In this document: in pieces, positions 1 to 64,000 of the stretch | Layout: each line of letters begins with the position of its first letter | Position numbering within the stretch: position 1 is the stretch's first letter | Assembly: GCF_023115465.1 (NCBI RefSeq) | Contig: NZ_CP096034.1 | Span: forward strand, 868,001-932,000 | DNA length: 64,000 bases | Direction of reading: 5' to 3' | Source of the DNA: Gottfriedia acidiceleris | GTDB lineage: Bacteria; Bacillota; Bacilli; Bacillales; Bacillaceae_G | Program-made: the position numbers and the translations under genes | Notes under the pieces: model-generated | What the model saw: the letters and a program-made list of their open reading frames with translations, nothing else | Databases searched by the model: none | Told to the model about the DNA's origin: nothing

Positions 1-438
1 CGGTGAGATCGTGGCTTATAATTTTGAAAAACGTCCTGTATTTCCATTAGTAACAAAAATGTTAGATAAAGCTTTTAAACGCCTTAATGATGGTGACTCC
101 CCTATCCTACATTCAGATCAAGGATGGCATTACCAAATGAAAAAATATCAGCATCTACTCAAAGAAAACAAAATTATCCAAAGTATGTCCCGAAAAGGTA
201 ACTGTTTAGATAATGCAGTTATGGAAAACTTCTTTGGTTTATTAAAGTCTGAATTATTTTATCTTCAGGAATTTAAGAGTATCGAAGATTTCATTTTAGA
301 ATTAGAAAATTATATCCACTACTACAATCACAAACGAATTAAGACAAAATTAAAAGGATTGAGCCCTGTACAATACAGGGTCCAATCCTCACTAGTAGCA
401 TAATTAAAATATGTGTCTAACTTTTTGGGTCCAGTTCA
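1..438 (+). mobile_element. IS3-family insertion sequence, right-end fragment
   Basis: The first 438 bases match the last part of the complete element at 18059-19496 base for base as far as I can read. It ends with the same right terminal inverted repeat (gtgtctaac...ccagttca, about 413-438). The left part lies outside the window. Being identical to the second copy, it has probably transposed recently, or the two copies are kept identical by gene conversion. Confidence 0.93.
2..403 (+). CDS. IS3-family transposase OrfB, C-terminal part (cut by window start)
   Basis: This is the catalytic half of an IS3/IS150-type DDE transposase, which cuts and joins the element's ends. The reading frame is open from base 2 (ggt gag atc) to the taa at 401-403. 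Visible motifs are HSDQGWHY, carrying the second catalytic Asp, and NCLDNAVMENFFG, carrying the catalytic Glu. The first Asp (in WATDVTEF in the full copy) is upstream of the window. The protein matches the last 133 residues of the copy ending at 19461, so it is presumably functional if the missing part is intact. Confidence 0.93.
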   Translation, partial: GEIVAYNFEKRPVFPLVTKMLDKAFKRLNDGDSPILHSDQGWHYQMKKYQHLLKENKIIQSMSRKGNCLDNAVMENFFGLLKSELFYLQEFKSIEDFILELENYIHYYNHKRIKTKLKGLSPVQYRVQSSLVA

Positions 439-457
439 AAATTGTAGTCTTTTGTTT

Positions 458-496
458 TTCTTATGCAACTAATGCATTGCGTTAGTTCGTTAAGAA
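458..496. repeat. Array inverted repeat, copy a (short hairpin)
   Basis: Arms ttcttatgcaactaa and ttagttcgttaagaa flank a short loop. This is the first member of the repeat family that punctuates 458-5715. The stop codon of the gene on its right (minus strand, 482-484) lies inside the repeat. Confidence 0.7.
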
Positions 497-724
497 GAAG
501 AAATCTACGAAACTCAACAAAACTACAAAAAAATGAATATAGCTTCTTTTTTTGTTTAATCGAAATTCTCTTATACCTGACTTCAAGAACATTAATCCTA
601 AGAAAAGGAACATATAATGTAGCGCTAATCCCATCTTATTAGTTTTATAACCGTATATACCTAAAACTACGACGATTAAAGGTAATATGCTTATTCCTAA
701 AATTGCTCCTAAAGATTTTAACAA
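482..724 (-). CDS. Small membrane protein, DUF3953-like
   Basis: An 80-residue protein of about three hydrophobic segments: ILGISILPLIVVVLGIYG near the N-terminus, LHYMFLFLGLMFLKSGI in the middle, and YIHFFVVLLSFVDFFF at the end, split by a basic stretch (EFRLNKKRS). The order of a first helix, a LFLGLMFL helix and a KK-rich turn resembles the DUF3953 family of Bacillus; this is recognition by eye. I chose the TTG at 724-722 as start because AGGTGG (738-733) lies eight bases upstream, while the GTG codons further up overlap that site. Its TAA stop is inside inverted repeat copy a, as expected of a cassette that ends at its repeat. Function unknown. Confidence 0.6.
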   Translation of the reverse strand: MLKSLGAILGISILPLIVVVLGIYGYKTNKMGLALHYMFLFLGLMFLKSGIREFRLNKKRSYIHFFVVLLSFVDFFFLTN

Positions 725-762
725 TATATTCACCACCTATTAAATACAAACCACTATCCAAA

Positions 763-864
763 CTTATTGATTTAGGATTAATGCATGCGTTAGCCATCCA
801 TGAATCCTCAGATTCCCAACAGTGAATGGAAGTTTATATCGTACTCCCATGGTAGTTGAATAAG
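763..864. repeat. Array inverted repeat, copy b
   Basis: About 102 bp with cttatt/aataag ends. It contains the palindrome taatgcatgcgttag and an inner ccatgaatcctc...gaatgg hairpin. The inner part is clearly related to copy j at 5228-5323 (shared taatgcatgcgttagcca and ccatgaatcctc), which defines a second subfamily of the repeat. Confidence 0.65.
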
Positions 865-897
865 CAATTATTTTTTTCTTGGGCGATTTGTTTTTCT

Positions 898-1150
898 CTA
901 TACAAATTGTATAAACAAAGGTACAGTCGCAACTACAAAACATAATACTCCGATAATCTTGAATTTTTTATCTCCATATATAAGATTCATTACTCCTAAT
1001 AAAATAAATGTACTCGTTTCAAGTAAATTTGAAATAAGTTCATTTAGGTTTGTGGGATTGTTAATATAATCAATTTTAAAAATTGTCAAAGCAATTATGT
1101 CTAATATAAATAAATAAATAAATAAATGGTTTAGGTATTCTTTTTTCCAT
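898..1150 (-). pseudogene. Small two/three-helix membrane protein gene, out of frame at an ATTT tetranucleotide repeat
   Basis: The minus strand has AAGGGG and then an ATG at 1150-1148 opening MEKRIPKPF. The frame then runs through five perfect ATTT units (forward AAAT, 1108-1127) and stops after 24 codons. The next frame is open from within the repeat to 898 and encodes a plausible membrane protein (ETSTFILLGVMNLIYG, KIIGVLCFVVATVPLFI). Removing one four-base unit joins the two frames and creates an extra N-terminal helix (FIYLFILDIIALTIF). The in-frame internal TTG at 1089 has no ribosome binding site. This is either a frameshifted gene or a phase-variable one in its OFF state; function unknown. 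Confidence 0.65.
1108..1127. repeat. Tetranucleotide microsatellite, five perfect AAAT units (ATTT on the coding strand)
   Basis: Five uninterrupted units lie eight codons inside a minus-strand gene. A change of one unit shifts the reading frame, and loss of one unit restores a full-length membrane protein. Confidence 0.9.
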
Positions 1151-1253
1151 TTTGATTTACCCCTTCGATGTTAATTGCAGTTAATTATACATCGTAAATC
1201 TACTACTGTAACTTGGGGGAATTCAGACTTTTCCACATAATTTTCGGATAATC

Positions 1254-1345
1254 CTTATTGTACTAAACAGCCAGTTTGTTGAATAAAAAAATCGACTAAA
1301 CAGCCAATCTTGTTGTTCAACTATTGCATGCTTTAGTTGAATAAG
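1254..1345. repeat. Array inverted repeat, copy c
   Basis: About 92 bp with near-complementary ends cttattgtactaaa and tttagttgaataag. The interior carries cagcca, a run of A and then atcgactaaacagccaatcttgttg. It lies just downstream of the minus-strand gene 1370-1555. Confidence 0.7.
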
Positions 1346-1369
1346 AACTATGTACTTTTACATAAATTC

Positions 1370-1555
1370 CTATTTCTTAGTAGAAGTATTTTTTCTTAAT
1401 ATACAATAAAGAAAGAGTGCGACTCCTCCTCCAAAAGCGCCAGCAAAATGAGAACTTCTTAAAGTATCATTCATAAGATACGCTGTCACTAAAAAAGCTA
1501 ATACAAACGAAATACTCAATAAAAAGTTTGTTAAAATGTATTTTCTTGAAAGCAT
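1370..1555 (-). CDS. Small two-helix membrane protein of unknown function
   Basis: A 61-residue protein with two predicted membrane helices: ILTNFLLSISFVLAFLVTAY (about 7-26) and FAGAFGGGVALFLYCIL (about 37-53, glycine-rich). Both ends are basic (MLSRK and the tail RKNTSTKK). The ATG at 1555 has GGAG about seven bases upstream, so the start is well supported. The gene is followed within 25 bp by inverted repeat copy c and preceded by copy d, the one-gene-per-repeat arrangement of this region. I recognise no family. Confidence 0.65.
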   Translation of the reverse strand: MLSRKYILTNFLLSISFVLAFLVTAYLMNDTLRSSHFAGAFGGGVALFLYCILRKNTSTKK

Positions 1556-1614
1556 GATTTACTCCAATCTTTTTTATTCTCTCTAAATAAATTCCATATA
1601 TTTACAGTAAATCC

Positions 1615-1705
1615 TTCTTCAACTAAACTGCCATTTAGCTCAATAAAAAAAATCGACTTTTCAGCCGATCGTATTGTTCAACATACGCATCAGTTAGTTG
1701 AACAG
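1615..1705. repeat. Array inverted repeat, copy d
   Basis: About 90 bp: ttcttcaactaaactgcca at one end, cagttagttgaacag at the other, A-rich centre with tcgacttttcagccgatcg. It touches the stop codon (1707-1709) of the NUDIX gene on its right. Confidence 0.75.
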
Positions 1706-1706
1706 A

Positions 1707-2171
1707 TTATTTTATAATTGGATATCTATTTTCTTCTGCCCAATCCATTATAAATGGTTTTTGACGGGGATTTAAGTTAGCAGGAAGGTCTGTCTTTCTA
1801 AAAAATCGATGTTCTCTGCTTTCAATACCTTTTTGTTTTAACTCCCCTGTAAAATGTTTAGATTTGAAAATTATTTGAACACTGAAAGTCTGATCTCCAT
1901 TAGGATATTGAACAAAACATTTTTCTCCTGAATAAATACCAAACAACTCTAAATCAGTTATCGTTAGCCCTGTTTCTTCAAAAGATTCCCTTTTCGCTGT
2001 CTCTTCAAAGGTTTCTCCAATTTCCATAATTCCACCTGGAATACACCAATTATCTTCGTCAGTTCGGTGTTGTAATAATATTTGTTCTTTATCTTCAATA
2101 ATAATCCCGCAACCAACAGTTAATAAGGTTTTGTTACCAATATATTTTCTCATTTCTGCTATGTAATTCAT
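1707..2171 (-). CDS. NUDIX hydrolase (first of two paralogues)
   Basis: A 154-residue NUDIX protein, a Mg2+-dependent pyrophosphohydrolase acting on nucleoside diphosphate-linked substrates. The Nudix box is complete at about residues 47-69, beginning GIMEIGETFEETAKRE and continuing SFEETGL, with the metal-binding REx2EE glutamates present. The second residue after RE is Ser rather than the usual aliphatic. The ATG at 2171 is preferred over one five codons upstream because AAGGAG sits six bases before it, and because the paralogue at 3162-3617 starts at the equivalent place (M-Y-I---RK). The substrate cannot be told. The gene is flanked by inverted repeats d and e. Confidence 0.88.
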   Translation of the reverse strand: MNYIAEMRKYIGNKTLLTVGCGIIIEDKEQILLQHRTDEDNWCIPGGIMEIGETFEETAKRESFEETGLTITDLELFGIYSGEKCFVQYPNGDQTFSVQIIFKSKHFTGELKQKGIESREHRFFRKTDLPANLNPRQKPFIMDWAEENRYPIIK

Positions 2172-2265
2172 CGACTTCTCCTTCATTAAAAACCATCTTT
2201 ATTCAAATAATTTTAACAATAATTCACTATGAATTTCTAAAGCAAATTTTCCTATTTATTCCAGT

Positions 2266-2360
2266 TTCTTATTCAACTATCCTGCCATTTAGTTAAACAA
2301 AAAAGAGCTTCCGAAGCAACTCACGTTGTACAACTAAAGCATCAATTAGTTGAATAAGAA
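2266..2360. repeat. Array inverted repeat, copy e (best terminal arms)
   Basis: 95 bp with perfect 14-bp terminal inverted repeats, ttcttattcaacta at 2266 and tagttgaataagaa ending at 2360. Inside are cctgccatttagtt, a central gagcttccgaagc hairpin and caactaaagcatcaattagttg. This copy shows the family structure most clearly: an outer arm pair enclosing smaller hairpins. Confidence 0.85.
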
Positions 2361-2443
2361 AACATTTATTTTCAAATTTTTTTCTAGATTTTCCAATCAT
2401 ACATCTCTAATATGATTCTCTATTTTTTGTTGGATATTAGGAT

Positions 2444-2995
2444 TTACTTATTTAATCTACTATGAATTACAGAATGTAGCTCGCTCAATCTTTCCTGATA
2501 CCTAGTTGCTTCTTCAATCTTAGAGTATCTCTCATCATTAAGTGCCCTTTCAATTTCATATAATTTTTCAAGTTCTGGTCTCAGTGACTTTATAGTCTCA
2601 ATATCATTTTTTTGGACTAACTCTTGTAAATATGAACTATATTCTCCAATATCAACAAACAAATTATCTATATCTACTTGTAGTTCGATAACGACTAATT
2701 TATTAAAAGTTGCCTTATCCTTACTTGTGATTCTGGGAATAAAGTTTGGAACAGTAGATAAATAGGAATCAATAAATCCTTTAGCATAATATAAATCTTT
2801 TTGAGTATTAGCTTGCGACAATAATTTTGTAATATTACCAAATTGATATAGTGATACTGAGTAATTATGTCGGTAAATTTCATCTAGTGCAACATTAGGA
2901 CTTGGTTTGTCTATTTTACTAACTTTATCTGATAAACAGCCCGTCATAGTTAAAAACATTGAACAGGAGATTAACACCAACGAAAATTTTTTCAC
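2444..2995 (-). CDS. Lipoprotein of unknown function
   Basis: A 183-residue protein with a lipoprotein signal peptide: basic KK start, hydrophobic LVLISCSMFLTM, then lipobox MTGC (Cys about residue 19), so it should be anchored on the outer face of the membrane. The mature part is polar and almost wholly helical, with many Glu, Lys, Leu and Tyr residues, which suggests a helical bundle. The GTG start at 2995 is chosen because GGAGGG (about 3001-3007) lies five bases upstream. The longer reading frame starting at 3028 would place charged residues ahead of the signal. No family recognised. It lies in the repeat-punctuated array between copies e and f. Confidence 0.75.
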   Translation of the reverse strand: MKKFSLVLISCSMFLTMTGCLSDKVSKIDKPSPNVALDEIYRHNYSVSLYQFGNITKLLSQANTQKDLYYAKGFIDSYLSTVPNFIPRITSKDKATFNKLVVIELQVDIDNLFVDIGEYSSYLQELVQKNDIETIKSLRPELEKLYEIERALNDERYSKIEEATRYQERLSELHSVIHSRLNK

Positions 2996-3097
2996 ATAAT
3001 CCCTCCAAAAAAAGAATAAATTTAACATACATTTTCAATATCTTTCTAGCATTTAAATTCTACATTTTTGTAATTTTTTCCTTTTCTATTGGAATAT

Positions 3098-3173
3098 CCT
3101 ATAAGTTAGCAAAAAAATAGACTGCTAAAGCAGCCTTCTTGTTGTACAACTAACGCATCAGTTAGTTGAATAA
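3098..3173. repeat. Array inverted repeat, copy f
   Basis: The right part is typical: caactaacgcatcagttagttgaataa. The left part is decayed. The NUDIX gene on its right ends inside it: its last codons, for leucine, phenylalanine and asparagine, and its TAA stop are read from the repeat arm. Confidence 0.7.
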
Positions 3174-3617
3174 AGCATCCTTAAATGATATTATGATTGG
3201 AAGTTCAGGTGGACTAATTTCAGATGGTAATTCATTAAAACTAAAAAAGCGTAAATCTTGCACTTCGCTTTCTTCTTTTTCGAATACACCTGAGTATTCA
3301 GTACATATATAAGTAGCAATTACATTATATACTTCGTCTCCGTGAGGATATTTATAATAAAATTCTTTTCCAGAAAAAATGTTAAAAAACTCAAGCTTTA
3401 ATGCTGTTAAACCAGTCTCTTCCTTCAATTCTCTTTTAGCAACTTCCTCTAAATTTTCTCCTAATTCTAATGAACCACCAGGTAATCCCCAAGTATTATT
3501 GTCTTTCCTTAATTGTAATAGCACTCTTTTTTGTGAATCTAATAGTATAACATTTGCACCAGCCATTAATAGTGGACGACTACCTACAACTTTTCTTAAA
3601 TCCATAATATATCCCAT
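3162..3617 (-). CDS. NUDIX hydrolase (second of two paralogues)
   Basis: A 151-residue NUDIX pyrophosphohydrolase with a textbook Nudix box at about residues 48-70: GSLELGENLEEVAKREL followed by KEETGL. It shares with the copy at 1707-2171 the same length, the N-terminal Y-I-M/A-(D/E)-(L/M)-R-K motif, and the FF/LF-(N/G)-I-(F/Y)-SG segment after the box, so the two are paralogues within one array. The ATG at 3617 is chosen because GGGGAG stands seven bases upstream. Its final residues and stop codon come from inverted repeat copy f. Substrate unknown. Confidence 0.88.
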   Translation of the reverse strand: MGYIMDLRKVVGSRPLLMAGANVILLDSQKRVLLQLRKDNNTWGLPGGSLELGENLEEVAKRELKEETGLTALKLEFFNIFSGKEFYYKYPHGDEVYNVIATYICTEYSGVFEKEESEVQDLRFFSFNELPSEISPPELPIIISFKDALFN

Positions 3618-3676
3618 TGTTTTTCTCCCCATAAATTATGTTAATGTTTAAAATAACTGTAACAAATGATTACATC

Positions 3677-3754
3677 TTATTCCACTAATCTGCCATTTAG
3701 CTACACAAAAAACGATTCTTCGTTATTGAAAAATCGCATGGGTTAGTTAAATTA
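3677..3754. repeat. Array inverted repeat, copy g
   Basis: cttattccactaatctgccatttag at the left, A-run, cgattcttcgttattg, then cgcatgggttagttaaat. Downstream of the 25-codon gene at 3781-3855 on the minus strand. Confidence 0.65.
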
Positions 3755-3780
3755 TTTCTTAGAAGTGAGAAATGGAATGG

Positions 3781-3855
3781 TTAGATACTTAAATTACCTT
3801 TTAAAATTGCACCCAACGCTAAAATACCACCGCTAGTTGAAATCAAAAAAGCCAT
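3781..3855 (-). CDS. Tiny hydrophobic peptide gene (24 residues)
   Basis: A 25-codon reading frame encodes a 24-residue peptide beginning MAFLISTSGGIL and ending ALGAILKGNLSI. One glycine-containing hydrophobic segment could span or lie on a membrane. The ATG at 3855 is preceded by GGAGGG at about seven bases, one of the best ribosome binding sites in this region, which is the main reason to believe it. It is flanked on both sides by inverted repeats (g and h), so it forms its own one-gene unit. Single-helix toxin, bacteriocin-like peptide or regulatory membrane peptide are all possible; nothing in the sequence decides. Confidence 0.55.
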   Translation of the reverse strand: MAFLISTSGGILALGAILKGNLSI

Positions 3856-3879
3856 TTAAAATTCCCTCCAAAAAGTTAA

Positions 3880-3932
3880 AAAAACGATCCTTCGTTATTA
3901 AATTAATCGCACTGCGTTAGTTAGTTAATTCA
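3880..3932. repeat. Array inverted repeat, copy h (partial)
   Basis: Only the right half of the element remains: aaaacgatccttcgttatta, then cgcactgcgttagttagtt. Its aaacgat-cttcgttatt segment is shared with copy g, so g and h are close relatives on either side of the tiny peptide gene. Confidence 0.6.
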
Positions 3933-3935
3933 ATC

Positions 3936-4181
3936 CTATTTTATTAGCTTAGTAAAACGGTTTTGTATAACAAATGCGATAAAAACTGATAGCATTGTAA
4001 CAATGAATAGAGATACAGAAGAACTTTCCACAAAAATAACCTCATGTGGCAACTTTGATATATTACTCCATTGATCAGCTAAATCAGGCTGATAAAATAC
4101 CGTTAAAAGCATACCTGAGAATACATTTAAAGCAACAAATAATAGGATAAAACTTATTGAAAACAAAAGAATTTTTTTCAT
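3936..4181 (-). CDS. Small two-helix membrane protein of unknown function
   Basis: An 81-residue protein. Helix 1 is ILLFSISFILLFVALNVFSG (about 4-23) and helix 2 is VSLFIVTMLSVFIAFVI (about 56-72). Between them is a polar loop of about 30 residues (YQPDLADQWSNISKLPHEV) that would be exposed on one membrane face, and the tail is basic (NRFTKLIK). The ATG at 4181 has GGAG eight bases upstream. It is one more single gene bounded by array repeats (h downstream, i upstream). I do not recognise the family with confidence. Confidence 0.65.
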   Translation of the reverse strand: MKKILLFSISFILLFVALNVFSGMLLTVFYQPDLADQWSNISKLPHEVIFVESSSVSLFIVTMLSVFIAFVIQNRFTKLIK

Positions 4182-4280
4182 TTTTATTCTCCTTTAGTTA
4201 CTCAATTTATATTATTCACTAAGAAGATTTTCCTAAGATGATACTACTAACATTAACATATTTTTCCATTTTTAACTACA

Positions 4281-4370
4281 AGTTTGCAAATACCTGCCAT
4301 TTACTCTAATAAAAAAGAACAGCTTTTGGCTCCTCTTCATCATTAACTTATGGAGTGCGTTAGTTCAAAC
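4281..4370. repeat. Array inverted repeat, copy i
   Basis: Contains the conserved core tacctgccattta, an A-rich centre with cagcttttggctcc, then ggagtgcgttagttcaaac. It lies between the divergently oriented genes 3936-4181 and 4493-5125. Confidence 0.6.
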
Positions 4371-4492
4371 CAAATCAAAAGTATTTTCTTTTCATTTGGA
4401 AATTACCACAAAATAGAAAATAATAGTTTTAAAATCATATATGATACTGTAATATCAATAAGGGCACCTTAAAAAAGAAAGGGTGCATAAAA

Positions 4493-5125
4493 GTGTATGG
4501 TATTATTCATTTCGAACTATTTTTAATAACAGGAATTTTGCTTAATTTAATTCCAGGTGCAGATACGATGTATATCGTAGGTCGAAGTATTTCTCAAGGG
4601 AGAAAAGCTGGAGTATTTTCCGTTTTAGGAATCATTTCAGGCTCATTAATTCATACGCTTTTGGTTGCGTTTGGATTATCCCTTATTCTATTAAAATCTG
4701 TTTTCTTATTTAATACGATTAAGATTATAGGTGTTATCTATTTGGTATACTTAGGGATACGTATGCTACTAGATAAATCAAATGCTGCGTTTCGAGCAGC
4801 CGAAGTTGACAAATTAAATATCCCTAAAGTATATGTGCAAGGTATTTTAACGAGCTTAACAAATCCCAAAGTATCATTATTTTTTCTTTCGTTCCTTCCA
4901 CAATTCATTGATACAAAGGCTTCTGGTCCGATTCCTTTTCTGATCTTAGGACTGACTTTTACAACAACTGGGTTGTTATGGTGTTTATTTGTTGCTTATT
5001 TTTCTTCTTATGTAACAAAGAAACTAAGAGGAAACCAGAAAATTGGAATGGTTTTAAACAAAGTAACTGGAATAATTTTTATTGGTTTGGGTATTAAGCT
5101 CCTTCAAATAAAAGCTCCTAACTAA
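4493..5125 (+). CDS. LysE/RhtB-family amino-acid exporter
   Basis: A 210-residue integral membrane protein of the LysE/RhtB superfamily, which exports amino acids or small metabolites using the proton gradient. The signature NLIPGADTMYIVGRSIS at about residues 18-34 corresponds to the family's N-x-x-P-G-P-D motif, with Ala in place of the second Pro. About six hydrophobic helices follow, and TNPKVSLFFLSFLPQF is the second family motif. The start is GTG at 4493 with a GAAAGGG site upstream. It is the only plus-strand gene in the repeat array and has its own terminator at 5187. The exported substrate is unknown. Confidence 0.85.
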   Translation: MYGIIHFELFLITGILLNLIPGADTMYIVGRSISQGRKAGVFSVLGIISGSLIHTLLVAFGLSLILLKSVFLFNTIKIIGVIYLVYLGIRMLLDKSNAAFRAAEVDKLNIPKVYVQGILTSLTNPKVSLFFLSFLPQFIDTKASGPIPFLILGLTFTTTGLLWCLFVAYFSSYVTKKLRGNQKIGMVLNKVTGIIFIGLGIKLLQIKAPN

Positions 5126-5186
5126 ACTTATTAAAAACCTGATGCCCCCTAAAATATAAAAGTTTATGTGAATGAAAATATAAAGA

Positions 5187-5222
5187 ATTCCTTCAGAAAC
5201 AATATCTGAAGGAATTTTTTAT
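5187..5222 (+). terminator. Rho-independent terminator after the LysE-family gene
   Basis: Stem attccttcag/ctgaaggaat with loop aaacaatat, followed by a T-run. Confidence 0.85.
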
Positions 5223-5227
5223 ATTTG

Positions 5228-5323
5228 TTATGCAAACTAATGCATGCGTTAGCCAACCATGAATCCTCTGTTTCACAAAAGTGAATGGTAGCTTTTATTC
5301 TAATCTAATAGTATTTGCATAAG
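5228..5323. repeat. Array inverted repeat, copy j
   Basis: About 96 bp with terminal arms ttatgcaaa and tttgcataa enclosing the palindrome ctaatgcatgcgttag and an accat...atggt hairpin, giving a cloverleaf-like fold. Same subfamily as copy b. Confidence 0.75.
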
Positions 5324-5325
5324 AA

Positions 5326-5631
5326 TTAAAAATTTATCGTTTTTTTCGGTAAAACCTTTGGGTCTTTTATTAGAGATGCAACGTTCTTCCCTTTGTTAAA
5401 CCTTACATTATTAAGCCAATAAATAAACGCACCTTCATCATAACTCAGTCCATATTTCTCCTTGTTGTCCTCATCAACACCAAAAGATACCCAGAAAGGA
5501 TGGTCATTATTTCTATCATATAACCATCTAAAAAAATCTTGTTGCAGTTGACGGATATTTCTTCCTACTTTTGCAGGACATCTAATATAAACTGTATCAT
5601 CTTCGTATTCAAATTCAATTTTTACAAACAA
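5326..5631 (-). CDS. Hypothetical soluble protein, 101 residues
   Basis: A 101-residue soluble protein with no signal or membrane segment. It is rich in aromatic and acidic residues, with segments FFRWLYDRNNDHPFWV and EGAFIYWLNNVRFNKGKN and a basic end (KVLPKKTINF). The start appears to be TTG at 5631, since GGGGGAAG lies upstream at a usable distance and no ATG is near. Its stop codon lies three bases after inverted repeat copy j, again the pattern of a gene plus downstream repeat. No recognised family. Confidence 0.6.
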   Translation of the reverse strand: MFVKIEFEYEDDTVYIRCPAKVGRNIRQLQQDFFRWLYDRNNDHPFWVSFGVDEDNKEKYGLSYDEGAFIYWLNNVRFNKGKNVASLIKDPKVLPKKTINF

Positions 5632-5675
5632 CTTTAACTTCCCCCATCCGATTGATCTATCAAGTAATTATAGCA

Positions 5676-5715
5676 TTTCTTATTCAACTAACCTGCCATT
5701 TAGTTGTATAAGAAA
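5676..5715. repeat. Array inverted repeat, copy k (solo hairpin)
   Basis: A compact version: 16-base arm tttcttattcaactaa, loop cctgcca, arm tttagttgtataagaaa. It is the last recognisable member of the array. Confidence 0.8.
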
Positions 5716-5966
5716 ATCAACAATCTGCTTTAACAGAGACAAAAATAAAGAAATTATATGTATTTAATGGAGGTGTAGGAGGACTAAAGACCCAGTAGGA
5801 ACGTGAAGGCCTAGCTCATGCTAAAGCGAGCATACTTAGTTGAAATCAACAAGATATTACATATTTAATTAAACATTCTAATCAAAATTTTAGATAGAAT
5901 AGTTACTTTTGTAGTAATATGTGCTTTTTTCAATTGCATATATATTAGTAAAGGGGTGATAAAAAA
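5716..5966. other. Intergenic stretch with a degenerate GC-richer repeat
   Basis: No credible gene. Around 5780-5832 a block including gacccagtaggaacgtgaag and catgctaaagcgagc looks like a decayed copy of a hairpin repeat common between Bacillus genes (compare about 37955-38005). The rest is AT-rich upstream sequence of the DoxX gene. Confidence 0.4.
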
Positions 5967-6341
5967 ATGGATATTTTATCAATTATCTTTCAAATTTTAT
6001 TAGCTCTTATGTTTTTAATTGCTGGTTTAGGTAAAGTTTTTGGTTCAAAAACGAGTGTTGAAAGTTTTAATCACTTGAAATTAGCACAATGGTTTAGAGT
6101 AATTACTGGATTAGTAGAATTAGTTGGAGCAGTTTCACTGGTTATTGGATTTTGGGAAGAAAGTTGGGTTCCAGCGGGTGGTTTATTATTAGGAGTTGTG
6201 GCAATCGGTGGAATAATATCACATATCCGTGTTAAGGATTCGTTTAAACAAACTTTTACAATATTATTATTAGGCATTATTGCGTTTGTACTTTTATGGA
6301 TTAATTATTCTGATCTCTCAAGTTTCCCGGGATTTAATTAA
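5967..6341 (+). CDS. DoxX-like family membrane protein
   Basis: A 124-residue protein of four hydrophobic helices. It carries the DoxX-type opening LLALMFLIAGLGKVFG (about 11-26), the G-x-x-E-x-x-G helix VITGLVELVGAVSLVIG, then VPAGGLLLGVVAIGGIISHI and FTILLLGIIAFVLLWI. DoxX relatives are small quinone-linked membrane proteins, often in electrophile or thiol-stress responses (B. subtilis CatD, MhqP). ATG at 5967 with AAAGGGGTG upstream. A broken NAD(P)/FAD-reductase gene follows at 6448, so the two may once have been an operon. A distinct DoxX protein is encoded at 36848-37372. Confidence 0.8.
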   Translation: MDILSIIFQILLALMFLIAGLGKVFGSKTSVESFNHLKLAQWFRVITGLVELVGAVSLVIGFWEESWVPAGGLLLGVVAIGGIISHIRVKDSFKQTFTILLLGIIAFVLLWINYSDLSSFPGFN

Positions 6342-6447
6342 TTTGCGAGAATATATACAGGTATTAATAAGGTATTAATAAAAGCCGACAGAATAATAAA
6401 TACAGTACTTAAATCAATCTTATATGTAACAAGGAGCAATTTTAATA

Positions 6448-6637
6448 ATGTATGATATCGTAATGATCGGCGCTAAGACCGGCTGGAGCAAGTGCTGCTT
6501 TATTTGCAGCGGGAACTGTTGTAGGGACTAGTGTTCATACCATCATTACAGCAGGTGATGGAGCAAAAGTTGCGATTAATGTTATTAGTCAATTAGATGG
6601 GAAACGATATGTTGATCACGATGTTTTGAAATCATAA
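6448..6637 (+). pseudogene. Remnant of a thioredoxin-reductase-like FAD/NAD(P) oxidoreductase
   Basis: Starts normally with AAGGAG and ATG giving MYDIVMIGA, the first strand and GxGxxG turn of a Rossmann fold. A one-base frame change at about 6474 (aagaccg where a Gly-Pro pair is expected) follows. In the new frame comes AGASAALFAAG, then directly the family's C-terminus GTSVHTIITAGDGAKVAIN and its tail to the taa at 6635. The catalytic and NAD(P)-binding middle is absent, so the gene is dead through a frameshift and an internal deletion. Confidence 0.7.
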
Positions 6638-6660
6638 TTTATGATTAAATAAATAATTTA

Positions 6661-6692
6661 GCGTTACTTCTATTGAAGTAATGCTTTTTTTT
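6661..6692 (+). terminator. Rho-independent terminator after the reductase remnant
   Basis: Stem gcgttacttc/gaagtaatgc with loop tatt, then eight or more T. Confidence 0.9.
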
Positions 6693-6812
6693 TATAAACT
6701 ATTTTAAATTTTGATAGACTAATAGCTATTCTATTTAAAAAGATGTATCTGTAATAATTCATTTTTTCATCAATATATTAGAATGAAATGAATTATGTTA
6801 GGAGGGGTCCGA

Positions 6813-7631
6813 TTGTCGGATGCATTTATAGCACGTTCCTTAGATGAGATTCTGTTTTGGTCAAGGATCATGAAAGAACATGCACTCTTTCTTAAATTAG
6901 GCTTTAATTGTGATGATACTGAGTTAATTCAAGAAGCAGATCAATTTTATCAAGTTTTTGAAGCAATAGGAAATAAAGCCCAATCATTTTCGCTTCAAAC
7001 GGATCCTCAGCAAATTAAGCAGTTTAATAATGAGGTTCATCAAGCAGCTTCTATGATTTGGGCCTATAAGCGGAAAATCCTTAATTTACTCCTTACTTGT
7101 AAAATAACGGGCAATAACTTTCCTTTATTAGTTGACCATACAAGTAGAGAAGCGGCCTATTTTGCAAATCGCTTGACTGAATTAAATAATGGTCAACTCC
7201 AACCGCTACCTGCTGCAATTATCCAGGAAAATGTTTTCTTTTTAAGAATTATGGCAGACCATGCAAAATTTATAGGACATTTATTAGACCCATCAGAAAG
7301 AAAACTAGTAGATCAAGCGAGGGAATTTAGCCATGATTTTGATCAGCTTTTATATCAAGCCGTAGATTTAGAGTCAATGAGACCACAATCTGAAACAGTT
7401 CCGATACTTGACCAATTCCTTGATGAAAACCGAGTATCGGTAAAATCACTTAGAGACTTTAAGAAAACAGCTCGCGACCTAATAGAAGCATGTAGAATTA
7501 AAAGTATCATTCACCCACTGCTAGCAGACCATGTATTTAGAGAAGCAGATCGATTTTTGCATATAATTGACGCGTTCGAAGCACAGTTAACAGGGAATGG
7601 AAACAGAAATGTTGTACTGGACGACCATTAA
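6813..7631 (+). CDS. DUF2935 protein (tandem all-helical domains)
   Basis: A 272-residue protein matching the DUF2935 family of Bacilli and Clostridia. It is two similar halves of about 130 residues. Each opens with a helix of the type EILFWSRIMKEHALFL / NVFFLRIMADHAKFIG and closes with one of the type LLVDHTSREAAYFANRL / LLADHVFREADRFLHI. The repeated His and Glu positions (EH, DH, RE) could form a metal site, as in four-helix-bundle metalloproteins; that is inference. TTG at 6813 is preferred because GGAGGGG lies five bases upstream; the ATG at 6795 would overlap that site. Monocistronic with a terminator at 7661. Role unknown. Confidence 0.82.
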   Translation: MSDAFIARSLDEILFWSRIMKEHALFLKLGFNCDDTELIQEADQFYQVFEAIGNKAQSFSLQTDPQQIKQFNNEVHQAASMIWAYKRKILNLLLTCKITGNNFPLLVDHTSREAAYFANRLTELNNGQLQPLPAAIIQENVFFLRIMADHAKFIGHLLDPSERKLVDQAREFSHDFDQLLYQAVDLESMRPQSETVPILDQFLDENRVSVKSLRDFKKTARDLIEACRIKSIIHPLLADHVFREADRFLHIIDAFEAQLTGNGNRNVVLDDH

Positions 7632-7660
7632 AAACAACGCAAGTTAGCAAAATAGAAATG

Positions 7661-7692
7661 AAAAAAGAATCTGATTAAAGATTCTTTTTTTA
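7661..7692 (+). terminator. Rho-independent terminator after the DUF2935 gene
   Basis: Stem aaagaatct/agattcttt with loop gatta and a T-run. Confidence 0.9.
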
Positions 7693-7742
7693 TTGCGCGT
7701 TTGAAATAAAACATAGTTGGAAAAATCTAAAATATAAAACCC

Positions 7743-7821
7743 TACTCATAAACGGTTCATGGGCAAGTATAAGGGTAAGAAGAAGAATATAGGTTACTCA
7801 TGAGTGGTTCATGAGTAAGTA
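7743..7821. repeat. Pair of 27-bp hairpin repeats, 52 bp apart
   Basis: tactcataaacggttcatgg at 7743 and tactcatgagtggttcatga at 7795 are related over 27 bp. The second copy is a perfect hairpin (ttactcatga/tcatgagtaa, loop gtggt). No T-run follows, so it is not a simple terminator. It lies between the DUF2935 gene and the 3' end of the pentapeptide gene. Confidence 0.65.
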
Positions 7822-7894
7822 AAAAAGAAAAAAGTAGAAATCACAAATCACAAATCACCTTATTCATAACAGTGGGAACTTATTTATGTAGAAA

Positions 7895-8368
7895 TTATTC
7901 CCTCTGTCTATAACTCTTTAACAAATCCTCAATTAAAATGCCATTAATTTTCAATCCTGATAAATTGCAATTATTAATTTCGACATGACTTAAATCACAG
8001 TCCGTGAACTGACTATTTGTTAAATTGCATTTTTCAAATTTAATAGAATTAGAGTGATCTTCAAGATTTAGATCTTCCGGAATCACAATATTGCGGAAGC
8101 TTGATCCAGTTAAATGAACATGATCAATTACTAAGTCTCTTAAATTCCCATTTGTTATTTTTGTATTAGATAAATTAACATCTGAAATTCGAGTTCCGAA
8201 TAAATTCACGTCATTTAATTCTAGATTTCTCATATTTGCATTTGTAAATTTCGAATTTGCCAAGCTTACATTAGTAAAGTCTAAGTTTTCAGCTCTTACT
8301 TCACTAAATGTTGAAAAAGACATATCTGTTTTTTGTAACTCAAATAATGCAGTCTTCCAATTTGACAT
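7895..8368 (-). CDS. Pentapeptide-repeat protein
   Basis: A 157-residue protein made almost wholly of A(N/D)LxF-like five-residue units, for example ENLDFTNVSLANSKFTNANM, then further units such as LELNDVNLFGTRISDVNLSN and CNLTNSQFTDCDLSHVEI. These form a right-handed quadrilateral beta-helix. A short non-repeat segment (PEDLNLEDHSN, about 96-106) interrupts the solenoid and may be a loop. Some relatives (Qnr, MfpA) mimic DNA and protect gyrase, but most have no known role and nothing here shows which applies. ATG at 8368 with AGGAGGAG upstream. Monocistronic on the minus strand. Confidence 0.88.
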   Translation of the reverse strand: MSNWKTALFELQKTDMSFSTFSEVRAENLDFTNVSLANSKFTNANMRNLELNDVNLFGTRISDVNLSNTKITNGNLRDLVIDHVHLTGSSFRNIVIPEDLNLEDHSNSIKFEKCNLTNSQFTDCDLSHVEINNCNLSGLKINGILIEDLLKSYRQRE

Positions 8369-8518
8369 TACATCTCCTCCTAAAGCTTTGATAATTGAAT
8401 ATATTTAACTTAAAACCCGAGTATCCCTTCACTCTTAATCATTTTTAATTTCGACAAATAGTTGAATCAACTTTTATTTTGTAACTTATACTATATAAAA
8501 ATCTTCTTTTGAAATAGT

Positions 8519-8547
8519 TTGACTTTTCGATATTTTTTTTATAAAAT
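8519..8547 (+). promoter_or_regulatory. SigA-type promoter of the metG T-box transcript
   Basis: -35 TTGACT at 8519-8524, 17-bp spacer, -10 TAAAAT at 8542-8547, directly upstream of the T-box leader. Confidence 0.75.
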
Positions 8548-8564
8548 CTTTTTAACATTTGAAT

Positions 8565-8866
8565 AAAAGCAATGAAGAGGAAAAGTAGAATAATGTTATT
8601 TTTTACAGAGAGCTTCGGTAGCTGAAAAGAAGCAAGAATACTTATTTGAACAATGGCCTCGGAGCTTCGTACTGAACGTATACTTTCTATTAGTAGGCTA
8701 CGACAAGAGTTGGCACTTGTTACCAAAGTCACAGTATATAAGCATTTTTATGCTTTTTGTACTTGCTAAGACAAATGTATGCAAATACTTTGTGAACTAA
8801 GGTGGTACCACGTGGATATTAAACCTCGTCCTTATCTTTTTATAGATAGGGGCGAGGTTTTTTGCA
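8565..8866 (+). ncRNA. T-box leader, methionine-specific
   Basis: An untranslated leader that senses uncharged tRNA and controls termination ahead of metG. Recognisable parts are the stem I opening agagagcttcgg, a specifier-loop ATG (Met) at about 8653-8655 in gaacaatggcc, the conserved T-box aaggtggtaccacg (about 8799-8812) and a terminator hairpin aacctcgtcc...ggggcgaggtttttt (about 8822-8864). Uncharged tRNA-Met pairing with the specifier and the NCCA bulge would favour readthrough. Confidence 0.92.
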
Positions 8867-8889
8867 TTTATAAATTAGGAGGAATTGGA

Positions 8890-10527
8890 ATGGACATTTT
8901 TATTGGAGGAGCTTGGCCTTATGCAAATGGTTCATTACATTTGGGGCATATTGCAGCTTTACTGCCAGGTGATATTCTAGCTCGATATTTTCGTTTGAAA
9001 AAAGCGAATGTATTATACGTTTCAGGAAGTGACTGTAATGGTACACCTATTGCTATTAAAGCAAAACAAGAAAATGTAACTTATAAAGAAATTGCAGATC
9101 GTTACCACCTTGAATTCGAGGATAACTTTAAGAAATTAGGATTTACCTATGATTTTTATACAAGGACAGACGCAAAACATCATCATAATACTGTACAAGA
9201 AATTTTCTTAACTTTATTACAAAATGGGTTAATTTATAAAAAAGAAATTGAACAATGCTATTGTGAAGAATTTGAACAATTCTTACCAGATCGTTATGTA
9301 GAAGGAAATTGTCCAAATTGTGGTCAACATGCGCGTGGAGATCAGTGTGATTATTGCTCTGCTATTTTAGATCCTTTAGAATTATTAAATAAAACTTGTA
9401 AGCTATGTGGAAATCCTCCATCCGTAAAAAACACAGAGCACTTTTATTTTTCATTAAGTAAGTTACAAGATAAGCTTAATGAATATCTTGAATTTGCTAA
9501 AATGAGTGGATGCTGGCGTTCGAATGCTATCCAATTAACAGAACGATATTTAAATGAAGGGCTTCATGACCGAGCAGTATCAAGGGATTTGCCAAATGGA
9601 GTAAGCGTACCAGTAAAAGGGTATGAAAAGAAGAAAATTTATGTGTGGATCGAAGCAGTGTCTGGTTATTATTCGGCAAGTAAACAATGGGCACTTAGCA
9701 CTAATCAAGATGACATTAGCTTTTGGAAAAAAGAAACAACATCATATTATATTCATGGTAAAGACAATATACCGTTCCATTCAATTATTTGGCCAGCTAT
9801 TTTAATTGGTTTAAAAAAAGATGCTCTTCCAACTCATATTGTTTCAAATGAATATTTGACTCTTGAGAAGAAAAAACTGTCCACTAGTAAAAACTGGGCA
9901 GTATGGGTACCATATCTAATCGAAAAATATCATCCAGATTCAATCCGATATTTTTTAACAATAAATGCTCCAGAAAATAGAGACACTGATTTTTCTTGGA
10001 GGGAATTTATTTATAGTCATAATAGTGAACTATTAGGCGCATATGGGAACTTTGTAAACCGCACATTAAAGTTTCTTGAAAAGTACTATAATGGTGAAGT
10101 CCCAAATGGGGAAATAGAACAATCATTTAGATTCGAAATTAATGGGCTTTATAAGTCAGTTGGTTCACAGATTGAATCGGCTAATTTCAAAAAGGCCATA
10201 GAGGAAGTGTTTGAATTTATCCGAACTGCAAATAAATATTTTGATGAAGCTGCGCCTTGGAAACAAGTTAAGGAGAATTTTATCGGGTGCCATAACACGA
10301 TGGTGAGTTGTATATATGCTATTGCCAATCTGGCGCAAATCTTACATCCAATCTTACCTTTTTCGAGTAATGAAATAAAAGAAATGCTAAATCTACCAAA
10401 ATTTGAATGGAAGGAAATTTCTCCAGTTTTAGTAAAAATTAACGAGGTAAAGCCTCTTTTTGACAGAATTCATGTAGGTAGAATAGAGGAAGAATTAGAA
10501 CAGTTAAATAACCAATCTAAAAAGTAA
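8890..10527 (+). CDS. metG: Methionyl-tRNA synthetase, second type
   Basis: A 545-residue class I synthetase charging tRNA-Met. The HIGH signature is HLGH at about 17-20. Two zinc-knuckle pairs follow (CPNCGQH and CDYC at about 141-157, then CKLCGNPP). The KMSKS loop appears as KLSTS at about 326-330, followed by the anticodon-binding helical domain. There is no C-terminal EMAP/Trbp111 domain. Four knuckle cysteines, KLSTS and T-box control mark it as the alternative MetRS that some Bacillus and Streptococcus carry beside the housekeeping enzyme; this type is less sensitive to synthetic MetRS inhibitors. ATG at 8890 with AGGAGG upstream; the longer frame would begin inside the leader. Confidence 0.93.
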
Positions 10528-10966
10528 AAGATAAAAGATCCAAAAATAAGAGTTGCGCCTGTTGAAGTGAAATATTCATCAGGATCGATGATTACAGATG
10601 TTTTATGCCATCCATCAATATCAGGTGTTGCTTCACCAGTTGTACGAGGGGCAAATTTAATATAAAGCATGAGTAATAGAGCAAATAGACCAACAAATGG
10701 TGCAGTAGATGAAAATGGCATTTAAAATAAAGGGCAATTAAAAATGATATAAAATATAAAGCTATAATTGATATACTTAATTTTAAGAATTGTTTAAGCC
10801 AGTAATTGCGTCGATTGATTGGTTGGTCGCGTAATACTTCTTTCATTTTCTGTGCATCCTTGTATCGGAAATATAATCCGACTGGCCATGCGATTAAGAA
10901 GCAGATTAATGTAAAGGACAAGCATAGTATAAGTTTTCCTCCGAAAGCTGTTATAAATAATGACAT
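10470..10966 (-). pseudogene. Four-helix membrane protein gene with a frameshift
   Basis: ATG at 10966 with GGAGG upstream opens MSLFITAFGGKLILCLSF, with helices at about 9-30 and 62-82. At about 10725 the frame must change for the protein to continue as MPFSSTAPFVGLFALLLML and end at 10470, overlapping the metG 3' end tail to tail. Adding one A to the AAA run at the junction would make a single protein of about 165 residues whose C-terminal part also ends in a membrane helix. The second half has no ribosome binding site of its own. Family not recognised; disruption or sequencing error. Confidence 0.6.
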
Positions 10967-11168
10967 ATTTTCCTCCAAAATTTTAATGATAATTACTATT
11001 TTATCAAACTTTCAAATTAAAAATATTGGGAAAATATAAAATCATATAGAAAATGTAATCGTTTTATTTAACTTGTTTAATAATGTTTATTATAAAATGA
11101 TTGAATATAAGCACTATTCTAGCAATCTCATAACATTATATGTACCTAAAAACTAAATGAGGTGAAAA

Positions 11169-12059
11169 ATGAAAAAAATTACTGTATACCATTATGATGC
11201 TTTTAGTAAAGAGCCCAATAAAGGAAATCCAGCTGGAGTCGTTTTAGATTGCGATTCTTTGACTGATTATGAAATGCAGGATATTGCGAAACAAGTCGGA
11301 TTTAATGAAACTTCATTTCTATTAAATTCGAAAGTTGCTGATCATAAAATTCGTTATTTTACACCAGGGCATGAAATGGATTTATGTGGTCACGGGACAA
11401 TGGCAGTAATATATGCTTTGGTTACTAGAGGGATAATTAAGTTTAAAAGTGAGTTAACGATAGAAACAAAAGCTGGGATTTTGCCGATTAAGATTCATAA
11501 TTCGAATAATGAAATCTACATAAAGATGAAACAAAAAACACCAGAGTTTGTAGAGTTTAAAGGATCGATTGATGAAGTAGCGTCTTCAATTGGTCTTAGT
11601 GTAGAAGAAATCGATAAAAGTCTACCAACTCTTTACGGAAGTACAGGTGCCTGGAATTTACTTTTACCGATAAAAAGTTTATCTTCATTTGAAAAGATGA
11701 AATCTAATAATCAACTTTTTCCAAGTATTTTGTCTGAAATTCCAAAAGCGTCCGTTCATCCATTTTGCTTAGAAACATACGATTCAAATGCAGATTTTCA
11801 TGCTCGCCATTTTTCCTCTGCATTTTCGGGAACGATTGAAGATCCGGTTACAGGTACTGCCTCTGGGATTTTGGGAGCTTATTATGCTAAATATATTAGT
11901 AATGATGTTAATGATGCAATTGAATTAGTTGTTGAGCAAGGAACTGAAATTCAAAAAGACGGACGTGTAAAAGTAAATGTAAAAAGAGTTAATTCGACTT
12001 ATGATATAGAAATTACTGGAAATGCTGTTTATGTTAAGGAAATGGAATTTCAAATATAA
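11169..12059 (+). CDS. PhzF-family isomerase/epimerase
   Basis: A 296-residue protein of the PhzF family, which has the diaminopimelate-epimerase fold with two similar halves. The first half carries the catalytic glutamate in GFNETSFLL (about E47; E45 in PhzF itself) and the conserved RYFTPGHEMDLCGHGT segment. The second half has the matching EDPVTGTASGILGAYY glycine-rich loop. PhzF isomerises a phenazine precursor, but no other phenazine genes are here, so this is one of the many PhzF-like proteins of unknown substrate. ATG at 11169 with GAGGTG upstream. The next gene starts 18 bases after its stop, so the two are probably cotranscribed. Confidence 0.9.
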   Translation: MKKITVYHYDAFSKEPNKGNPAGVVLDCDSLTDYEMQDIAKQVGFNETSFLLNSKVADHKIRYFTPGHEMDLCGHGTMAVIYALVTRGIIKFKSELTIETKAGILPIKIHNSNNEIYIKMKQKTPEFVEFKGSIDEVASSIGLSVEEIDKSLPTLYGSTGAWNLLLPIKSLSSFEKMKSNNQLFPSILSEIPKASVHPFCLETYDSNADFHARHFSSAFSGTIEDPVTGTASGILGAYYAKYISNDVNDAIELVVEQGTEIQKDGRVKVNVKRVNSTYDIEITGNAVYVKEMEFQI

Positions 12060-12077
12060 AATGAAATGGAGTACAGT

Positions 12078-13052
12078 ATGATTTTGAACGATAGGCTATA
12101 TGGACAATACAATATTGATCAAGTTCTTGTTGAATTAATCGAAACAAAACCAATTCAACGGTTAAAAAGAATTCATCAAGCTGGTGCTACTGTTTTAGTG
12201 GATCATCATTTTAATGGAACCCGATATGACCATTCTATTGGCGTTATGTTGTTAATAAAAAGGTTAGGGGGTTCTATCAAGGAACAAATAGCAGGTTTAT
12301 TACATGATGTTTCTCACACAGCATTTTCTCATGTTATTGATTTTGTTTTTGATAATAGTGAAGAAAATTACCATGAAACAATCTTTGAAAAAGTAATTTT
12401 AGATTCGGAGATACCTTCTATACTTGAAAAATATCAAATCGATATTAAAGAAATTTTTGATATAGATAAATGGGAAATACTTGAAAAGGAGCTTCCGAAG
12501 TTATGTGCAGATCGAATAGATTATACATTAAGAGATATGCACACATATTTTGGAATACCTAAAAAAGAAATTGAATTATTTTTAAATTCATTAGTTATTG
12601 TAAATGGAGAAATCTGTGTAAACTCTATTGAAATGGCGGAGTGGTTTACAGTGATTTATTACAAACTTGCTATAGATTATTTTTTAGGACCGATTAGCAT
12701 TTATTCATATGATTCACTTTCAAAGATTATTAAACTAGCATTACAAAAAGGAATTAGTAAGTTAGACGATTTATTATTGGACGATATGCAGTTAATGACA
12801 TTAATTCAAGAAAGTAATGATAAAGAAATTCAAGAATTAATAAACAGTTTATATGCAAAAGTTGAGCTCGAAGAAAATGAACAGGATTATGATATTCATC
12901 GTAAAGGTAAAAGAAGGATTATCGATGTACCTGTATCATTAGACGGAAAAACTGTCCAACTGTCATCTCTTTTATCAGACAATATTGCTAAAATGAATAA
13001 GATCGCAATTGAAAAGTCTGAAAAAGGAACATTTGTAAAAATTAAAAGATAG
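12078..13052 (+). CDS. HD-domain phosphohydrolase
   Basis: A 324-residue metal-dependent phosphohydrolase with the HD signature. H52 lies in RYDHSIGV and the HD pair in GLLHDVSHTAFSH (about 76-77), with the later Asp in CADRIDYTLRDM. The family includes dGTPase-like and B. subtilis YwfO-type enzymes, so a nucleotide or phosphorylated metabolite is the likely substrate. The ATG at 12078 is chosen over 12066 because TGGAG stands six bases before it. It follows the PhzF gene closely and precedes the GNAT gene with a gap of about 55 bp, consistent with a three-gene operon ending at the terminator at 13805. Confidence 0.87.
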   Translation: MILNDRLYGQYNIDQVLVELIETKPIQRLKRIHQAGATVLVDHHFNGTRYDHSIGVMLLIKRLGGSIKEQIAGLLHDVSHTAFSHVIDFVFDNSEENYHETIFEKVILDSEIPSILEKYQIDIKEIFDIDKWEILEKELPKLCADRIDYTLRDMHTYFGIPKKEIELFLNSLVIVNGEICVNSIEMAEWFTVIYYKLAIDYFLGPISIYSYDSLSKIIKLALQKGISKLDDLLLDDMQLMTLIQESNDKEIQELINSLYAKVELEENEQDYDIHRKGKRRIIDVPVSLDGKTVQLSSLLSDNIAKMNKIAIEKSEKGTFVKIKR

Positions 13053-13107
13053 AGTAAAAAAAATTTGAAGTTGTAAATTAAGTAGTTTGAAGCTAGGGGG
13101 AGTCCTT

Positions 13108-13782
13108 TTGAAATCAGAGCTAGAACTTATGGAGATGCATATTAACGTATTATTTAAACACAATGAAGTTGGAAAAATAACACAAATAAATGAACCACCA
13201 TATACAGAAGCACCACGATTTTATATAGGAAGCACCAAAATGGGAAATGTGAAAAGGTTTTTAGATAGTCTTAAAAATGAGGAACTAATCGAAATAGAGA
13301 AAGCCTTAGACACGAACTCTAGTATACCTTTAATAAATATCATGCAGATTTTAAGTAAAACTCATCAGATAGACAGTTTATGGATGGGTCCAGCATATGT
13401 ATTTCAAACAGTTGGCAAAGTATCATCGAAAGCAATAAAAATTACCCAGGCAAATAAACAATACTTATTACCAAACTTTCCTTATACATATGAGGAGCTA
13501 GAATTTAAAGAACCATGTTACGCAATTATTGAAAATGACATTGCTGTGTCGATTTGCTGTAGTGCCAGACAATCAGCCGAAGCTGCTGAAGCAAGCGTAT
13601 ATACACTCGAGGATTTTCGTGGAAAAGAGTATGGATTAATCGTTTCAAATGCATGGGCTGCGGATATCCAAGGCCAAGGACGAACTGCTTTGTATAGTAC
13701 ATCATGGGATAATTATGCATCTCAAGCAGTCGCACGAAAATTAAAATTAGTTCAATATGGAACGGATTTACATTTTAGTTAA
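13108..13782 (+). CDS. GNAT-family acetyltransferase
   Basis: A 224-residue protein whose C-terminal third looks like a GNAT (FR47-type) acyl-CoA-dependent N-acetyltransferase: beta strand PCYAIIENDIAVSICCSAR, then EASVYTLEDFRGKEYGLIVS followed by the acceptor-side helix and the ALYSTSWDNYASQAVARKLK segment typical of this subgroup. The N-terminal 110 residues are a helical region of unknown role. TTG at 13108 is chosen because AGGGGGAG sits just upstream, whereas the TTG at 13087 has no site. The acetyl acceptor is not evident. Confidence 0.72.
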   Translation: MKSELELMEMHINVLFKHNEVGKITQINEPPYTEAPRFYIGSTKMGNVKRFLDSLKNEELIEIEKALDTNSSIPLINIMQILSKTHQIDSLWMGPAYVFQTVGKVSSKAIKITQANKQYLLPNFPYTYEELEFKEPCYAIIENDIAVSICCSARQSAEAAEASVYTLEDFRGKEYGLIVSNAWAADIQGQGRTALYSTSWDNYASQAVARKLKLVQYGTDLHFS

Positions 13783-13804
13783 AAGCAACTATATTTTTGT
13801 GCAA

Positions 13805-13838
13805 AAGCATTGCTTCTTATATTGAAGTAGTGCTTTTT
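13805..13838 (+). terminator. Rho-independent terminator after the PhzF-HD-GNAT group
   Basis: Stem agcattgcttc/gaagtagtgct, loop ttatatt, T-run. The stem resembles the terminator at 6661-6692. Confidence 0.9.
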
Positions 13839-13937
13839 AATTGAAATATATGTGTATTATTAATTGAAAGCTAATATAATTAATGATGATATTTAATCAA
13901 TTTTATGTAATAAATCTGTTTGAAAGAAGGGGAAGTG

Positions 13938-15266
13938 TTGGAGAACCAATTTTCAGTTAAACAGGCAAGTTTCCTAATATTAGTAACTTTGGCTGGAATA
14001 ATTAGTTCCGTCATATTACATATCTCTCTCGTATTTGGAATTTTACCAGGATTAATTTTTTTAGTCGTATTAAGTTTAAAAAGAGGATATGCAGTTAGAA
14101 ATATTATGAAATTAAGCTATCAAGGAATGGGAAAAGTTAAAATTGTTCTGTTTATCTTATTTTTAATTAGCTTTTTACTTCCATCTTGGTATTTATCAGG
14201 AACGATCACATCGATGGTATCGATTACTTTACAGGCAATTAATCCACATCATTTTTTTGTGTTTTGTTTTTTAACGACGATGATTTTTTCAATGATTTTG
14301 GGTTCGTCGATTGGAACATTAAGTGCCTTAGGAGTTCCTCTTATTAGTAGTGCCATACTATTACATATACCTGTGGAAATATCGGCTGGAGCGGTTATTT
14401 CGGGTGCATTTGTTGGTGATCGAACGTCACCTTTTTCAAGCGCACATCAACTTTTAGCTAATATTCTTGAAACAACTGTCAAAAAACAAGGTAAAGCGAT
14501 GCTTTTTACATCAATTACTGCTGTATTCGTAACAATCATATTTTTTAGTGTAATGGATTTACAGTTTGCGCAAGGAATTACCCAGACACATCATGAAATC
14601 GTGAGCAATAAGGGGATTTCATTCATTCAATTTATTCCACCGATTTTATTAGTTGTACTTGTTTTATTTCGAATTAACATTATTTACTCCTATGTCATTA
14701 GTATTTTATCTGGAAGTTTAATAGCTTTGTTTAATGGAATTTCTTTTAGTAAAATTGTGCATTCGTTTTGGCACGGAATCAATGGACTTGGTGGAGGGCT
14801 AAGTCATATGTATAGCTTGTTATTGTTTATTGCTATAGCAGGGATTTATAATGCATTGTTGGAGGAGCTTAATATCATTCAGCCTATGCTAGATAAATGG
14901 CTTCAAACTTCAACTTCAATGCTATCCGATTCTTTGAAAACAATTGGTGCAACAGTAGTTATTTGCGTAATAGCCGGTAACCAAACGATGCCTATTATTT
15001 TAACAGGGCGCTCTTTTTTATCGCATTGGTCAAATAAATATAACAAAGAAGAATTGGCGAGGTTAATGGCGGATACAACTTTATTATTTCCAGCGATGAT
15101 TCCCTGGAATGTTCTTGCAATCATGAGTAGTACCGTCATTAATATGAAGTTACATGAGTATTTACCTTATGCAATATTCTTATGGATTCTCCCATGCCTA
15201 ACGGTTTTCATTAATGTATTTAAAAAAGTTAAGACTTACGAAACGAAGTATGAGGTCAGTTCTTAA
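13938..15266 (+). CDS. NhaC-family Na+/H+ antiporter-like transporter
   Basis: A 442-residue membrane protein with about ten helices. The central family motif is SAGAVISGAFVGDRTSPFSS, equivalent to the GA-x-x-SG-x-x-x-GD-x-x-SP-x-S signature of NhaC proteins, and the related second-half signature IAGNQTMPIIL is also present. NhaC members exchange Na+ for H+; some, such as B. subtilis MleN, move malate and lactate. The TTG at 13938 has AAGGGG five bases upstream and avoids overlapping that site. Monocistronic, with a strong terminator at 15289. A second NhaC protein at 49363 is T-box controlled; this one shows no such leader. Confidence 0.85.
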   Translation: MENQFSVKQASFLILVTLAGIISSVILHISLVFGILPGLIFLVVLSLKRGYAVRNIMKLSYQGMGKVKIVLFILFLISFLLPSWYLSGTITSMVSITLQAINPHHFFVFCFLTTMIFSMILGSSIGTLSALGVPLISSAILLHIPVEISAGAVISGAFVGDRTSPFSSAHQLLANILETTVKKQGKAMLFTSITAVFVTIIFFSVMDLQFAQGITQTHHEIVSNKGISFIQFIPPILLVVLVLFRINIIYSYVISILSGSLIALFNGISFSKIVHSFWHGINGLGGGLSHMYSLLLFIAIAGIYNALLEELNIIQPMLDKWLQTSTSMLSDSLKTIGATVVICVIAGNQTMPIILTGRSFLSHWSNKYNKEELARLMADTTLLFPAMIPWNVLAIMSSTVINMKLHEYLPYAIFLWILPCLTVFINVFKKVKTYETKYEVSS

Positions 15267-15288
15267 CCAACAATGGTAAAAACATAGA

Positions 15289-15329
15289 AAAAGAGATAAA
15301 TAGCTAATATGCTATTTATCTCTTTTTTT
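15289..15329. terminator. Bidirectional terminator between nhaC-like gene and 15329-15616
   Basis: Long perfect stem aaaagagataaatagc/gctatttatctctttt with loop taatat and T-runs reading both ways. It serves the converging genes. Confidence 0.92.
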
Positions 15330-15616
15330 CATACAACACTAGCAGACTGTATTTCCTTTAATTGTCTAACAGTAATACTGTATTTTGTACGTATAGCTTC
15401 TAATTCCATAATAGCAACATCAATGTATTCGGGATCGGCATAAATAAAATTAATTTCTTTTAGTTCTAAAAGTTTTTGTAAGCTTCTTAACTCATTATGT
15501 AAAAGTTGTGATGGCGTTTCATCAATTAATTGGTTTTTAGTAAAACGTTGAAAGAATGATTTAAAATTGACAGTTTTTCTTTTAGTTTGTTCTTGGCCCG
15601 TTATTAATTTTGACAT
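15329..15616 (-). CDS. Hypothetical protein, 95 residues
   Basis: A soluble, helix-rich 95-residue protein with a basic N-terminal third (KRKTVNFKSFFQRFTKN) followed by leucine-rich amphipathic helices (PSQLLHNELRSLQKLLELKE and VAIMELEAIRTKYSITVRQL) suited to a helical hairpin or coiled-coil dimer. ATG at 15616 with GGGAGG upstream. No signal peptide, membrane segment or recognised family. It stands alone, facing the nhaC-like gene across a shared terminator. Confidence 0.6.
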   Translation of the reverse strand: MSKLITGQEQTKRKTVNFKSFFQRFTKNQLIDETPSQLLHNELRSLQKLLELKEINFIYADPEYIDVAIMELEAIRTKYSITVRQLKEIQSASVV

Positions 15617-15929
15617 TCAGTAATCCTCCCTAAATATAGAAAATATCTACTATTTGAAGACAAAAGGCTTGTCCAACTTAATAAACTTGAAAGAAACTTA
15701 AGAATTGGTTGTTCTAAATCTTATTACAGGGTTCGTAAGAATATTCATGTAAATTTTTAAAATTTTTTTTTTTACTAAAATTGATTCTCACAAAAAAGAT
15801 GGTTTAAAAGTTGAACGATTTAGAAAAGCTTTAATTGTATTTAACGTTTTGCATCATTCTGTTACACTTAAGGAACATAAAGGTTTATCTTTATGCAAAA
15901 TGAATTTGAAATAAGTGAGGTCAAGATTT
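15617..15929. other. Intergenic region without a supported gene
   Basis: About 310 bp of AT-rich DNA. The run tttttttttt near 15761-15773 and the cattctgttacactt stretch near 15854 precede the DUF1292 gene. I see no hairpin terminator, RNA gene or convincing reading frame. Confidence 0.5.
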
Positions 15930-16190
15930 ATGGAAAAGATTGAAGTAGACGAAATTCTTACACTTAGCTATGATGAAGGAGACGAGCAAGATTACGAAGT
16001 ACTAGGCTCAATTACGATTGAAAGTCATGAATACATAGCAGTAGGTTTACTAGAAGAAGTAGAAAAAGAAAGTGAAGAGGATATTGACGTTTTCTTCTTA
16101 AGAGTTGAAGAAGATGGCGAGTTTTACGATATAGAAACAGAAGAAGAGTTTGAAAAAGTTTCAGCTGCTTTTGATGAAGTCTTAAAATAA
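15930..16190 (+). CDS. DUF1292 family protein
   Basis: An 86-residue, strongly acidic protein of the DUF1292 family (relatives of B. subtilis YrzB), widespread in Firmicutes and without a known function. The pattern VDEILTLSYDEGDEQDYEVL, then the hydrophobic strand SHEYIAVGLL and the acidic DVFFLRVEEDGEFYDIETEE with F-E-K-V-x-x-A-F-D-E at the end is typical. ATG at 15930 with GTGAGG about nine bases upstream. A terminator follows at 16265. Confidence 0.88.
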   Translation: MEKIEVDEILTLSYDEGDEQDYEVLGSITIESHEYIAVGLLEEVEKESEEDIDVFFLRVEEDGEFYDIETEEEFEKVSAAFDEVLK

Positions 16191-16264
16191 TAAGATTAAA
16201 AAAAGTAGGATTAAAGCATTGGAATACGGGTAAAAGCATAGGTAGTATCTCTTAATTACAATAA

Positions 16265-16303
16265 AGATAGAACACTTGTAGATAATACAAAGTGTTCTTT
16301 TTT
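16265..16303 (+). terminator. Rho-independent terminator after the DUF1292 gene
   Basis: Stem agaacactt/aagtgttct with loop gtagataatacaa and a T-run. Confidence 0.9.
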
Positions 16304-16404
16304 GTATCTTTATGTAGAAATATGTAAGTTTTATTAAAAAATTGGAGTACAAACTATTAAATTTTCGGTATACTACAAATAGCAATTATATTAGGAGGAA
16401 GCTT

Positions 16405-17613
16405 ATGCAATTATCATTTAGAAATTACGCTTTCCCTTTGATTTTACTTAGTTGTATCATCATTGGTTCAGTCATCGGTTTTACTCATGAAAGCGTAGGA
16501 GTTGCCCTTAAACCAATAGGGGATTTATTTTTAAATTTATTATTCGTAGTAGTTGTACCACTTGTGTTTTTCTCTGTAGCTTCAAGTTTTGCAAATGGCG
16601 GAGGAGAAAAATTCGGTAAGATTATGCGAAATATGTCAGGGGTATTTTTATTTACAGGTATTATCGCAGCGATCATAATGCTTGTTGTTATGAAAGTTTA
16701 TCCACCTGCTCATGGAGTTCATATTCCAATTGTTAAACCAGATGCAACTGATAAAGTATCAGTAGCGGAGCAAATTGTAAATACATTTACGGTGAATGAT
16801 TTCTCAGGGTTGTTTACTAGAAGCAATATGTTAGCAATTATCGTTTTTGCTGTATTAGTTGGTTTAGCAACGAATAAAGCTGGCGATAAAGCCGACATTG
16901 TTAAAAAATTATTAGCAAGTGGTAATGTAGTGATTATGAATATGGTTAACTATATTATGTATCTTGCACCGGTTGGACTTGGAGCTTATTTTGCTTATCT
17001 TGTTCCGACATATGGTAAAGAATTAATAGGTTCATATGAGCGAGTTTTTGTTTTATATTATGTAACTGCTATTCTATTTTATTTTATCGTTTATAGTATT
17101 ATTGCTTATATGGCTGGTGGTAGTTATGGATTTAGAATTTATTGGAAAAATGTATTACCTTCAACGTTAACCTCTTTAGGAACTTGTAGTAGTGCAGCAA
17201 CGATTCCAACAAATTTTGAATCAGCTGAAAAAATGGGCGTATCTAAAAAGATTAGAGAGACTGTTATTCCTTTAGCTAGTGCATTACACAAAGATGGCTC
17301 TGTTATGGGTGGAGTCGTAAAAATTGCTTTTGCATTTGGTGTATTTGGAATGAATTTCTCTGGTTTGAATATTTATCTTGTTACAATCGGTATTGCATTA
17401 CTAGTTGGTATGGTAATGGGAGCGATTCCGAATGGTGGAATGATTGGGGAAATGTTAATTCTTTCTCTGTTTGGTTTACCGGTAGAATCTTTACCAATTC
17501 TTGCAGCAATTAGTACGTTAATTGATCCGCCTGCAACAATGTTAAATGCAACAGGTGATTTATCTGTGAGTATGTTAGTTGAGAGATTGACTAACGGGAA
17601 AAAGACTGCATAA
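16405..17613 (+). CDS. Dicarboxylate/amino acid:cation symporter (DAACS, GltP-like)
   Basis: A 402-residue sodium- or proton-coupled symporter of the glutamate/aspartate/dicarboxylate family. Family marks in order: N-terminal helices with LLFVVVVPLVFFSVA, re-entrant loop 1 as LGTCSSAATIPTN (serine-rich SSS-type motif, here TCSS), helix 7 with FAFGVFGMNF, and re-entrant loop 2/helix 8 with IDPPATMLNATGDLSVSML, containing the substrate- and cation-binding N-x-x-G-D. ATG at 16405 with TAGGAGGAA upstream gives a normal-length protein; the longer frame from 16342 would add residues from the leader. Monocistronic. Substrate not fixed: glutamate, serine or C4-dicarboxylate are all handled by this family. 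Confidence 0.88.
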   Translation: MQLSFRNYAFPLILLSCIIIGSVIGFTHESVGVALKPIGDLFLNLLFVVVVPLVFFSVASSFANGGGEKFGKIMRNMSGVFLFTGIIAAIIMLVVMKVYPPAHGVHIPIVKPDATDKVSVAEQIVNTFTVNDFSGLFTRSNMLAIIVFAVLVGLATNKAGDKADIVKKLLASGNVVIMNMVNYIMYLAPVGLGAYFAYLVPTYGKELIGSYERVFVLYYVTAILFYFIVYSIIAYMAGGSYGFRIYWKNVLPSTLTSLGTCSSAATIPTNFESAEKMGVSKKIRETVIPLASALHKDGSVMGGVVKIAFAFGVFGMNFSGLNIYLVTIGIALLVGMVMGAIPNGGMIGEMLILSLFGLPVESLPILAAISTLIDPPATMLNATGDLSVSMLVERLTNGKKTA

Positions 17614-17617
17614 AAAC

Positions 17618-17644
17618 GAAGACTGGGAATCTCCCAGTCTTTTA
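17618..17644 (+). terminator. Rho-independent terminator after the symporter gene
   Basis: Stem aagactggga/tcccagtctt, loop atc, T-run. Confidence 0.92.
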
Positions 17645-17658
17645 TTTTAGTAAGAGTT

Positions 17659-18008
17659 TCAAGTTTCAGTCATTATTCCACCATTTACATAAAGTACTTG
17701 GCCTGTTACAAAAGAGGAGTCATCAGAAGCAAGATATAGATAGGTTGGGACATGTTCGAATGGTTGACCTGCACGTTTCATAGTAGTATCTAAACCAAAT
17801 GTTTTCACATACTCTGCTGAGTAGCTTGAGACGATTAGCGTAGTCCAAATTGGTCCAGGGGCAACTGCATTTACACGGATTCCTTTTTTAGCTAATTGAT
17901 TGAACTACCTTCTTTTAAATATGGAAGCAGCTTTCGTTAAGTAAAACATAGGAAAAATATTCGTTTGATCAGTAAGTTCTATTTGTTCATTTAAATTTCG
18001 TTTTTCCT
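17659..18008 (-). pseudogene. Decayed short-chain dehydrogenase/reductase (SDR)
   Basis: On the minus strand, 17903-17659 encodes a good SDR C-terminus: QLAKKGIRVNAVAPGPIW, later PTYLYLASDDSSFVTG and QVLYVNGGIMTET to a TGA at 17659. Upstream, after an in-frame TAG, about 18008-17905 encodes NIFPMFYLTKAASIFK, which in a complete SDR lies near the middle. The stretch between (catalytic Ser and YxxxK) and the N-terminal NAD-binding fold are missing. The gene has therefore lost an internal segment and its start, and is not functional. Confidence 0.8.
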
Positions 18009-18034
18009 ATTGACCATTTTATAATTTAACACTT

Positions 18035-18055
18035 AGGAAAAAGAACACATAGCTT
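18035..18055. terminator. Left arm of a terminator split by the IS insertion
   Basis: ggaaaaagaacacata at about 18037-18052 is complementary to tatgtgttctttttt at about 19499-19514 on the other side of the IS. Removing the IS and one copy of the AAT target duplication restores a hairpin with a 14-bp stem and loop gcttaa. It would have terminated the minus-strand aminopeptidase gene, and possibly the opposite direction too. Confidence 0.8.
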
Positions 18056-18112
18056 AATTGAACTGCACCCCGATTGTTAGACACGGCTAACAATCGGAGG
18101 TGTAGTTTTTTT

Positions 18113-18622
18113 ATGGCTAAATTTACATTAGATCAAAAGATAACTGTTGTTAACGAGTACTTAGAAGGTAAAGGATCACTAAGAAGTATTGGAAAAAAAT
18201 ATGGTATTTACCATAAGCATATTCATAAATGGGTAGCTCTCTTTAATACGCATGGATTGGAGGGATTAAATTCTAGATATACAAACTACTCTGGCGAGTT
18301 TAAAATGAACGTATTAACGTATATGAACGAAACAGGGTCGTCAGTCTTAGAAACAGCTGCTGCTTTTAATATCCCAGCACCATCAACCATCTTTAAATGG
18401 CAATCCATTTTAGAGGAGAAAGGTGTGGACGCCCTTTATTCAAAAAAACGGGGGCGTCCAATTATGAAAAGAGAAACTAAGAAAAAACAAGTTGTAGAAG
18501 GATCACAAGAGGCATTATTAGCTGAAATTGAACGATTGAAAATGGAAAATGCATATTTAAAAAAGTTGAATGCCTTAGTTCAAGAGGAGAGAAAATTACA
18601 GAACGACAAAAAGCGAAAGTAA
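18113..18622 (+). CDS. IS3-family transposase OrfA (helix-turn-helix)
   Basis: The 169-residue OrfA recognises the element's ends. It has two helix-turn-helix segments, LRSIGKKYGIYHKHIHKWVA and LETAAAFNIPAPSTIFKWQS, followed by the basic KKRGRPIMKRETKKK. A leucine-zipper-like end (AEIERLKMENAYLKKLNALV) is typical of IS150-type OrfA and mediates multimerisation. ATG at 18113 with a GGAGG about twelve bases upstream; the earlier frame start at 18074 lies within the terminal repeat. The slippery heptamer at 18559-18565 lies inside its 3' part. Confidence 0.92.
   Translation: MAKFTLDQKITVVNEYLEGKGSLRSIGKKYGIYHKHIHKWVALFNTHGLEGLNSRYTNYSGEFKMNVLTYMNETGSSVLETAAAFNIPAPSTIFKWQSILEEKGVDALYSKKRGRPIMKRETKKKQVVEGSQEALLAEIERLKMENAYLKKLNALVQEERKLQNDKKRK
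18559..18565 (+). promoter_or_regulatory. Programmed -1 frameshift site (A-AAA-AAG)
   Basis: In the OrfA frame the codons are tta aaa aag, so the heptamer is correctly phased. The -1 frame is open from before this point to the OrfB stop at 19461, with no other stop. IS3-family elements make their OrfAB transposase this way. Confidence 0.85.
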
Positions 18623-19461
18623 TCTATGAATTAAGGCACGAATACAAGGTAATTGATTTAGTAAAAATAGCTGAGATTCCACGTAGTACCTATTATTACT
18701 GGGTAAATAAAATTAAAACTCCTGATAAGTATGTTGAAGTAAAGGAATCTATCAAACAAATTTTCCATGAACATCTTGGGAGATATGGGTACCGTCGAAT
18801 TACTTTAGAATTGCGTAATCAAGGTCTTTTAATTAACCATAAGACAGTTCGTCGATTAATGCTTGAATTAGGATTAAAGAGCCTTGTAAGAGTTAAAAAG
18901 TACCGTTCTTATCGTGGAAACGTTGGTAGAATAGCTCCAAATCTACTTAATCGTGAGTTTAACGCATCAAAGCCTAATGAAAAGTGGGCTACTGATGTAA
19001 CGGAATTTCATTTATTTGGTGAGAAGATATACTTTTCGCCTATCCTCGACCTATATAACGGTGAGATCGTGGCTTATAATTTTGAAAAACGTCCTGTATT
19101 TCCATTAGTAACAAAAATGTTAGATAAAGCTTTTAAACGCCTTAATGATGGTGACTCCCCTATCCTACATTCAGATCAAGGATGGCATTACCAAATGAAA
19201 AAATATCAGCATCTACTCAAAGAAAACAAAATTATCCAAAGTATGTCCCGAAAAGGTAACTGTTTAGATAATGCAGTTATGGAAAACTTCTTTGGTTTAT
19301 TAAAGTCTGAATTATTTTATCTTCAGGAATTTAAGAGTATCGAAGATTTCATTTTAGAATTAGAAAATTATATCCACTACTACAATCACAAACGAATTAA
19401 GACAAAATTAAAAGGATTGAGCCCTGTACAATACAGGGTCCAATCCTCACTAGTAGCATAA
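18559..19461 (+). CDS. IS3-family transposase OrfB (frameshift product, catalytic half)
   Basis: The -1 frame relative to OrfA, about 300 codons from the slippery site; it is made mainly as an OrfAB fusion and has no good start of its own. The N-terminal part is HTH_21-like (GRYGYRRITLELRNQGL, NHKTVRRLM). The DDE integrase core follows: first Asp in KWATDVTEFHL, second in ILHSDQGWHYQ, Glu in DNAVMENFFGLLKSE, with the closing YNHKRIKTKLKGLSP. All three catalytic residues are present, so the enzyme should be active. Its last 133 codons match the fragment at 2-403. Confidence 0.93.
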   Translation, partial: KKVECLSSRGEKITERQKAKVIYELRHEYKVIDLVKIAEIPRSTYYYWVNKIKTPDKYVEVKESIKQIFHEHLGRYGYRRITLELRNQGLLINHKTVRRLMLELGLKSLVRVKKYRSYRGNVGRIAPNLLNREFNASKPNEKWATDVTEFHLFGEKIYFSPILDLYNGEIVAYNFEKRPVFPLVTKMLDKAFKRLNDGDSPILHSDQGWHYQMKKYQHLLKENKIIQSMSRKGNCLDNAVMENFFGLLKSELFYLQEFKSIEDFILELENYIHYYNHKRIKTKLKGLSPVQYRVQSSLVA

Positions 19462-19498
19462 TTAAAATATGTGTCTAACTTTTTGGGTCCAGTTCAAA

Positions 19499-19515
19499 TA
19501 TGTGTTCTTTTTTCT
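19499..19515. terminator. Right arm of the terminator split by the IS
   Basis: tatgtgttctttttt pairs with the left arm at about 18037-18052. The adjacent aminopeptidase gene (minus strand) ends at 19521, so it now reads into the IS without its original hairpin. Confidence 0.8.
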
Positions 19516-19520
19516 AAAGA

Positions 19521-20636
19521 TTATTTTAAGTTTTCAGGGTTTAATCCTTTTAATTCTTCGATTACGAAAAGACCGTCTTTACGGATTAAAACGTCATCGA
19601 AATAGATTTCTCCTCCACCGTATTCAGGGCGTTGGATACAAACCATATCCCAGTGGATATTTGAGTTGTTACCGTTGTAAGCTTCATCATAAGCTTGACC
19701 TGGTGTAAAGTGGAAGCTTCCATCGATTTTTTCATCGAATAAAATGTCTCCCATCGGGTGTAAGATGTATGGATTTACACCAATCGCGAATTCACCGATA
19801 AAGCGTGCACCTTCATCTGTATCAAAGATTTTGTTGATACGCTCAGTGTCGTTAGCAGTTGCTTCTACAATTTTACCTTCTTTGAATTTAAGTTGAACAT
19901 TTTCAAAAGTAAATCCATTGTTAGGAGATGGCGTGTTATAAGAAAGTGTACCATTTACTGAATTACGAACAGGTGCTGTAAATACTTCACCATCCGGAAT
20001 ATTCATTTCACCAGCACATTTAATAGCTGGGATATCTTTAATTGAGAATGTAAGATCAGTTCCAGGACCTTTAATTTGAACTTTATCCGTACGGTTCATT
20101 AATTCAACAAGAGCATCCATTGCTTTGTCCATTTTACCGTAATCTAAATTACATACATTAAAATAGAAATCTTCAAATGCTTCAGTGCTCATTTTTGCTG
20201 ATTGAGCCATTGAATCAGTTGGGTAACGTAGTACAACCCATTTAGTTTTTGGAACACGAATTGCTCTATGTACTTTTTGACCTACAGTTTTACCATGGAT
20301 CTTAGTTTTTTCGTCCGGTACATCAGAAAGTTCATTAATATTAACACCTGAACGTAAACCGATATAAGCATCCATATCTTTCATTACATTTGCTTCGTAT
20401 TCAGCTACTTTATTAAAGTGTTCTTCTGTAGCACCCATTAATAATGCGCGATCTACTTTATGATCCTTGATTGATACGAAAGGAAAACCACCAGCAGCAT
20501 ATGCTTCTTTAACTAAAGCTGTAACTAATTCAGTTTCTAGCTTAAAGTTTTCAATTAAGATTTTTTCTCCTGGTTGTAATTTTACTGAGTAATTGATTAA
20601 GTTTTTAGCTAATTTTGAAATACGTGGATCTTTCAT
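19521..20636 (-). CDS. ampS: M29-family metallo-aminopeptidase (AmpS/aminopeptidase T type)
   Basis: A 371-residue cytosolic aminopeptidase of peptidase family M29, which removes N-terminal residues from peptides with a dinuclear metal site. Family features: the N-terminal half with GEKILIENFKLETELVTALV, the Glu-rich metal region around KCAGEMNIPDGEVFTAPV, the HPMGDILFDEKIDGSFHFT segment, and the C-terminal IHWDMVCIQRPEYGGGEIYF. ATG at 20636 with GGAGG about ten bases upstream. Its natural terminator has been split by the IS insertion. It is divergent from ytxG. The symbol follows the B. subtilis homologue and is a family-level assignment. Confidence 0.88.
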   Translation of the reverse strand: MKDPRISKLAKNLINYSVKLQPGEKILIENFKLETELVTALVKEAYAAGGFPFVSIKDHKVDRALLMGATEEHFNKVAEYEANVMKDMDAYIGLRSGVNINELSDVPDEKTKIHGKTVGQKVHRAIRVPKTKWVVLRYPTDSMAQSAKMSTEAFEDFYFNVCNLDYGKMDKAMDALVELMNRTDKVQIKGPGTDLTFSIKDIPAIKCAGEMNIPDGEVFTAPVRNSVNGTLSYNTPSPNNGFTFENVQLKFKEGKIVEATANDTERINKIFDTDEGARFIGEFAIGVNPYILHPMGDILFDEKIDGSFHFTPGQAYDEAYNGNNSNIHWDMVCIQRPEYGGGEIYFDDVLIRKDGLFVIEELKGLNPENLK

Positions 20637-20834
20637 TGAAAATTCCCTCCAATAATTATAACTATATACCTATTGTAAACTATTTAGTCAGTTTTGTTTA
20701 CTATAGTATTCTTTTTTTACTAAAGAATTTGAAAACTTGTTTTACGACTAGTTTAGTGTTTGGTAAAATTTGTAGTATAATACGAAATAAGTGATTAAAT
20801 TTGTGGAAGGCTAGAAGGAAAGGGGTTTTTTCGA

Positions 20835-21332
20835 ATGGATTTAATTTCTATTAGTGCATTAATCGCAGCAGTTGCATTTGTGATTTTAGTTGTATTTATT
20901 AGTCGTACTTTATTCAGACTAGAAAGGGTATTTAGAGGTGTAGAATCTACTATTGCTGAAACACAAAAAGATTTACATAATGTTTGTGTTGAAGCCGTCC
21001 AATTAGTACATACTTCGAATCATTTAGCAAATGAGGCTAAAATTTTTGTGAATAATTCGAATGAACTTACGAAAGATATGCGAGAACGAGCAAAATCCCT
21101 TGATGTATTAGCTAAATCAGTCGAAGAAGTCGGAGTAACAATCTCAGAAATGAATGAAAAAGTACGAGATACTGCTAATAATGTCTCGAATACTGTAAAA
21201 GTTAGTACTGAAAAAATGTCCCAATTGGTAAATTGGGGAAATACAGCAATGGATTTATGGGAAAAGTACAAAACGAAGCGTGAGGGAAAAAAGAGAAATG
21301 GTAAATCGAATATCAACGATTCAACAGTTTGA
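20835..21332 (+). CDS. ytxG: DUF948 protein YtxG
   Basis: A 165-residue general-stress type protein. It has one N-terminal membrane helix (SALIAAVAFVILVVFISRTL, about 7-26) and a long helical domain with heptad spacing (RVFRGVESTIAETQKDLHNV on to SEMNEKVRDTANNVSNTVKV), the DUF948 pattern, ending in a charged tail. In B. subtilis ytxG-ytxH-ytxJ form a SigB/SigH-influenced operon; here ytxH is absent and brxC overlaps the ytxG end by 35 bp. ATG at 20835 with AAAGGGG upstream. Confidence 0.88.
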   Translation: MDLISISALIAAVAFVILVVFISRTLFRLERVFRGVESTIAETQKDLHNVCVEAVQLVHTSNHLANEAKIFVNNSNELTKDMRERAKSLDVLAKSVEEVGVTISEMNEKVRDTANNVSNTVKVSTEKMSQLVNWGNTAMDLWEKYKTKREGKKRNGKSNINDSTV

Positions 21333-21627
21333 TGAACTAATTAACAACGATGAGAAATTTGTGTTTTTAAAGCATAGTACAACATGCCCAATTAGTCATG
21401 CAGCTTATACTGAATTTTTAGCTTTTGCATCTGCATATGAGAATGTCCCTTTGTATTTTTTACAAGTTCAAGATGACAGAGAATTGTCTAACTATATTGC
21501 TGAGAAAACAGCAATTAAACATGAATCTCCACAATTATTTATTTTTGAAAATGGAGAAGCAGTATATAATACTTCTCATTTTTCAATTAAGAAAGATGAA
21601 ATTGAAAAAGCATTTTCAAAAAAATAA
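21298..21627 (+). CDS. brxC: Bacilliredoxin BrxC (YtxJ)
   Basis: A 109-residue thioredoxin-fold protein with the monothiol-like active site TTCPISHAAY (Cys about 25). This is the TCPIS motif of YtxJ/BrxC, which removes bacillithiol from mixed disulfides on proteins after oxidative stress. The later cis-Pro region is HESPQLFIF. The ATG at 21298 lies inside the end of ytxG, with GAGGGAAAAAAGAG ahead of it; the longer frame from 21280 begins at a GTG that overlaps the binding site. Followed by a strong terminator. In B. subtilis the next gene is aroA; here a galactan cluster intervenes. Confidence 0.9.
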   Translation: MVNRISTIQQFDELINNDEKFVFLKHSTTCPISHAAYTEFLAFASAYENVPLYFLQVQDDRELSNYIAEKTAIKHESPQLFIFENGEAVYNTSHFSIKKDEIEKAFSKK

Positions 21628-21644
21628 ATCCTATTCATTTTATT

Positions 21645-21681
21645 ATAAAAAGAACTCCAATTTGTACATTGGGGTTCTTTT
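21645..21681 (+). terminator. Rho-independent terminator after brxC
   Basis: Stem aaagaactccaat/attggggttcttt, loop ttgtac, T-run. Confidence 0.92.
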
Positions 21682-21841
21682 TGTTTGGCTCTTTTTAATG
21701 ATTAGTAAGATGAAGTAGATTCTATGTTAAATAAAAACGACTACAAATTTAATATTTTGACAATGATTTCAGAAGTAATGAAGGTGAGTAAAGAAAATAA
21801 ATAAAAAGACTGTTAAATCATTTACTAAAAGTGAGTTAATA

Positions 21842-21898
21842 TTTTTAGTTAAAATTTTAGTAAAATATATTGACTGTAAATTAAGAATATACTATCCT
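21842..21898 (+). promoter_or_regulatory. Promoter 1 of the galactan cluster with upstream AT box
   Basis: An upstream box ttttagttaaaattttag (21843-21860, continuing taaaa) contains two TTTTAGT(T)AAAA units. -35 TTGACT is at 21870-21875, then a 17-bp spacer and -10 TATCCT at 21893-21898. The box and -35 spacing are nearly the same at promoter 2 (27282-27337), so it is a likely binding site of the cluster's own regulator. Confidence 0.7.
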
Positions 21899-21903
21899 TA
21901 CCT

Positions 21904-21917
21904 TGAAGGCGCTTTCA
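21904..21917. promoter_or_regulatory. cre-like catabolite-repression operator
   Basis: TGAAGGCGCTTTCA differs from the palindromic cre TGAAAGCGCTTTCA at one position and overlaps the expected transcription start, where bound CcpA would block initiation. The ccpA gene is at 39538. Confidence 0.85.
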
Positions 21918-21949
21918 GAATTGTGCTAATAAAAGGAAGGAGAAACAAA

Positions 21950-23230
21950 ATGAAAATCTCAAAGATATTTGCTTTAGTGGTTTCAGTATTTTTAGTACTT
22001 GCTGGTTGCTCTGGTGGTAAATCTACAAATTCAGATGCAAACACAAATGGTGATGGTAAAGTTAAGATTTCCTTTATTAATGGATTTACTGGTGGAGATG
22101 GTGTTTATATGAAAAAAATTACTGACGCCTTCAACGCCTCTCAAGATAAGTACGTTGTTACAGAGTTACAAGAAAAAGATCATTATACTAAATTTAAATC
22201 AGGTGATTATGACCTTGTTGTAATCCACGGCAATAACCTTAAAACATATAAACAAGATGGACTAATACAAGATATTAAGCCAGTTCTTGATAAAGCTGGA
22301 ATAAAAGAAACTGACTTCCATAAAGCGGGAATGGATATTGTAAAAATAGATGGTGAAATTACCGCTGTACCGCTGGATATTCATCCGTTAACAATGTTCT
22401 ACAATAAAGAGTTGGTAAAAGAAGCTCCAAAAACATATGAAGATTTACTAAAAATAAATAAAACACTTCAAGCAGAGAATAAAGACCTTTATGCTCTTGG
22501 AGTTCCTGCAAGTGGATTAGTTGAATTCTACATGCATATGATTGCTGTTCAAAATGGCATTGAATTAAAAGATGGGAATCACTTAAATTTTGCTCAGTCT
22601 AAGTATGCAGATGCACTAATGAAGTTTCATGATATGGTTTGGCAGGATAAAGTTTCTCCACCTGGGTTAGGATTAGACGGTGAATTCCAAACTTTCATGA
22701 AGGAAGCGAAGGGTGGAAAAGCTTATCAAACTGCTGTAGCACTCACTGGCCCTTGGTTCTATGGTGCAGCTAAAGAAAAGTATGGAGAAAATTTAGGGGT
22801 GGCTCCAATTCCTCAAATTGGGACTAAACTAGCTGCTTATGGAAATGCACATACAATTGCTTTATCTTCAAAAGTAAAAGACAAAAAGGTTTTAAATGGT
22901 ATCTCCGAATACTTAAAATTTATGTTTACACCTGAAAACTTAATTCATTGGGCTGAAGGTGGCCAAGCTCCAGTGCATCTTGCTACGCTAGAAAAAATTA
23001 AGGCTGAGCCAGATAAGTACCAAATCGCTTATCAAAACTCTCAACAATTTGATCACTATGTGAGTCCACCAGCTGTTTATCAATTTGGTGAACAAATGAG
23101 ATATATGAATGAAACTGTATTTAGTAAACTAGTAAAAACTAAAGATTTTACAAACGAAGATTTAATGAAAGAATTAAAAAAGGCAACAAAAATGGCTAAA
23201 CAAATCGCAGATACAGCACCACAAAAGTAA
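21950..23230 (+). CDS. ABC transporter sugar-binding lipoprotein (family 1)
   Basis: A 426-residue extracellular binding protein that captures an oligosaccharide for import. It has a lipoprotein signal (MKISKIFALVVSVFLVLAGC, lipobox LAGC, lipidated Cys 20) and a Gly/Ser/Asn linker. It continues into a family 1 fold: SFINGFTGGDGVYMKKITDA at the start of the mature domain, DLVVIHGN hinge strand, AVPLDIHPLTMFYNKELVK, and GGKAYQTAVALTGPWFYGA. ATG at 21950 with GGAAGGAG upstream. It heads the cluster behind promoter 1 and a cre site. A terminator-like hairpin after it would give more binding protein than permease. Galacto-oligosaccharide is the likely ligand from context. Confidence 0.9.
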   Translation: MKISKIFALVVSVFLVLAGCSGGKSTNSDANTNGDGKVKISFINGFTGGDGVYMKKITDAFNASQDKYVVTELQEKDHYTKFKSGDYDLVVIHGNNLKTYKQDGLIQDIKPVLDKAGIKETDFHKAGMDIVKIDGEITAVPLDIHPLTMFYNKELVKEAPKTYEDLLKINKTLQAENKDLYALGVPASGLVEFYMHMIAVQNGIELKDGNHLNFAQSKYADALMKFHDMVWQDKVSPPGLGLDGEFQTFMKEAKGGKAYQTAVALTGPWFYGAAKEKYGENLGVAPIPQIGTKLAAYGNAHTIALSSKVKDKKVLNGISEYLKFMFTPENLIHWAEGGQAPVHLATLEKIKAEPDKYQIAYQNSQQFDHYVSPPAVYQFGEQMRYMNETVFSKLVKTKDFTNEDLMKELKKATKMAKQIADTAPQK

Positions 23231-23238
23231 AAATGTGC

Positions 23239-23276
23239 GAAGAATGACTCTGGTATTAAAACGGGGTCATTCTTTC
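23239..23276 (+). terminator. Hairpin between binding-protein and permease genes
   Basis: Stem gaatgactctg/cggggtcattc with loop gtattaaaa and a T-rich tail. It is probably partial termination or an mRNA-stabilising stem that sets the ratio of binding protein to permease. Confidence 0.7.
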
Positions 23277-23378
23277 TAATAACCTATTAAAATTAACTTA
23301 AGATTGGTTTTTGCAATGAAAAAGACTAAATAATTAAAGAATTAGTGAATATTTAGGGTTCACATTGGAGGTCAAAAT

Positions 23379-24275
23379 ATGTATAAAGGAGCATCCTATA
23401 AAATTTGGTCATTACTAATGGTATCCCCTTTTGTAATTTTATTTTTACTTTTTTGGGCGATTCCGTTAGTTTTAGGAGTCTGGATAAGCTTCCACAATTG
23501 GAATATATCCTCAGGGAACTTGGGGTTTATTGGCCTAGAAAACTATAAAACTATTCTTACACCGGATACAATTTATAATGAATTATTTATAAAAGGTTTA
23601 AAAAACACTCTTTATTTTGTAGTACTTAGTGTTCCGCCACTAGTAATTATTAGTTTAGGACTTGCGCTTATTATTGATAAACTCCCAAAAAAGTTTAAAG
23701 CGATTTACCGAACAATCTTTTTTATTTCATACTCTGTTTCAGTTACAGCAGTATCGTCAATATTTCTTTGGTTACTAAATAGTAACGGAGGCTATGTAAA
23801 CAATGTACTTCTGTCTATTGGGGTCATAAGGGAGCCAATCAATTGGTTAGGTGCTCAGCCATTTGCGTGGATTGGAGTATTAATCGCTACCATTTGGTGG
23901 ACAATTGGATTTAATATGATGCTATTTATTAATGCATTAGACGAAGTTGATTATTCATTATATGAGGCTGCAGATTTAGATGGTGCGGGTAATTGGGCGA
24001 AATTCCTCTATATTACTTTACCACAAATAAAAAATGTTGCTTTCTTTATACTAATCATGACTGTGATTGCTTCCTTTAACCTTTATGGACAAACAAAGTT
24101 AATTACTGCCGGAGGTCCTGAACAATCAACAAATACACTTATCATGAATATTCAAACATCAGTATTCGGTATGAACCAGCTTGGAATTGGTTCATCAATG
24201 GCAATTCTCATGGGACTAATTATGATGTTGATTACTGGGATCCAATATTGGGTTTCCTATCGAAAGAAAGATTGA
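23379..24275 (+). CDS. ABC sugar permease, MalF type
   Basis: A 298-residue inner-membrane permease with six helices and the cytoplasmic EAA loop YEAADLDGAGNWAKFLYITL (about 194-213), which contacts the ATPase. The N-terminal helix SLLMVSPFVILFLLFWAIPL and periplasmic SFHNWN-type segment are usual for MalF/LacF/UgpA permeases. ATG at 23379 with TTGGAGG upstream. It pairs with the next gene, 17 bases downstream. No ATP-binding subunit is encoded anywhere in the cluster, so a shared ATPase such as MsmX is inferred. Confidence 0.92.
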   Translation: MYKGASYKIWSLLMVSPFVILFLLFWAIPLVLGVWISFHNWNISSGNLGFIGLENYKTILTPDTIYNELFIKGLKNTLYFVVLSVPPLVIISLGLALIIDKLPKKFKAIYRTIFFISYSVSVTAVSSIFLWLLNSNGGYVNNVLLSIGVIREPINWLGAQPFAWIGVLIATIWWTIGFNMMLFINALDEVDYSLYEAADLDGAGNWAKFLYITLPQIKNVAFFILIMTVIASFNLYGQTKLITAGGPEQSTNTLIMNIQTSVFGMNQLGIGSSMAILMGLIMMLITGIQYWVSYRKKD

Positions 24276-24292
24276 AAAGGAAGTGATAAAAA

Positions 24293-25123
24293 ATGAGTAC
24301 AACTACAAAGAAAGCACTCCCAATTCTAATTATAGCTACTATAATAGCTATTTTATTTCTCTTACCACTAATATGGATGGTCTTTACATCTTTTAAAACG
24401 TTAAGCGAGTCAATGTCAAGTTCAGGTATTTTACCAACGAAGTGGACATTTGAAAATTACACTAGTATTTTTAGCTCGGTATCAGATACGCCAATTTTAA
24501 AATGGTTGTTTAATACAGCTTTTATTACAATTATTGGCACGATTTTAGTTGTGTTCGTGGATATTTTAGCAGCTTATGCACTAGCAAGATTAAATGTTCC
24601 GGGTAAAAAACTTATTATGGGAATGGTCTTTTTTTCGCTAGCAGTTCCTGGAATTGTCACTCTTTTCCCTGCATTTTATCTGTTTAAGTCTTTAAATCTT
24701 TTAAACTCGTTTATCCCTTTGATTCTTCCATATACTGCTAGTACAATGGGAGTGTTTTTAATCTATAATTTTCTAATTTCATTTCCAAAAGATTTAGAAG
24801 AAGCAGCTCATATTGATGGAGCAACGCAATGGCAAATTCTTTTTCATGTAATATTACCTGCGATTAAACCTGTGGCGATGACGCTAGGTGTAATTACGTT
24901 CTTAGCAATTTACAATGATTTCCTTTGGCCATCTTTAGTAACGAATTCAAATGAAATGAAAACTATTACGCTAGGGGTCGCAACACTAATTCAAGGCTCA
25001 AATTTTGTTAATCCTGCCAAAATGATGGCATCAACTGTAATCGCAACAATCCCAGGGATTATTGTTTTCTTAATAGCGAATAAATACATTGTAAAAAGCG
25101 TTACAAACACAGGTATTAAATAA
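24293..25123 (+). CDS. ABC sugar permease, MalG type
   Basis: A 276-residue partner permease with six helices. It has the MalG-type N-terminus LPLIWMVFTSFKTLSE, the EAA loop LEEAAHIDGATQWQILFHVI (about 164-183) and the C-terminal GxxxxAx region leading into FLIANKYIVKSVTNTGIK. It forms the membrane channel with the product of 23379-24275. ATG at 24293 with GGAAGTGAT upstream. The next gene (GH43) begins about 50 bases downstream in the same transcript. Confidence 0.92.
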   Translation: MSTTTKKALPILIIATIIAILFLLPLIWMVFTSFKTLSESMSSSGILPTKWTFENYTSIFSSVSDTPILKWLFNTAFITIIGTILVVFVDILAAYALARLNVPGKKLIMGMVFFSLAVPGIVTLFPAFYLFKSLNLLNSFIPLILPYTASTMGVFLIYNFLISFPKDLEEAAHIDGATQWQILFHVILPAIKPVAMTLGVITFLAIYNDFLWPSLVTNSNEMKTITLGVATLIQGSNFVNPAKMMASTVIATIPGIIVFLIANKYIVKSVTNTGIK

Positions 25124-25172
25124 AAAAATGAGTTTTGTATTAGTAGTTTAATATAATATAAAGGAGACGAAT

Positions 25173-26117
25173 ATGAAAACTGGATTTCGAACAATTAGTA
25201 AATTTAAAACTGATATGATTCATATGAGAGATCCTTTTATCTTTACATATCCTAAAGAGCAAAAGTATTATCTATATGGTACAACTTTTGCAGATGGATG
25301 TGGTGATAAAGATCCAGTTTTTGAAGTGTTTGTTAGTGATGATCTAGAAGAATGGGAAGGTCCATATGTGGCATTTAATCCACCAAAGGGTTTTTGGGGA
25401 GTTAGACAGTACTGGGCTCCTGAAGTCTTTGAAATAGATGGTTTATTCTATATGTTTGCATCGTTTAAAGGTGGGATTGGCGAGCATCGTGGTACTGGTA
25501 TTCTAGTAGCAGAACACCCAGCTGGTCCTTATATTCCCCATAGTGAAGGGTCTATTACTCCCAAAGACTGGGAATGCTTAGATGGAACGTATTATAAAGA
25601 TGATAATGGTGTACGTTGGATGGTTTTTTGTCACGAATGGACTCAATTATATGATGGCAGAATAAAAGCGGTAAGATTATCCGAGGATTTAAAAAAATCG
25701 GTTGGTGAGCCAATTGACATATTAAATGCTGCAGATATGCCATGGATTCGTCATTTTGGCGATCCAAGAATTGAAAAAAAGGGTTATTTAACTGACGCAC
25801 CATTTATGTATAAGGCTAAAAATGGCGAACTAATAATGACGTGGTCCAGTTATTCTATTCCTAACTATGGAGATGTTGGGATGGGGGGATATACAGTAGC
25901 GATTGCAAGATCAAAAAATGGTGAGATAACTGGTGAATGGGAACATGACTTAAAACTACTTTTAGATCGAAATGCAGGACATTCTAGTCTTTTTCGTGAT
26001 CTGCACGATCAGTTATATATTTGCACACATTATCCCGATACTCCTCATGGAAGTGAAAGACCTTTGTTTATAAAAATGGTCGAAACAGAAGATGGTATAA
26101 TGATTGCAGAAAATTAA
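25173..26117 (+). CDS. Glycoside hydrolase family 43 protein
   Basis: A 314-residue five-bladed beta-propeller glycosidase of the GH43 type. The catalytic base lies in MRDPFIFTYP (about D17), the transition-state-stabilising Asp probably in the WECLDGTYY region, and WAPEVFEIDGLFYMF is the usual blade motif. The expected general acid Glu (E-G-P-F) is replaced by Asp in LTDAPFMYK, a variant I recall in some GH43 subfamilies. There is no signal peptide, so it acts in the cytoplasm on imported oligosaccharides, probably removing arabinose- or xylose-like side groups. ATG at 25173 with AAAGGAG upstream. Specificity is inferred from its neighbours only. Confidence 0.8.
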   Translation: MKTGFRTISKFKTDMIHMRDPFIFTYPKEQKYYLYGTTFADGCGDKDPVFEVFVSDDLEEWEGPYVAFNPPKGFWGVRQYWAPEVFEIDGLFYMFASFKGGIGEHRGTGILVAEHPAGPYIPHSEGSITPKDWECLDGTYYKDDNGVRWMVFCHEWTQLYDGRIKAVRLSEDLKKSVGEPIDILNAADMPWIRHFGDPRIEKKGYLTDAPFMYKAKNGELIMTWSSYSIPNYGDVGMGGYTVAIARSKNGEITGEWEHDLKLLLDRNAGHSSLFRDLHDQLYICTHYPDTPHGSERPLFIKMVETEDGIMIAEN

Positions 26118-26184
26118 ATAAATGGGAGAATTTCTTAATTAAGAGATATCTTTTAAAAGCTAAGAGGAAAATGATTCCTTTTAA

Positions 26185-27195
<1,011 letters not shown>

Positions 27196-27198
27196 TTA

Positions 27199-27246
27199 AA
27201 AGCACATGGTTTAGGCATTTTAGCCAAGTATCATGTGTTTTTTTTA
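27199..27246 (+). terminator. Terminator after the LacI-family gene
   Basis: Outer stem aagcacatg/catgtgttt enclosing ttaggcattttagccaa, followed by a long T-run. Confidence 0.75.
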
Positions 27247-27281
27247 TTTGTTTTTCAATAGTTTGTTAAAAATTCATTATT

Positions 27282-27337
27282 TTTTTAGTTAAATTTTTAG
27301 TAAAAACATTGACTGTTTTTTACTTTTTTAATAAAAT
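27282..27337 (+). promoter_or_regulatory. Promoter 2 of the galactan cluster with upstream AT box
   Basis: Box tttttagttaaatttttagt (27282-27301, continuing aaaa), -35 TTGACT at 27309-27314, 17-bp spacer, -10 TAAAAT at 27332-27337. It copies the layout of promoter 1 at 21842. Confidence 0.75.
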
Positions 27338-27341
27338 TAAT

Positions 27342-27355
27342 TAAAAGCGCTTTCA
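27342..27355. promoter_or_regulatory. cre-like catabolite-repression operator
   Basis: TAAAAGCGCTTTCA sits four bases after the -10 of promoter 2 and matches the cre palindrome except for A in place of G at position 2. CcpA bound here should repress the GH2-galKETM transcript. Confidence 0.8.
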
Positions 27356-27412
27356 ATAATATGTAATTAGAAAAATATATTTTTACTAAATGATGATTAG
27401 GAGAGATTGTTT

Positions 27413-29209
27413 ATGACCCATCGCCAAGAATATCCAAGACCGCATTTAATTCGTAAAGAATGGCTTAACTTAAATGGAACGTGGAGCTTTGTATTTGATG
27501 ATGATAATGTAGGTTCTAAACAGAAATGGTACAAAAACAATTGTACTTTTGATAAAGAGATTGAAGTACCATTTGCTTATCAATCTAAACTAAGTGGAAT
27601 AAATGACAGTACTTTCCATGATGTTGTTTGGTATAAGAGAGAATTTGAAATACCTGAAAACTGGAATGGTAAAAATGTCATTCTACATTTTGGTGCTGTA
27701 GATTATCGTGCCTGGGTTTACGTAAATGAACAATTCGTTGGTTTCCACGAGGGTGGGAATACTGCATTCGAGTTCGATATTACAAACTCTTTGACGATTG
27801 GTAAACAAACAGTAGTGGTTAAAGTAGAGGATCCTTCAACAGATGAAACGATACCACGTGGAAAACAATATTGGTTAGAGCAATCCGACAGTATCTGGTA
27901 CACACGCACAACAGGGATTTGGCAAACAGTCTGGCTTGAAACGCTAAATCCCACTCATCTTTCTAAGTTACGATTTACACCTGATATAGATAAAGGTGAA
28001 ATCAGTGTTGAATTTGAGCTTGAAGGTAATATTTTTGATAAAGAAGTTCAGTTTGAGATTGAATTTAAAGGTCAAAGAGTACTTAAAGATAAAATATTAA
28101 TTCATGAAAAGTATAATAGGAGATCATTTAACCTATATAGTCAAAAGATTTTTCGTACAAGTTTTCACCATGATGGGTGGAACTGGACACCTGAAAACCC
28201 TAACCTATTTGATGTGAAAATTACATTATTTGAAGGAGATAATCAACTAGACGAAATCAAAACTTATTTTGGAATGAGGAAAATTCATACGGAAAACAAA
28301 ATGATCTATTTGAATAATCGTCCTTATTATCAAAAGTTAGTTTTAGACCAAGGTTACTGGCCAGATGGATTATTGACTGCTCCAACTGATGAAGATTTAA
28401 AAAAAGATATTATTCTTTCAAAGGAAATGGGCTTTAATGGTTGTCGTAAGCATCAAAAGGTAGAAGATCCGAGATTTTTATATTGGGCAGATAAACTAGG
28501 GTTTCTAGTTTGGGGAGAATGCGCTGCGAGTCCATCTTATAGTGAGGATGCTGCAGCACGGTTAATGAAGGAATGGGTTGAAATTGTTGAAAGAGACTAT
28601 AATCACCCATCAATAGTTGCTTGGGTACCGCTAAATGAAAGCTGGGGTATTCCTAATGTTAGAGATAACCGTCAGCAGCAACATCATTCTTTAGCAATGT
28701 ACCATTTAATTCATTCAATTGATCCAACTAGACTTGTTATTTCAAATGATGGCTGGGAATTAACAAAATCAGATATAGTAGCAGTTCATAATTATAATCA
28801 TGGAAATAAAGATGAAGGTTTAAAATACGAGAGATTTCTAGAGGAACTAGCTACGGAAGATGCTATTCTTTCATCAATGCCAGCAAAAAGATCAATATTT
28901 GCAAACGGATTTGATTATGAAGGTGAGCCGATATTATTAACAGAATTTGGAGGGATAGGCTACAAAGTTGGGGCTGATGCAGGATGGGGATACACATCAG
29001 TAGCAAATGAACATGATTTTATTAATGATTATTCAAGAGTTATGAAAGCAGTGTATAGTTCTAAAATTCTGCATGGGTATTGCTACACACAATTAACAGA
29101 TGTTGAACAAGAGATAAATGGATTACTAACTTATAACCGTGAACCTAAATGCGATTTAAAAGAAATTAAGAAGATAAATGATATGTGGCATTTAGAAATT
29201 GTTAAGTAA
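27413..29209 (+). CDS. Glycoside hydrolase family 2 (beta-galactosidase-like)
   Basis: A 598-residue cytoplasmic GH2 enzyme. The N-terminal sugar-binding jelly roll (VVWYKREFEIPENWNGKNVI, FGAVDYRAWVYVNEQFVG) is followed by an immunoglobulin-like domain and a TIM barrel. The barrel has the acid/base in VAWVPLNESWGIP (Asn-Glu) and the nucleophile in ILLTEFGGIGY. It is much shorter than LacZ and lacks its C-terminal domains, so it resembles the compact beta-galactosidase/beta-glucuronidase group. No signal peptide. Being ahead of galKETM favours galactose release. The ATG at 27413 is preferred because AGGAG lies nine bases upstream; the TTG at 27407 is too close. Confidence 0.87.
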   Translation: MTHRQEYPRPHLIRKEWLNLNGTWSFVFDDDNVGSKQKWYKNNCTFDKEIEVPFAYQSKLSGINDSTFHDVVWYKREFEIPENWNGKNVILHFGAVDYRAWVYVNEQFVGFHEGGNTAFEFDITNSLTIGKQTVVVKVEDPSTDETIPRGKQYWLEQSDSIWYTRTTGIWQTVWLETLNPTHLSKLRFTPDIDKGEISVEFELEGNIFDKEVQFEIEFKGQRVLKDKILIHEKYNRRSFNLYSQKIFRTSFHHDGWNWTPENPNLFDVKITLFEGDNQLDEIKTYFGMRKIHTENKMIYLNNRPYYQKLVLDQGYWPDGLLTAPTDEDLKKDIILSKEMGFNGCRKHQKVEDPRFLYWADKLGFLVWGECAASPSYSEDAAARLMKEWVEIVERDYNHPSIVAWVPLNESWGIPNVRDNRQQQHHSLAMYHLIHSIDPTRLVISNDGWELTKSDIVAVHNYNHGNKDEGLKYERFLEELATEDAILSSMPAKRSIFANGFDYEGEPILLTEFGGIGYKVGADAGWGYTSVANEHDFINDYSRVMKAVYSSKILHGYCYTQLTDVEQEINGLLTYNREPKCDLKEIKKINDMWHLEIVK

Positions 29210-29232
29210 TAGATTCTATTCTGAGATTAATA

Positions 29233-29403
29233 ATGTATATTTTGAATGAACTTGAGAATAAGGTTAGCATTTCTTGTCAAAAAATTATTCCCTTCATTTT
29301 AATTATTTGTATGATTGTAATTCGTTTTTATATCTTTCTACTAATTAATAATAATAATTCAACTAGACGTCCATTAACGATTTATAAACATATTTTGAGA
29401 TAA
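29233..29403 (+). CDS. Possible small membrane peptide between GH2 and galK (weak)
   Basis: A 56-codon reading frame with one strong hydrophobic segment (IIPFILIICMIVIRFYIFLL) and a basic end (NSTRRPLTIYKHILR). There is no ribosome binding site before its ATG. It may be the leftover end of a larger membrane protein gene, or chance. It accounts for most of the 240-bp gap in an otherwise tight operon. Confidence 0.25.
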   Translation: MYILNELENKVSISCQKIIPFILIICMIVIRFYIFLLINNNNSTRRPLTIYKHILR

Positions 29404-29450
29404 AGTAAGAGATTCAATAGAAATTGGAAGTAACCTTTGGAGGAATTCGG

Positions 29451-30632
29451 ATGGATTTATCACCTTTAAGAAAAAAATTCTCTGATATATTTGCTATAAC
29501 TCATACACGATATTTCTTTGCCCCTGGTCGAATAAATTTAATTGGAGAACATACCGATTATAACGGTGGAAATGTGTTTCCATGTGCTATTACATTCGGG
29601 ACTTATGGACTGGCAAGAAAAAGAGAAGATAATTTGGTAAAGCTGTATTCAATGAATTTCCCAGAAAGTGGGATTATTGAATTCAGCCTCCAGGATTTAA
29701 ATTATAATGAAGAACACAATTGGGCGAACTATCCTAAAGGAATAATTAAGTTCCTTTTAGAGGACAACTACAAGATTAATTCTGGTGTAGACATTTTATA
29801 TTACGGTAATATTCCCAGTGGAGCTGGATTGTCATCATCAGCATCAATTGAACTAGTAACAGGTGTGATAGTAGATTCTTTGTTTGAGCTAAATTTGGAT
29901 CGCCTACATTTGGTAAGGCTTGGTAAAAAGGTTGAAAATGAATTTATAGGTGTAAATAGTGGGATTATGGATCAATTTGCAATTGGAATGGGCTCAAAAG
30001 GTTGTGGAATCCTTCTAGATTGCCAAACACTAAAATATGAGTATGCACCCGTTCATCTAGAAAATCACCATCTTATTATCATGAATTCGAATAAAAGGCG
30101 AGAATTAGTAAGCTCTAAGTATAATGAGCGTAGAGATGAGTGTCAACAGGCACTCGCTGATATACAAAAACATATAGAGATAGAATCATTAGGACAATTG
30201 TCAGAACAAGAGTTTGAAGTACTTAAAAATACGATTAAAAATGAAACAGTTAGAAAAAGAGCAAAACATGCTGTTTATGAAAATCATCGTACATTAAAAG
30301 CTTTAAATGAATTAAAGAATAATAATTTAAAAGAATTTGGGGAACTGATGAACCAATCACATATATCTTTGCGTGATGATTATGAAGTTACGGGAATGGA
30401 GCTTGATACTCTAGTAGAAGTTGCTTGGCAACAACCAGGTGTAATTGGTGCTAGAATGACGGGAGCAGGTTTTGGCGGTTGTGCAATTGCGATTGTAGAG
30501 AAAGAAGGTACTGAAGAATTTATTGAAAATGTTGGTATGGCTTACAAACAGAAAATAGGATATGAAGCATATTTTTATATCGCCGGTATTGGTGATGGTG
30601 CGAAAGAAATTACAATGGAGGTTCTGCAATGA
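29451..30632 (+). CDS. galK: Galactokinase
   Basis: A 393-residue GHMP kinase phosphorylating galactose to galactose-1-phosphate, the second step of the Leloir pathway. Signatures in order: galactokinase motif GRINLIGEHTDYNGG (about 26-40), the ATP-binding GNIPSGAGLSSSASIE (about 120-135), the Asp in GIMDQFAIGMG (catalytic base), and the C-terminal GARMTGAGFGGCAIAI. ATG at 29451 with GGAGG six bases upstream; the longer frame from 29424 lacks such a site. Its stop overlaps the galE start (ATGA), so the two are translationally coupled. Confidence 0.97.
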   Translation: MDLSPLRKKFSDIFAITHTRYFFAPGRINLIGEHTDYNGGNVFPCAITFGTYGLARKREDNLVKLYSMNFPESGIIEFSLQDLNYNEEHNWANYPKGIIKFLLEDNYKINSGVDILYYGNIPSGAGLSSSASIELVTGVIVDSLFELNLDRLHLVRLGKKVENEFIGVNSGIMDQFAIGMGSKGCGILLDCQTLKYEYAPVHLENHHLIIMNSNKRRELVSSKYNERRDECQQALADIQKHIEIESLGQLSEQEFEVLKNTIKNETVRKRAKHAVYENHRTLKALNELKNNNLKEFGELMNQSHISLRDDYEVTGMELDTLVEVAWQQPGVIGARMTGAGFGGCAIAIVEKEGTEEFIENVGMAYKQKIGYEAYFYIAGIGDGAKEITMEVLQ

Positions 30633-31618
30633 GTATTCTAGTTCTTGGAGGTGCTGGGTATATTGGCTCCCACGCTGTGTATCAATTAATTGATCAAAAA
30701 TATGATGTTGTTGTCGTTGATAATCTTCAAACAGGTCACCGAAAAGCAATCCATCCAAATGCTAAATTCTATTATGGAGATATTCGTGACAAAAGTTTTT
30801 TACAGAAGGTTTTTGAAAATGAGAAAATAGAAGGGGTTTTACATTTTGCTGCTAGCTCTTTAGTGGGGGAATCTATGATCCAGCCTATAAAATATTTTGA
30901 TAATAATGTTTATGGAACTCAAGTATTACTTGATGTCATGGTCGAGTTCGGTGTAAAAAATATTGTTTTCTCTTCAACAGCTGCGACGTATGGTGAACAA
31001 GAAATTATGCCAATTACGGAAGAAATGAATACAGTTCCTACAAATGCTTATGGAGAAACAAAGTTAATGATGGAGAAACTAATGAAATGGTGTGATATTG
31101 CCCATGATATCAAATTTGTTTCTCTAAGATATTTTAATGTTGCTGGTGCTCGACTAACAGGAGAGATTGGTGAAGATCATAATCCAGAAACCCATTTAAT
31201 TCCTTTAGTACTTCAAGTGGCATTAAATCAGCGCGAATTTATTTCAATTTTTGGGGACGATTATGATACAAATGATGGAACTTGTATCCGAGATTATATC
31301 CACGTTGAAGATTTAATTAATGCACACATTCTTTCATTACAATATTTGCAAAATGGTGGAGCAAGCAATATTTTCAATCTTGGAAGTAGCCAAGGCTATT
31401 CTGTAATAGATATTATTGAATCTGCAAGAGAGGTCACTGGACATGAAATCCCTACTAAAATAGTTGAACGAAGAGCGGGTGACCCTAGTAAGTTAATTGC
31501 ATCCTCTACCAAAGCAATTGAAGTATTAGGTTGGCAACCTAAACATGCCTCAATCAAGCAGATCATTCAAGATGCTTGGAACTGGCATCGATCACATATT
31601 GATGGATACAATGACTAG
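30629..31618 (+). CDS. galE: UDP-glucose 4-epimerase
   Basis: A 329-residue extended SDR that interconverts UDP-galactose and UDP-glucose using tightly bound NAD. NAD-binding GGAGYIGSH is at about 7-15, the catalytic region is SSTAATYG with YGETK (Tyr-x-x-x-Lys at about 149-153), and the family segment YFNVAGA follows. The C-terminus matches the usual length. ATG at 30629 overlaps galK by four bases, with ATGGAGG upstream. Part of the galKETM operon. Confidence 0.97.
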   Translation: MSILVLGGAGYIGSHAVYQLIDQKYDVVVVDNLQTGHRKAIHPNAKFYYGDIRDKSFLQKVFENEKIEGVLHFAASSLVGESMIQPIKYFDNNVYGTQVLLDVMVEFGVKNIVFSSTAATYGEQEIMPITEEMNTVPTNAYGETKLMMEKLMKWCDIAHDIKFVSLRYFNVAGARLTGEIGEDHNPETHLIPLVLQVALNQREFISIFGDDYDTNDGTCIRDYIHVEDLINAHILSLQYLQNGGASNIFNLGSSQGYSVIDIIESAREVTGHEIPTKIVERRAGDPSKLIASSTKAIEVLGWQPKHASIKQIIQDAWNWHRSHIDGYND

Positions 31619-31630
31619 GGGTGATTAACT

Positions 31631-33124
31631 ATGAATATCTATGCTTCGATCCAGGGACTGTTGCATCAAGTTATTTCAGTAGAATTAATTCCTTCAGAAG
31701 ATGAGATTTACTCCCGAAACAAAATCATGAGCCTATTAGCTTTGGATGCATTTCCTAATCAAGTGACCTTTGATAGGAATAAGGATATTCCAGATTTTCT
31801 AGAAGAAATTGCTTACTATGCAATAAATGAGGGGTTTATTAAGAATCAGACTGATGAAATAGAGATTTTTTTAAGTGAATTGATGGATATATTTTTACCA
31901 AGACCCTCAGACTTGAATAATAGGTTTTATCAAAAATATTCAAAAGATCCAATAACAGCTACTAATTATTTTTATAAATTTAGCCAAGATAGCAATTATA
32001 TCAAAACGAAAGATATATCTAAAAATATTAGCTATAAAGTCAATACTAATTATGGTGAATTAGATATCACAATAAACTTATCTAAGCCTGAGAAAGATCC
32101 AGTGCAAATTGCTTTTGAACGTAAATTGAAACCATCAACTTCTACCTACCCAAAATGTCTTTTATGTATCGAAAACGAAGGATATAGTGGAAGAATTGGA
32201 CATCCTGCTCGTTCAAACCATCGAATGGTTCGCGTAGAAATAAATGACGAGAAATGGTTATTACAATACTCACCTTATGTTTATTACAATGAACATTGCA
32301 TCCTTTTAGCTAATACTCACCGTGAAATGAAAATAGATCGTGAAACTTTTACTAGATTACTAGACTTCATAGAAAAGTTTCCTCATTATTTCATTGGGTC
32401 AAATGCTGATTTACCAATCGTAGGAGGATCTATTCTCTCGCATGATCATTATCAAGGTGGAAATTATGAGTTTGCGATGGCAAAAGCAGTAGATGAATAT
32501 GAATTTAAGATGGAAAGTTTTCCGTTAATATCTGCCTCAATTCTTAAATGGCCAGTGTCTGTCATACGTCTTAGAGGAGTAAATAAAAGCGACCTTATCA
32601 GTGCATCAGAGTATATCTTGAATAAGTGGAAGAACTATAGCGATCCTGAAGTTAATATTGTCGCGTATACAGGAGAAGTTCGCCATAATACAATTACTCC
32701 GATAGCTCGTATTAAAAATAAGAACGAATTTGAAATCGACCTAGTATTACGTAATAACAGAACAAATGAAGAGCATCCAATGGGAATCTTTCACCCTCAT
32801 GAGGATGTTCACCATATTAAAAAAGAGAATATTGGTTTAATAGAAGTGATGGGATTAGCTGTCCTCCCCGCTAGGCTCGATCGAGAAATTACTGAAATTG
32901 AGAAATATTTACTTGGACAAGCAAATGAAATAGAGCCCTACCACTTAGCTTGGGTCGAGGATATGAAAAAACGTTACGTAGGAAAAATTTCAACTCAAAC
33001 AGTGTCTGAAATAGTTCGGAATGAATTAGGTAGAAAATTTCTAAGCGCACTAGAAGATGCTGGAGTATATAAGTGGGATCAAAAAGGATTAGAAGCATTC
33101 AGACGATTTATTGATATATTATGA
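31631..33124 (+). CDS. galT: Galactose-1-phosphate uridylyltransferase, class II (GalT-2)
   Basis: A 497-residue enzyme exchanging UDP between UDP-glucose and galactose-1-phosphate. Its length and sequence place it with the Firmicute GalT-2 form, not the shorter E. coli type. Visible features: KCLLCIENEGYSGRIGHPAR (CxxC plus substrate loop), the AxxHYQGG-like nucleophile region SHDHYQGGNYEFAM, and the C-terminal HPHEDVHHIKKENIGLIEVM. ATG at 31631 with AGGGGTG upstream, twelve bases after galE. Completes the Leloir set with galK, galE and galM. Confidence 0.95.
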   Translation: MNIYASIQGLLHQVISVELIPSEDEIYSRNKIMSLLALDAFPNQVTFDRNKDIPDFLEEIAYYAINEGFIKNQTDEIEIFLSELMDIFLPRPSDLNNRFYQKYSKDPITATNYFYKFSQDSNYIKTKDISKNISYKVNTNYGELDITINLSKPEKDPVQIAFERKLKPSTSTYPKCLLCIENEGYSGRIGHPARSNHRMVRVEINDEKWLLQYSPYVYYNEHCILLANTHREMKIDRETFTRLLDFIEKFPHYFIGSNADLPIVGGSILSHDHYQGGNYEFAMAKAVDEYEFKMESFPLISASILKWPVSVIRLRGVNKSDLISASEYILNKWKNYSDPEVNIVAYTGEVRHNTITPIARIKNKNEFEIDLVLRNNRTNEEHPMGIFHPHEDVHHIKKENIGLIEVMGLAVLPARLDREITEIEKYLLGQANEIEPYHLAWVEDMKKRYVGKISTQTVSEIVRNELGRKFLSALEDAGVYKWDQKGLEAFRRFIDIL

Positions 33125-33142
33125 TAAATAGGAGTTAAAATC

Positions 33143-34192
33143 ATGAGAGGATATAAGGAGAAGTTTGGAGAGTTAAATGGGTATACAATTTCAGCATATA
33201 CAATAATAAATTCTCATGGAATGAAAGTAATCTGTTTAGATTATGGATGCATAATTAACAAAATCATAGTTCCTGATAAATATGGAAAGTTTGAAAATGT
33301 CGTTCTTGGGTTTGATTCAATTAATGAATATGTTGAACAGTCCCCTTATTTTGGAGCGGTAATTGGGCGAGTAGCAGGAAGGATTAATAAAGCTAATTTT
33401 GAATTAAATAATCAGGTTTATCAACTTGCTATTAATAATAAGAGTAATCATCTTCATGGTGGTCTTAAAGGTTTTGACAAGGTTATATGGAATACAGAGA
33501 TGATAGAAAATAAAGATAATATTAGTTTAGTATTTACTTATCAAAGTCCAGATGGTGAAGAAGGTTATCCAGGGAATATAGATATGAAGGTTGTCTATAC
33601 TCTAAACAATAAAAATGAGTTAAATATAACTTATGAAGGAAAATCCGATCAAAGAACATTGTTAAATGTAACAAATCATTCTTATTTTAATTTATCAGGT
33701 GATTTAAAAAGAGATGTTTTAAATCACACCTTAAAACTTAAAAGTAAACGCTTTGTGGAACTTGATCATGATTTAATTCCAACCGGAAGATTAGTAGATG
33801 TTGATAATACACCATTTGATTTTACAGTAGGTAGGAAATTGATTGATGGAGTAGAATCTTCCCATCCTCAAAATATTTTAGCAGGAAATGGATATGATCA
33901 CCCCTTTCTTTTAGAGGAAAATGATACTGAGCAGATTATACTTAGTGATGAAGAAAATGGTCGTGTACTAATGATTGAAACGAATCAACCTGGGGTAGTT
34001 CTTTATACTGGAACACAACTTTTAAATGATTTCACAATCAGAAGCATTCAATCTAGAAAGTATCTGGGACTTTGTTTAGAGACTCAAGGACTTCCTGACT
34101 CTATTCATCACGATAACTTCCCATCCTGTATAATTGAAAAGGATGAGGATTATCATGCTTTTACTAAGTTATCGTTTTTAATTAATAAGTAA
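33143..34192 (+). CDS. galM: Aldose 1-epimerase (galactose mutarotase)
   Basis: A 349-residue beta-sandwich enzyme converting beta-D-galactose, the form released by glycosidases, to the alpha form used by GalK. Catalytic and binding features: GRVAGRINKANF, NHLHGGLKGFDK (His), VTNHSYFNLSG (catalytic His), and the catalytic Glu near the C-terminus in GLCLETQGLPDSIHH. ATG at 33143 with AGGAG upstream; last gene of the gal operon, ending at a terminator. A distant LacX-like relative is encoded at 62529. Confidence 0.95.
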   Translation: MRGYKEKFGELNGYTISAYTIINSHGMKVICLDYGCIINKIIVPDKYGKFENVVLGFDSINEYVEQSPYFGAVIGRVAGRINKANFELNNQVYQLAINNKSNHLHGGLKGFDKVIWNTEMIENKDNISLVFTYQSPDGEEGYPGNIDMKVVYTLNNKNELNITYEGKSDQRTLLNVTNHSYFNLSGDLKRDVLNHTLKLKSKRFVELDHDLIPTGRLVDVDNTPFDFTVGRKLIDGVESSHPQNILAGNGYDHPFLLEENDTEQIILSDEENGRVLMIETNQPGVVLYTGTQLLNDFTIRSIQSRKYLGLCLETQGLPDSIHHDNFPSCIIEKDEDYHAFTKLSFLINK

Positions 34193-34201
34193 AAAAATTA
34201 T

Positions 34202-34231
34202 GAAAACGTGTAGGTTATCTACACGTTTTTT
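34202..34231 (+). terminator. Terminator at the end of the galactan cluster
   Basis: Stem aaaacgtgtag/ctacacgtttt, loop gttat, T-run. It also faces the converging rhodanese gene. Confidence 0.92.
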
Positions 34232-34256
34232 AAAATTTGTTTACTTATTTATTTAG

Positions 34257-34646
34257 TTATTCTACGTCAAAACCAGCAGCTTTCCACGCAGCAGTACCAC
34301 CATCGATATATGCAACATCAGTGAATCCCATTTTTTTCAGTAAATATGCTCCTAAAGATGCTTGGCCACCTGCACCACATGTAACAAGAACAGGACGGTT
34401 TCGATCTGCTAATTTAGGCTCGCGTAAATGATCTGGTAATTCTAAATCAGCACGGATTGGTAGCATTCCAAGTGAGATATTCAAACTGCTTGGTATTAAT
34501 CCGCATGCACCTGCATCAGCTGCGTCTTGAACATCAATTACTAATGTTTCAGGATTAGAATTAATTTTTTTACGAGCATCCGCTGAACTGATTCCTTGTA
34601 CATTGTCACGTGCTTCTGCAACCATTTGTTTAAAAGTAATTGCCAT
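34257..34646 (-). CDS. Rhodanese-domain protein
   Basis: A 129-residue single rhodanese domain, carrying sulfur as a persulfide on its active-site cysteine. The domain opens with ISSADARKKIN and LVIDVQDAADAG, has the family R-E-like HLREPKLADRNRPVLV, and the active loop CGAGGQASLGAYLLKK (Cys about 90) followed by GFTDVAYIDGGTAAW. The loop sequence differs from the sulfurtransferase CRxGxR type. ATG at 34646 with GGAGG upstream. Monocistronic, convergent with galM. Confidence 0.88.
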   Translation of the reverse strand: MAITFKQMVAEARDNVQGISSADARKKINSNPETLVIDVQDAADAGACGLIPSSLNISLGMLPIRADLELPDHLREPKLADRNRPVLVTCGAGGQASLGAYLLKKMGFTDVAYIDGGTAAWKAAGFDVE

Positions 34647-34878
34647 TATTACTCCTCCAATATAATGAATTTAGAAATCCCTAAATTTGGAAATCTCATC
34701 TATACAATACACCGAAAGTCTTGTGCAATTCAAATTGATGGAGCAATTCATAGAATTTATAGGAAAAAAGTAATAAAAAATTAAAAATAAAACAAGGGAA
34801 ATTATTTTATGTGCAGAAATTATTTATAGTTAAATTATTTTTACATACTAAAATTGAGCGTTGAAAGAAGGAGTAAAT

Positions 34879-35829
34879 ATGCCAGAAACATATAAATTCA
34901 AAACAACAGATCAGCATTTGCATGCATCATTTAGTAACGAATATGATCCAATTCAAATTATTCGTTCTGGTGATTCGATTGAATTTGATACGATTGATAT
35001 CGGGTGGGGTTATTCGCATCAAAATGGAGAAAGAGTAAGATTCGAGTCAAGAGAGAAGGAAAAAGAATGGGGTCATCCTATGATTGGTCCAATTTTTGTA
35101 GAAGGTGCTAAACCGGGGATGACACTTGAAATTAAAATAAACGAATTAAAAGCTGGCTGGTACGGATGGAATTGTGCAGGTGGTAAAAAGAATTGGCAAA
35201 ATAATGCATTAGGTATTTCTGAAGAATTAGAAGTGACTTTAAATTGGCTAATCAATGAAGAAAACAATACAGCGAAAACTAAAATCAGAGATAAGGAAGT
35301 TTCGGTACCATTAGTACCATTTTTAGGTGTCCTAGGTACTGCGCCTTCTGAATCAGGTGTTCATTCGACTATACCACCGAGATATTGTGGAGGAAATATC
35401 GACTGTAAGGAGTTGGTTGAAGGTAGTACTTTGTATTTACCTATAGCTGTTGAAGGAGCACTTTTTTCTGCGGGTGATGGACACGCGGCACAAGGTGATG
35501 GTGAAGTATCTGGTCAAGCGATCGAATCTCCATTTGATAAAGTGAATCTAACTCTTAGAGTAAGAGAAGACATGCAGATTAATATGCCACGAGCTAACAC
35601 ACCAGCAGGGTGGCTTACATTTGGCTTTGATGAAGACTTAAATATAGCAACTAAAACTGCATTAAACGGTATGGTCGAGTTAATTCAAGAGCTATATGCT
35701 ATTGAAAAAACAGAGGCAGTTGCTTTAGCTAGCGTTTGTGTTGATTTGAGAATAACTCAAATTGTTAACCAAGTTAAGGGTGTCCATGCTGTTTTGCCTC
35801 ATAATATTAATATCACTTCAATTTATTAA
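34879..35829 (+). CDS. Acetamidase/formamidase family protein
   Basis: A 316-residue amidase of the FmdA/AmdA family, hydrolysing formamide or acetamide to ammonia and the acid. Family features are the N-terminal WGYSHQNG, GPIFVEGAKPGMTLEIKI, the central PPRYCGGNIDCKELVEGSTL followed by the LPIAVEGALFSAGDGHAAQG segment with conserved Asp-His, and the C-terminal QIVNQVKGVHAVLPHNI. ATG at 34879 with GAAGGAG upstream. An alpha/beta hydrolase gene follows after about 30 bases, so the two are likely cotranscribed. Confidence 0.9.
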   Translation: MPETYKFKTTDQHLHASFSNEYDPIQIIRSGDSIEFDTIDIGWGYSHQNGERVRFESREKEKEWGHPMIGPIFVEGAKPGMTLEIKINELKAGWYGWNCAGGKKNWQNNALGISEELEVTLNWLINEENNTAKTKIRDKEVSVPLVPFLGVLGTAPSESGVHSTIPPRYCGGNIDCKELVEGSTLYLPIAVEGALFSAGDGHAAQGDGEVSGQAIESPFDKVNLTLRVREDMQINMPRANTPAGWLTFGFDEDLNIATKTALNGMVELIQELYAIEKTEAVALASVCVDLRITQIVNQVKGVHAVLPHNINITSIY

Positions 35830-35862
35830 AATGAATAGATTTGAAAATTGGAGGTTAATAAA

Positions 35863-36696
35863 ATGCCTTTTTGTACTTTAAATAATATTGACATAAACTA
35901 CGAAATAATTGGAGAAGGAAAACCAATCGTTATGATTCATGGGTTTACTCCAGACTCAAGGTTAATGCAAGGGTGCATGGAACCGATTTTTACTAAGAAA
36001 AACGGTTATAAAAGGATTTACTTTGACCTTCCAGGTATGGGGAAAACAAAGGGCGGAACAAACATTAATACGACAGATGATATGCTGAACATCGTCATAA
36101 AATTTATTGATACGATCATACCAGGTCAATCATTTTTATTAGCCGGGGAATCTTACGGGGGATATTTAGCAAGAGGAATAATTGCTAATAGACCTGAAAA
36201 AGTCAAAGGTGCAGTATTTATTTGCCCTATGATTATTCCACAATTTGAGAAAAGGTCGTTACCAAGCCATAACGTAATAGTAGAAGATAAAAATTTTTTA
36301 AATCAATTAAATGAACTTGAGGAAACTGATTTTCGTTCAAATAATGTAATTCTAGACGAGAAAACTTGGGTTCGCTATAAAGAGGAAATTGTTAGCGGAT
36401 GTACAATCGCTGATCAAGAATTTTTATCTAAAATTAGGAATAACTACGGATTTTCATTTGAAATAGATAAAATTAAGTTCAATGAACCTAGTCTATTTTT
36501 AGTAGGTTTACAAGACTCGGTCGTTGGCTATAAAGACGCATTTACTATTCTTGAAAATTATCCAAGAGCATCATTTGCAATTTTAGATAAAGCTGGCCAT
36601 AATCTACAAATAGAACAAGCGAAACTATTCAACTCGCTGATCAATGAATGGTTAGACAGAGTATTAGAAGCAGAAGAAGGACGTACTTTTACTTAA
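35863..36696 (+). CDS. Alpha/beta hydrolase
   Basis: A 277-residue alpha/beta-hydrolase. The oxyanion region is MIHGFTPDSR, the nucleophile elbow GESYGGYLARG (Ser about 99), the acid probably the Asp in LFLVGLQDSVVGY, and the His in LDKAGHNLQIEQ. This is a complete triad in the right order. No signal peptide. The substrate could be an ester, amide or epoxide; position behind the amidase gene suggests a shared small-molecule pathway. ATG at 35863 with TGGAGG eight bases upstream. Confidence 0.87.
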   Translation: MPFCTLNNIDINYEIIGEGKPIVMIHGFTPDSRLMQGCMEPIFTKKNGYKRIYFDLPGMGKTKGGTNINTTDDMLNIVIKFIDTIIPGQSFLLAGESYGGYLARGIIANRPEKVKGAVFICPMIIPQFEKRSLPSHNVIVEDKNFLNQLNELEETDFRSNNVILDEKTWVRYKEEIVSGCTIADQEFLSKIRNNYGFSFEIDKIKFNEPSLFLVGLQDSVVGYKDAFTILENYPRASFAILDKAGHNLQIEQAKLFNSLINEWLDRVLEAEEGRTFT

Positions 36697-36745
36697 GATT
36701 AGGCTACCCTGAAAATTAACTTTAAAAAAGGCAACACAAAATAAA

Positions 36746-36772
36746 AAATGCCACGAAATATTCGTGGCATTT
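36746..36772. terminator. Terminator after the amidase/hydrolase pair
   Basis: Stem aatgccacgaa/ttcgtggcatt with loop atat. Confidence 0.88.
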
Positions 36773-36798
36773 ACTTGACGTAGTCTTTTTTCAACAGC

Positions 36799-36831
36799 GA
36801 TAAAGGGCTATCAATTGATAGCCCTTTATCT
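36799..36831. terminator. Second hairpin terminator, probably for the minus-strand DoxX gene
   Basis: Perfect stem gataaagggctatca/tgatagccctttatc with a two-base loop; downstream of 36848-37372 on the minus strand. Confidence 0.85.
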
Positions 36832-36847
36832 ATATCATTATTTTTAA

Positions 36848-37372
36848 TTAAGCTGTTTTTTTCAAAAGATAACTGTTTTCATTTAACTCGTTTATTTTTG
36901 AATATTTTTTAGTACCAAATTTTGTAATGAAGTAATCTAAACCAAATCGACCTGCATTTGTTCCAGCAACAATGATGAATGTACTTAATAATACTAATTG
37001 TGGGTTGATGCTTGTTGTACCACTAAACATGAATGCAAAGTTCATCATTAAAGCGAAGAATGTTGCAGTTTTAGTAAAGCAACCAAGAATTAATCCAAGA
37101 CCGATTGCAAATTCACCAATTGGCACTAAGAAGTTAAATAAATCAACATGTGGGATTGCAAAATTTGTTAAAAAGTCTGCCCACCAACTTTGTACTGCCG
37201 GATGTTCACCTGTTGCACTTTTTACTGCAAATCCTAAAAAACCTGAAGCGTCAAAACCACCAGCCGATAACTTACCCCAACCTGCATGTATGAATTCATA
37301 ACCTACATAAAGACGAAAAATAGTTAATATAGCAGCTGCCACTTTATTCGTTCTTAAGAAATTGATAAACAT
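36848..37372 (-). CDS. DoxX-family membrane protein
   Basis: A 174-residue DoxX protein, longer than the one at 5967. Four helices: TILRLY-type first helix as AILTIFRLYVGYEFIHAGWG with the DoxX motif, then FNFLVPIGEFAIGLGLILG, TATFFALMMNFAFMFSG, and PQLVLLSTFIIVAGTNAGRF. A periplasmic-side insert (GEHPAVQSWWADFLTN) is typical of the quinone-reducing thiosulfate-oxidoreductase-like DoxX group. ATG at 37372 with GGAGG eight bases upstream; the longer frame from 37504 would add a basic, unlikely leader. Monocistronic. Confidence 0.85.
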   Translation of the reverse strand: MFINFLRTNKVAAAILTIFRLYVGYEFIHAGWGKLSAGGFDASGFLGFAVKSATGEHPAVQSWWADFLTNFAIPHVDLFNFLVPIGEFAIGLGLILGCFTKTATFFALMMNFAFMFSGTTSINPQLVLLSTFIIVAGTNAGRFGLDYFITKFGTKKYSKINELNENSYLLKKTA

Positions 37373-38207
37373 ATATATTACCTCCGCAAGTTTTATTTTA
37401 ATTAACTTACTTCTGTTTTTTTGTTTCTTGTTGCTATGTTGTTTCTTGATTACATACTTATTGTACACAATATTTGTGACTTTTTTCACATGGAATTTGA
37501 ACATTTTGTGTCACTAAATGATTCACTTTGATTAATAAGTTTATTTCACTACTTTCCATGTATCAAAATTGAGTTGCATGAAGATTATGAGAAATTCTAA
37601 GTTTTATTTAGCATACTATTTGCTCTTTAAAATCATAAAGAAAGTTAGATATCTCGAGAAAAAGAATACAACCGTCTAATCGAACTTACAATTAAGCCTA
37701 AGATTAATATGAAGAGTTCTTTGCTAGCTCTTCTTTTCTAAATTTAGTGGAATAGTATTGATGTTTAACATTTTTTTATTTAATAACATTTTAAATGTTA
37801 AAGTGTTTCAACAATTTTAATTTACCAAAAAACACTATAGTAATTATTTTTTTCGGAAATTAAAAATATTAAGAACAAATTTTAGATAGATCGTTTTAAA
37901 TTTTGATTAGGTTTTTATTGTAAACTTTTTTTGATGAATTAGTTGATTGGAATGGAGGGATGTCGACTCCTATGGGATTAGCGGGAAGGCTAATGAAATA
38001 ACTAAAAGATCTTTTTTCACAGCTTGACTAAGAAGTGTTATTTTTTATAACTCTTCTTTTTGATTTAATCTCGCAACTATTCCCAATAAAAATACAAAAT
38101 ATTCACTAAAAAAACATTTTTTTAAAATAATGCTCATGTTTTGATTAGCTTTCAATAAAGTGTCATAATAACAAATGAGATATTGGTATTTGCAAGGAGG
38201 ATTTAAT
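37373..38207. other. 835-bp intergenic region before aroA
   Basis: No supported gene. It holds a weak hairpin gaagagttctttgctagctcttctttt (about 37712-37738). A GC-richer block at about 37952-38002 contains tggagggatgtcgactcctatgggattagcggg and the small stem ttagc/gctaa. That block looks like a decayed member of a dispersed Bacillus intergenic repeat, perhaps the same family as at 5780. The rest is AT-rich upstream sequence of aroA. Confidence 0.45.
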
Positions 38208-39278
38208 TTGACTAAAAATGATTTAGAACAACTTAGAATTGAAATAGACGAGATTAATCATCAAATATTTGAGTTATTAAATAAAAGAGGCGAAATCGCA
38301 AAGAAAATTGGAATAGCAAAAATTGATCAAGGTGTTAAACGTTATGACCCAGTTAGGGAACGTAAGATGCTAGATCATATTGCCGAAATTAATGAAGGTC
38401 CTTTTAGTACGGCTACCCTCCAACATATTTTTAAAGAAATTTTTAAAAGTAGCCTAGAGCTTCAAGAAGAAGACGATAAAAAAGTTCTTCTTGTTTCAAG
38501 AAAAAGAAAATCAGAAAATACAATTGTAAATGTAAATGGTGTTAATATTGGTGATGGAAGCCCAATTATTATTGCTGGCCCATGTGCAGTTGAGAGCTAT
38601 GAACAAGTTGATTCCGTAGCGAAAGTGTTAAAGGAACAAGGAGTAAAAATTATGCGTGGTGGTGCATTTAAACCACGTACTTCGCCTTATGACTTCCAAG
38701 GACTAGGTGAAGAGGGATTAAAGATTTTAAAAGAGGTTGGTAAAAACCATGGGTTGGCAATTATTAGTGAAATAGTTAGCCCAGAACATATTGAAATGGC
38801 ATTAGATTATGTTGATATCATTCAAATCGGCGCAAGAAATATGCAGAACTTTGAATTACTCAAAGCTGCAGGTTCTGTAAATAAACCAATTTTATTAAAA
38901 AGAGGTTTATCAGCGACAATCGAAGAATTTATTTATGCAGCTGAATACATCATGTCAGAAGGCAATCAAGAAATCATTTTATGTGAACGTGGCATAAGAA
39001 CTTATGAAAAAGCTACGAGAAATACATTAGATATAACAGCTGTTCCAATTTTAAAACAAGAAACACATTTACCAGTATTAGTAGATGTTACACATTCGAC
39101 AGGTAGAAGAGACTTACTAATACCTGCAGCAAAAGCGGGACTAGCAATTGGCGCTGATGGTATTATGGCAGAGGTTCATCCAGATCCTGCTACTGCTTTA
39201 AGTGACTCATCTCAGCAAATGAATTTTGATCAATTTGACCAATTTATGTCTGAAGTTAATTCTTTCATAAATCGATAA
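38208..39278 (+). CDS. aroA: Bifunctional chorismate mutase / DAHP synthase
   Basis: A 356-residue fusion. The N-terminal AroQ-type chorismate mutase ([30 protein letters not shown], about 1-90) is joined to a class I-beta DAHP synthase (from about 110: [79 protein letters not shown]). It makes DAHP from phosphoenolpyruvate and erythrose-4-phosphate, the first step to aromatic amino acids. In B. subtilis the mutase domain senses chorismate/prephenate and inhibits the synthase. TTG start at 38208 with AAGGAGG seven bases upstream; length equals the B. subtilis AroA. Upstream of ccpA as in Bacillus. Confidence 0.96.
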
Positions 39279-39286
39279 TCAACATA

Positions 39287-39323
39287 AAAGCGCTGACTGA
39301 ATAAAATCAGTCGGCGCTTTTTG
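39287..39323 (+). terminator. Terminator after aroA
   Basis: Stem aaaagcgctgactga/tcagtcggcgctttt, loop ataaaa, T-run. Confidence 0.92.
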
Positions 39324-39537
39324 AATAATTTGTGAACGTTTGTTTTAAATTAGCAATATATAGTGATAAAATACGAATAATTTACATTTTTTTCTAATAG
39401 GTGTATTGAACGAAGATTCGTTTCACTATAAGATAGAATGAAGCACTATTTTTGTGGAATATGACGTTTTATGACTATTTTACCTAAATAAAAAACAAAC
39501 TACATAATAGATAGAATAAAATAGAGGAGTGATGAAA

Positions 39538-40536
39538 ATGACGGTTACGATTTATGATGTAGCACGTGAGGCAAACGTTTCCATGGCTACAGTTTCACGA
39601 GTAGTTAATGGTAATCCAAATGTTAAACCTACTACTCGAAAAAAAGTAAACGAAGCGATCAGCCGTTTAGGATATAGACCAAATGCAGTTGCAAGAGGAC
39701 TAGCAAGTAAAAAAACAACTACTGTTGGTGTAATTATTCCTGATATTTCAAATACTTTTTATGCAGAACTAGCACGTGGTATAGAAGATATTGCAACAAT
39801 GTATAAATACAATATTATCTTAAGTAACTCAGATGAGAATATTGAGAAAGAAATTACATTAATAAATAATATGTTAGCAAAACAAGTTGACGGAATATTA
39901 TTTATTGGTGGAACAATTACGGATATTCATCAAGAAGAGTATGAAAAGGCTGGCGTTCCAATTGTATTAGCAACTACATATGATGAAACTAATAAAATCC
40001 CTTCAGTAAATATTGACTATGCTCAAGCGGCATTTGATGCAGTAGATTATTTTATTAAAAAAGGTCACCGAAAGGTAGCATTCGTAAACGGACCTACTGA
40101 AACGAATATTATCGGATTAAGTAAGTTAGAAGGATATAAACGTGCTTTACAAGAAAATGGAATCGAATTCGATGAAGAGTTAGTCACTTATGGTGATAAT
40201 ACGTATGAATCAGGCAGTGAAGCTTTTGAAGCTTTCCATGAGCGTAATATTATTCCGAGTGCGATTTTCGTAGCATCTGATGAAACTGCGATTGGTGTAA
40301 TTCACAGTGCCCAAGACCATGGAATATTAGTACCGAATAACCTTGAAGTTTTTGGATTTGATAATACAAGACTGGCATTAATGGTCCGTCCAAAATTATC
40401 ATCTGTTGCTCAACCAATGTATGATATTGGTGCAGTTGCAATGAGATTATTAACGAAATATATGAATAAAGAGACAGTGGAAGATCATACAGTCATTCTT
40501 CCTCATCATCTTCAAATTAGACAATCAACAAAGTAA
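39538..40536 (+). CDS. ccpA: Catabolite control protein A
   Basis: A 332-residue LacI-family master regulator of carbon catabolite repression. It binds cre sites together with Ser46-phosphorylated HPr. The N-terminus [20 protein letters not shown] and [10 protein letters not shown] is nearly the canonical CcpA DNA-binding domain. The hinge [20 protein letters not shown] and the core segments [19 protein letters not shown] and [20 protein letters not shown] follow. The ATG at 39538 has GAGGAG eight bases upstream and matches the known start. Its position after aroA is conserved; the motPS genes that follow ccpA in B. subtilis are absent. Confidence 0.97.
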
Positions 40537-40547
40537 ATGATGAAAGT

Positions 40548-40583
40548 AGCTTAGAATTTTAGTAATTCTAGGCTTTTTTGTTT
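40548..40583 (+). terminator. Terminator after ccpA
   Basis: Stem agcttagaatt/aattctaggct, short loop, T-run. Confidence 0.9.
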
Positions 40584-40589
40584 TTATGG

Positions 40590-40950
40590 GACCTTATCAA
40601 AAAATAAGGAATAAACATTGCGCTGCAAATAAACTTGAGAGGTGTGCAAATTAAGTTTAAATAACTACAAATAAAAAAAGAACGGCAAATAGAATCCGAT
40701 AATCGCAATAAAAAATAGCAAAACTACAATTAGAATCCAAGAACCTTAATTAAAAATAGTAAAACAACAAATAAAACTTTGTATACTGCAAATAAATCAA
40801 AAGAATACATATACCCGTAATTGTTTTTTACATCTTTATTAACAGGATAGTTTTAGTATTAAACTAGCAAAATTGCTCTGAATCTACTTAAAATCGAGCT
40901 GTATATGAATTGAAGTTTACTAATTCATAATCAAAAATCTACCAAAAATA
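40590..40950. other. A-rich intergenic stretch with a 41-bp degenerate tandem repeat
   Basis: No gene. Two adjacent 41-bp units at 40687-40727 and 40728-40768 agree at about 32 of 41 positions (both contain tagaatcc, aataaaaa or ttaaaaa, tag-aaaac-ac). CAAATA-type words recur on both sides, suggesting further decayed units. Confidence 0.6.
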
Positions 40951-40982
40951 AAAAACGCCGTCGAGATCCCCTCAGGCGGCGC
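40951..40982 (-). terminator. Terminator of the acuABC operon
   Basis: On the minus strand: stem cgccg...cggcg enclosing cctgaggggatctcga, followed by a T-run. Confidence 0.85.
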
Positions 40983-40989
40983 GTATTAT

Positions 40990-42165
40990 TTAAATAAAAG
41001 GCTTTTTTTGCTGAATTTGCAATGGCTCAAGTGCACGGTATAAGACTTGTTCATTGTATTCCTCTATTTCCTTTTTCCTTGGAATAGGTTTTACAATAGA
41101 GGGATTGTCTGTCCATGTTGTAGGTAACTTAACATTAGCAATTTTCTGCCATTTTTCTATCCAGCTATCTGGTATTAGGTTAGAAGTTGGTTGTTGATTT
41201 GTCATAGCTAGCCATACTTGTGACCAAGCTCTTGGTACTACTCTCCAGTAATCATACCCACCTCCAGCAACAGCAATCCATCTGCCATCGCAATATTTGT
41301 GAGCGATTTCGTGTGCGATTTTTGGGATTTCCTCGAATGTTTTCATTGTCGTACATAGATGAGTTAATGGATCATAACAATGTGAATCAGAGCCATTTTG
41401 AGTGAGAATTACATCTGGTTTGAAGTATTGAGCTATATCGTTTATTGCTTTTTTATAGCTTAATAGAAATGATTCATCCTCGGTGAATGCATCAATTGGA
41501 ATGTTAAATGAGTATCCGAAACCTTTACCTTGTCCTCTCTCGGTTACCGCACCTGTACCTGGAAAGAGATATCTACCAGTTTCATGGATAGAAAGAGTGC
41601 AAACAGTCGGGTCATCATAAAATGCCCACTGAACTCCGTCTCCATGGTGTGCGTCCGTGTCTACATATAACACCTTTAAACCGTATTTTTGTTGAATATA
41701 TTTTATGGCGATTGCACAGTCATTATAAACACAAAAACCAGAGGCTTTTCGTTTAAAACCGTGATGTAGTCCACCACCTAAATTAAAAGCATGATTAGAT
41801 TTTCCTTCTAGAACGGTATCTACTGCAGTTAAGGTGCCACCAACAATTAAAGAACTGGCCTCGTGCATATTTTTAAAAATGGGTGTATCTTCAGTTCCAA
41901 GTCCAAATTGTTCAGCGATATTTGCACTAACTGGTTCGCGGCTTGCTTTTTTAACTTGTTCGATAAATTGTAAATCATGAAAAAGGAGTAGCTCGTCATC
42001 AGTTGCTATTCTTGGTGGAATAATTTCAGTATCATTTAATAGATTACTAGATGTTAATAGTTCATAAACTAATTGAGAGCGAATCGGATTAAATGGATGT
42101 TTTTCGTTGAATTGATAGGCATGGTATTCTTCGCTATATACTAAGTAGGCATCCTTTTTCATCAT
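40990..42165 (-). CDS. acuC: AcuC, NAD-independent protein deacetylase
   Basis: A 391-residue class I/II histone-deacetylase-fold enzyme that removes the acetyl group from acetyl-CoA synthetase, reactivating it. Zinc and catalytic residues are visible: GGGLHHGFKRKASGFCVYND, YVDTDAHHGDGVQWAFYDDP (D-A-H and H-H), NGSDSHCYDPLT (second metal Asp), and GGGYDYWRVVPRAW. ATG at 42165 overlaps the acuB stop (ATGA), so the genes are coupled. Last of the acuABC operon, divergent from acsA, as in B. subtilis. Confidence 0.95.
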   Translation of the reverse strand: MMKKDAYLVYSEEYHAYQFNEKHPFNPIRSQLVYELLTSSNLLNDTEIIPPRIATDDELLLFHDLQFIEQVKKASREPVSANIAEQFGLGTEDTPIFKNMHEASSLIVGGTLTAVDTVLEGKSNHAFNLGGGLHHGFKRKASGFCVYNDCAIAIKYIQQKYGLKVLYVDTDAHHGDGVQWAFYDDPTVCTLSIHETGRYLFPGTGAVTERGQGKGFGYSFNIPIDAFTEDESFLLSYKKAINDIAQYFKPDVILTQNGSDSHCYDPLTHLCTTMKTFEEIPKIAHEIAHKYCDGRWIAVAGGGYDYWRVVPRAWSQVWLAMTNQQPTSNLIPDSWIEKWQKIANVKLPTTWTDNPSIVKPIPRKKEIEEYNEQVLYRALEPLQIQQKKPFI

Positions 42166-42803
42166 GATTCACTCGCTTCATTTGGCCAAAGAATTTTATA
42201 TCCTTCAGTTTTTAAAGTTTGAATAATCGAAAGTGGATTCATCGTTTGAATTCTAAATACAAGAACCTTATGATTCGCTTCTTTTGCAGGATAAACAAGG
42301 ACACTAACAATATTAATGTTTTCTTTTGAAAATACGTTAACAACATCACTTAAAATGCCTGGATGATCATGGACTAAGATTTCTATTTGGGAGCTAGGTT
42401 GATATGCTCCTGTTAACGTTACTAGAGTGTGTAATACATCAATTTCGGTCACAAGTCCAATTAATTTTCCGCTAGATACGACAGGTAAACAGCCTATTTT
42501 ATATTGATAGAAATAAGTTGCTACTTCTTCAACAAAGTCAATTGGGCTGCAAGTAATGACATTAGTAGTCATAATTTTTTCCACAGGAACCTCAAGTACA
42601 GATGAAAAAGCTTGTGGAAATAATGTTGAAGGTAAAGCATCGCGTACATCTCGGTCAGAAATGATTCCAACCACTTGATCATCTTCATTAATGATTGGAA
42701 TATGACGTACATCACCTGTTCGAAAAATGGTTACTGCATCCCCGATTGTATTTTCTTTTTTTAAAGTAATGTTTGAACTGCGCATAATATCTTGAATAAG
42801 CAT
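42162..42803 (-). CDS. acuB: AcuB, CBS-ACT domain protein
   Basis: A 213-residue protein of two CBS domains (LIQDIMRSSNITLKKENTIG through VGIISDRDVRDALPS, and PVEKIMTTNVITCSPIDFVE through LIGLVTEIDVLHTLV), which probably bind adenine nucleotide. A C-terminal ACT-like domain (SSQIEILVHDHPGILSDVVN) follows. It belongs to the acetoin/acetyl-CoA synthetase control operon; its own biochemical role is not settled. ATG at 42803. It lies 35 bases after acuA and overlaps acuC by four. Confidence 0.93.
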   Translation of the reverse strand: MLIQDIMRSSNITLKKENTIGDAVTIFRTGDVRHIPIINEDDQVVGIISDRDVRDALPSTLFPQAFSSVLEVPVEKIMTTNVITCSPIDFVEEVATYFYQYKIGCLPVVSSGKLIGLVTEIDVLHTLVTLTGAYQPSSQIEILVHDHPGILSDVVNVFSKENINIVSVLVYPAKEANHKVLVFRIQTMNPLSIIQTLKTEGYKILWPNEASES

Positions 42804-42838
42804 TATTTTGAATCCTACCTTTCGAGATTAAAGTTCAA

Positions 42839-43471
42839 TTAGTACATATATCTTTGTAAAAAGCGTAGTGCGTCAAATGCTTGAATTTCTTCAGTTGTTA
42901 CTCGTTTTCCCATTCTTACCATTAAACAGTTTGCTGGATGGGAGCAGATTTCAGGATCATCAGTTGCAAATTGGATGAGTCCACCGGCATTCATCATTTT
43001 TTCCATCATTTTTCGATATTCCCATACATTTAAACCAGTACCTTTTAAATCCCAATGCCAATAATACTCTGTTGTGATAATGATATAGTCTTCCATTGCA
43101 TCATCTAGCATTGAGAGAATTAACATATTTTTAGCAACTGAAAAACCGCGGAATTCAGGGATTACCTCAATTGCTCCAAGCTCGATTAAATTTTCTAGAG
43201 TTGTTTTTGACCATCTTTCAAGTGGGTCTGGATATAAATAGGTAACATAACCTACAATCGTTTGATCAAGTCTAGCAATAATAATTCTAGCTTCAGGTAG
43301 ACTAGCAATTTCAACAATTGCTTTATGTTGCTGTGCTGGCTGTCTAAAAGATGTTAAATTTTCATGGAAATGATATGTTTCAAGTAAGGCAGATTCGACG
43401 GGTCCCTCTATCATTAATTCACCATGCACAGTTTGAATTGTTTTTGAAAAATATTTTTTTGGGTGATCCAA
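42839..43471 (-). CDS. acuA: AcuA, protein acetyltransferase of acetyl-CoA synthetase
   Basis: A 210-residue GNAT enzyme that acetylates the catalytic lysine of AcsA and switches it off. GNAT features: substrate strand RIIIARLDQTIVGYVTYLYP, acetyl-CoA loop region VIPEFRGFSVAKNMLILSML, and the closing HWDLKGTGLNVWEYRKMMEK. The start is ATG at 43471 with GGGAG upstream. First gene of acuABC, divergent from acsA with about 180 bp between start codons, the same arrangement as in B. subtilis. Confidence 0.94.
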   Translation of the reverse strand: MDHPKKYFSKTIQTVHGELMIEGPVESALLETYHFHENLTSFRQPAQQHKAIVEIASLPEARIIIARLDQTIVGYVTYLYPDPLERWSKTTLENLIELGAIEVIPEFRGFSVAKNMLILSMLDDAMEDYIIITTEYYWHWDLKGTGLNVWEYRKMMEKMMNAGGLIQFATDDPEICSHPANCLMVRMGKRVTTEEIQAFDALRFLQRYMY

Positions 43472-43592
43472 TATTTCTCACTCCCTTTAGAAAACACCTT
43501 TTTTATAATCATACTAAAAAATGCAGGAAAGACATACAGGAAAAAAAACAGTAGGTGTCTAATACATATAAATGGTTAATTTATTAAAAATA

Positions 43593-43621
43593 CTGAAAAT
43601 TAAATCTTATCATTGTATAAT
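43593..43621 (+). promoter_or_regulatory. Probable acsA promoter
   Basis: -10 TATAAT at 43616-43621 with CTGAAA as a weak -35 at 43593-43598, 17 bp apart; acsA begins 30 bp downstream. Confidence 0.55.
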
Positions 43622-43651
43622 GATAGTAGAGAATATCAAGGAGGGATTTAT

Positions 43652-45370
43652 ATGAAGGTGGAAGCGCTTCCTGTAAAAAACGGACAATTTAATTTAAAAA
43701 ACTATGAGGAAACTTATAAAAATTTTAAGTGGGAAGATGTAGAAAAAGAATTTTCTTGGTATACAACACAAAAGTATAATGTGGCTTTTGAAGCTATCGA
43801 TCGTCATGCAAATTCTGATCGAAAAGATAAAGTTGCTTTGTATTACAAAGATGATAAGCGAAATGAAAAATATACGTTTGAAGAAATGAAAAATAATTCA
43901 AATAAGGCTGCGAATGTTTTAAAACAATTCGGTGACGTTGAAAAAGGTGATCGAGTATTTATTTTCATGCCTCGTCAACCAGAATTGTATTTTGCACTTT
44001 TAGGAGCTTTAAAATTAGGTGCTATTGTTGGACCTTTATTCGAGGCATTTATGGAAGGCGCTGTTAAGGATCGTTTAGAGGATAGTGAGGCAAAGGTATT
44101 AGTCACAACGCCAGAATTATTATCACGTGTGCCGGTTAATGATCTACCTGCGTTAAAAACAATTTTCCTTATAGGTGAAGACGTTGAGGAAGGCGGTAAA
44201 TTTGTAGATTTTAAAGCTCGTTATAAAGAAGCGAAATCAGATTTTGAGATTACATGGTTAAATCGCCATGATGGTTTAATTTTACATTATACTTCTGGGT
44301 CAACTGGAAAGCCAAAAGGTGTTCTTCACGTTCAACAAGCGATGATTCAACACTATCAAACTGGTAAATGGGTGACGGATCTACAAAAAGATGATGTATA
44401 TTGGTGTACAGCGGATCCAGGTTGGGTAACTGGAACTTCATACGGTATTTTTGGACCTTGGTTAAATGGAGCTTCTAACGTGATATTAGGAGGCCGTTTC
44501 AGTCCAGATGCTTGGTATGATACAATTCAAGAATTCGGTGTTACGGTTTGGTATAGTGCTCCAACAGCATTCCGTATGCTTATGGGTTCAGGGGAGGACA
44601 TTATTAAGAAGTATGATTTAAGTTCACTTCGACATATTTTAAGTGTTGGTGAGCCTTTAAATCCAGAGGTAGTTCGTTGGGGAGCAAAAGTATTTAATTT
44701 ACGAATCCATGATAATTGGTGGATGACTGAAACTGGAGCTTCATTAATTAGTAACTATCCATGTATGCCAATTCGACCAGGTTCAATGGGTAAACCATTC
44801 CCTGGAATCGAGGCAGCTATTGTTGATAATAACGGTAATGAGGTTGCTCCATATACGATGGGAAATCTAGCAATTAAAAAGGGTTGGCCATCGATGATGA
44901 ACACAATTTGGAATAATGAAGCAAAATTCCAATCATATTTCTTAAATGATGAGTGGTATGTTTCAGGTGACTCAGCTTATATGGATGAAGATGGATATTT
45001 CTGGTTCCAAGGTCGAGTAGACGATGTCATTATGACTTCCGGTGAGAGAGTAGGTCCATTTGAAGTAGAAAGTAAGCTTGTCGAGCATCCTGCGATTGCA
45101 GAAGCTGGTGTAATCGGTATACCAGATCCTGTAAGAGGTGAAATTATTAAAGCGTTTGTTGCGCTAAGAGATGGTTATGTTGCTTCAGATGAATTGAAGG
45201 AAGAAATCCGTAACTTTGTAAAATTAGGACTAGCAGCTCATGCAGCACCTAGACAAATCGAATTCCGTGATAAATTACCAAAAACTCGAAGCGGAAAAAT
45301 TATGCGAAGAGTATTAAAAGCATGGGAGTTAGACCTTCCAACTGGTGATTTATCAACGATGGAAGATTAA
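43652..45370 (+). CDS. acsA: Acetyl-CoA synthetase
   Basis: A 572-residue AMP-forming synthetase making acetyl-CoA from acetate, ATP and CoA. Adenylation motifs: YTSGSTGKPKGVLH (about 214-227), NWWMTETGASLISNYPC, GEIDSG-type hinge as VSGDSAYMDEDGYFWFQGRV, and the C-terminal LPKTRSGKIMRRVL with the lysine that AcuA acetylates. ATG at 43652 with AAGGAGG upstream; the longer frame starts in the leader. It faces acuABC, whose products control it. A cre-like palindrome covers codons 3-7. Confidence 0.96.
   Translation: MKVEALPVKNGQFNLKNYEETYKNFKWEDVEKEFSWYTTQKYNVAFEAIDRHANSDRKDKVALYYKDDKRNEKYTFEEMKNNSNKAANVLKQFGDVEKGDRVFIFMPRQPELYFALLGALKLGAIVGPLFEAFMEGAVKDRLEDSEAKVLVTTPELLSRVPVNDLPALKTIFLIGEDVEEGGKFVDFKARYKEAKSDFEITWLNRHDGLILHYTSGSTGKPKGVLHVQQAMIQHYQTGKWVTDLQKDDVYWCTADPGWVTGTSYGIFGPWLNGASNVILGGRFSPDAWYDTIQEFGVTVWYSAPTAFRMLMGSGEDIIKKYDLSSLRHILSVGEPLNPEVVRWGAKVFNLRIHDNWWMTETGASLISNYPCMPIRPGSMGKPFPGIEAAIVDNNGNEVAPYTMGNLAIKKGWPSMMNTIWNNEAKFQSYFLNDEWYVSGDSAYMDEDGYFWFQGRVDDVIMTSGERVGPFEVESKLVEHPAIAEAGVIGIPDPVRGEIIKAFVALRDGYVASDELKEEIRNFVKLGLAAHAAPRQIEFRDKLPKTRSGKIMRRVLKAWELDLPTGDLSTMED
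43659..43672. promoter_or_regulatory. Possible cre site inside the acsA 5' end
   Basis: TGGAAGCGCTTCCT is a perfect palindrome around the CG centre but departs from the cre consensus at two positions. CcpA control of acsA/acuABC is known in B. subtilis. Confidence 0.45.
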
Positions 45371-45375
45371 TAATA

Positions 45376-45407
45376 AAAAACCATTGGAAAGATCCAATGG
45401 TTTTTTG
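45376..45407. terminator. Bidirectional terminator between acsA and the TPM gene
   Basis: Perfect stem aaaaaaccattgga/tccaatggtttttt, loop aaga. Confidence 0.95.
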
Positions 45408-45412
45408 TTGTT

Positions 45413-46138
45413 CTAAAATTTTCGATCGGAGCCACCGCCTCCGGAGCTTCCTCCGCCACCGCCTCTTGGACCACCGCCACCTGATGAGTTTAATAGTGCA
45501 GGTAATAAATTCAAAATGAAATAAGTAAGTACACCATTAAAGAACATCATATCAATGATGATGATCGCGATTACAATCGCAATGATGATAAATACTTTTA
45601 AATTGTCCCATAAATTGCTTGTTTTAGAATGACCAGTTTGTTCAGATCCATTTAAAATAACATTATAAAGTGATTTATATGTGTTTGTTATTGCAAGAGA
45701 TTCTTCACCTTTTTTCAAATATGGAATAGCGCTCTGGTCCAGAATGTTACCGGATCTAATATCTGTTACAACTCCTTCTAAACCATATCCAACTTCGATT
45801 CTTATTTGTCTGTCTTTTTTAGCATATAACAAAAGAACTCCATTATTTTTCTCTTTATTACCTAAACCATATTTTCGAAACGCTGTATTAGCGTATTCTT
45901 TAATATCATATCCTTCCAGACTTGGGATTGTTAATACCGCAAGTTGAGCGGAGGTAGTGTCTTCTAACTTTTTCCCTAATTGAATTAGAGTTTGTGTATC
46001 TTCTCTGTTAAGAACATTTGCATAATCTTGTACATAAATGTCTCCTACTTGAGAAGGTACTTTAATTTCAGCATTTGCTCCTGTAGCAAATGAAAAAAGC
46101 AATCCTAATAGGAATATTGATGAGAGAAATTTTCTCAT
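45413..46138 (-). CDS. TPM-domain membrane protein
   Basis: A 241-residue exported protein. It has a signal peptide (KFLSSIFLLGLLFSFATGANA), then the TPM domain (VQDYANVLNREDTQTLIQLG, TSAQLAVLTIPSLEGYDIKE, NNGVLLLYAKKDRQIRIEVG). Two membrane helices follow (VFIIIAIVIAIIIIDMMFF and GVLTYFILNLLPALLN), then a glycine-rich tail (GGGGPRGGGGGSSGGGGS). TPM proteins of this kind are often encoded next to LemA, as here, and are thought to act in envelope maintenance or photosystem/membrane-protein repair in other groups; function in Bacillus is not established. ATG at 46138 overlaps the lemA stop. Confidence 0.88.
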   Translation of the reverse strand: MRKFLSSIFLLGLLFSFATGANAEIKVPSQVGDIYVQDYANVLNREDTQTLIQLGKKLEDTTSAQLAVLTIPSLEGYDIKEYANTAFRKYGLGNKEKNNGVLLLYAKKDRQIRIEVGYGLEGVVTDIRSGNILDQSAIPYLKKGEESLAITNTYKSLYNVILNGSEQTGHSKTSNLWDNLKVFIIIAIVIAIIIIDMMFFNGVLTYFILNLLPALLNSSGGGGPRGGGGGSSGGGGSDRKF

Positions 46139-46710
46139 TTATTACCATCGCCACTGAAGTCAACCTCAGGAGTAGCTTTATCTTTTTCAGATACTTCAAA
46201 GTAATCCTTCTTCTCGAATCCAAAAGGTCCAGCTACTAGTACACCTGGGAATTTTTTGATTTTTTGGTTGTAAATAGTTACAGCATCATTATAATCTTTA
46301 CGAGCAATAGCTAGTCGATTTTCAGTTCCTTCTAGGCTATCCATTAATGCTTGGAAGTTTTGATTTGATTTTAAATCAGGATAGTTTTCTACGACTACTA
46401 ATAGACGACTTAGTGCGCCAGACAATTCTGCATCAGCTTTACTTTTATCAGCAGTCGTTTGAGCACCAGCTAATTTTGCGCGTGCATCTGTTACTGAAGC
46501 AATCACATCTTTCTCTTGTTTAGCATATCCTTTTACTGTATTTACTAAGTTTGGTATTAAATCTGAACGACGTTTTAGTTGGTTATCAACTTGCGACATT
46601 TTATTTGTTACATTTTCTTCTTGAGTCACAAAGCTATTATAGCTTCCGACACCCATAAAGATTAGAACGACTACAATAATTAAAGCAACCCATATTCCTT
46701 TATTCTTCAA
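46135..46710 (-). CDS. lemA: LemA family protein
   Basis: A 191-residue LemA protein: one N-terminal membrane helix (GIWVALIIVVVLIFMGVGSY) and a long four-helix-bundle domain outside or along the membrane. The family core is VDNQLKRRSDLIPNLVNTVK, SRLLVVVENYPDLKSNQNFQ, ENRLAIARKDYNDAVTIYNQ and FPGVLVAGPFGFEKKDYFEV. The TTG at 46710 is chosen because GGAG is nine bases upstream and it gives a clean basic start before the helix. Two-gene operon with the TPM gene, overlapping by four bases. Role unknown. Confidence 0.9.
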   Translation of the reverse strand: MKNKGIWVALIIVVVLIFMGVGSYNSFVTQEENVTNKMSQVDNQLKRRSDLIPNLVNTVKGYAKQEKDVIASVTDARAKLAGAQTTADKSKADAELSGALSRLLVVVENYPDLKSNQNFQALMDSLEGTENRLAIARKDYNDAVTIYNQKIKKFPGVLVAGPFGFEKKDYFEVSEKDKATPEVDFSGDGNK

Positions 46711-46849
46711 GAAAAAACACTCCATTTCCAAAATATGTATTTTTAAAGATGTTAGTATTATTATTTAACCATATTATTTGATATAAAGCATTTTTATTCA
46801 AATATTGAATGACAATTTAAATAAAATTAATAAAAAATTAATTATCTAT

Positions 46850-46879
46850 TTGACTTAAACGTTTTATTTATGATATAAA
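46850..46879 (+). promoter_or_regulatory. Promoter of the tyrS T-box transcript
   Basis: -35 TTGACT at 46850-46855, 18-bp spacer, -10 TATAAA at 46874-46879. Confidence 0.65.
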
Positions 46880-46889
46880 TGTTTCATAA

Positions 46890-48451
<1,562 letters not shown>

Positions 48452-48477
48452 TATTGAATAAACAGTGAACGAAAAAG

Positions 48478-48728
48478 CAGTAGTTTGATTGGTAGTAGTT
48501 AAAGAGAGCGAGTGGTTGGTGAAAACTCGTCTACACAATCAAATGAATTACATTTCGGGAGTTTTCTTTTCGTAGTTAGTTGATCTAATGAAGGGAAGAA
48601 CGTAAATCTACGTTACAGATTCGAGTGATAAGGAATTTTTCTTATATAAGCATTTATTTCTTATAACTAGGGTGGTAACGCGATCGAGGTCGTCCCTATA
48701 TTTTATAGGGGGCCTCGATTTTTTATTG
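48478..48728 (+). ncRNA. Second tyrosine-specific T-box leader
   Basis: It aligns with the tyrS leader: agagagcgagtggttggtga, specifier TAC at 48549-48551 in the same atgaattacat context, T-box actagggtggtaacgcg at about 48667-48683, and terminator atcgaggtcgtcc...gggcctcgat plus T-run at about 48684-48726. It lies between tyrS and a GNAT-nhaC pair, so these probably respond to uncharged tRNA-Tyr. Confidence 0.93.
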
Positions 48729-48741
48729 CAATTTAAGTGTA

Positions 48742-48860
48742 TAAATTGGCAGCGATGATCCTTGCTCGACGTAGTAGCCAAATTTAGGAATAAAGTATAA
48801 GTGCAACTTCGTCTCTACCATCGCCCAAAAGGCTCGTCAATCAACGAGTTTTCTTTATCT
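48742..48860. other. Structured or repeat-derived segment between T-box and GNAT gene
   Basis: Inverted repeat taaattggc (48742-48750)/gccaaattta (48777-48786). A gcgatg (about 48752)/catcgc (48819-48824) pair crosses it, and a ctcgt/acgag hairpin (about 48833-48848) follows. It could be a further RNA switch after the T-box, or an inserted intergenic repeat; on the minus strand the same DNA reads as a peptide fragment KLHLYFIPKFGYYVEQGSS. Confidence 0.35.
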
Positions 48861-48881
48861 ATTTTTGAAAGGGTGAAAATT

Positions 48882-49343
48882 ATGGAGATATTTGCAACGA
48901 AAGATTACCGAATATTGGCAAAACTTAATGAAGGTGTTCAAAACCTACATGCTGATTTATTTCCAGAGTTTTTTAAAGTTCATAATCCGGCTGAAATAAC
49001 AGAGTTTTTCAAGAGTGTAGTTGATAAACCAGAGCATCATTTTTTCGTCGTTAAAGATGTCGGAGAATTAGTCGGCTATGCTTGGATTGAAATAAAAAAT
49101 ATTCCTGAAGGACCGATAAAAAAGGCTTTTCGATTAGGGTATGTTCATCAGATAAGTATTAATGAGGAAAAAAGAAATAAGGGATACGGTTCATTCTTAA
49201 TCCATAAAATTGCTTCATTTGCTCGTGAGAATAATCTTTCTAGAATTGAGCTAGATTACTGGATCGACAATAAAAATGCAAAAAGCTTTTATGAGAAACT
49301 TGGGTTCGTAAAGTTTCGTGAACACGTATATATGGATGTATAA
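48882..49343 (+). CDS. GNAT-family N-acetyltransferase
   Basis: A 153-residue GNAT enzyme. It has the typical beta strand FFVVKDVGELVGYAWIEIKN, then YVHQISINEEKRNKGYGSFL (acetyl-CoA-binding R/Q-x-x-G-x-G/A loop as RNKGYG, about 106-111), then IELDYWIDNKNAKSFYEKLG leading to F. ATG at 48882 with AAAGGGTG upstream. It lies between the tyrosine T-box and the NhaC-type gene, 19 bases from the latter, so it should share T-box control. Substrate unknown; tyrosine-related amines are a speculation from context. Confidence 0.87.
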   Translation: MEIFATKDYRILAKLNEGVQNLHADLFPEFFKVHNPAEITEFFKSVVDKPEHHFFVVKDVGELVGYAWIEIKNIPEGPIKKAFRLGYVHQISINEEKRNKGYGSFLIHKIASFARENNLSRIELDYWIDNKNAKSFYEKLGFVKFREHVYMDV

Positions 49344-49362
49344 ATAAGGGAGAGTATATAAA

Positions 49363-50742
49363 ATGAAAAATATTGAATTAGGTGCGTTAATCGTACTGTT
49401 TGCAGTTATTATGTCTAGTTGTCTAGTTATATTAAAATCAGATCCACAAATTCCACTTCTTTTATGTGTTGTTTGTTTAGCAGTATTTGGATTATTTAAA
49501 GGATTTAAATGGGAACAGATTGAAAATGGGATGAAAAAGGGTATTCAAAATGGGTTGTCCCCTACATTAATCTTAATGATGATCGGTCTATTAATCGGTT
49601 CTTGGATGCTAAGTGGTACGGTACCAACTTTATTATTTTACGGAATTTCTGTTCTTTCAGCTAAATGGTTTGCTATAAGTGCAATTTTTATTACAATCAT
49701 TGTTGCTAGTTTTACAGGTAGTACATTTACAACTATTGCTACAGTCGGTGTAGCGTTGATGGGAATCGCTCATATTATGGGGATTCCACCAGCAATCGCA
49801 GCAGGTGCAATTATTAGTGGAGCGTGTTTTGGTGATAAGATGTCACCGATCTCAGATACAACGAATTTCGTTCCAAGTATTTTAGGAATAAAGGTTAATG
49901 AACATATTCGACACATGGCATATACAACAATTCCAGCATTAATTGTTACAGTTATCTTATTTTTAATCATCGGTATGGGTCATGGAAATACAAATATGGC
50001 GCAAGTTATAGAAATGAAAAAAGCAATTTCATCTAGCTTTGAAGTGAATCCGTTATTATTAATCCCATGTTTAATTGTTTTTATTATGGCATTTAGAGGT
50101 TTTTCAACTTTACCAACAATGTCGGCTGGTATTGTTAGTTCATTAGTTTTAGCATTTTTCATTCAAAAGGATATTACACTTGCAAAAGTGTTTACAACAT
50201 TACAAAATGGATTCCAAACTGATACAGGAAATGACATGCTTAATTCGATTGTTAACCGTGGAGGGTTACAATCGATGATGTGGTCTGTGTCATTAATATT
50301 TATTGCACTTGCTCTAGGTGGATTATTACAAGAGCTACGTGTATTCGAGACATTAATACAATCGTTATCTAATTTGAAACGTAAGGGGAATATTGTGATT
50401 GCAAGTACATTATCTGCAATGAGTGTAAATCTTTTAACAGGTGAACAATACTTATCAATTCTACTTCCTGGGCAATTATTAAAGGATGTATTTATTAAAA
50501 AAAATATTCCACTTAAAAACTTATCACGTGCATTAGAAGATGGGGGAACTCTTTTTAATCCAATCGTTCCTTGGAGTGTAAGTGGAGCATTTTTTGCTTC
50601 AACATTAGGAGTACCTGTTATTGATTACTTACCGTTTTCATTCGTATTATTTATTACACCATTATTCAGTATGTTAGCCGCTTTATTGGGTAAAGGATTA
50701 GAAGAAAAAAATAAAGGTGAAAGTTCAAGAAAAGTCGCATAA
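49363..50742 (+). CDS. NhaC-family transporter under tyrosine T-box control (candidate tyrosine carrier)
   Basis: A 459-residue NhaC-type membrane protein with about eleven helices. Family motif AAGAIISGACFGDKMSPISD TTNF-type region lies at about 143-166, and the mirrored second half has DGGTLFNPIVPWSVSGAFF. ATG at 49363 with GGGAGAG upstream. Annotated members exchange Na+ and H+, but its place behind a tRNA-Tyr T-box strongly suggests amino-acid (tyrosine) transport. NhaC-superfamily genes with tyrosine T-boxes have been predicted as tyrosine transporters in Bacilli. It differs in sequence from the NhaC protein at 13938. Confidence 0.87.
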   Translation: MKNIELGALIVLFAVIMSSCLVILKSDPQIPLLLCVVCLAVFGLFKGFKWEQIENGMKKGIQNGLSPTLILMMIGLLIGSWMLSGTVPTLLFYGISVLSAKWFAISAIFITIIVASFTGSTFTTIATVGVALMGIAHIMGIPPAIAAGAIISGACFGDKMSPISDTTNFVPSILGIKVNEHIRHMAYTTIPALIVTVILFLIIGMGHGNTNMAQVIEMKKAISSSFEVNPLLLIPCLIVFIMAFRGFSTLPTMSAGIVSSLVLAFFIQKDITLAKVFTTLQNGFQTDTGNDMLNSIVNRGGLQSMMWSVSLIFIALALGGLLQELRVFETLIQSLSNLKRKGNIVIASTLSAMSVNLLTGEQYLSILLPGQLLKDVFIKKNIPLKNLSRALEDGGTLFNPIVPWSVSGAFFASTLGVPVIDYLPFSFVLFITPLFSMLAALLGKGLEEKNKGESSRKVA

Positions 50743-50799
50743 ACAAATTATTTCTACGTAAACTAGTTTTTGTACGAACTGGTTAATGGAGGGAAAAAA

Positions 50800-50934
50800 A
50801 TGAGTCATGCAGCAGGTGGTTCAAAGAAAAATCGTCCTAGTGATGCAAATCATGTAGATGCGAAAACGAAAGCACATCAAAAGAGACTTTCAAAGGATCA
50901 ACATAATCCTATGGGCGATAAGTATCCTAGATAA
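50800..50934 (+). CDS. Small hydrophilic basic protein, 44 residues
   Basis: A 44-residue lysine-, histidine- and asparagine-rich protein beginning MSHAAGGSKKNRPSDANHVD and ending HNPMGDKYPR, with no hydrophobic core and probably disordered. ATG at 50800 with GGAGGG seven bases upstream and a good terminator at 50955, so it is a real expressed gene despite its size. Its composition resembles the minor small spore proteins of Bacillus, but I cannot name it. Confidence 0.7.
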   Translation: MSHAAGGSKKNRPSDANHVDAKTKAHQKRLSKDQHNPMGDKYPR

Positions 50935-50954
50935 TTAAATAAATAATGTTGAAT

Positions 50955-51012
50955 CAATCCCTTATACGGAAAAAAGGACAAGCATTTCTTTTCGTATAGG
51001 GGATTTTTTATT
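50955..51012 (+). terminator. Terminator after the 44-residue protein gene
   Basis: Long stem aatcccttatacg-aaaa/tttt-cgtataggggatt with a 15-base loop and a T-run. Confidence 0.9.
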
Positions 51013-51150
51013 TGCAGTTTCACTGATAAGTCAATATTATTATAAGGAATAATGTTAAGTATTTGTGGAATATTCAAAAAATTAGTGAAATCCACTTTAT
51101 TTTTAGATAAAATAAAAGTTAAAGTAATTTTATTTAAGGGGATATAGGTA

Positions 51151-51732
51151 ATGAGCTTTTTTAAAATAATTACATATACAATAATGATTGGGATACTAAG
51201 TTATGTATTCTGTATCGTTTTTATCGGTGTAAATAGCATTTTACAATATCAGCATAAAGTACCTAAAAATGCGGATTATGTCATTGTGTTAGGTGCTGGC
51301 TTGAAAAAGGATAAACCTACTAGAGCTTTACGCTATCGAATTGAAACAGCAGCTAAATATGCTAAGGTAAATAAAAGTGCAAAAATGATTGTTTCAGGTG
51401 GAAAAGGTAATGATGAATTGATTTCAGAAGCTGAATGTATGAGGGGTGAATTAATCAAATTAGGAATCGAAGAAGATAGAATCATTAAAGAAGATTTATC
51501 AACAAATACATACGAGAATATGAAATTCTCAAAAAAACTCATTCACAACGATCAAGCTCAAGGAATCGTTGTGTCAAATGATTATCATTTATTCAGATCT
51601 TTAAAATTGGCTAAAAAACAAGGGTTAAATGTAGTGGGTCTTCCTGCAAAAACACCAAAAGTAATCATACCGACAGCATATTTTAGAGAATGTTTATCTA
51701 TTTTAAAAGCTATTTACTATAAACAAATGTAA
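51151..51732 (+). CDS. DUF218 (YdcF/SanA-like) membrane-anchored protein
   Basis: A 193-residue protein with one N-terminal helix (IITYTIMIGILSYVFCIVFI) and an extracytoplasmic DUF218 domain. Signature segments are ADYVIVLGAGLKKDKPTRAL, AKMIVSGGKGNDELISEAEC with its conserved acidic residues, EEDRIIKEDLSTNTYENMKF and GIVVSNDYHLFRSLKLAKKQ. Relatives act in envelope integrity (SanA), and YdcF binds S-adenosylmethionine; the reaction here is unknown. ATG at 51151 with AAGGGG upstream. Monocistronic. Confidence 0.88.
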   Translation: MSFFKIITYTIMIGILSYVFCIVFIGVNSILQYQHKVPKNADYVIVLGAGLKKDKPTRALRYRIETAAKYAKVNKSAKMIVSGGKGNDELISEAECMRGELIKLGIEEDRIIKEDLSTNTYENMKFSKKLIHNDQAQGIVVSNDYHLFRSLKLAKKQGLNVVGLPAKTPKVIIPTAYFRECLSILKAIYYKQM

Positions 51733-51865
51733 TCATTGTGGGCTATCTATCATTTTCATAAAAACGATGAATTAATTTGTACCAATGTCCGTTTCATTTC
51801 TACTGATTGAAACATTTTATATTATATGGATTGCTTGTCCAAATAATATGAAAGGAGTGACGTTG

Positions 51866-52237
51866 ATGTCGTCAAAATTTCTATCAACTGGCGTATTAAG
51901 AAGACATTCAAGTACTCAGTTTTTAACAGTAGAAGCTCTTAATGTTGACCCGGATGACGCTCGTTCTGTGAGTGTTTTAATGTTTGACTGGTCAAGTGGT
52001 TCACCAATTATTCTTCCTATGGTTGATCCATCTACAGTAACAATTCCACCAAATCAATATAGAACATTTAGATCTTTCCAACTTCCAGTAAATCTATTTG
52101 CTTATGAAATAAGAATACTTCATCCAAAAGATCGTGATGTTGTAGTAAATGTATTTGGACTTAGTGACATTGCATTTGATCCCCAAGAAGGTAATAATGC
52201 AATGCAACATGACTTAGCGGTAGTGAAATTAAAATAA
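51866..52237 (+). CDS. Hypothetical beta-rich protein, 123 residues
   Basis: A soluble 123-residue protein of alternating hydrophobic strands: QFLTVEALNVDPDDARSVSV, MFDWSSGSPIILP, STVTIPPNQYRTFRSFQLP, AYEIRILHPKDRDVVVNVFG. This is consistent with a small beta-sandwich of the sort seen in spore-surface or fibre-associated proteins. The ATG at 51866 has AAAGGAG at a good distance. No signal peptide and no recognised family. Followed by a terminator. Confidence 0.65.
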   Translation: MSSKFLSTGVLRRHSSTQFLTVEALNVDPDDARSVSVLMFDWSSGSPIILPMVDPSTVTIPPNQYRTFRSFQLPVNLFAYEIRILHPKDRDVVVNVFGLSDIAFDPQEGNNAMQHDLAVVKLK

Positions 52238-52275
52238 TATAAAAGTTTATTTTAATACACCTCTCCCGCATAAGT

Positions 52276-52308
52276 AGCCCTTCGAGTAAAGTCGAGGGCT
52301 TTTTTTAT
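52276..52308 (+). terminator. Terminator after 51866-52237
   Basis: Stem agcccttcga/tcgagggct, loop gtaaag, T-run. Confidence 0.92.
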
Positions 52309-52340
52309 TTATGTAAAAAATAAAGAGGAATAAATAAACA

Positions 52341-52371
52341 AACTCCCTATCAAGTCTGGTAGGGAGTTTAT
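52341..52371 (-). terminator. Terminator of the minus-strand secreted-protein gene
   Basis: Stem aactccctatca/tggtagggagtt around aagtc, with T-rich sequence on the minus-strand side. Confidence 0.8.
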
Positions 52372-52502
52372 GGCGTATGCATTATTAAGTAAATCTAGGT
52401 AACATATAATATTTAGGATTCTTTTTTGGTAGTAAATTTTTACCTAAAACAGGAAAGTTAAATATGGATGAACTATTTAATCGCTGAATATGTAAAAGCA
52501 AT

Positions 52503-53309
52503 TCAAACAGGTCTTTTATATTTACCGGATGATTCTTTTTTGTCAGTTCCAATCCACGGATCATTCCATACTTCAAAATTATATATCTTTAAGTAATCTT
52601 TTGCAGTGATACGATAATTTTTACCGGCTGGAACACTTACTTCGTAGGTGTCAGAAATAGAATAGCTGCTTTTATAAGTAATTCCTAATTCCCCAGCTAT
52701 TGCTTTAATAGGTAAACCTGCTGTACCAGAAACCTCTATCTGTCTTGACTCAGTTATAGACATTGTTGCGGTACATTTACCTTTATAAGAACTCATACGA
52801 ATAACTTCACCATTCCCATAAGTAGTGTTTCCTTTTTTCACGTATAACCCGTTACCCCATCTAGCATTAATAGGAGTTTCAACTTCCTTATCGAGATAAC
52901 TGTCAATTTGGTCCTCTTTAATAATTACAGTGTATCCAAGAATATTTTCATCTTCTAATGGATTAATGACACCTGACTTTTGGAGATCGTTTAAAACATC
53001 TTGGTTTGACACATCTATTTGTAGGTCCCCAATTTCATTAACCCCTATTTCAACTCCAGGTTCATCTTTTGAAACTACAACATTCTGACCTATTTCAAAA
53101 GTATTTTTCTTTGCTAATTCCTCATTAACTTCTTTTAGTGAATCTATATCTGTGAAAAGTTTAATAGAAGGAGAATTCAAAACTTTTTCCTTTACTGTAA
53201 AATTTTTAATTTCTTCAGCTACGACATTCTCGGTCTCTTTGGATAAAAATGGATATGTAAATGTAAAAGCTAATACTAGAGAAAGAATAACGACAAAAGC
53301 TTTCTTCAT
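52503..53309 (-). CDS. Secreted protein of unknown function
   Basis: A 268-residue exported protein with a signal peptide (KKAFVVILSLVLAFTFTYPF, cleavage probably after VVAEE or nearby). The acidic, helix-poor N-terminal half is followed by a beta-rich C-terminal half: WGNGLYVKKGNTTYGNGEVI, KCTATMSITESRQIEVSGTA, IKAIAGELGITYKSSYSISD, TYEVSVPAGKNYRITAKDYL. The K-x-S-S-Y-S-I-S-D-T-Y-E-V repeat-like strands recall Ser/Thr-rich beta hairpins of secreted bacilli proteins, and a toxin or immunity role cannot be told. ATG at 53309, monocistronic. GC and codon use look ordinary. Confidence 0.7.
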   Translation of the reverse strand: MKKAFVVILSLVLAFTFTYPFLSKETENVVAEEIKNFTVKEKVLNSPSIKLFTDIDSLKEVNEELAKKNTFEIGQNVVVSKDEPGVEIGVNEIGDLQIDVSNQDVLNDLQKSGVINPLEDENILGYTVIIKEDQIDSYLDKEVETPINARWGNGLYVKKGNTTYGNGEVIRMSSYKGKCTATMSITESRQIEVSGTAGLPIKAIAGELGITYKSSYSISDTYEVSVPAGKNYRITAKDYLKIYNFEVWNDPWIGTDKKESSGKYKRPV

Positions 53310-53412
53310 ATCAAACCCCCGAATTTATAGTATGTAAATATGTTCACAATGTAAGTGTATAATAAATTTTGAGATTTGAGTGTGTCTAAAAAAAGTCTTT
53401 TTGTTTTAAAAA

Positions 53413-53799
53413 ATGGATTCTGCTAGGATGCAGTTCTTTTCAGTTTTACTCTGCTTTTTGACACTTCACTCGGCAAATCTTCCTAGTGAAAATTTCTTTG
53501 TATCAAGTGAATGCCTAAATTCAAGAAATCAAACACAACCATGTTTTTTAATTACTAAAAAGGGTTGTGATATGGTAGCTAACAAAATGAACGGTGAAAA
53601 AGGAATTTTATTTTCAGTAACAAATGTTGAAAAATTTCATGATATGGAAAATGGTGTGTTCTCACAAGTGTTAACAAGTGGTTCACCGTCAGCATCAATT
53701 CTGATGTCAGCGATTGGTTCTAAAATGTTAACAATTTTAGCAACTGAATCAGGCAAAACGCAAATAATATATGAAGTGGCTGCTGTTAAAACTGCTTAA
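53413..53799 (+). pseudogene. Fragment of a phage Rha/antirepressor-type protein
   Basis: Residues about 24-80 (ENFFVSSECLNSRNQTQPCF, LITKKGCDMVANKMNGEKGI, LFSVTNVEKFHDMEN) match the C-terminal part of the Rha/antirepressor N-domain of Bacillus phages, where similar text is usually preceded by a DNA-binding segment. That upstream part is missing, there is no ribosome binding site before the ATG, and the last 45 residues (VLTSGSPSASILMSAIGSKM...) look like a different protein. It is probably a prophage relic, possibly a chimeric junction, lying between a secreted-protein gene and an amine oxidase gene. Confidence 0.55.
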
Positions 53800-53895
53800 G
53801 GCAAGGGTTTAGTTATACATTAAAAGTCTAGTTAAACTTGCGAGTGAATAACCTTTATAGATAGTTTATTTTTTTCAAAAAGAGGAGGTATTCTA

Positions 53896-55350
53896 TTGGT
53901 ACAAGAAGTCCTCTCAATTGATCAAATGATTAATATTATTCAAAATGGCTTAACAAAAACGGGTTCGTCAAAGAGTGTAATAATTATCGGTGGTGGAATA
54001 TCAGGATTAGTTTCTGCGTCATTATTAAAAGAAGCAGGTCATCAGGTTACTATTATTGAGGCAAATAGAAGAATAGGTGGACGAATTTACACAAAAAGAG
54101 AACCTTTTCTTGATTACCAATATGTTGACCTTGGTGCTATGCGTATCCCTTCAATTCACCATTTGACATTTGCACTAATAAATAAATTAAATTTACAAGT
54201 AAATGAATTTATTAATAGTACTCCAAATGATTTAATATATGCTAATAATGTACTAACAAATCAAAAAACGTATGAATCAAACCCAGATATCTTAAAGTAT
54301 TCTGTTGCGCCAAATGAAAAAGGAAAAACAGCAGTAGAGTTACTCTTATCTGCAGTCGGCCCAGTGATCGATTTTATAAATCAAGATCCTATCAAAAACT
54401 GGAAAATCATTATTGATAAATACGATCAATATTCAATGGAAAACTTTTTGAAATACAATCCCATAGGAACTTCCTTATCAACTGGAGCAATCGATATGAT
54501 TAAAACAATTGTAGGTTTGGAAGGTTTCCCGGAACTTGGATTTACGGCTATATTACGAGAAGTTATTGTACTTTTAACGCCAAATTTAAAGCTTTATGAA
54601 ATTACAGGAGGAACTGATTACCTTGTAAGAGCGTTTTTACCACAATTGAGGGACAATATTATACTGAATGAAAGGGTTACAAGAATTATACAAGGAAATT
54701 CTAAAGTAACCATCCATACTGAAAATGAAATATTGACAAGACAGAAGCAGTATGAATGTGACTATGTTATTTCTACAATCCCTTTTTCTTTATTTAACTT
54801 TGTAGATATATTTCCATATGAGTCTATTTCTGATATTAAATGGAAAGTTATTAGAGAATTGCATTATGCAGATTCAACTAAAATTGCTATACAATTCAGA
54901 ACAAAATTTTGGGAAAAATTAGGTTTGGTTGGTGGTAAATTAACAACAGATTTGCCAATCAAATTTTCCTATTTTCCTAGCCATGATTTTGGTTTTGAAA
55001 CAGGAATTATGTTAGCAAGCTACACGTGGGAAGATGATGCTACTATTTGGGATAGTATGAAAAATAATAAGCGTATTGATAAAGCATTAGCTAATCTATC
55101 AATTATTTTTGGGGATGTAGTTTATAAAGAATTTTTAGTAGGTTATTCGCAAAGTTGGACTCAATTTTCATTTTCAGGTGGAGCATTTGTGATGTATAAA
55201 CCAAACCAACAAAGAGAACTCGGTCCATTTATTAGTACACCTGAAGGCAGAATTCATTTTGGTGGATCTCATGCATCATCTACTCCTGGATGGGTGCAAG
55301 GTGCAATCGAATCAGGAATCCGTACTGCTAATGAAGTTAATAATCTATAA
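53896..55350 (+). CDS. FAD-dependent amine oxidase (monoamine/L-amino-acid oxidase type)
   Basis: A 484-residue flavoprotein oxidase. FAD-binding VIIIGGGISGLVSASLLKEA is at about 28-47, the acidic end of the second strand and GG motif at IIEANRRIGGRIYTKREP, and the substrate-domain LGAMRIPSIHHLTFALINKL follows. The C-terminal FAD pyrophosphate-binding GRIHFGGSHASSTPGWVQGAIESG-type segment completes the fold. It oxidises an amine or amino acid to the imine with release of hydrogen peroxide. TTG start at 53896 with AGAGGAGG upstream. No signal peptide. Substrate not evident. Confidence 0.9.
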   Translation: MVQEVLSIDQMINIIQNGLTKTGSSKSVIIIGGGISGLVSASLLKEAGHQVTIIEANRRIGGRIYTKREPFLDYQYVDLGAMRIPSIHHLTFALINKLNLQVNEFINSTPNDLIYANNVLTNQKTYESNPDILKYSVAPNEKGKTAVELLLSAVGPVIDFINQDPIKNWKIIIDKYDQYSMENFLKYNPIGTSLSTGAIDMIKTIVGLEGFPELGFTAILREVIVLLTPNLKLYEITGGTDYLVRAFLPQLRDNIILNERVTRIIQGNSKVTIHTENEILTRQKQYECDYVISTIPFSLFNFVDIFPYESISDIKWKVIRELHYADSTKIAIQFRTKFWEKLGLVGGKLTTDLPIKFSYFPSHDFGFETGIMLASYTWEDDATIWDSMKNNKRIDKALANLSIIFGDVVYKEFLVGYSQSWTQFSFSGGAFVMYKPNQQRELGPFISTPEGRIHFGGSHASSTPGWVQGAIESGIRTANEVNNL

Positions 55351-55412
55351 AATTTATATAAATACATGGGTTAATGGGGGAGAATAACTTATTCTACAAA
55401 GCAGAGATAAAA

Positions 55413-55459
55413 TAAAAATCCCTAGAAGTGTTGATAGATCAACGTTTCTAGGGATTTTA
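55413..55459. terminator. Bidirectional terminator between amine oxidase gene and rpsD
   Basis: Stem aaaatccctagaa/ttctagggatttt with an inner gttgat/atcaac hairpin. Confidence 0.9.
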
Positions 55460-55481
55460 TAAATGCTATTTACATAGCATT

Positions 55482-56087
55482 TTAATTAACGGTTGTAGAA
55501 TTCAACGATAAGAGCTTCGTTGATTTCAGCTGTAATTCAGAACGCTCTGGTAAGCGGTTGAAAGTACCTTCTAATTTGTCAGCGTTGAAAGTAATGTACT
55601 CAGGTACAAAGTTGTTAACTTCAACAGCTTCTTTAACTACAGCTAAGTTTTGTGATTTTTCACGTAAGCTGATAGTTTGGCCAATTTTCACGCGGAAAGA
55701 AGGGATGTCTACACGTTTGCCATCAACTAAGATGTGACCGTGGTTAACTAATTGACGAGCAGCACGACGAGTACGAGCAAGACCCATACGGTAAACTACG
55801 TTGTCTAAACGAGTTTCTAATAAGATCATGAAGTTTTCACCATGTTTACCAGTTAATTTACCAGCGATATCAAAAGTGCGACGGAATTGACGCTCATTAA
55901 CACCGTACATATGACGTAATTTTTGTTTTTCAGTTAACTGTAAACCGTATTCTGATAATTTTTTACGTTGGTTAGGTCCGTGTTGACCTGGTGCATAAGG
56001 GCGTTTTTCTAATTCTTTACCTGTTCCGCTTAATGAAATGCCTAAACGGCGAGATAATTTCCAAGTAGATCCTGTATAACGAGACAT
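55482..56087 (-). CDS. rpsD: 30S ribosomal protein S4, with a shifted C-terminus
   Basis: S4 organises 16S rRNA folding and represses its own gene. Residues 1-180 are normal: [40 protein letters not shown], the S4 RNA-binding domain [20 protein letters not shown], and [10 protein letters not shown]. The expected end [15 protein letters not shown] is replaced by [16 protein letters not shown], giving 201 residues. The expected sequence is intact one frame over: adding one G beside tg at about 55532 (CC on the coding strand) restores it, with the true stop at 55486-55488. Most likely a sequencing deletion, since S4 is essential. ATG at 56087 with AGGAGG upstream. Confidence 0.93.
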
Positions 56088-56099
56088 TGATTGTCTCCT

Positions 56100-56272
56100 C
56101 CTTTAGTTTTTATTTTGGAGTAAAATAAAAACGTTCGTGTAGCCCCAGATTGTTTATTTTGCTTTCATGTATCCTCGCTCCAGCAGCCAGAGTTACGCGA
56201 TGACACCTCTTAAACAGTAGAGGAACAAAATAAATATCAAGCCTGTGCTTACAACGCTGCGTTATTTTACAC
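56100..56272 (-). ncRNA. rpsD 5' leader (probable S4 autoregulatory RNA)
   Basis: About 170 nt between a strong promoter and rpsD. On the minus strand it contains the G-rich gaggtgtcatcgcgtaactc, ctggctgctggagcgaggat and caatctggggctacacgaac segments, which can form several hairpins. In B. subtilis S4 represses rpsD by binding such a leader. Assigned from position and structure; no covariance model was run. Confidence 0.6.
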
Positions 56273-56279
56273 AAAGAAT

Positions 56280-56308
56280 ATTATAACCAGATAATATAAA
56301 ATAGTCAA
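56280..56308 (-). promoter_or_regulatory. SigA promoter of rpsD
   Basis: On the minus strand TTGACT (56308-56303), a 17-bp spacer, and a perfect TATAAT (56285-56280). Confidence 0.85.
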
Positions 56309-56384
56309 GGGCAGTTTTGTTTCTAGCTTTTTATAAAGAGAAAAAAGAAATCCAATAAAGGATTCCTTTAGAAAGTAAATTTTC

Positions 56385-56873
56385 TTATCTAATTGTTTCT
56401 TCAATTAAATTTACGATTGCTTGAAGATATTTTTGATCCGTTTCATCAAAACGATTGAATTCCGGACTATCGATATCTAATACGCCAATTACTTCATCGT
56501 TATGCATTAAAGGAATAACGATTTCTGAATTAGATGCAGCGTCACATGCGATGTGGCCTGGGAAATCGTGAACATTATCGATTCTTTGAACTGTTTTTGT
56601 TTGAGCAGATGTACCGCAAACTCCCTTACCGTATGGTATACGCACACACGCAGGAAGACCTACAAATGGGCCTAAAACTAATTCATTTCGATCTCCATCT
56701 TTTAAATAAAATCCAACCCAATTTATTTGGTGTAAAAACTGATTTAATAGGGCAGATGTATTTGCTAAATTAGCAATTAGGTTATGTTCACCATCTATTA
56801 AAGCTTTAACTTGAGCTGTTAGAGTATTATATTGTTGTTCTTTTGTACCTGAATATTCGACTTTTTGAAACAT
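56385..56873 (-). CDS. ytsP: Free methionine-(R)-sulfoxide reductase, GAF domain (YtsP)
   Basis: A 162-residue GAF-domain enzyme (fRMsr) reducing free methionine-R-sulfoxide. The three conserved cysteines are present in VGLPACVRIPYGKGVCGTSA and FPGHIACDAASNSEIVIPLM, as in the active E. coli and yeast enzymes. The fold begins HNLIANLANTSALLNQFLHQ and INWVGFYL. ATG at 56873 with AAAGGGG upstream. It lies between rpsD and refZ as in B. subtilis. The symbol follows the locus; enzyme activity is inferred from the cysteines. Confidence 0.93.
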   Translation of the reverse strand: MFQKVEYSGTKEQQYNTLTAQVKALIDGEHNLIANLANTSALLNQFLHQINWVGFYLKDGDRNELVLGPFVGLPACVRIPYGKGVCGTSAQTKTVQRIDNVHDFPGHIACDAASNSEIVIPLMHNDEVIGVLDIDSPEFNRFDETDQKYLQAIVNLIEETIR

Positions 56874-57019
56874 TTGTAGACCCCTTTCCCTATTTCTTGT
56901 GAAATATCATAGCATATTTCGAAAGAATACTGGTAATTTTGTCGACCGATTTGTAGAGGATTTTATCAGTATTTCGCTAATTAATAAAACAATTGATGTT
57001 GTAAAAGAGGGTGACGAGT

Positions 57020-57667
57020 ATGGAGCAAGATAAACTTGCAACAAAGAAGAAAGTCATCGAGGCAGCGCTTACGTTATTTAAAATTAATGGATACCATGGT
57101 ACTTCAGTAAGGGATATTTCTAAAAAAGCAAATGTAAATATTGCGACGATTTCATATTATTTTAAAGGTAAACAAGGTTTACTTGAACATATCATAGTAG
57201 ATTTTTTAGAAGGATACGTTGAAATTTTAGATAAACACTGTTTGTCATTGTATGATAAAAACGCAAATTTAATTTTAATGAATCTTGTTGGTGAAGTACT
57301 CAATTATTACTTTTTAAAAAAGGAATATGCTTCAATTTTTTACAGAGAGCTGACAATCGACTCTGTCTTCATTCGTGAGATTATGATTACCTATTTAGCA
57401 AGAGAACGTTTTACTTTTACTCAAATTTATGATGCTATTCGTATGTCTAATGCGAAACTAACTATGCCATTTTCAGTTTTTTTCGTCCAATTAAAATCCT
57501 TCCTTTCAACACCGTACTTATTTCCAGGCTATTTAAATGAAGTATTGTATATACAGCAAAATGATGTGTATTTTTTTGAAAGATATAAAGAGTATGTTGA
57601 GAAGTGGATTGAATCACTATTTGATATGGATGAGAGACTAGTTAGTCGAGTAGAACTTTCATCCTAA
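57020..57667 (+). CDS. refZ: TetR-family protein RefZ
   Basis: A 215-residue TetR-like DNA-binding protein. The helix-turn-helix is KVIEAALTLFKINGYHGTSV, RDISKKANVNIATISYYFKG. In B. subtilis RefZ is made at the start of sporulation, binds motifs near the origin and helps place the polar division septum by acting on FtsZ. The ATG at 57020 is nine bases after GAGGG; the GTG at 57011 overlaps that site. It precedes ezrA, another FtsZ regulator, as in B. subtilis. Terminator follows at 57672. Confidence 0.88.
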   Translation: MEQDKLATKKKVIEAALTLFKINGYHGTSVRDISKKANVNIATISYYFKGKQGLLEHIIVDFLEGYVEILDKHCLSLYDKNANLILMNLVGEVLNYYFLKKEYASIFYRELTIDSVFIREIMITYLARERFTFTQIYDAIRMSNAKLTMPFSVFFVQLKSFLSTPYLFPGYLNEVLYIQQNDVYFFERYKEYVEKWIESLFDMDERLVSRVELSS

Positions 57668-57671
57668 AACT

Positions 57672-57713
57672 TCGCCTTTTTCATTGTGCAAAATCACAAT
57701 GAAAAGGCGTTTT
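57672..57713 (+). terminator. Terminator after refZ
   Basis: Stem acgcctttttcattgtg/cacaatgaaaaggcgt, loop caaaat, T-run. Confidence 0.93.
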
Positions 57714-57924
57714 TCGTTGTTTAAAAATCTGAAATTTCTACAAGTTTTTACAGTATTTATTATAGTTTGATAAAAATATGAAAAAATTGAAAAAATTAAG
57801 CCAAAAATCAACTTTATCATGTTATTATTAACTATGACCTAAATAAAGAGTGATTTATTAATTCAAAAAATAACGTACAAATAAATAGATTCAGATGGCA
57901 GTAAAAGGAGGTACATCAGGGAAA

Positions 57925-59643
57925 ATGACAATGACATTCTATGTAATTTTAGTCGTAATAGCTATTGTTATCGCATTAATGATTGTAGCCTTAACAATTC
58001 GACAACGTTTATTCAAAAAACTCGATGAACTTGAAGCGTGGAGAATGCAGTTAATGAGTAAGCCAGTTACGGATGAACTTTCAAAGCTAAAGGCCTTAAA
58101 TATGACCGGCCAAACGGAAGAGCTTTTTGATAAATGGAGAACCGATTGGGATGAACTAGTGACAACTTTTTTACCGAAAGTAACTGATTCCATCTCAGAA
58201 ATAGATGAGGCAATTAATAAATATCATTTCATGAAAGCTAAAGCAGGGATTAGTGAAATTGAGGGAAGCCTAACTGAAGCTGAATCAAGCATCGATAAAA
58301 TTCTAAATGAGGTAAGCGACCTAGTAGGTAGCGAAGAACAAAATAATTCGGATATTGAAATGTTAAACCAAGAGTATCTTGAGCAAAGAAAGCTTTTATT
58401 AACTCATCGTCATTTATATTCAATTTCTGAAACTCAGTTGGAACAAAAAATGGATGATATTAAACAACAAATCCAACTATTTAATGATACAACTGAAAAA
58501 GGAAACTATTTAGAAGCAAGAGGCTTAGTGAAAGAAATTTCTGATCAAGTACATATACTGAAAACAAATATGTCAATCATTCCGGATTTATATATTGAAT
58601 CTTCTACTACAATGCCCTCTCAAATACATAATTTAACTGATGGTTTAAAGCAAATGAAAGCAGACGGGTATGTGCTTGATTTTGAAGCATTAGAAAATGA
58701 AACAATTGATTGTTCTAAAATATGTATCGACTGTGTCGAATTAATTAAAAAACTAGAAATCACAGAAGCGATTGACAAGCTTGAATTTGTAAAAGCAAAA
58801 GTCGATTCAATCTATGATTTGTTAGAAAAAGAAGTAGAGAGTAAATTTATAGTAGAAAAAGAAATATGGACTTCTCAGGAAGAAATTCAAAGTATTCGAG
58901 AAGATAATTTAAAAACAAAAGAAGAGACTCAATTAGTTCAGCAAATTTATGAACTAAGTGATGAAGATACTCAAGCTCAAAAGATGGTTGAAAAGCAAGT
59001 AAGTATCATTACAAAACGCTTTGAATTATTGCAGATCCGTGTAGCAGAACAAGATCTTGCATTTTCTGTAATAAGAGAAGAATTAGATTTACTAAAAAAG
59101 CAAATGGAAGATGTTAAAGAATCTCATTTGATGTATGTTGAAATGCTAAAAGCACTTCGAAAAGATGAATTACAAGCTCGTGATCAATTAATTGAAATGA
59201 AACGATTAATGTTAGAGGTCAAACGTCTTGTTCAAATTTCTAATTTACCTGGTATGCCAGTTTCTTCTATGAAACAAATACAAGATGCTCAAGAAAGTAT
59301 GCAAATTGTTTATTTGGAATTAGAGAAAAAGCCATTAAAAATGGCGCATGTATCATTTTTACTAGAAAAAGCAGCAGCTGCTGTACAAGTTTGCTATAAT
59401 GATACGAAATACATGATTGAACAAGGATATTTCGTAGAAAAAGTGATACAATATGGAAATCGCTATAGAAGTAAAAATGTACAAATGGCAGCGTCAATGG
59501 ACAAGGCAGAGCAATTATTTAGAGAATTTCAATATAACGAAGCTCTAGAAGAAGCTGCCGTTTCAATTGAAAAAATTGAACCTGGTGCAATCGATAAATT
59601 ACAAGAAATACTAAATGAACAAAAGTACACACTACCCCTATAG
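57925..59643 (+). CDS. ezrA: Septation ring formation regulator EzrA
   Basis: A 572-residue negative regulator of FtsZ ring assembly. It has one N-terminal helix (FYVILVVIAIVIALMIVALT, about 5-24), then almost unbroken coiled coil in the cytoplasm (spectrin-like repeats), starting with KKLDELEAWRMQLMSKPVTD, TGQTEELFDKWRTDWDELVT. The conserved C-terminal patch is near GYFVEKVIQYGNRYRS, required for midcell localisation. An AAAGGAGGT lies upstream; the ATG at 57925 (or the next ATG, two codons later) is preferred over the frame start at 57895, which precedes that site. Followed by iscS, as in Bacillus. Confidence 0.93.
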   Translation: MTMTFYVILVVIAIVIALMIVALTIRQRLFKKLDELEAWRMQLMSKPVTDELSKLKALNMTGQTEELFDKWRTDWDELVTTFLPKVTDSISEIDEAINKYHFMKAKAGISEIEGSLTEAESSIDKILNEVSDLVGSEEQNNSDIEMLNQEYLEQRKLLLTHRHLYSISETQLEQKMDDIKQQIQLFNDTTEKGNYLEARGLVKEISDQVHILKTNMSIIPDLYIESSTTMPSQIHNLTDGLKQMKADGYVLDFEALENETIDCSKICIDCVELIKKLEITEAIDKLEFVKAKVDSIYDLLEKEVESKFIVEKEIWTSQEEIQSIREDNLKTKEETQLVQQIYELSDEDTQAQKMVEKQVSIITKRFELLQIRVAEQDLAFSVIREELDLLKKQMEDVKESHLMYVEMLKALRKDELQARDQLIEMKRLMLEVKRLVQISNLPGMPVSSMKQIQDAQESMQIVYLELEKKPLKMAHVSFLLEKAAAAVQVCYNDTKYMIEQGYFVEKVIQYGNRYRSKNVQMAASMDKAEQLFREFQYNEALEEAAVSIEKIEPGAIDKLQEILNEQKYTLPL

Positions 59644-59720
59644 ATGTAAATCTTAGGGGTTTCGTCTGTTTTCAGATATAATGAAAAATGGACTCAAGCA
59701 ATATGGAGGTACGGAAAAAT

Positions 59721-60863
59721 ATGATTTATTTTGATAATAGCGCGACTACTAAACCTTATAAAGAGGTATTAGACACATATATTACTGTTTCGGATCAGTT
59801 TTTTGGAAATCCCTCTTCAATTCATAAGCTAGGTGGACGCTCAGAGCAATTACTCTCAAAAGCTAGAAACCAAATTGCAGAGCTTTTATCAGTTCAACCA
59901 TCAGAAATCATCTTTACATCAGGTGGAACAGAGGGGAATAATTTAGCAATAAAAGGAACTGCCATGATGCATCGTTCAAGAGGGAAGCATTTAATTACGA
60001 CTGAAATTGAACATCCGTCAATTTATGAAGCTTATAAACAATTAGAGGATCTAGGTTTTGAAGTAACCTACTTATCCCCAAACAAAGATGGGTTTATTTC
60101 TGTTGACCAATTAAAAAATGCGTTAAGAGATGATACGATATTAGTTTCTGTCATTCATGTAAATAATGAAACAGGAGCAATTCAACCGATCGCCGAAATT
60201 GGGCGATTATTAACGGATTATCCAAAAGTATTTTTCCATGTGGACGCTGTTCAAGGGGTAGGGAAAGTACCATTAAATATTAAACAAGCTGCGATCGATT
60301 TATTATCTATCTCTGGTCATAAATTTCATAGTGTAAAAGGAACTGGAATTTTATATATTAGAGAAGGTGTAACATTATCATCTTTAATGACAGGTGGATC
60401 ACAGGAACGTGAGATTCGTTCAGGTACGGAAAACCTAGCAGGAATTGTTGCGATGGCTAAAGCGCTAAGAATCACGCTAGAAAAACAAAAAACAATGCAT
60501 GAACACTTATATAACATGAGAAACGAACTCATTCAAAATATAGAGATGATTGACAACGCTGTATTGAATTCACCACAATCAAATTTTGCTCCTCATATAA
60601 TAAATATTTCATTTGTAGGATTAAAGCCTGAGGTAATTGTACATGCTCTATCTGAAGAAAATGTTTTTATTTCTACAAAATCAGCATGTTCTTCTAAAAC
60701 TTTTGAAATAAGCCGAGTACTTCAAAGTATGGGTAAGAGCGAAAAAGTAGCAAGTAGTGCTGTCAGAATAAGTCTTTCTTATGAAAATACAATGAGTGAA
60801 GTAGAGCAGTTTAACATAATAATTAAAGAAGTAATTAAAAATTTATATAAAGTAATGGGGTAA
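59721..60863 (+). CDS. iscS: Cysteine desulfurase (IscS/NifS-like, NifZ)
   Basis: A 380-residue PLP enzyme releasing sulfur from cysteine as a persulfide for thiolation of tRNA and thiamine. It opens [20 protein letters not shown], has [16 protein letters not shown], the PLP lysine in [18 protein letters not shown] (about K202), and the catalytic Cys loop [17 protein letters not shown] (about Cys 324). ATG at 59721 with GGAGGT upstream. The next gene, thiI, starts four bases after the stop, and the pair makes s4U in tRNA; B. subtilis pairs NifZ with ThiI the same way. Confidence 0.95.
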
Positions 60864-60867
60864 CAGC

Positions 60868-62097
60868 ATGAATGTAGAATATATTTTAATTCGCTATGGA
60901 GAAATGACTACAAAAGGAAAAAATCGTGGTCGATTTACAAGTATATTAAGAGAAAATGTTCGAAATCGATTAAAAAATTTTGATAAAATTAAAATCACTG
61001 CTACGCGTGATCGTATGTATATAAAATTAAATGGTGAAGATCATGAGAAGGTTGCTGCCAATCTTAAAGAAGTTTTTGGAATTCATACATTTAGTTATGC
61101 TAGAAAAGTTGATACTGAATTAGAGGCAATTAAAAAAGGTGCTCTTGAGGCTATTAACGAGCTTGGTGATAGTGTTAAAACGTTTAAAGTTAACGTACAA
61201 CGTAGTTATAAACAATTCCCATTAAACACGCCACAGTTAAATCGCGAGCTAGGTGGGTATATTCTTCAAAATACAGAACACTTAACTGTAGATGTTCATC
61301 AGCCAGATGTAGCTGTTCGAGTAGAAGTGCGTGATGATGCTACTTATATAACTTGTGGAGAAGAATTTGGTGCAGGTGGCTATCCAGTTGGAGTCGGCGG
61401 AAAAGTTATGTTATTACTATCTGGAGGAATAGATAGTCCAGTAGCAGCGTACATGTTGTTAAAACGAGGCGTGTCAATAGAAGCGATTCATTTTGAAAGT
61501 CCTCCTTTTACGAGTGATCGTGCAAAACAAAAAGTAATGGATTTAGCAAGTAAACTAACTAGATATTGTAGAAGAGTGACTTTACATGTAATACCATTTA
61601 CTGAAATCCAAAAAGCAATTCATAAAGAAATGCCTGCAAGCTACACAATGACAATTATGAGACGTGTTATGCTTAGAATTGCAGAGCAAGTTTCTGTTGA
61701 ACGAAAAGCACTTGCTTTAGCAACTGGTGAAAGTTTAGGTCAAGTGGCAAGCCAAACATTAGAAAGTATGCATACAATCAATGAAGTAACTAATTATCCA
61801 GTTTTAAGACCACTATTAGCTATGGATAAATTAGAAATCATGGATATTGCTAAAAAAATTGATACGTATGATATCAGTATTAGACCATATGAGGATTGCT
61901 GTACAATTTTTACTCCAGCTAATCCAACTACAAAACCAAAACGTGATAAAGTGGCTCGTTACGAGAGTCGTTTTGACTTTACTGAACTAATAAATGAAGC
62001 GGTAGTTAATAGAGAATCAATCATTTTTGAGAACGAAATGATTCGAAATCAAACGTCAACAAAAGAAGAAGAAATTGATATTGACGCACTTTTATAA
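60868..62097 (+). CDS. thiI: tRNA 4-thiouridine synthase ThiI
   Basis: A 409-residue enzyme adding sulfur to U8 of tRNA. Domains in order: ferredoxin-like and THUMP RNA-binding region ([40 protein letters not shown]), then the PP-loop ATPase with [20 protein letters not shown] (about 177-196), and [20 protein letters not shown]. The C-terminal rhodanese domain of E. coli ThiI is absent, as in Bacillus, where IscS/NifZ supplies the sulfur directly. ATG at 60868, translationally close to iscS. Complete and normal length. Confidence 0.96.
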
Positions 62098-62124
62098 AAT
62101 TACTAAAAATTACCAGTAAAAAAA

Positions 62125-62155
62125 TGAATTAAGATATGTGTTTTATCACACTCTA
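62125..62155 (+). promoter_or_regulatory. Candidate SigG promoter of the SASP gene
   Basis: TGAATT at 62125-62130 and CACTCTA at 62149-62155 with an 18-bp spacer, similar to the SigG consensus (TGAATA, CATACTA). Confidence 0.4.
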
Positions 62156-62178
62156 TACTCACAAGGAGGTGACAACAC

Positions 62179-62388
62179 ATGTCAAATAGAAATAATTCAG
62201 GTAGCAATCAATTATTAGTTGATGGTGCTGAGAATGCTTTAAACCAAATGAAGTATGAAATCGCTACAGAATTTGGTGTAAACCTTGGCCCTGATACAAC
62301 TTCTCGTGCGAATGGATCTGTTGGTGGTGAAATCACAAAACGTTTAGTACAAATGGCTGAACAAAGCCTTGGTGGATTTTCTCGATAA
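62179..62388 (+). CDS. sspA: Alpha/beta-type small acid-soluble spore protein
   Basis: A 69-residue DNA-coating protein of the spore core that protects against UV and heat and is digested at germination. It has the first conserved motif ([20 protein letters not shown]) including the GPR protease site at TEFGV, and the second ([20 protein letters not shown]). ATG at 62179 with AAGGAGGTG upstream. Position next to thiI is conserved in Bacillus and proves that the organism forms spores. Expressed in the forespore. It could be named sspA or another alpha/beta paralogue. Confidence 0.97.
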
Positions 62389-62411
62389 TATAATTTAAAT
62401 ATTTATGGATT

Positions 62412-62442
62412 AAGGGGTAGGGTAAAACCTACCTCTTTTCTA
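62412..62442 (+). terminator. Terminator after the SASP gene
   Basis: Stem aaggggtagg/cctacctctt, loop gtaaaa, T-rich tail. Confidence 0.8.
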
Positions 62443-62528
62443 TTTGTTTAACCTGTTCTTGGCTTGATTTAATATTTAAGATTAACTTTGCTATAATAGA
62501 GGGAATAAATTAAAGGAGAGACCTGTTC

Positions 62529-63401
62529 ATGTCATATATTGAAAATGAATTTATTAAAATTACAACTAAATCAAAGGGAGCAGAGTTGACGGGTATCTAT
62601 ACAAAAAAAGATAATTTAAATTATTTGTGGAATGCTGATCCAGCTTATTGGGGGAGACATGCACCAGTTTTATTTCCGAATGTAGGTAAATTAATTGATA
62701 ATAAATATAAAGTAGATAATAAAGTCTATGAGCTTTCTCAACATGGTTTTGCAAGAGATATGGATTTTCAATTAACTGAAATGAAAGAAGACTATATAAA
62801 CTATGAGCTAATGAGTAGTGAACAAACGCTTTTAAAATATCCATTTGAATTTTCATTAAATATTAATTATAAGATTAGGAATAATACTGTTTTTATTAAA
62901 TATGTTGTAACGAATAAGGATCAGAAATCAATGCCATTTTCAATAGGGGCTCATCCAGCGTTTAACATACCTCTGAAGGAAGATGAAACATTTAAGGATT
63001 ATTACTTACAGTTTGAAGAGGAAGAAAGATTAGAAACAATTAAATTAGAAGGATCATACAGAAATGGTAAAAGAGAACTAATCGGTCAAAATATTAAAAA
63101 CTTACCATTAACTCGTGAACTATTTAAGGATGATGCATTAATTTTTGAAAAACTTAAAAAAAACGAGCTGACAATTCGTTCGAAAAATCATAGTAATAAA
63201 ATCAAAGTTCATTTTGAAGGGTTTCCATACGTTGGAATATGGACTACACAAAAAGCACCTTTTCTATGTATTGAGCCATGGTACGGAATTGCAGATGAAA
63301 TCGGCCCAATAAAAGAAATGAAAAATAGACTTGGTATTCAAATGCTTAATCCAAGTGAAACTTTTACTTGTACATACAGCATTACAGTTGAAAATGGTTG
63401 A
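62529..63401 (+). CDS. LacX-like aldose 1-epimerase family protein
   Basis: A 290-residue galactose-mutarotase-fold protein of the LacX subgroup. It opens IKITTKSKGAELTGIYTKKD, has NYLWNADPAYWGRHAPVLFP, LSQHGFARDMDFQLTEMKE, the conserved GAHPAFNIPL, and VGIWTTQKAPFLCIEPWYGI with the Glu. Substrate is probably a sugar or sugar phosphate; it differs clearly from the galM of the gal operon. ATG at 62529 with AAAGGAG upstream. Monocistronic. The AT-rich hairpin at 63436 terminates it. Confidence 0.87.
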   Translation: MSYIENEFIKITTKSKGAELTGIYTKKDNLNYLWNADPAYWGRHAPVLFPNVGKLIDNKYKVDNKVYELSQHGFARDMDFQLTEMKEDYINYELMSSEQTLLKYPFEFSLNINYKIRNNTVFIKYVVTNKDQKSMPFSIGAHPAFNIPLKEDETFKDYYLQFEEEERLETIKLEGSYRNGKRELIGQNIKNLPLTRELFKDDALIFEKLKKNELTIRSKNHSNKIKVHFEGFPYVGIWTTQKAPFLCIEPWYGIADEIGPIKEMKNRLGIQMLNPSETFTCTYSITVENG

Positions 63402-63435
63402 GGAAAGGCGAGAAGTTTGCTCGCTATTTTGATGA

Positions 63436-63472
63436 AATAAACTATCTTTTTTAGGTAGTTTATTTTTTTTGT
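63436..63472 (+). terminator. Terminator after the LacX-like gene
   Basis: Stem aaataaactatct/aggtagtttattt, T-rich loop and T-run. Confidence 0.9.
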
Positions 63473-63609
63473 GAGTTTTTGTTTAAATTTTCTGAAAAAT
63501 AGTCGAAATATAGCAGGAATTGACTATACAATTAACGAAACCATTATTATTCTATTTTGCAAAATTCAAAATATAATTTTAGTAATGATCAAAAGGGGGA
63601 CAAACTAAG

Positions 63610-64000
63610 ATGAACAGTACAAGTCTAATCGCTCCAAAAGTTTATAATCTCGTTTGGGAAATTGAAAAATTTGCTTCAACTGATAAAGTGGCGTTAAAGT
63701 GGGTTGACCTAAATGGAGAATCCCATCAATTAACATATAAGGAACTATATAATAAAGTTCACCAATATGCTTTTACATTTAAAAATAGTGGCATCGAAAA
63801 AGGGGACAAACTTTTTGTCATGATGCCAAGATGTGTTGAGACTTATGTAGTTTATTTAGCTATTTTAAAAATTGGATGTGTTGTAATCCCAGGATCTGAA
63901 ATGTTAACGGTTAAGGATATTCAATACCGTCTTGAACATAGTGAAGTAAAAGCGATTGTATCGCATGATGAATATATAGGTACTTTTAGCGATATTGCTA
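63610..64000 (+). CDS. mbcS: Acyl-CoA synthetase MbcS (truncated by the window end)
   Basis: The first 130 codons of an AMP-binding acyl-CoA synthetase: MNSTSLIAPKVYNLVWEIEK, the N-terminal ALKWVDLNGESHQLTYKELY, FVMMPRCVETYVVYLAILKI and GCVVIPGSEMLTVKDIQYRL. B. subtilis has the homologue YtcI/MbcS, a branched-chain and medium-chain acyl-CoA synthetase, next to sspA at the same position, which supports the name. ATG at 63610 with AAAAGGGGG upstream. The catalytic motifs are beyond base 64000. Confidence 0.85.
   Translation, partial: MNSTSLIAPKVYNLVWEIEKFASTDKVALKWVDLNGESHQLTYKELYNKVHQYAFTFKNSGIEKGDKLFVMMPRCVETYVVYLAILKIGCVVIPGSEMLTVKDIQYRLEHSEVKAIVSHDEYIGTFSDIA

What the first reader, a model, noticed from the sequence alone, without database searches (positions are those of the whole stretch)
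439..5715. Cassette-like array: small genes, mostly on one strand, each followed by a related inverted-repeat element
At least eleven related 40-100 bp elements (458, 763, 1254, 1615, 2266, 3098, 3677, 3880, 4281, 5228, 5676) alternate with single small genes, nearly all on the minus strand. The best copy has perfect 14-bp arms (ttcttattcaacta...tagttgaataagaa) with smaller hairpins inside, and two subfamilies exist. Gene content (membrane peptides, two NUDIX hydrolases, a lipoprotein, orphans) is what mobile gene cassettes carry. No integrase is in the window. The family could be like the dispersed bcr repeats known in the B. cereus group, or attC-like recombination sites of an undescribed cassette system.
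Basis: partly seen in the sequence, partly recalled or inferred. Interest (0 to 1): 0.8.

Follow-up and report, generated by a model that had tools for sequence, protein, structure and literature searches.

The report
Integron-like gene-cassette arrays in Bacillales
A soil bacterium related to Bacillus carries strings of small spare genes bordered by short recombination-site-like sequences, and its relatives keep beside such strings a dedicated DNA-joining enzyme; this looks like a gene-shuffling system of the integron type in bacteria thought to have almost none.

Summary
The window genome (genus Gottfriedia, by its closest named relatives) has 41 strong copies, clustered; all 12 other genus genomes searched have them. 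Each full element is two core sites, A and B (inverted TTAGTTnnATAAG-type boxes around an 8-bp spacer), with an oriented terminator hairpin between. Cassettes recur in other genomes beside other neighbours, junctions falling mostly in or next to the cores. The likely enzyme is a clade of about 280-296 aa Xer-like tyrosine recombinases with intact active site, found beside arrays. About 80 of 397 genomes sampled from the order have a member; in 17 of 20 such loci from the wider order the same elements occur, 86 against 10 on the strand opposite to the integrase. It scores far below the IntI cut-off, so this is not filed as an integron. The window genome keeps only a broken remnant. The window array lies between 28-bp inverted repeats with an 8-bp direct repeat, so whole arrays probably also transpose. 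Function is inferred: no recombination was observed, the arms do not covary, and three array-bearing genomes showed no recombinase of this clade. I found no description in the open-licence papers searched.

The parts
1..432 (+). Right part of an IS3-family insertion that split the left terminator of the array (its left part lies outside the window)
   Evidence: rve and rve_2 domains in ORF 11-403; the two halves of the terminator hairpin lie on either side of it
458..497 (-). Lone A core site at the downstream end of the array
   Evidence: profile hit, model 3-41, 23 bits
482..736 (-). Cassette gene, 84 aa, DUF3953-like
   Evidence: region 458-782 found at 97% in G010:C6
763..866 (-). Type-2 element
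   Evidence: 779-864 has many 82-99% copies in the genus
898..1089 (-). Cassette gene, 63 aa, membrane-type peptide
   Evidence: region 880-1344 at 95% in G010:C29
1252..1347 (-). A-terminator-B element
   Evidence: E 4.5e-19 with R1
1370..1555 (-). Cassette gene, 61 aa
   Evidence: found in G003:C69 and G012:C27
1612..1706 (-). A-terminator-B element
   Evidence: E 1.5e-17
1707..2186 (-). Cassette gene, NUDIX hydrolase
   Evidence: Pfam NUDIX; copies in several genomes
2266..2360 (-). A-terminator-B element with the best arms
   Evidence: E 1.3e-17
2444..2995 (-). Lipoprotein-like gene; the only larger gene of the array with no copy in the rows listed
   Evidence: no Pfam hit
3086..3174 (-). 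A-terminator-B element, B damaged
   Evidence: E 7.9e-6
3162..3617 (-). Cassette gene, NUDIX hydrolase
   Evidence: Pfam NUDIX; copies in ten or more genomes
3675..3752 (-). A-terminator-B element with short loop
   Evidence: E 0.0016 with R1
3878..3928 (-). Partial element, A plus terminator
3936..4181 (-). Cassette gene, 81 aa, membrane-type peptide
   Evidence: 3916-4295 at 93% in G012:C16
4278..4370 (-). A-terminator-B element, R' box of B lost
4493..5125 (+). Cassette gene, LysE-type translocator, inverted
   Evidence: Pfam LysE; 95% copies in G006:C14 and G007:C5
5228..5330 (-). Type-2 element
5326..5631 (-). Cassette gene, 101 aa
   Evidence: copies in G007:C2, G004:C6 and G004:C1
5677..5714 (-). 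Lone B core site at the array start
   Evidence: 35 bits
5713..5740 (-). Right terminal inverted repeat
   Evidence: 24.7 bits, reversed control at most 9.0
5741..5748 (.). AAAAATAA, also present just outside the left repeat (target duplication)

Best explanation
The region is an array of gene cassettes built by site-specific recombination. Each full element is two separate recombinase core sites, A and B, each a pair of inverted half-sites of TTAGTTnnATAAG type around an asymmetric 8-bp spacer (A about CGCATGCN in Gottfriedia and CGGGTGCG in the wider order; B about ATGGCAGN and CGGGGCAG), with an oriented terminator between them. A dedicated Xer-like tyrosine recombinase, encoded on the strand opposite to the cassettes beside arrays of relatives, recombines A with A and B with B, so that a gene leaves with a terminator as a circle and enters at other A or B sites; the different spacers fix the orientation. 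Arrays also sit inside units with 28-bp terminal inverted repeats that seem to transpose and would seed new arrays. In the window genome the recombinase is only a broken remnant, so its arrays are probably fixed unless a recombinase comes from outside. Shown: anatomy, clustering, reassortment of cassettes, junction positions, linkage to and strand bias against the recombinase, its intact active site, terminal repeats and direct repeat. Inferred: that this recombinase catalyses the exchange, the A-with-A and B-with-B rule, the circles, and transposition of arrays.
For: Clustered elements in all 13 genus genomes. Terminator T-run on the gene strand in 194 of 226 elements, A-run in 1. 35 cassette families shared between arrays with no neighbour pair seen in two independent places (by eye). 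Change points: 14 of 21 in the A core for pairs sharing the upstream gene, 10 of 18 in the B core for pairs sharing the downstream gene. Recombinase beside arrays, divergent from a B in L205, L206, L209, L218. One clade, 34 sequences, 100/100; catalytic residues in 33 or 34 of 34. In 20 loci from other families: 90 half-sites against 1 reversed and 0 around XerC/XerD, elements in 17 of 20 loci with 1 reversed hit, 86 opposite against 10 same strand. Co-occurrence outside the genus 6 of 13 against 2 of 34, p 0.003.
Against: No recombination event or circle was observed. G007, G011 and G015 have elements but no clade member; drafts may miss one. Three of 20 order-wide loci lack elements, and in L284 they lie on the integrase's own strand. 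In L207 and L210 the profile finds B only on the 3' side of the integrase, and none near L208. Change points are spread: 6 of 21 lie before A, 3 of 18 in the terminator, 3 on the gene side. Several copies of the two NUDIX genes in other genomes end at the stop codon without an A site. A crude palindrome count around the integrases is only modestly raised, 308 against 190. The arms do not covary.
Confidence: 0.8

Rival explanations
1. Cassettes move mainly by transposition of units with terminal inverted repeats (MIC- or MITE-like) plus homologous recombination between elements; A and B are relics and the recombinase is a passenger.
For: Terminal repeats with direct repeats bound whole arrays; 276 matches to the repeat in 13 genomes, none when reversed; change points are spread.
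Against: The repeats bound arrays, while single cassettes reassort inside them at A and B. Elements are mostly too unlike each other for homologous recombination to be easy (alignment). The strand bias and recombinase linkage recur in loci of other families.
Confidence: 0.12
2. Host XerC and XerD move the cassettes, as in pdif modules.
For: Arrays occur in genomes that have XerC and XerD but no clade member (G007, G011, G015).
Against: Both half-sites are one box with an 8-bp spacer, unlike dif (recalled: two different 11-bp boxes, 6-bp spacer). No sites lie around the XerC/XerD genes. Linkage is with the new clade.
Confidence: 0.03
3. These are integrons proper, or CALINs, with IntI and folded attC sites.
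For: Same overall layout: integrase divergent from an attachment site and arrays of small genes. The closest NCBIfam model, NF040815 recomb_XerA_Arch (208.6 bits, cut-off 220), bears the words integron integrase in its description.
Against: 90 bits on the integron integrase model TIGR02249, cut-off 265. No arm covariation. Two core sites with different spacers per element. IntI is described as having an extra domain near the C-terminus (PMC9024848, passages).
Confidence: 0.03
4. The elements are dispersed terminator or bcr/REP-like repeats with no role in gene mobility.
For: Most contain a terminator hairpin; the type-2 elements are highly conserved and dispersed.
Against: Clustering with small accessory genes, reassortment at element borders, linkage to a recombinase in many families.
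Confidence: 0.02

Closest known systems
Integrons (IntI, attI, attC), including chromosomal superintegrons and CALINs
   Same: Arrays of small diverse genes with recombination sites, a divergent tyrosine recombinase beside an attachment site, arrays without integrase in some genomes
   Different: Recombinase is not IntI; two core sites with different spacers and a terminator per element; arms conserved as boxes without covariation; arrays inside inverted-repeat units; host order with almost no reported integrons
pdif (Xer) modules of Acinetobacter plasmids (recalled)
   Same: Gene modules bordered by tyrosine-recombinase core sites
   Different: pdif uses host XerC and XerD and dif-like sites; here a separate recombinase clade and other boxes
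Mobile insertion cassettes (MIC) and MITEs of the Bacillus cereus group
   Same: Passenger genes between terminal inverted repeats with direct repeats and no transposase found inside
   Different: Here the inverted repeats bound a whole array whose genes reassort singly at A and B
bcr repeats of the Bacillus cereus group
   Same: Dispersed elements of 100-400 bp in Bacillaceae, with recombination-like mobility proposed
   Different: bcr1 described as restricted to the B. cereus group and bcr mobility as tied to TTTAT; sequences not compared here

Membership tests
Integron (IntI) | integrase belongs to the IntI family | tested here: not met
   TIGR02249 90.2 bits, cut-off 265; NF011946 53.5 bits, cut-off 435
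Integron (IntI) | IntI-specific extra domain near the C-terminus | tested here: inconclusive
   TIGR02249 and IntI4 (2a3v) match only partly; structure prediction too poor, pLDDT 60.8
Integron (IntI) | attC sites conserved as a folded stem | tested here: not met
   no pairing of arms covaries convincingly over 187 elements or 112 cassettes
Integron (IntI) | integrase divergent from an attachment site at the array start | tested here: met
   L205, L206, L209, L218; B-type site in 15 of 38 upstream regions, 7 of them seeds of the profile, 0 of 172 control windows
Integron (IntI) | cassettes excised and inserted singly by the integrase | not testable with these tools
   only its traces: reassortment and junctions
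Tyrosine recombinases | catalytic R, K, H, R, H, Y | tested here: met
   34, 34, 34, 33, 34, 33 of 34
XerC / XerD | falls in the XerC or XerD clade or over their cut-offs | tested here: not met
   separate clade, 100/100; below all cut-offs
MIC / MITE | terminal inverted repeats and direct repeats around passenger genes | tested here: met
   28-bp repeats and AAAAATAA around the window array; 7-bp repeat in L143
MIC / MITE | a transposase elsewhere that acts on these repeats | tested here: inconclusive
   no transposase was identified between repeat pairs in the loci; only ORF positions were looked at
bcr repeats | sequence match to bcr1-bcr18 | not tested
   no bcr sequences were at hand

The most novel reading that the evidence does not exclude
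Bacillales have their own, independently evolved class of integron: an Xer-derived integrase that works on two different duplex core sites per cassette, cassettes that bring an insulating terminator, and whole arrays that hop on transposon-like ends. It reaches superintegron size in Gottfriedia and was overlooked because integron searches look for IntI and attC.
Probability: 0.72. Interest if true: 0.95.

Novelty: new variant of a known kind. Interest (0 to 1): 0.9.

Why it matters
Integrons are reported as almost absent from Firmicutes: one complete integron there in IntegronFinder 2 (PMC9024848, passages read). A widespread cassette system with its own integrase would explain how soil Bacillales gain and reorder small accessory genes, would give a second, independent case of cassette capture to compare with integrons, and supplies profiles that can find such arrays in other genomes. 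Whether cassette capture can work on duplex core sites without IntI becomes directly testable in a soil bacterium.

Tried and rejected
Rejected as the recombinase: the 189-194 aa tyrosine recombinase inside the 3143-3149 kb array (neighbours look phage-like, by eye); the 301-305 aa recombinase at 2364 kb (neighbours look like a type I restriction locus, by eye); the 332-340 aa protein at 2884 kb (similar-sized hits in all array genomes, but its first catalytic Arg is replaced); the phage-type integrases beside G003 and G015 arrays.

Rejected: a conserved folded stem. Rejected: a general cassette promoter; extended -10 boxes follow B in 42 of 226 elements against 16 expected, but simple -10 boxes are not enriched, 164 against 173.

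Led nowhere: the predicted structure of the integrase (five sequences, pLDDT 60.8, pTM 0.48) was not used for a fold search; phage records hold only distant homologues, 33-36%; the transposase for the terminal repeats was not identified.

Literature: passages were read in PMC9024848, PMC12690207 and PMC6542083; all else is search listings. None of the listed papers appeared to describe this system. Only open-licence papers were searched, so it may be in print elsewhere.
Full report
WHAT WAS CHECKED. Read along the gene strand, a full element is: box CTTATnnAACTAA, spacer CGCATGCN, box TTAGTTGAACAA (core A); a short GC hairpin with a T-run; box TTATTCAACTAA, spacer ATGGCAGN, box TTAGTTnnATAAG (core B). 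In the window the array starts with a lone B (5677-5714) and ends with a lone A (458-497). Two positions (763 and 5228) are a second subfamily.

GENOME-WIDE AND CLUSTERED. The window lies at 868001-932000 of a single 4.69 Mb contig. A covariance model of 23 elements finds 41 distinct places at E<=1e-3 (opposite-strand duplicates dropped by me); 34 have another within 5 kb, against 3.3 expected and 14 at most in 5000 random draws. In the arrays read in this genome (73 genes by a home-made ORF caller, two stretches left out), 26 of 29 full elements within 300 bp after a gene are on the gene's strand. In the genus arrays 194 of 226 elements have a run of five or more T between A and B on that strand, and 1 has such a run of A. 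Cargo is diverse: 74 array proteins give 41 Pfam families; of the 25 families shown, 23 match one protein, for example LysE, MatE, VanZ, HAD and SUKH, and two (NUDIX, DinB) match two.

THE GENUS. The 12 other genomes of the genus have 12 to 69 model hits each, 69 being the number of candidates scored; 26 of the 60 genomes searched have a hit. Named relatives of the recombinase point to Gottfriedia: contig G005:C12 has the length of a G. acidiceleris DSM 18954 scaffold, and G. solisilvae and G. endophytica are also hit. G002:C2 has the length of CP053689, 'Arthrobacter citreus NEB 577', and the integrase lies at the same coordinates, so that record is probably misnamed. Large arrays occur: 74 half-sites in G002:C1 752-806 kb.

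CASSETTES REASSORT. Eight of the nine larger window genes are found in other genomes at other places, best matches 87-97% identical; the lipoprotein-like gene was not among the rows listed. Identity often ends in or next to A or B, but several copies of the two NUDIX genes end at the stop codon and show no A site. Over all fetched Gottfriedia arrays, 37 segment families are shared; two are the same stretch fetched twice, and one consists mainly of integrase-bearing segments. By eye, no two families are adjacent in two independent places. For pairs of elements that share the upstream gene, the change point lies in the A core in 14 of 21, before it in 6 and in L' in 1 (three further pairs are the same stretch fetched twice). 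For pairs sharing the downstream gene it lies in the B core in 10 of 18, in A in 2, in the terminator in 3 and on the gene side in 3 (two further pairs, identical throughout, were set aside). So both cores act as junctions, and gene and terminator modules can part. The arms do not covary in the pairings tested: no position stands out after allowing for the number tested, the best being z 2.2-2.3. They are conserved as boxes, as expected of protein-binding half-sites on duplex DNA.

THE RECOMBINASE. Tyrosine recombinases of the array-bearing genomes were listed and a choice of 20 neighbourhoods read. One family stands beside arrays. In L205 (G. acidiceleris) its open frame begins 42 bp from the first B of an array on the other strand; in L206 (the CP053689 plasmid), L209 (one stop) and L218 (frameshift) it is likewise divergent from a B. 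In L207 and L210 the profile finds a B only on its 3' side, with a degenerate B-like stretch upstream by eye; L208 has no site in reach. In L205 and L206 an A site follows its 3' end, so it lies antisense between A and B. The window genome has only a remnant at 2839632-2840000, 75% identical with two stops, inside its 2836-2843 kb array. The family forms one clade (34 sequences, 100/100) apart from XerC and XerD; the program warns of long branches at its join with other recombinases. Catalytic R, K, H, R, H, Y are kept in 34, 34, 34, 33, 34 and 33 of 34. It scores 90 bits on the integron integrase model, cut-off 265; the closest model, NF040815 (archaeal XerA, described as 'site-specific tyrosine recombinase/integron integrase'), gives 208.6 bits, cut-off 220.

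THE ORDER. In 397 genomes sampled from the order, 82 by my count of the rows shown have a match of 54% identity or more, fragments included; the list was cut. Other recombinases follow near 40%, and XerC/XerD near 32%. In 398 genomes of the phylum five pass E 1e-60: two of the same order at 62-68%, one of the same class at 48%, two at 41-42%. Plasmids of Sporosarcina psychrophila, Peribacillus simplex and Cytobacillus solani hold members at 61-64%. Twenty loci from other families were read. Half-site profiles trained on Gottfriedia give 90 sites above 9 bits in 18 of the 20, against 1 in reversed sequence and 0 in 86.7 kb around XerC/XerD genes of the genus and G015. Full-element hits appear in 17 of 20 loci with one reversed-control hit; the common form there is AACTAA-CGGGTGCG-TTAGTT, hairpin, T-run, AACTAA-CGGGGCAG-GTTAGTT. 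They lie opposite to the integrase 86 times against 10, five in a locus with two integrases being set aside. A B-type site reading away from the integrase lies within 260 bp upstream in 15 of 38 members, 7 of which had supplied seeds of the profile; 0 of the 38 reversed and 0 of 172 control windows. A cruder palindrome count is only modestly raised, 308 against 190, and not at all in some loci. Outside the genus, the recombinase is present in 6 of 13 genomes with element hits and 2 of 34 without, p 0.003.

ARRAYS ALSO SIT IN TRANSPOSON-LIKE UNITS. At the window's chromosomal site G010, G006 and G012 show no element, G005 has a 2.1-kb insert with other cassettes, and G007 a 2.9-kb insert with a degenerate B and the terminal repeat. 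A second site is filled in G011 and G002, with different cassettes, and empty in the other six of the eight relatives compared. The junctions show 28-bp terminal inverted repeats, about GGCTCTGTTAAAGTAGATTGTTGATTTT, with a terminator inside the left one, and a 7-bp direct repeat in G011. The pattern, with up to three mismatches, has 276 matches in 13 genomes and none when reversed; many lie in short MITE-like pairs and were not examined. For the window array the left repeat is at 866948-866975 and the right one at window 5713-5740, with AAAAATAA outside both. The transposase is unknown.

MECHANISM. The simplest reading is a cassette system in which the recombinase exchanges A with A and B with B, moving a gene with a terminator as a circle, B at the array start being the main entry site. 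Anatomy, reassortment, junctions, linkage, strand bias and an intact active site are shown; catalysis, circles and the pairing rule are inferred. Against it: no direct observation; G007, G011 and G015 have elements but no clade member; three of 20 loci lack elements; L284 has the opposite strand relation; change points are spread.

RELATION TO THE KNOWN. It works like an integron but fails two defining tests, the IntI family and a covarying attC stem, so it is not filed as an integron. IntegronFinder 2 reports one complete integron in Firmicutes (PMC9024848, passages). None of the papers listed appeared to describe this system; closed-access work was not searchable.

Noticed in passing
window 779-864 and 5238-5323: Type-2 elements, 84-86 bp, with many 82-99% identical copies in the genus genomes, better conserved than the A-terminator-B elements; their role is not explained.
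   Followed up: partly
window 1-432 and L040 about 9000-11000: IS3-family copy inserted in the terminator hairpin at the left end of the array.
   Followed up: yes
L037 (genome 2884510-2885091): 332-340 aa tyrosine-recombinase-like protein with the first catalytic Arg replaced, beside a SpoVK-like gene (by eye); similar hits in the other array genomes.
   Followed up: partly
L053 9742-15658: Phage-like genes with a small tyrosine recombinase and a serine recombinase next to or within an array (names by eye).
   Followed up: no
window 8563-8836, 46898-47128, 48456-48700: Three T-box leaders.
   Followed up: no
rows, e.g. G047:C23:29349-30152: A second group of 310-355 aa recombinases about 40% identical to the cassette integrase; not studied.
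   Followed up: no
L228 and L229 about 10930-10990, L231 about 10970, L060 14916: Conserved stretch like TTTGTGAAGGATTACACTTAAACTAA before a B site on the 3' side of the integrase and at an array start; perhaps a second kind of attachment site.
   Followed up: no
CP053689.1: Record named Arthrobacter citreus NEB 577 matches a genome of the window's genus; probably misnamed.
   Followed up: partly
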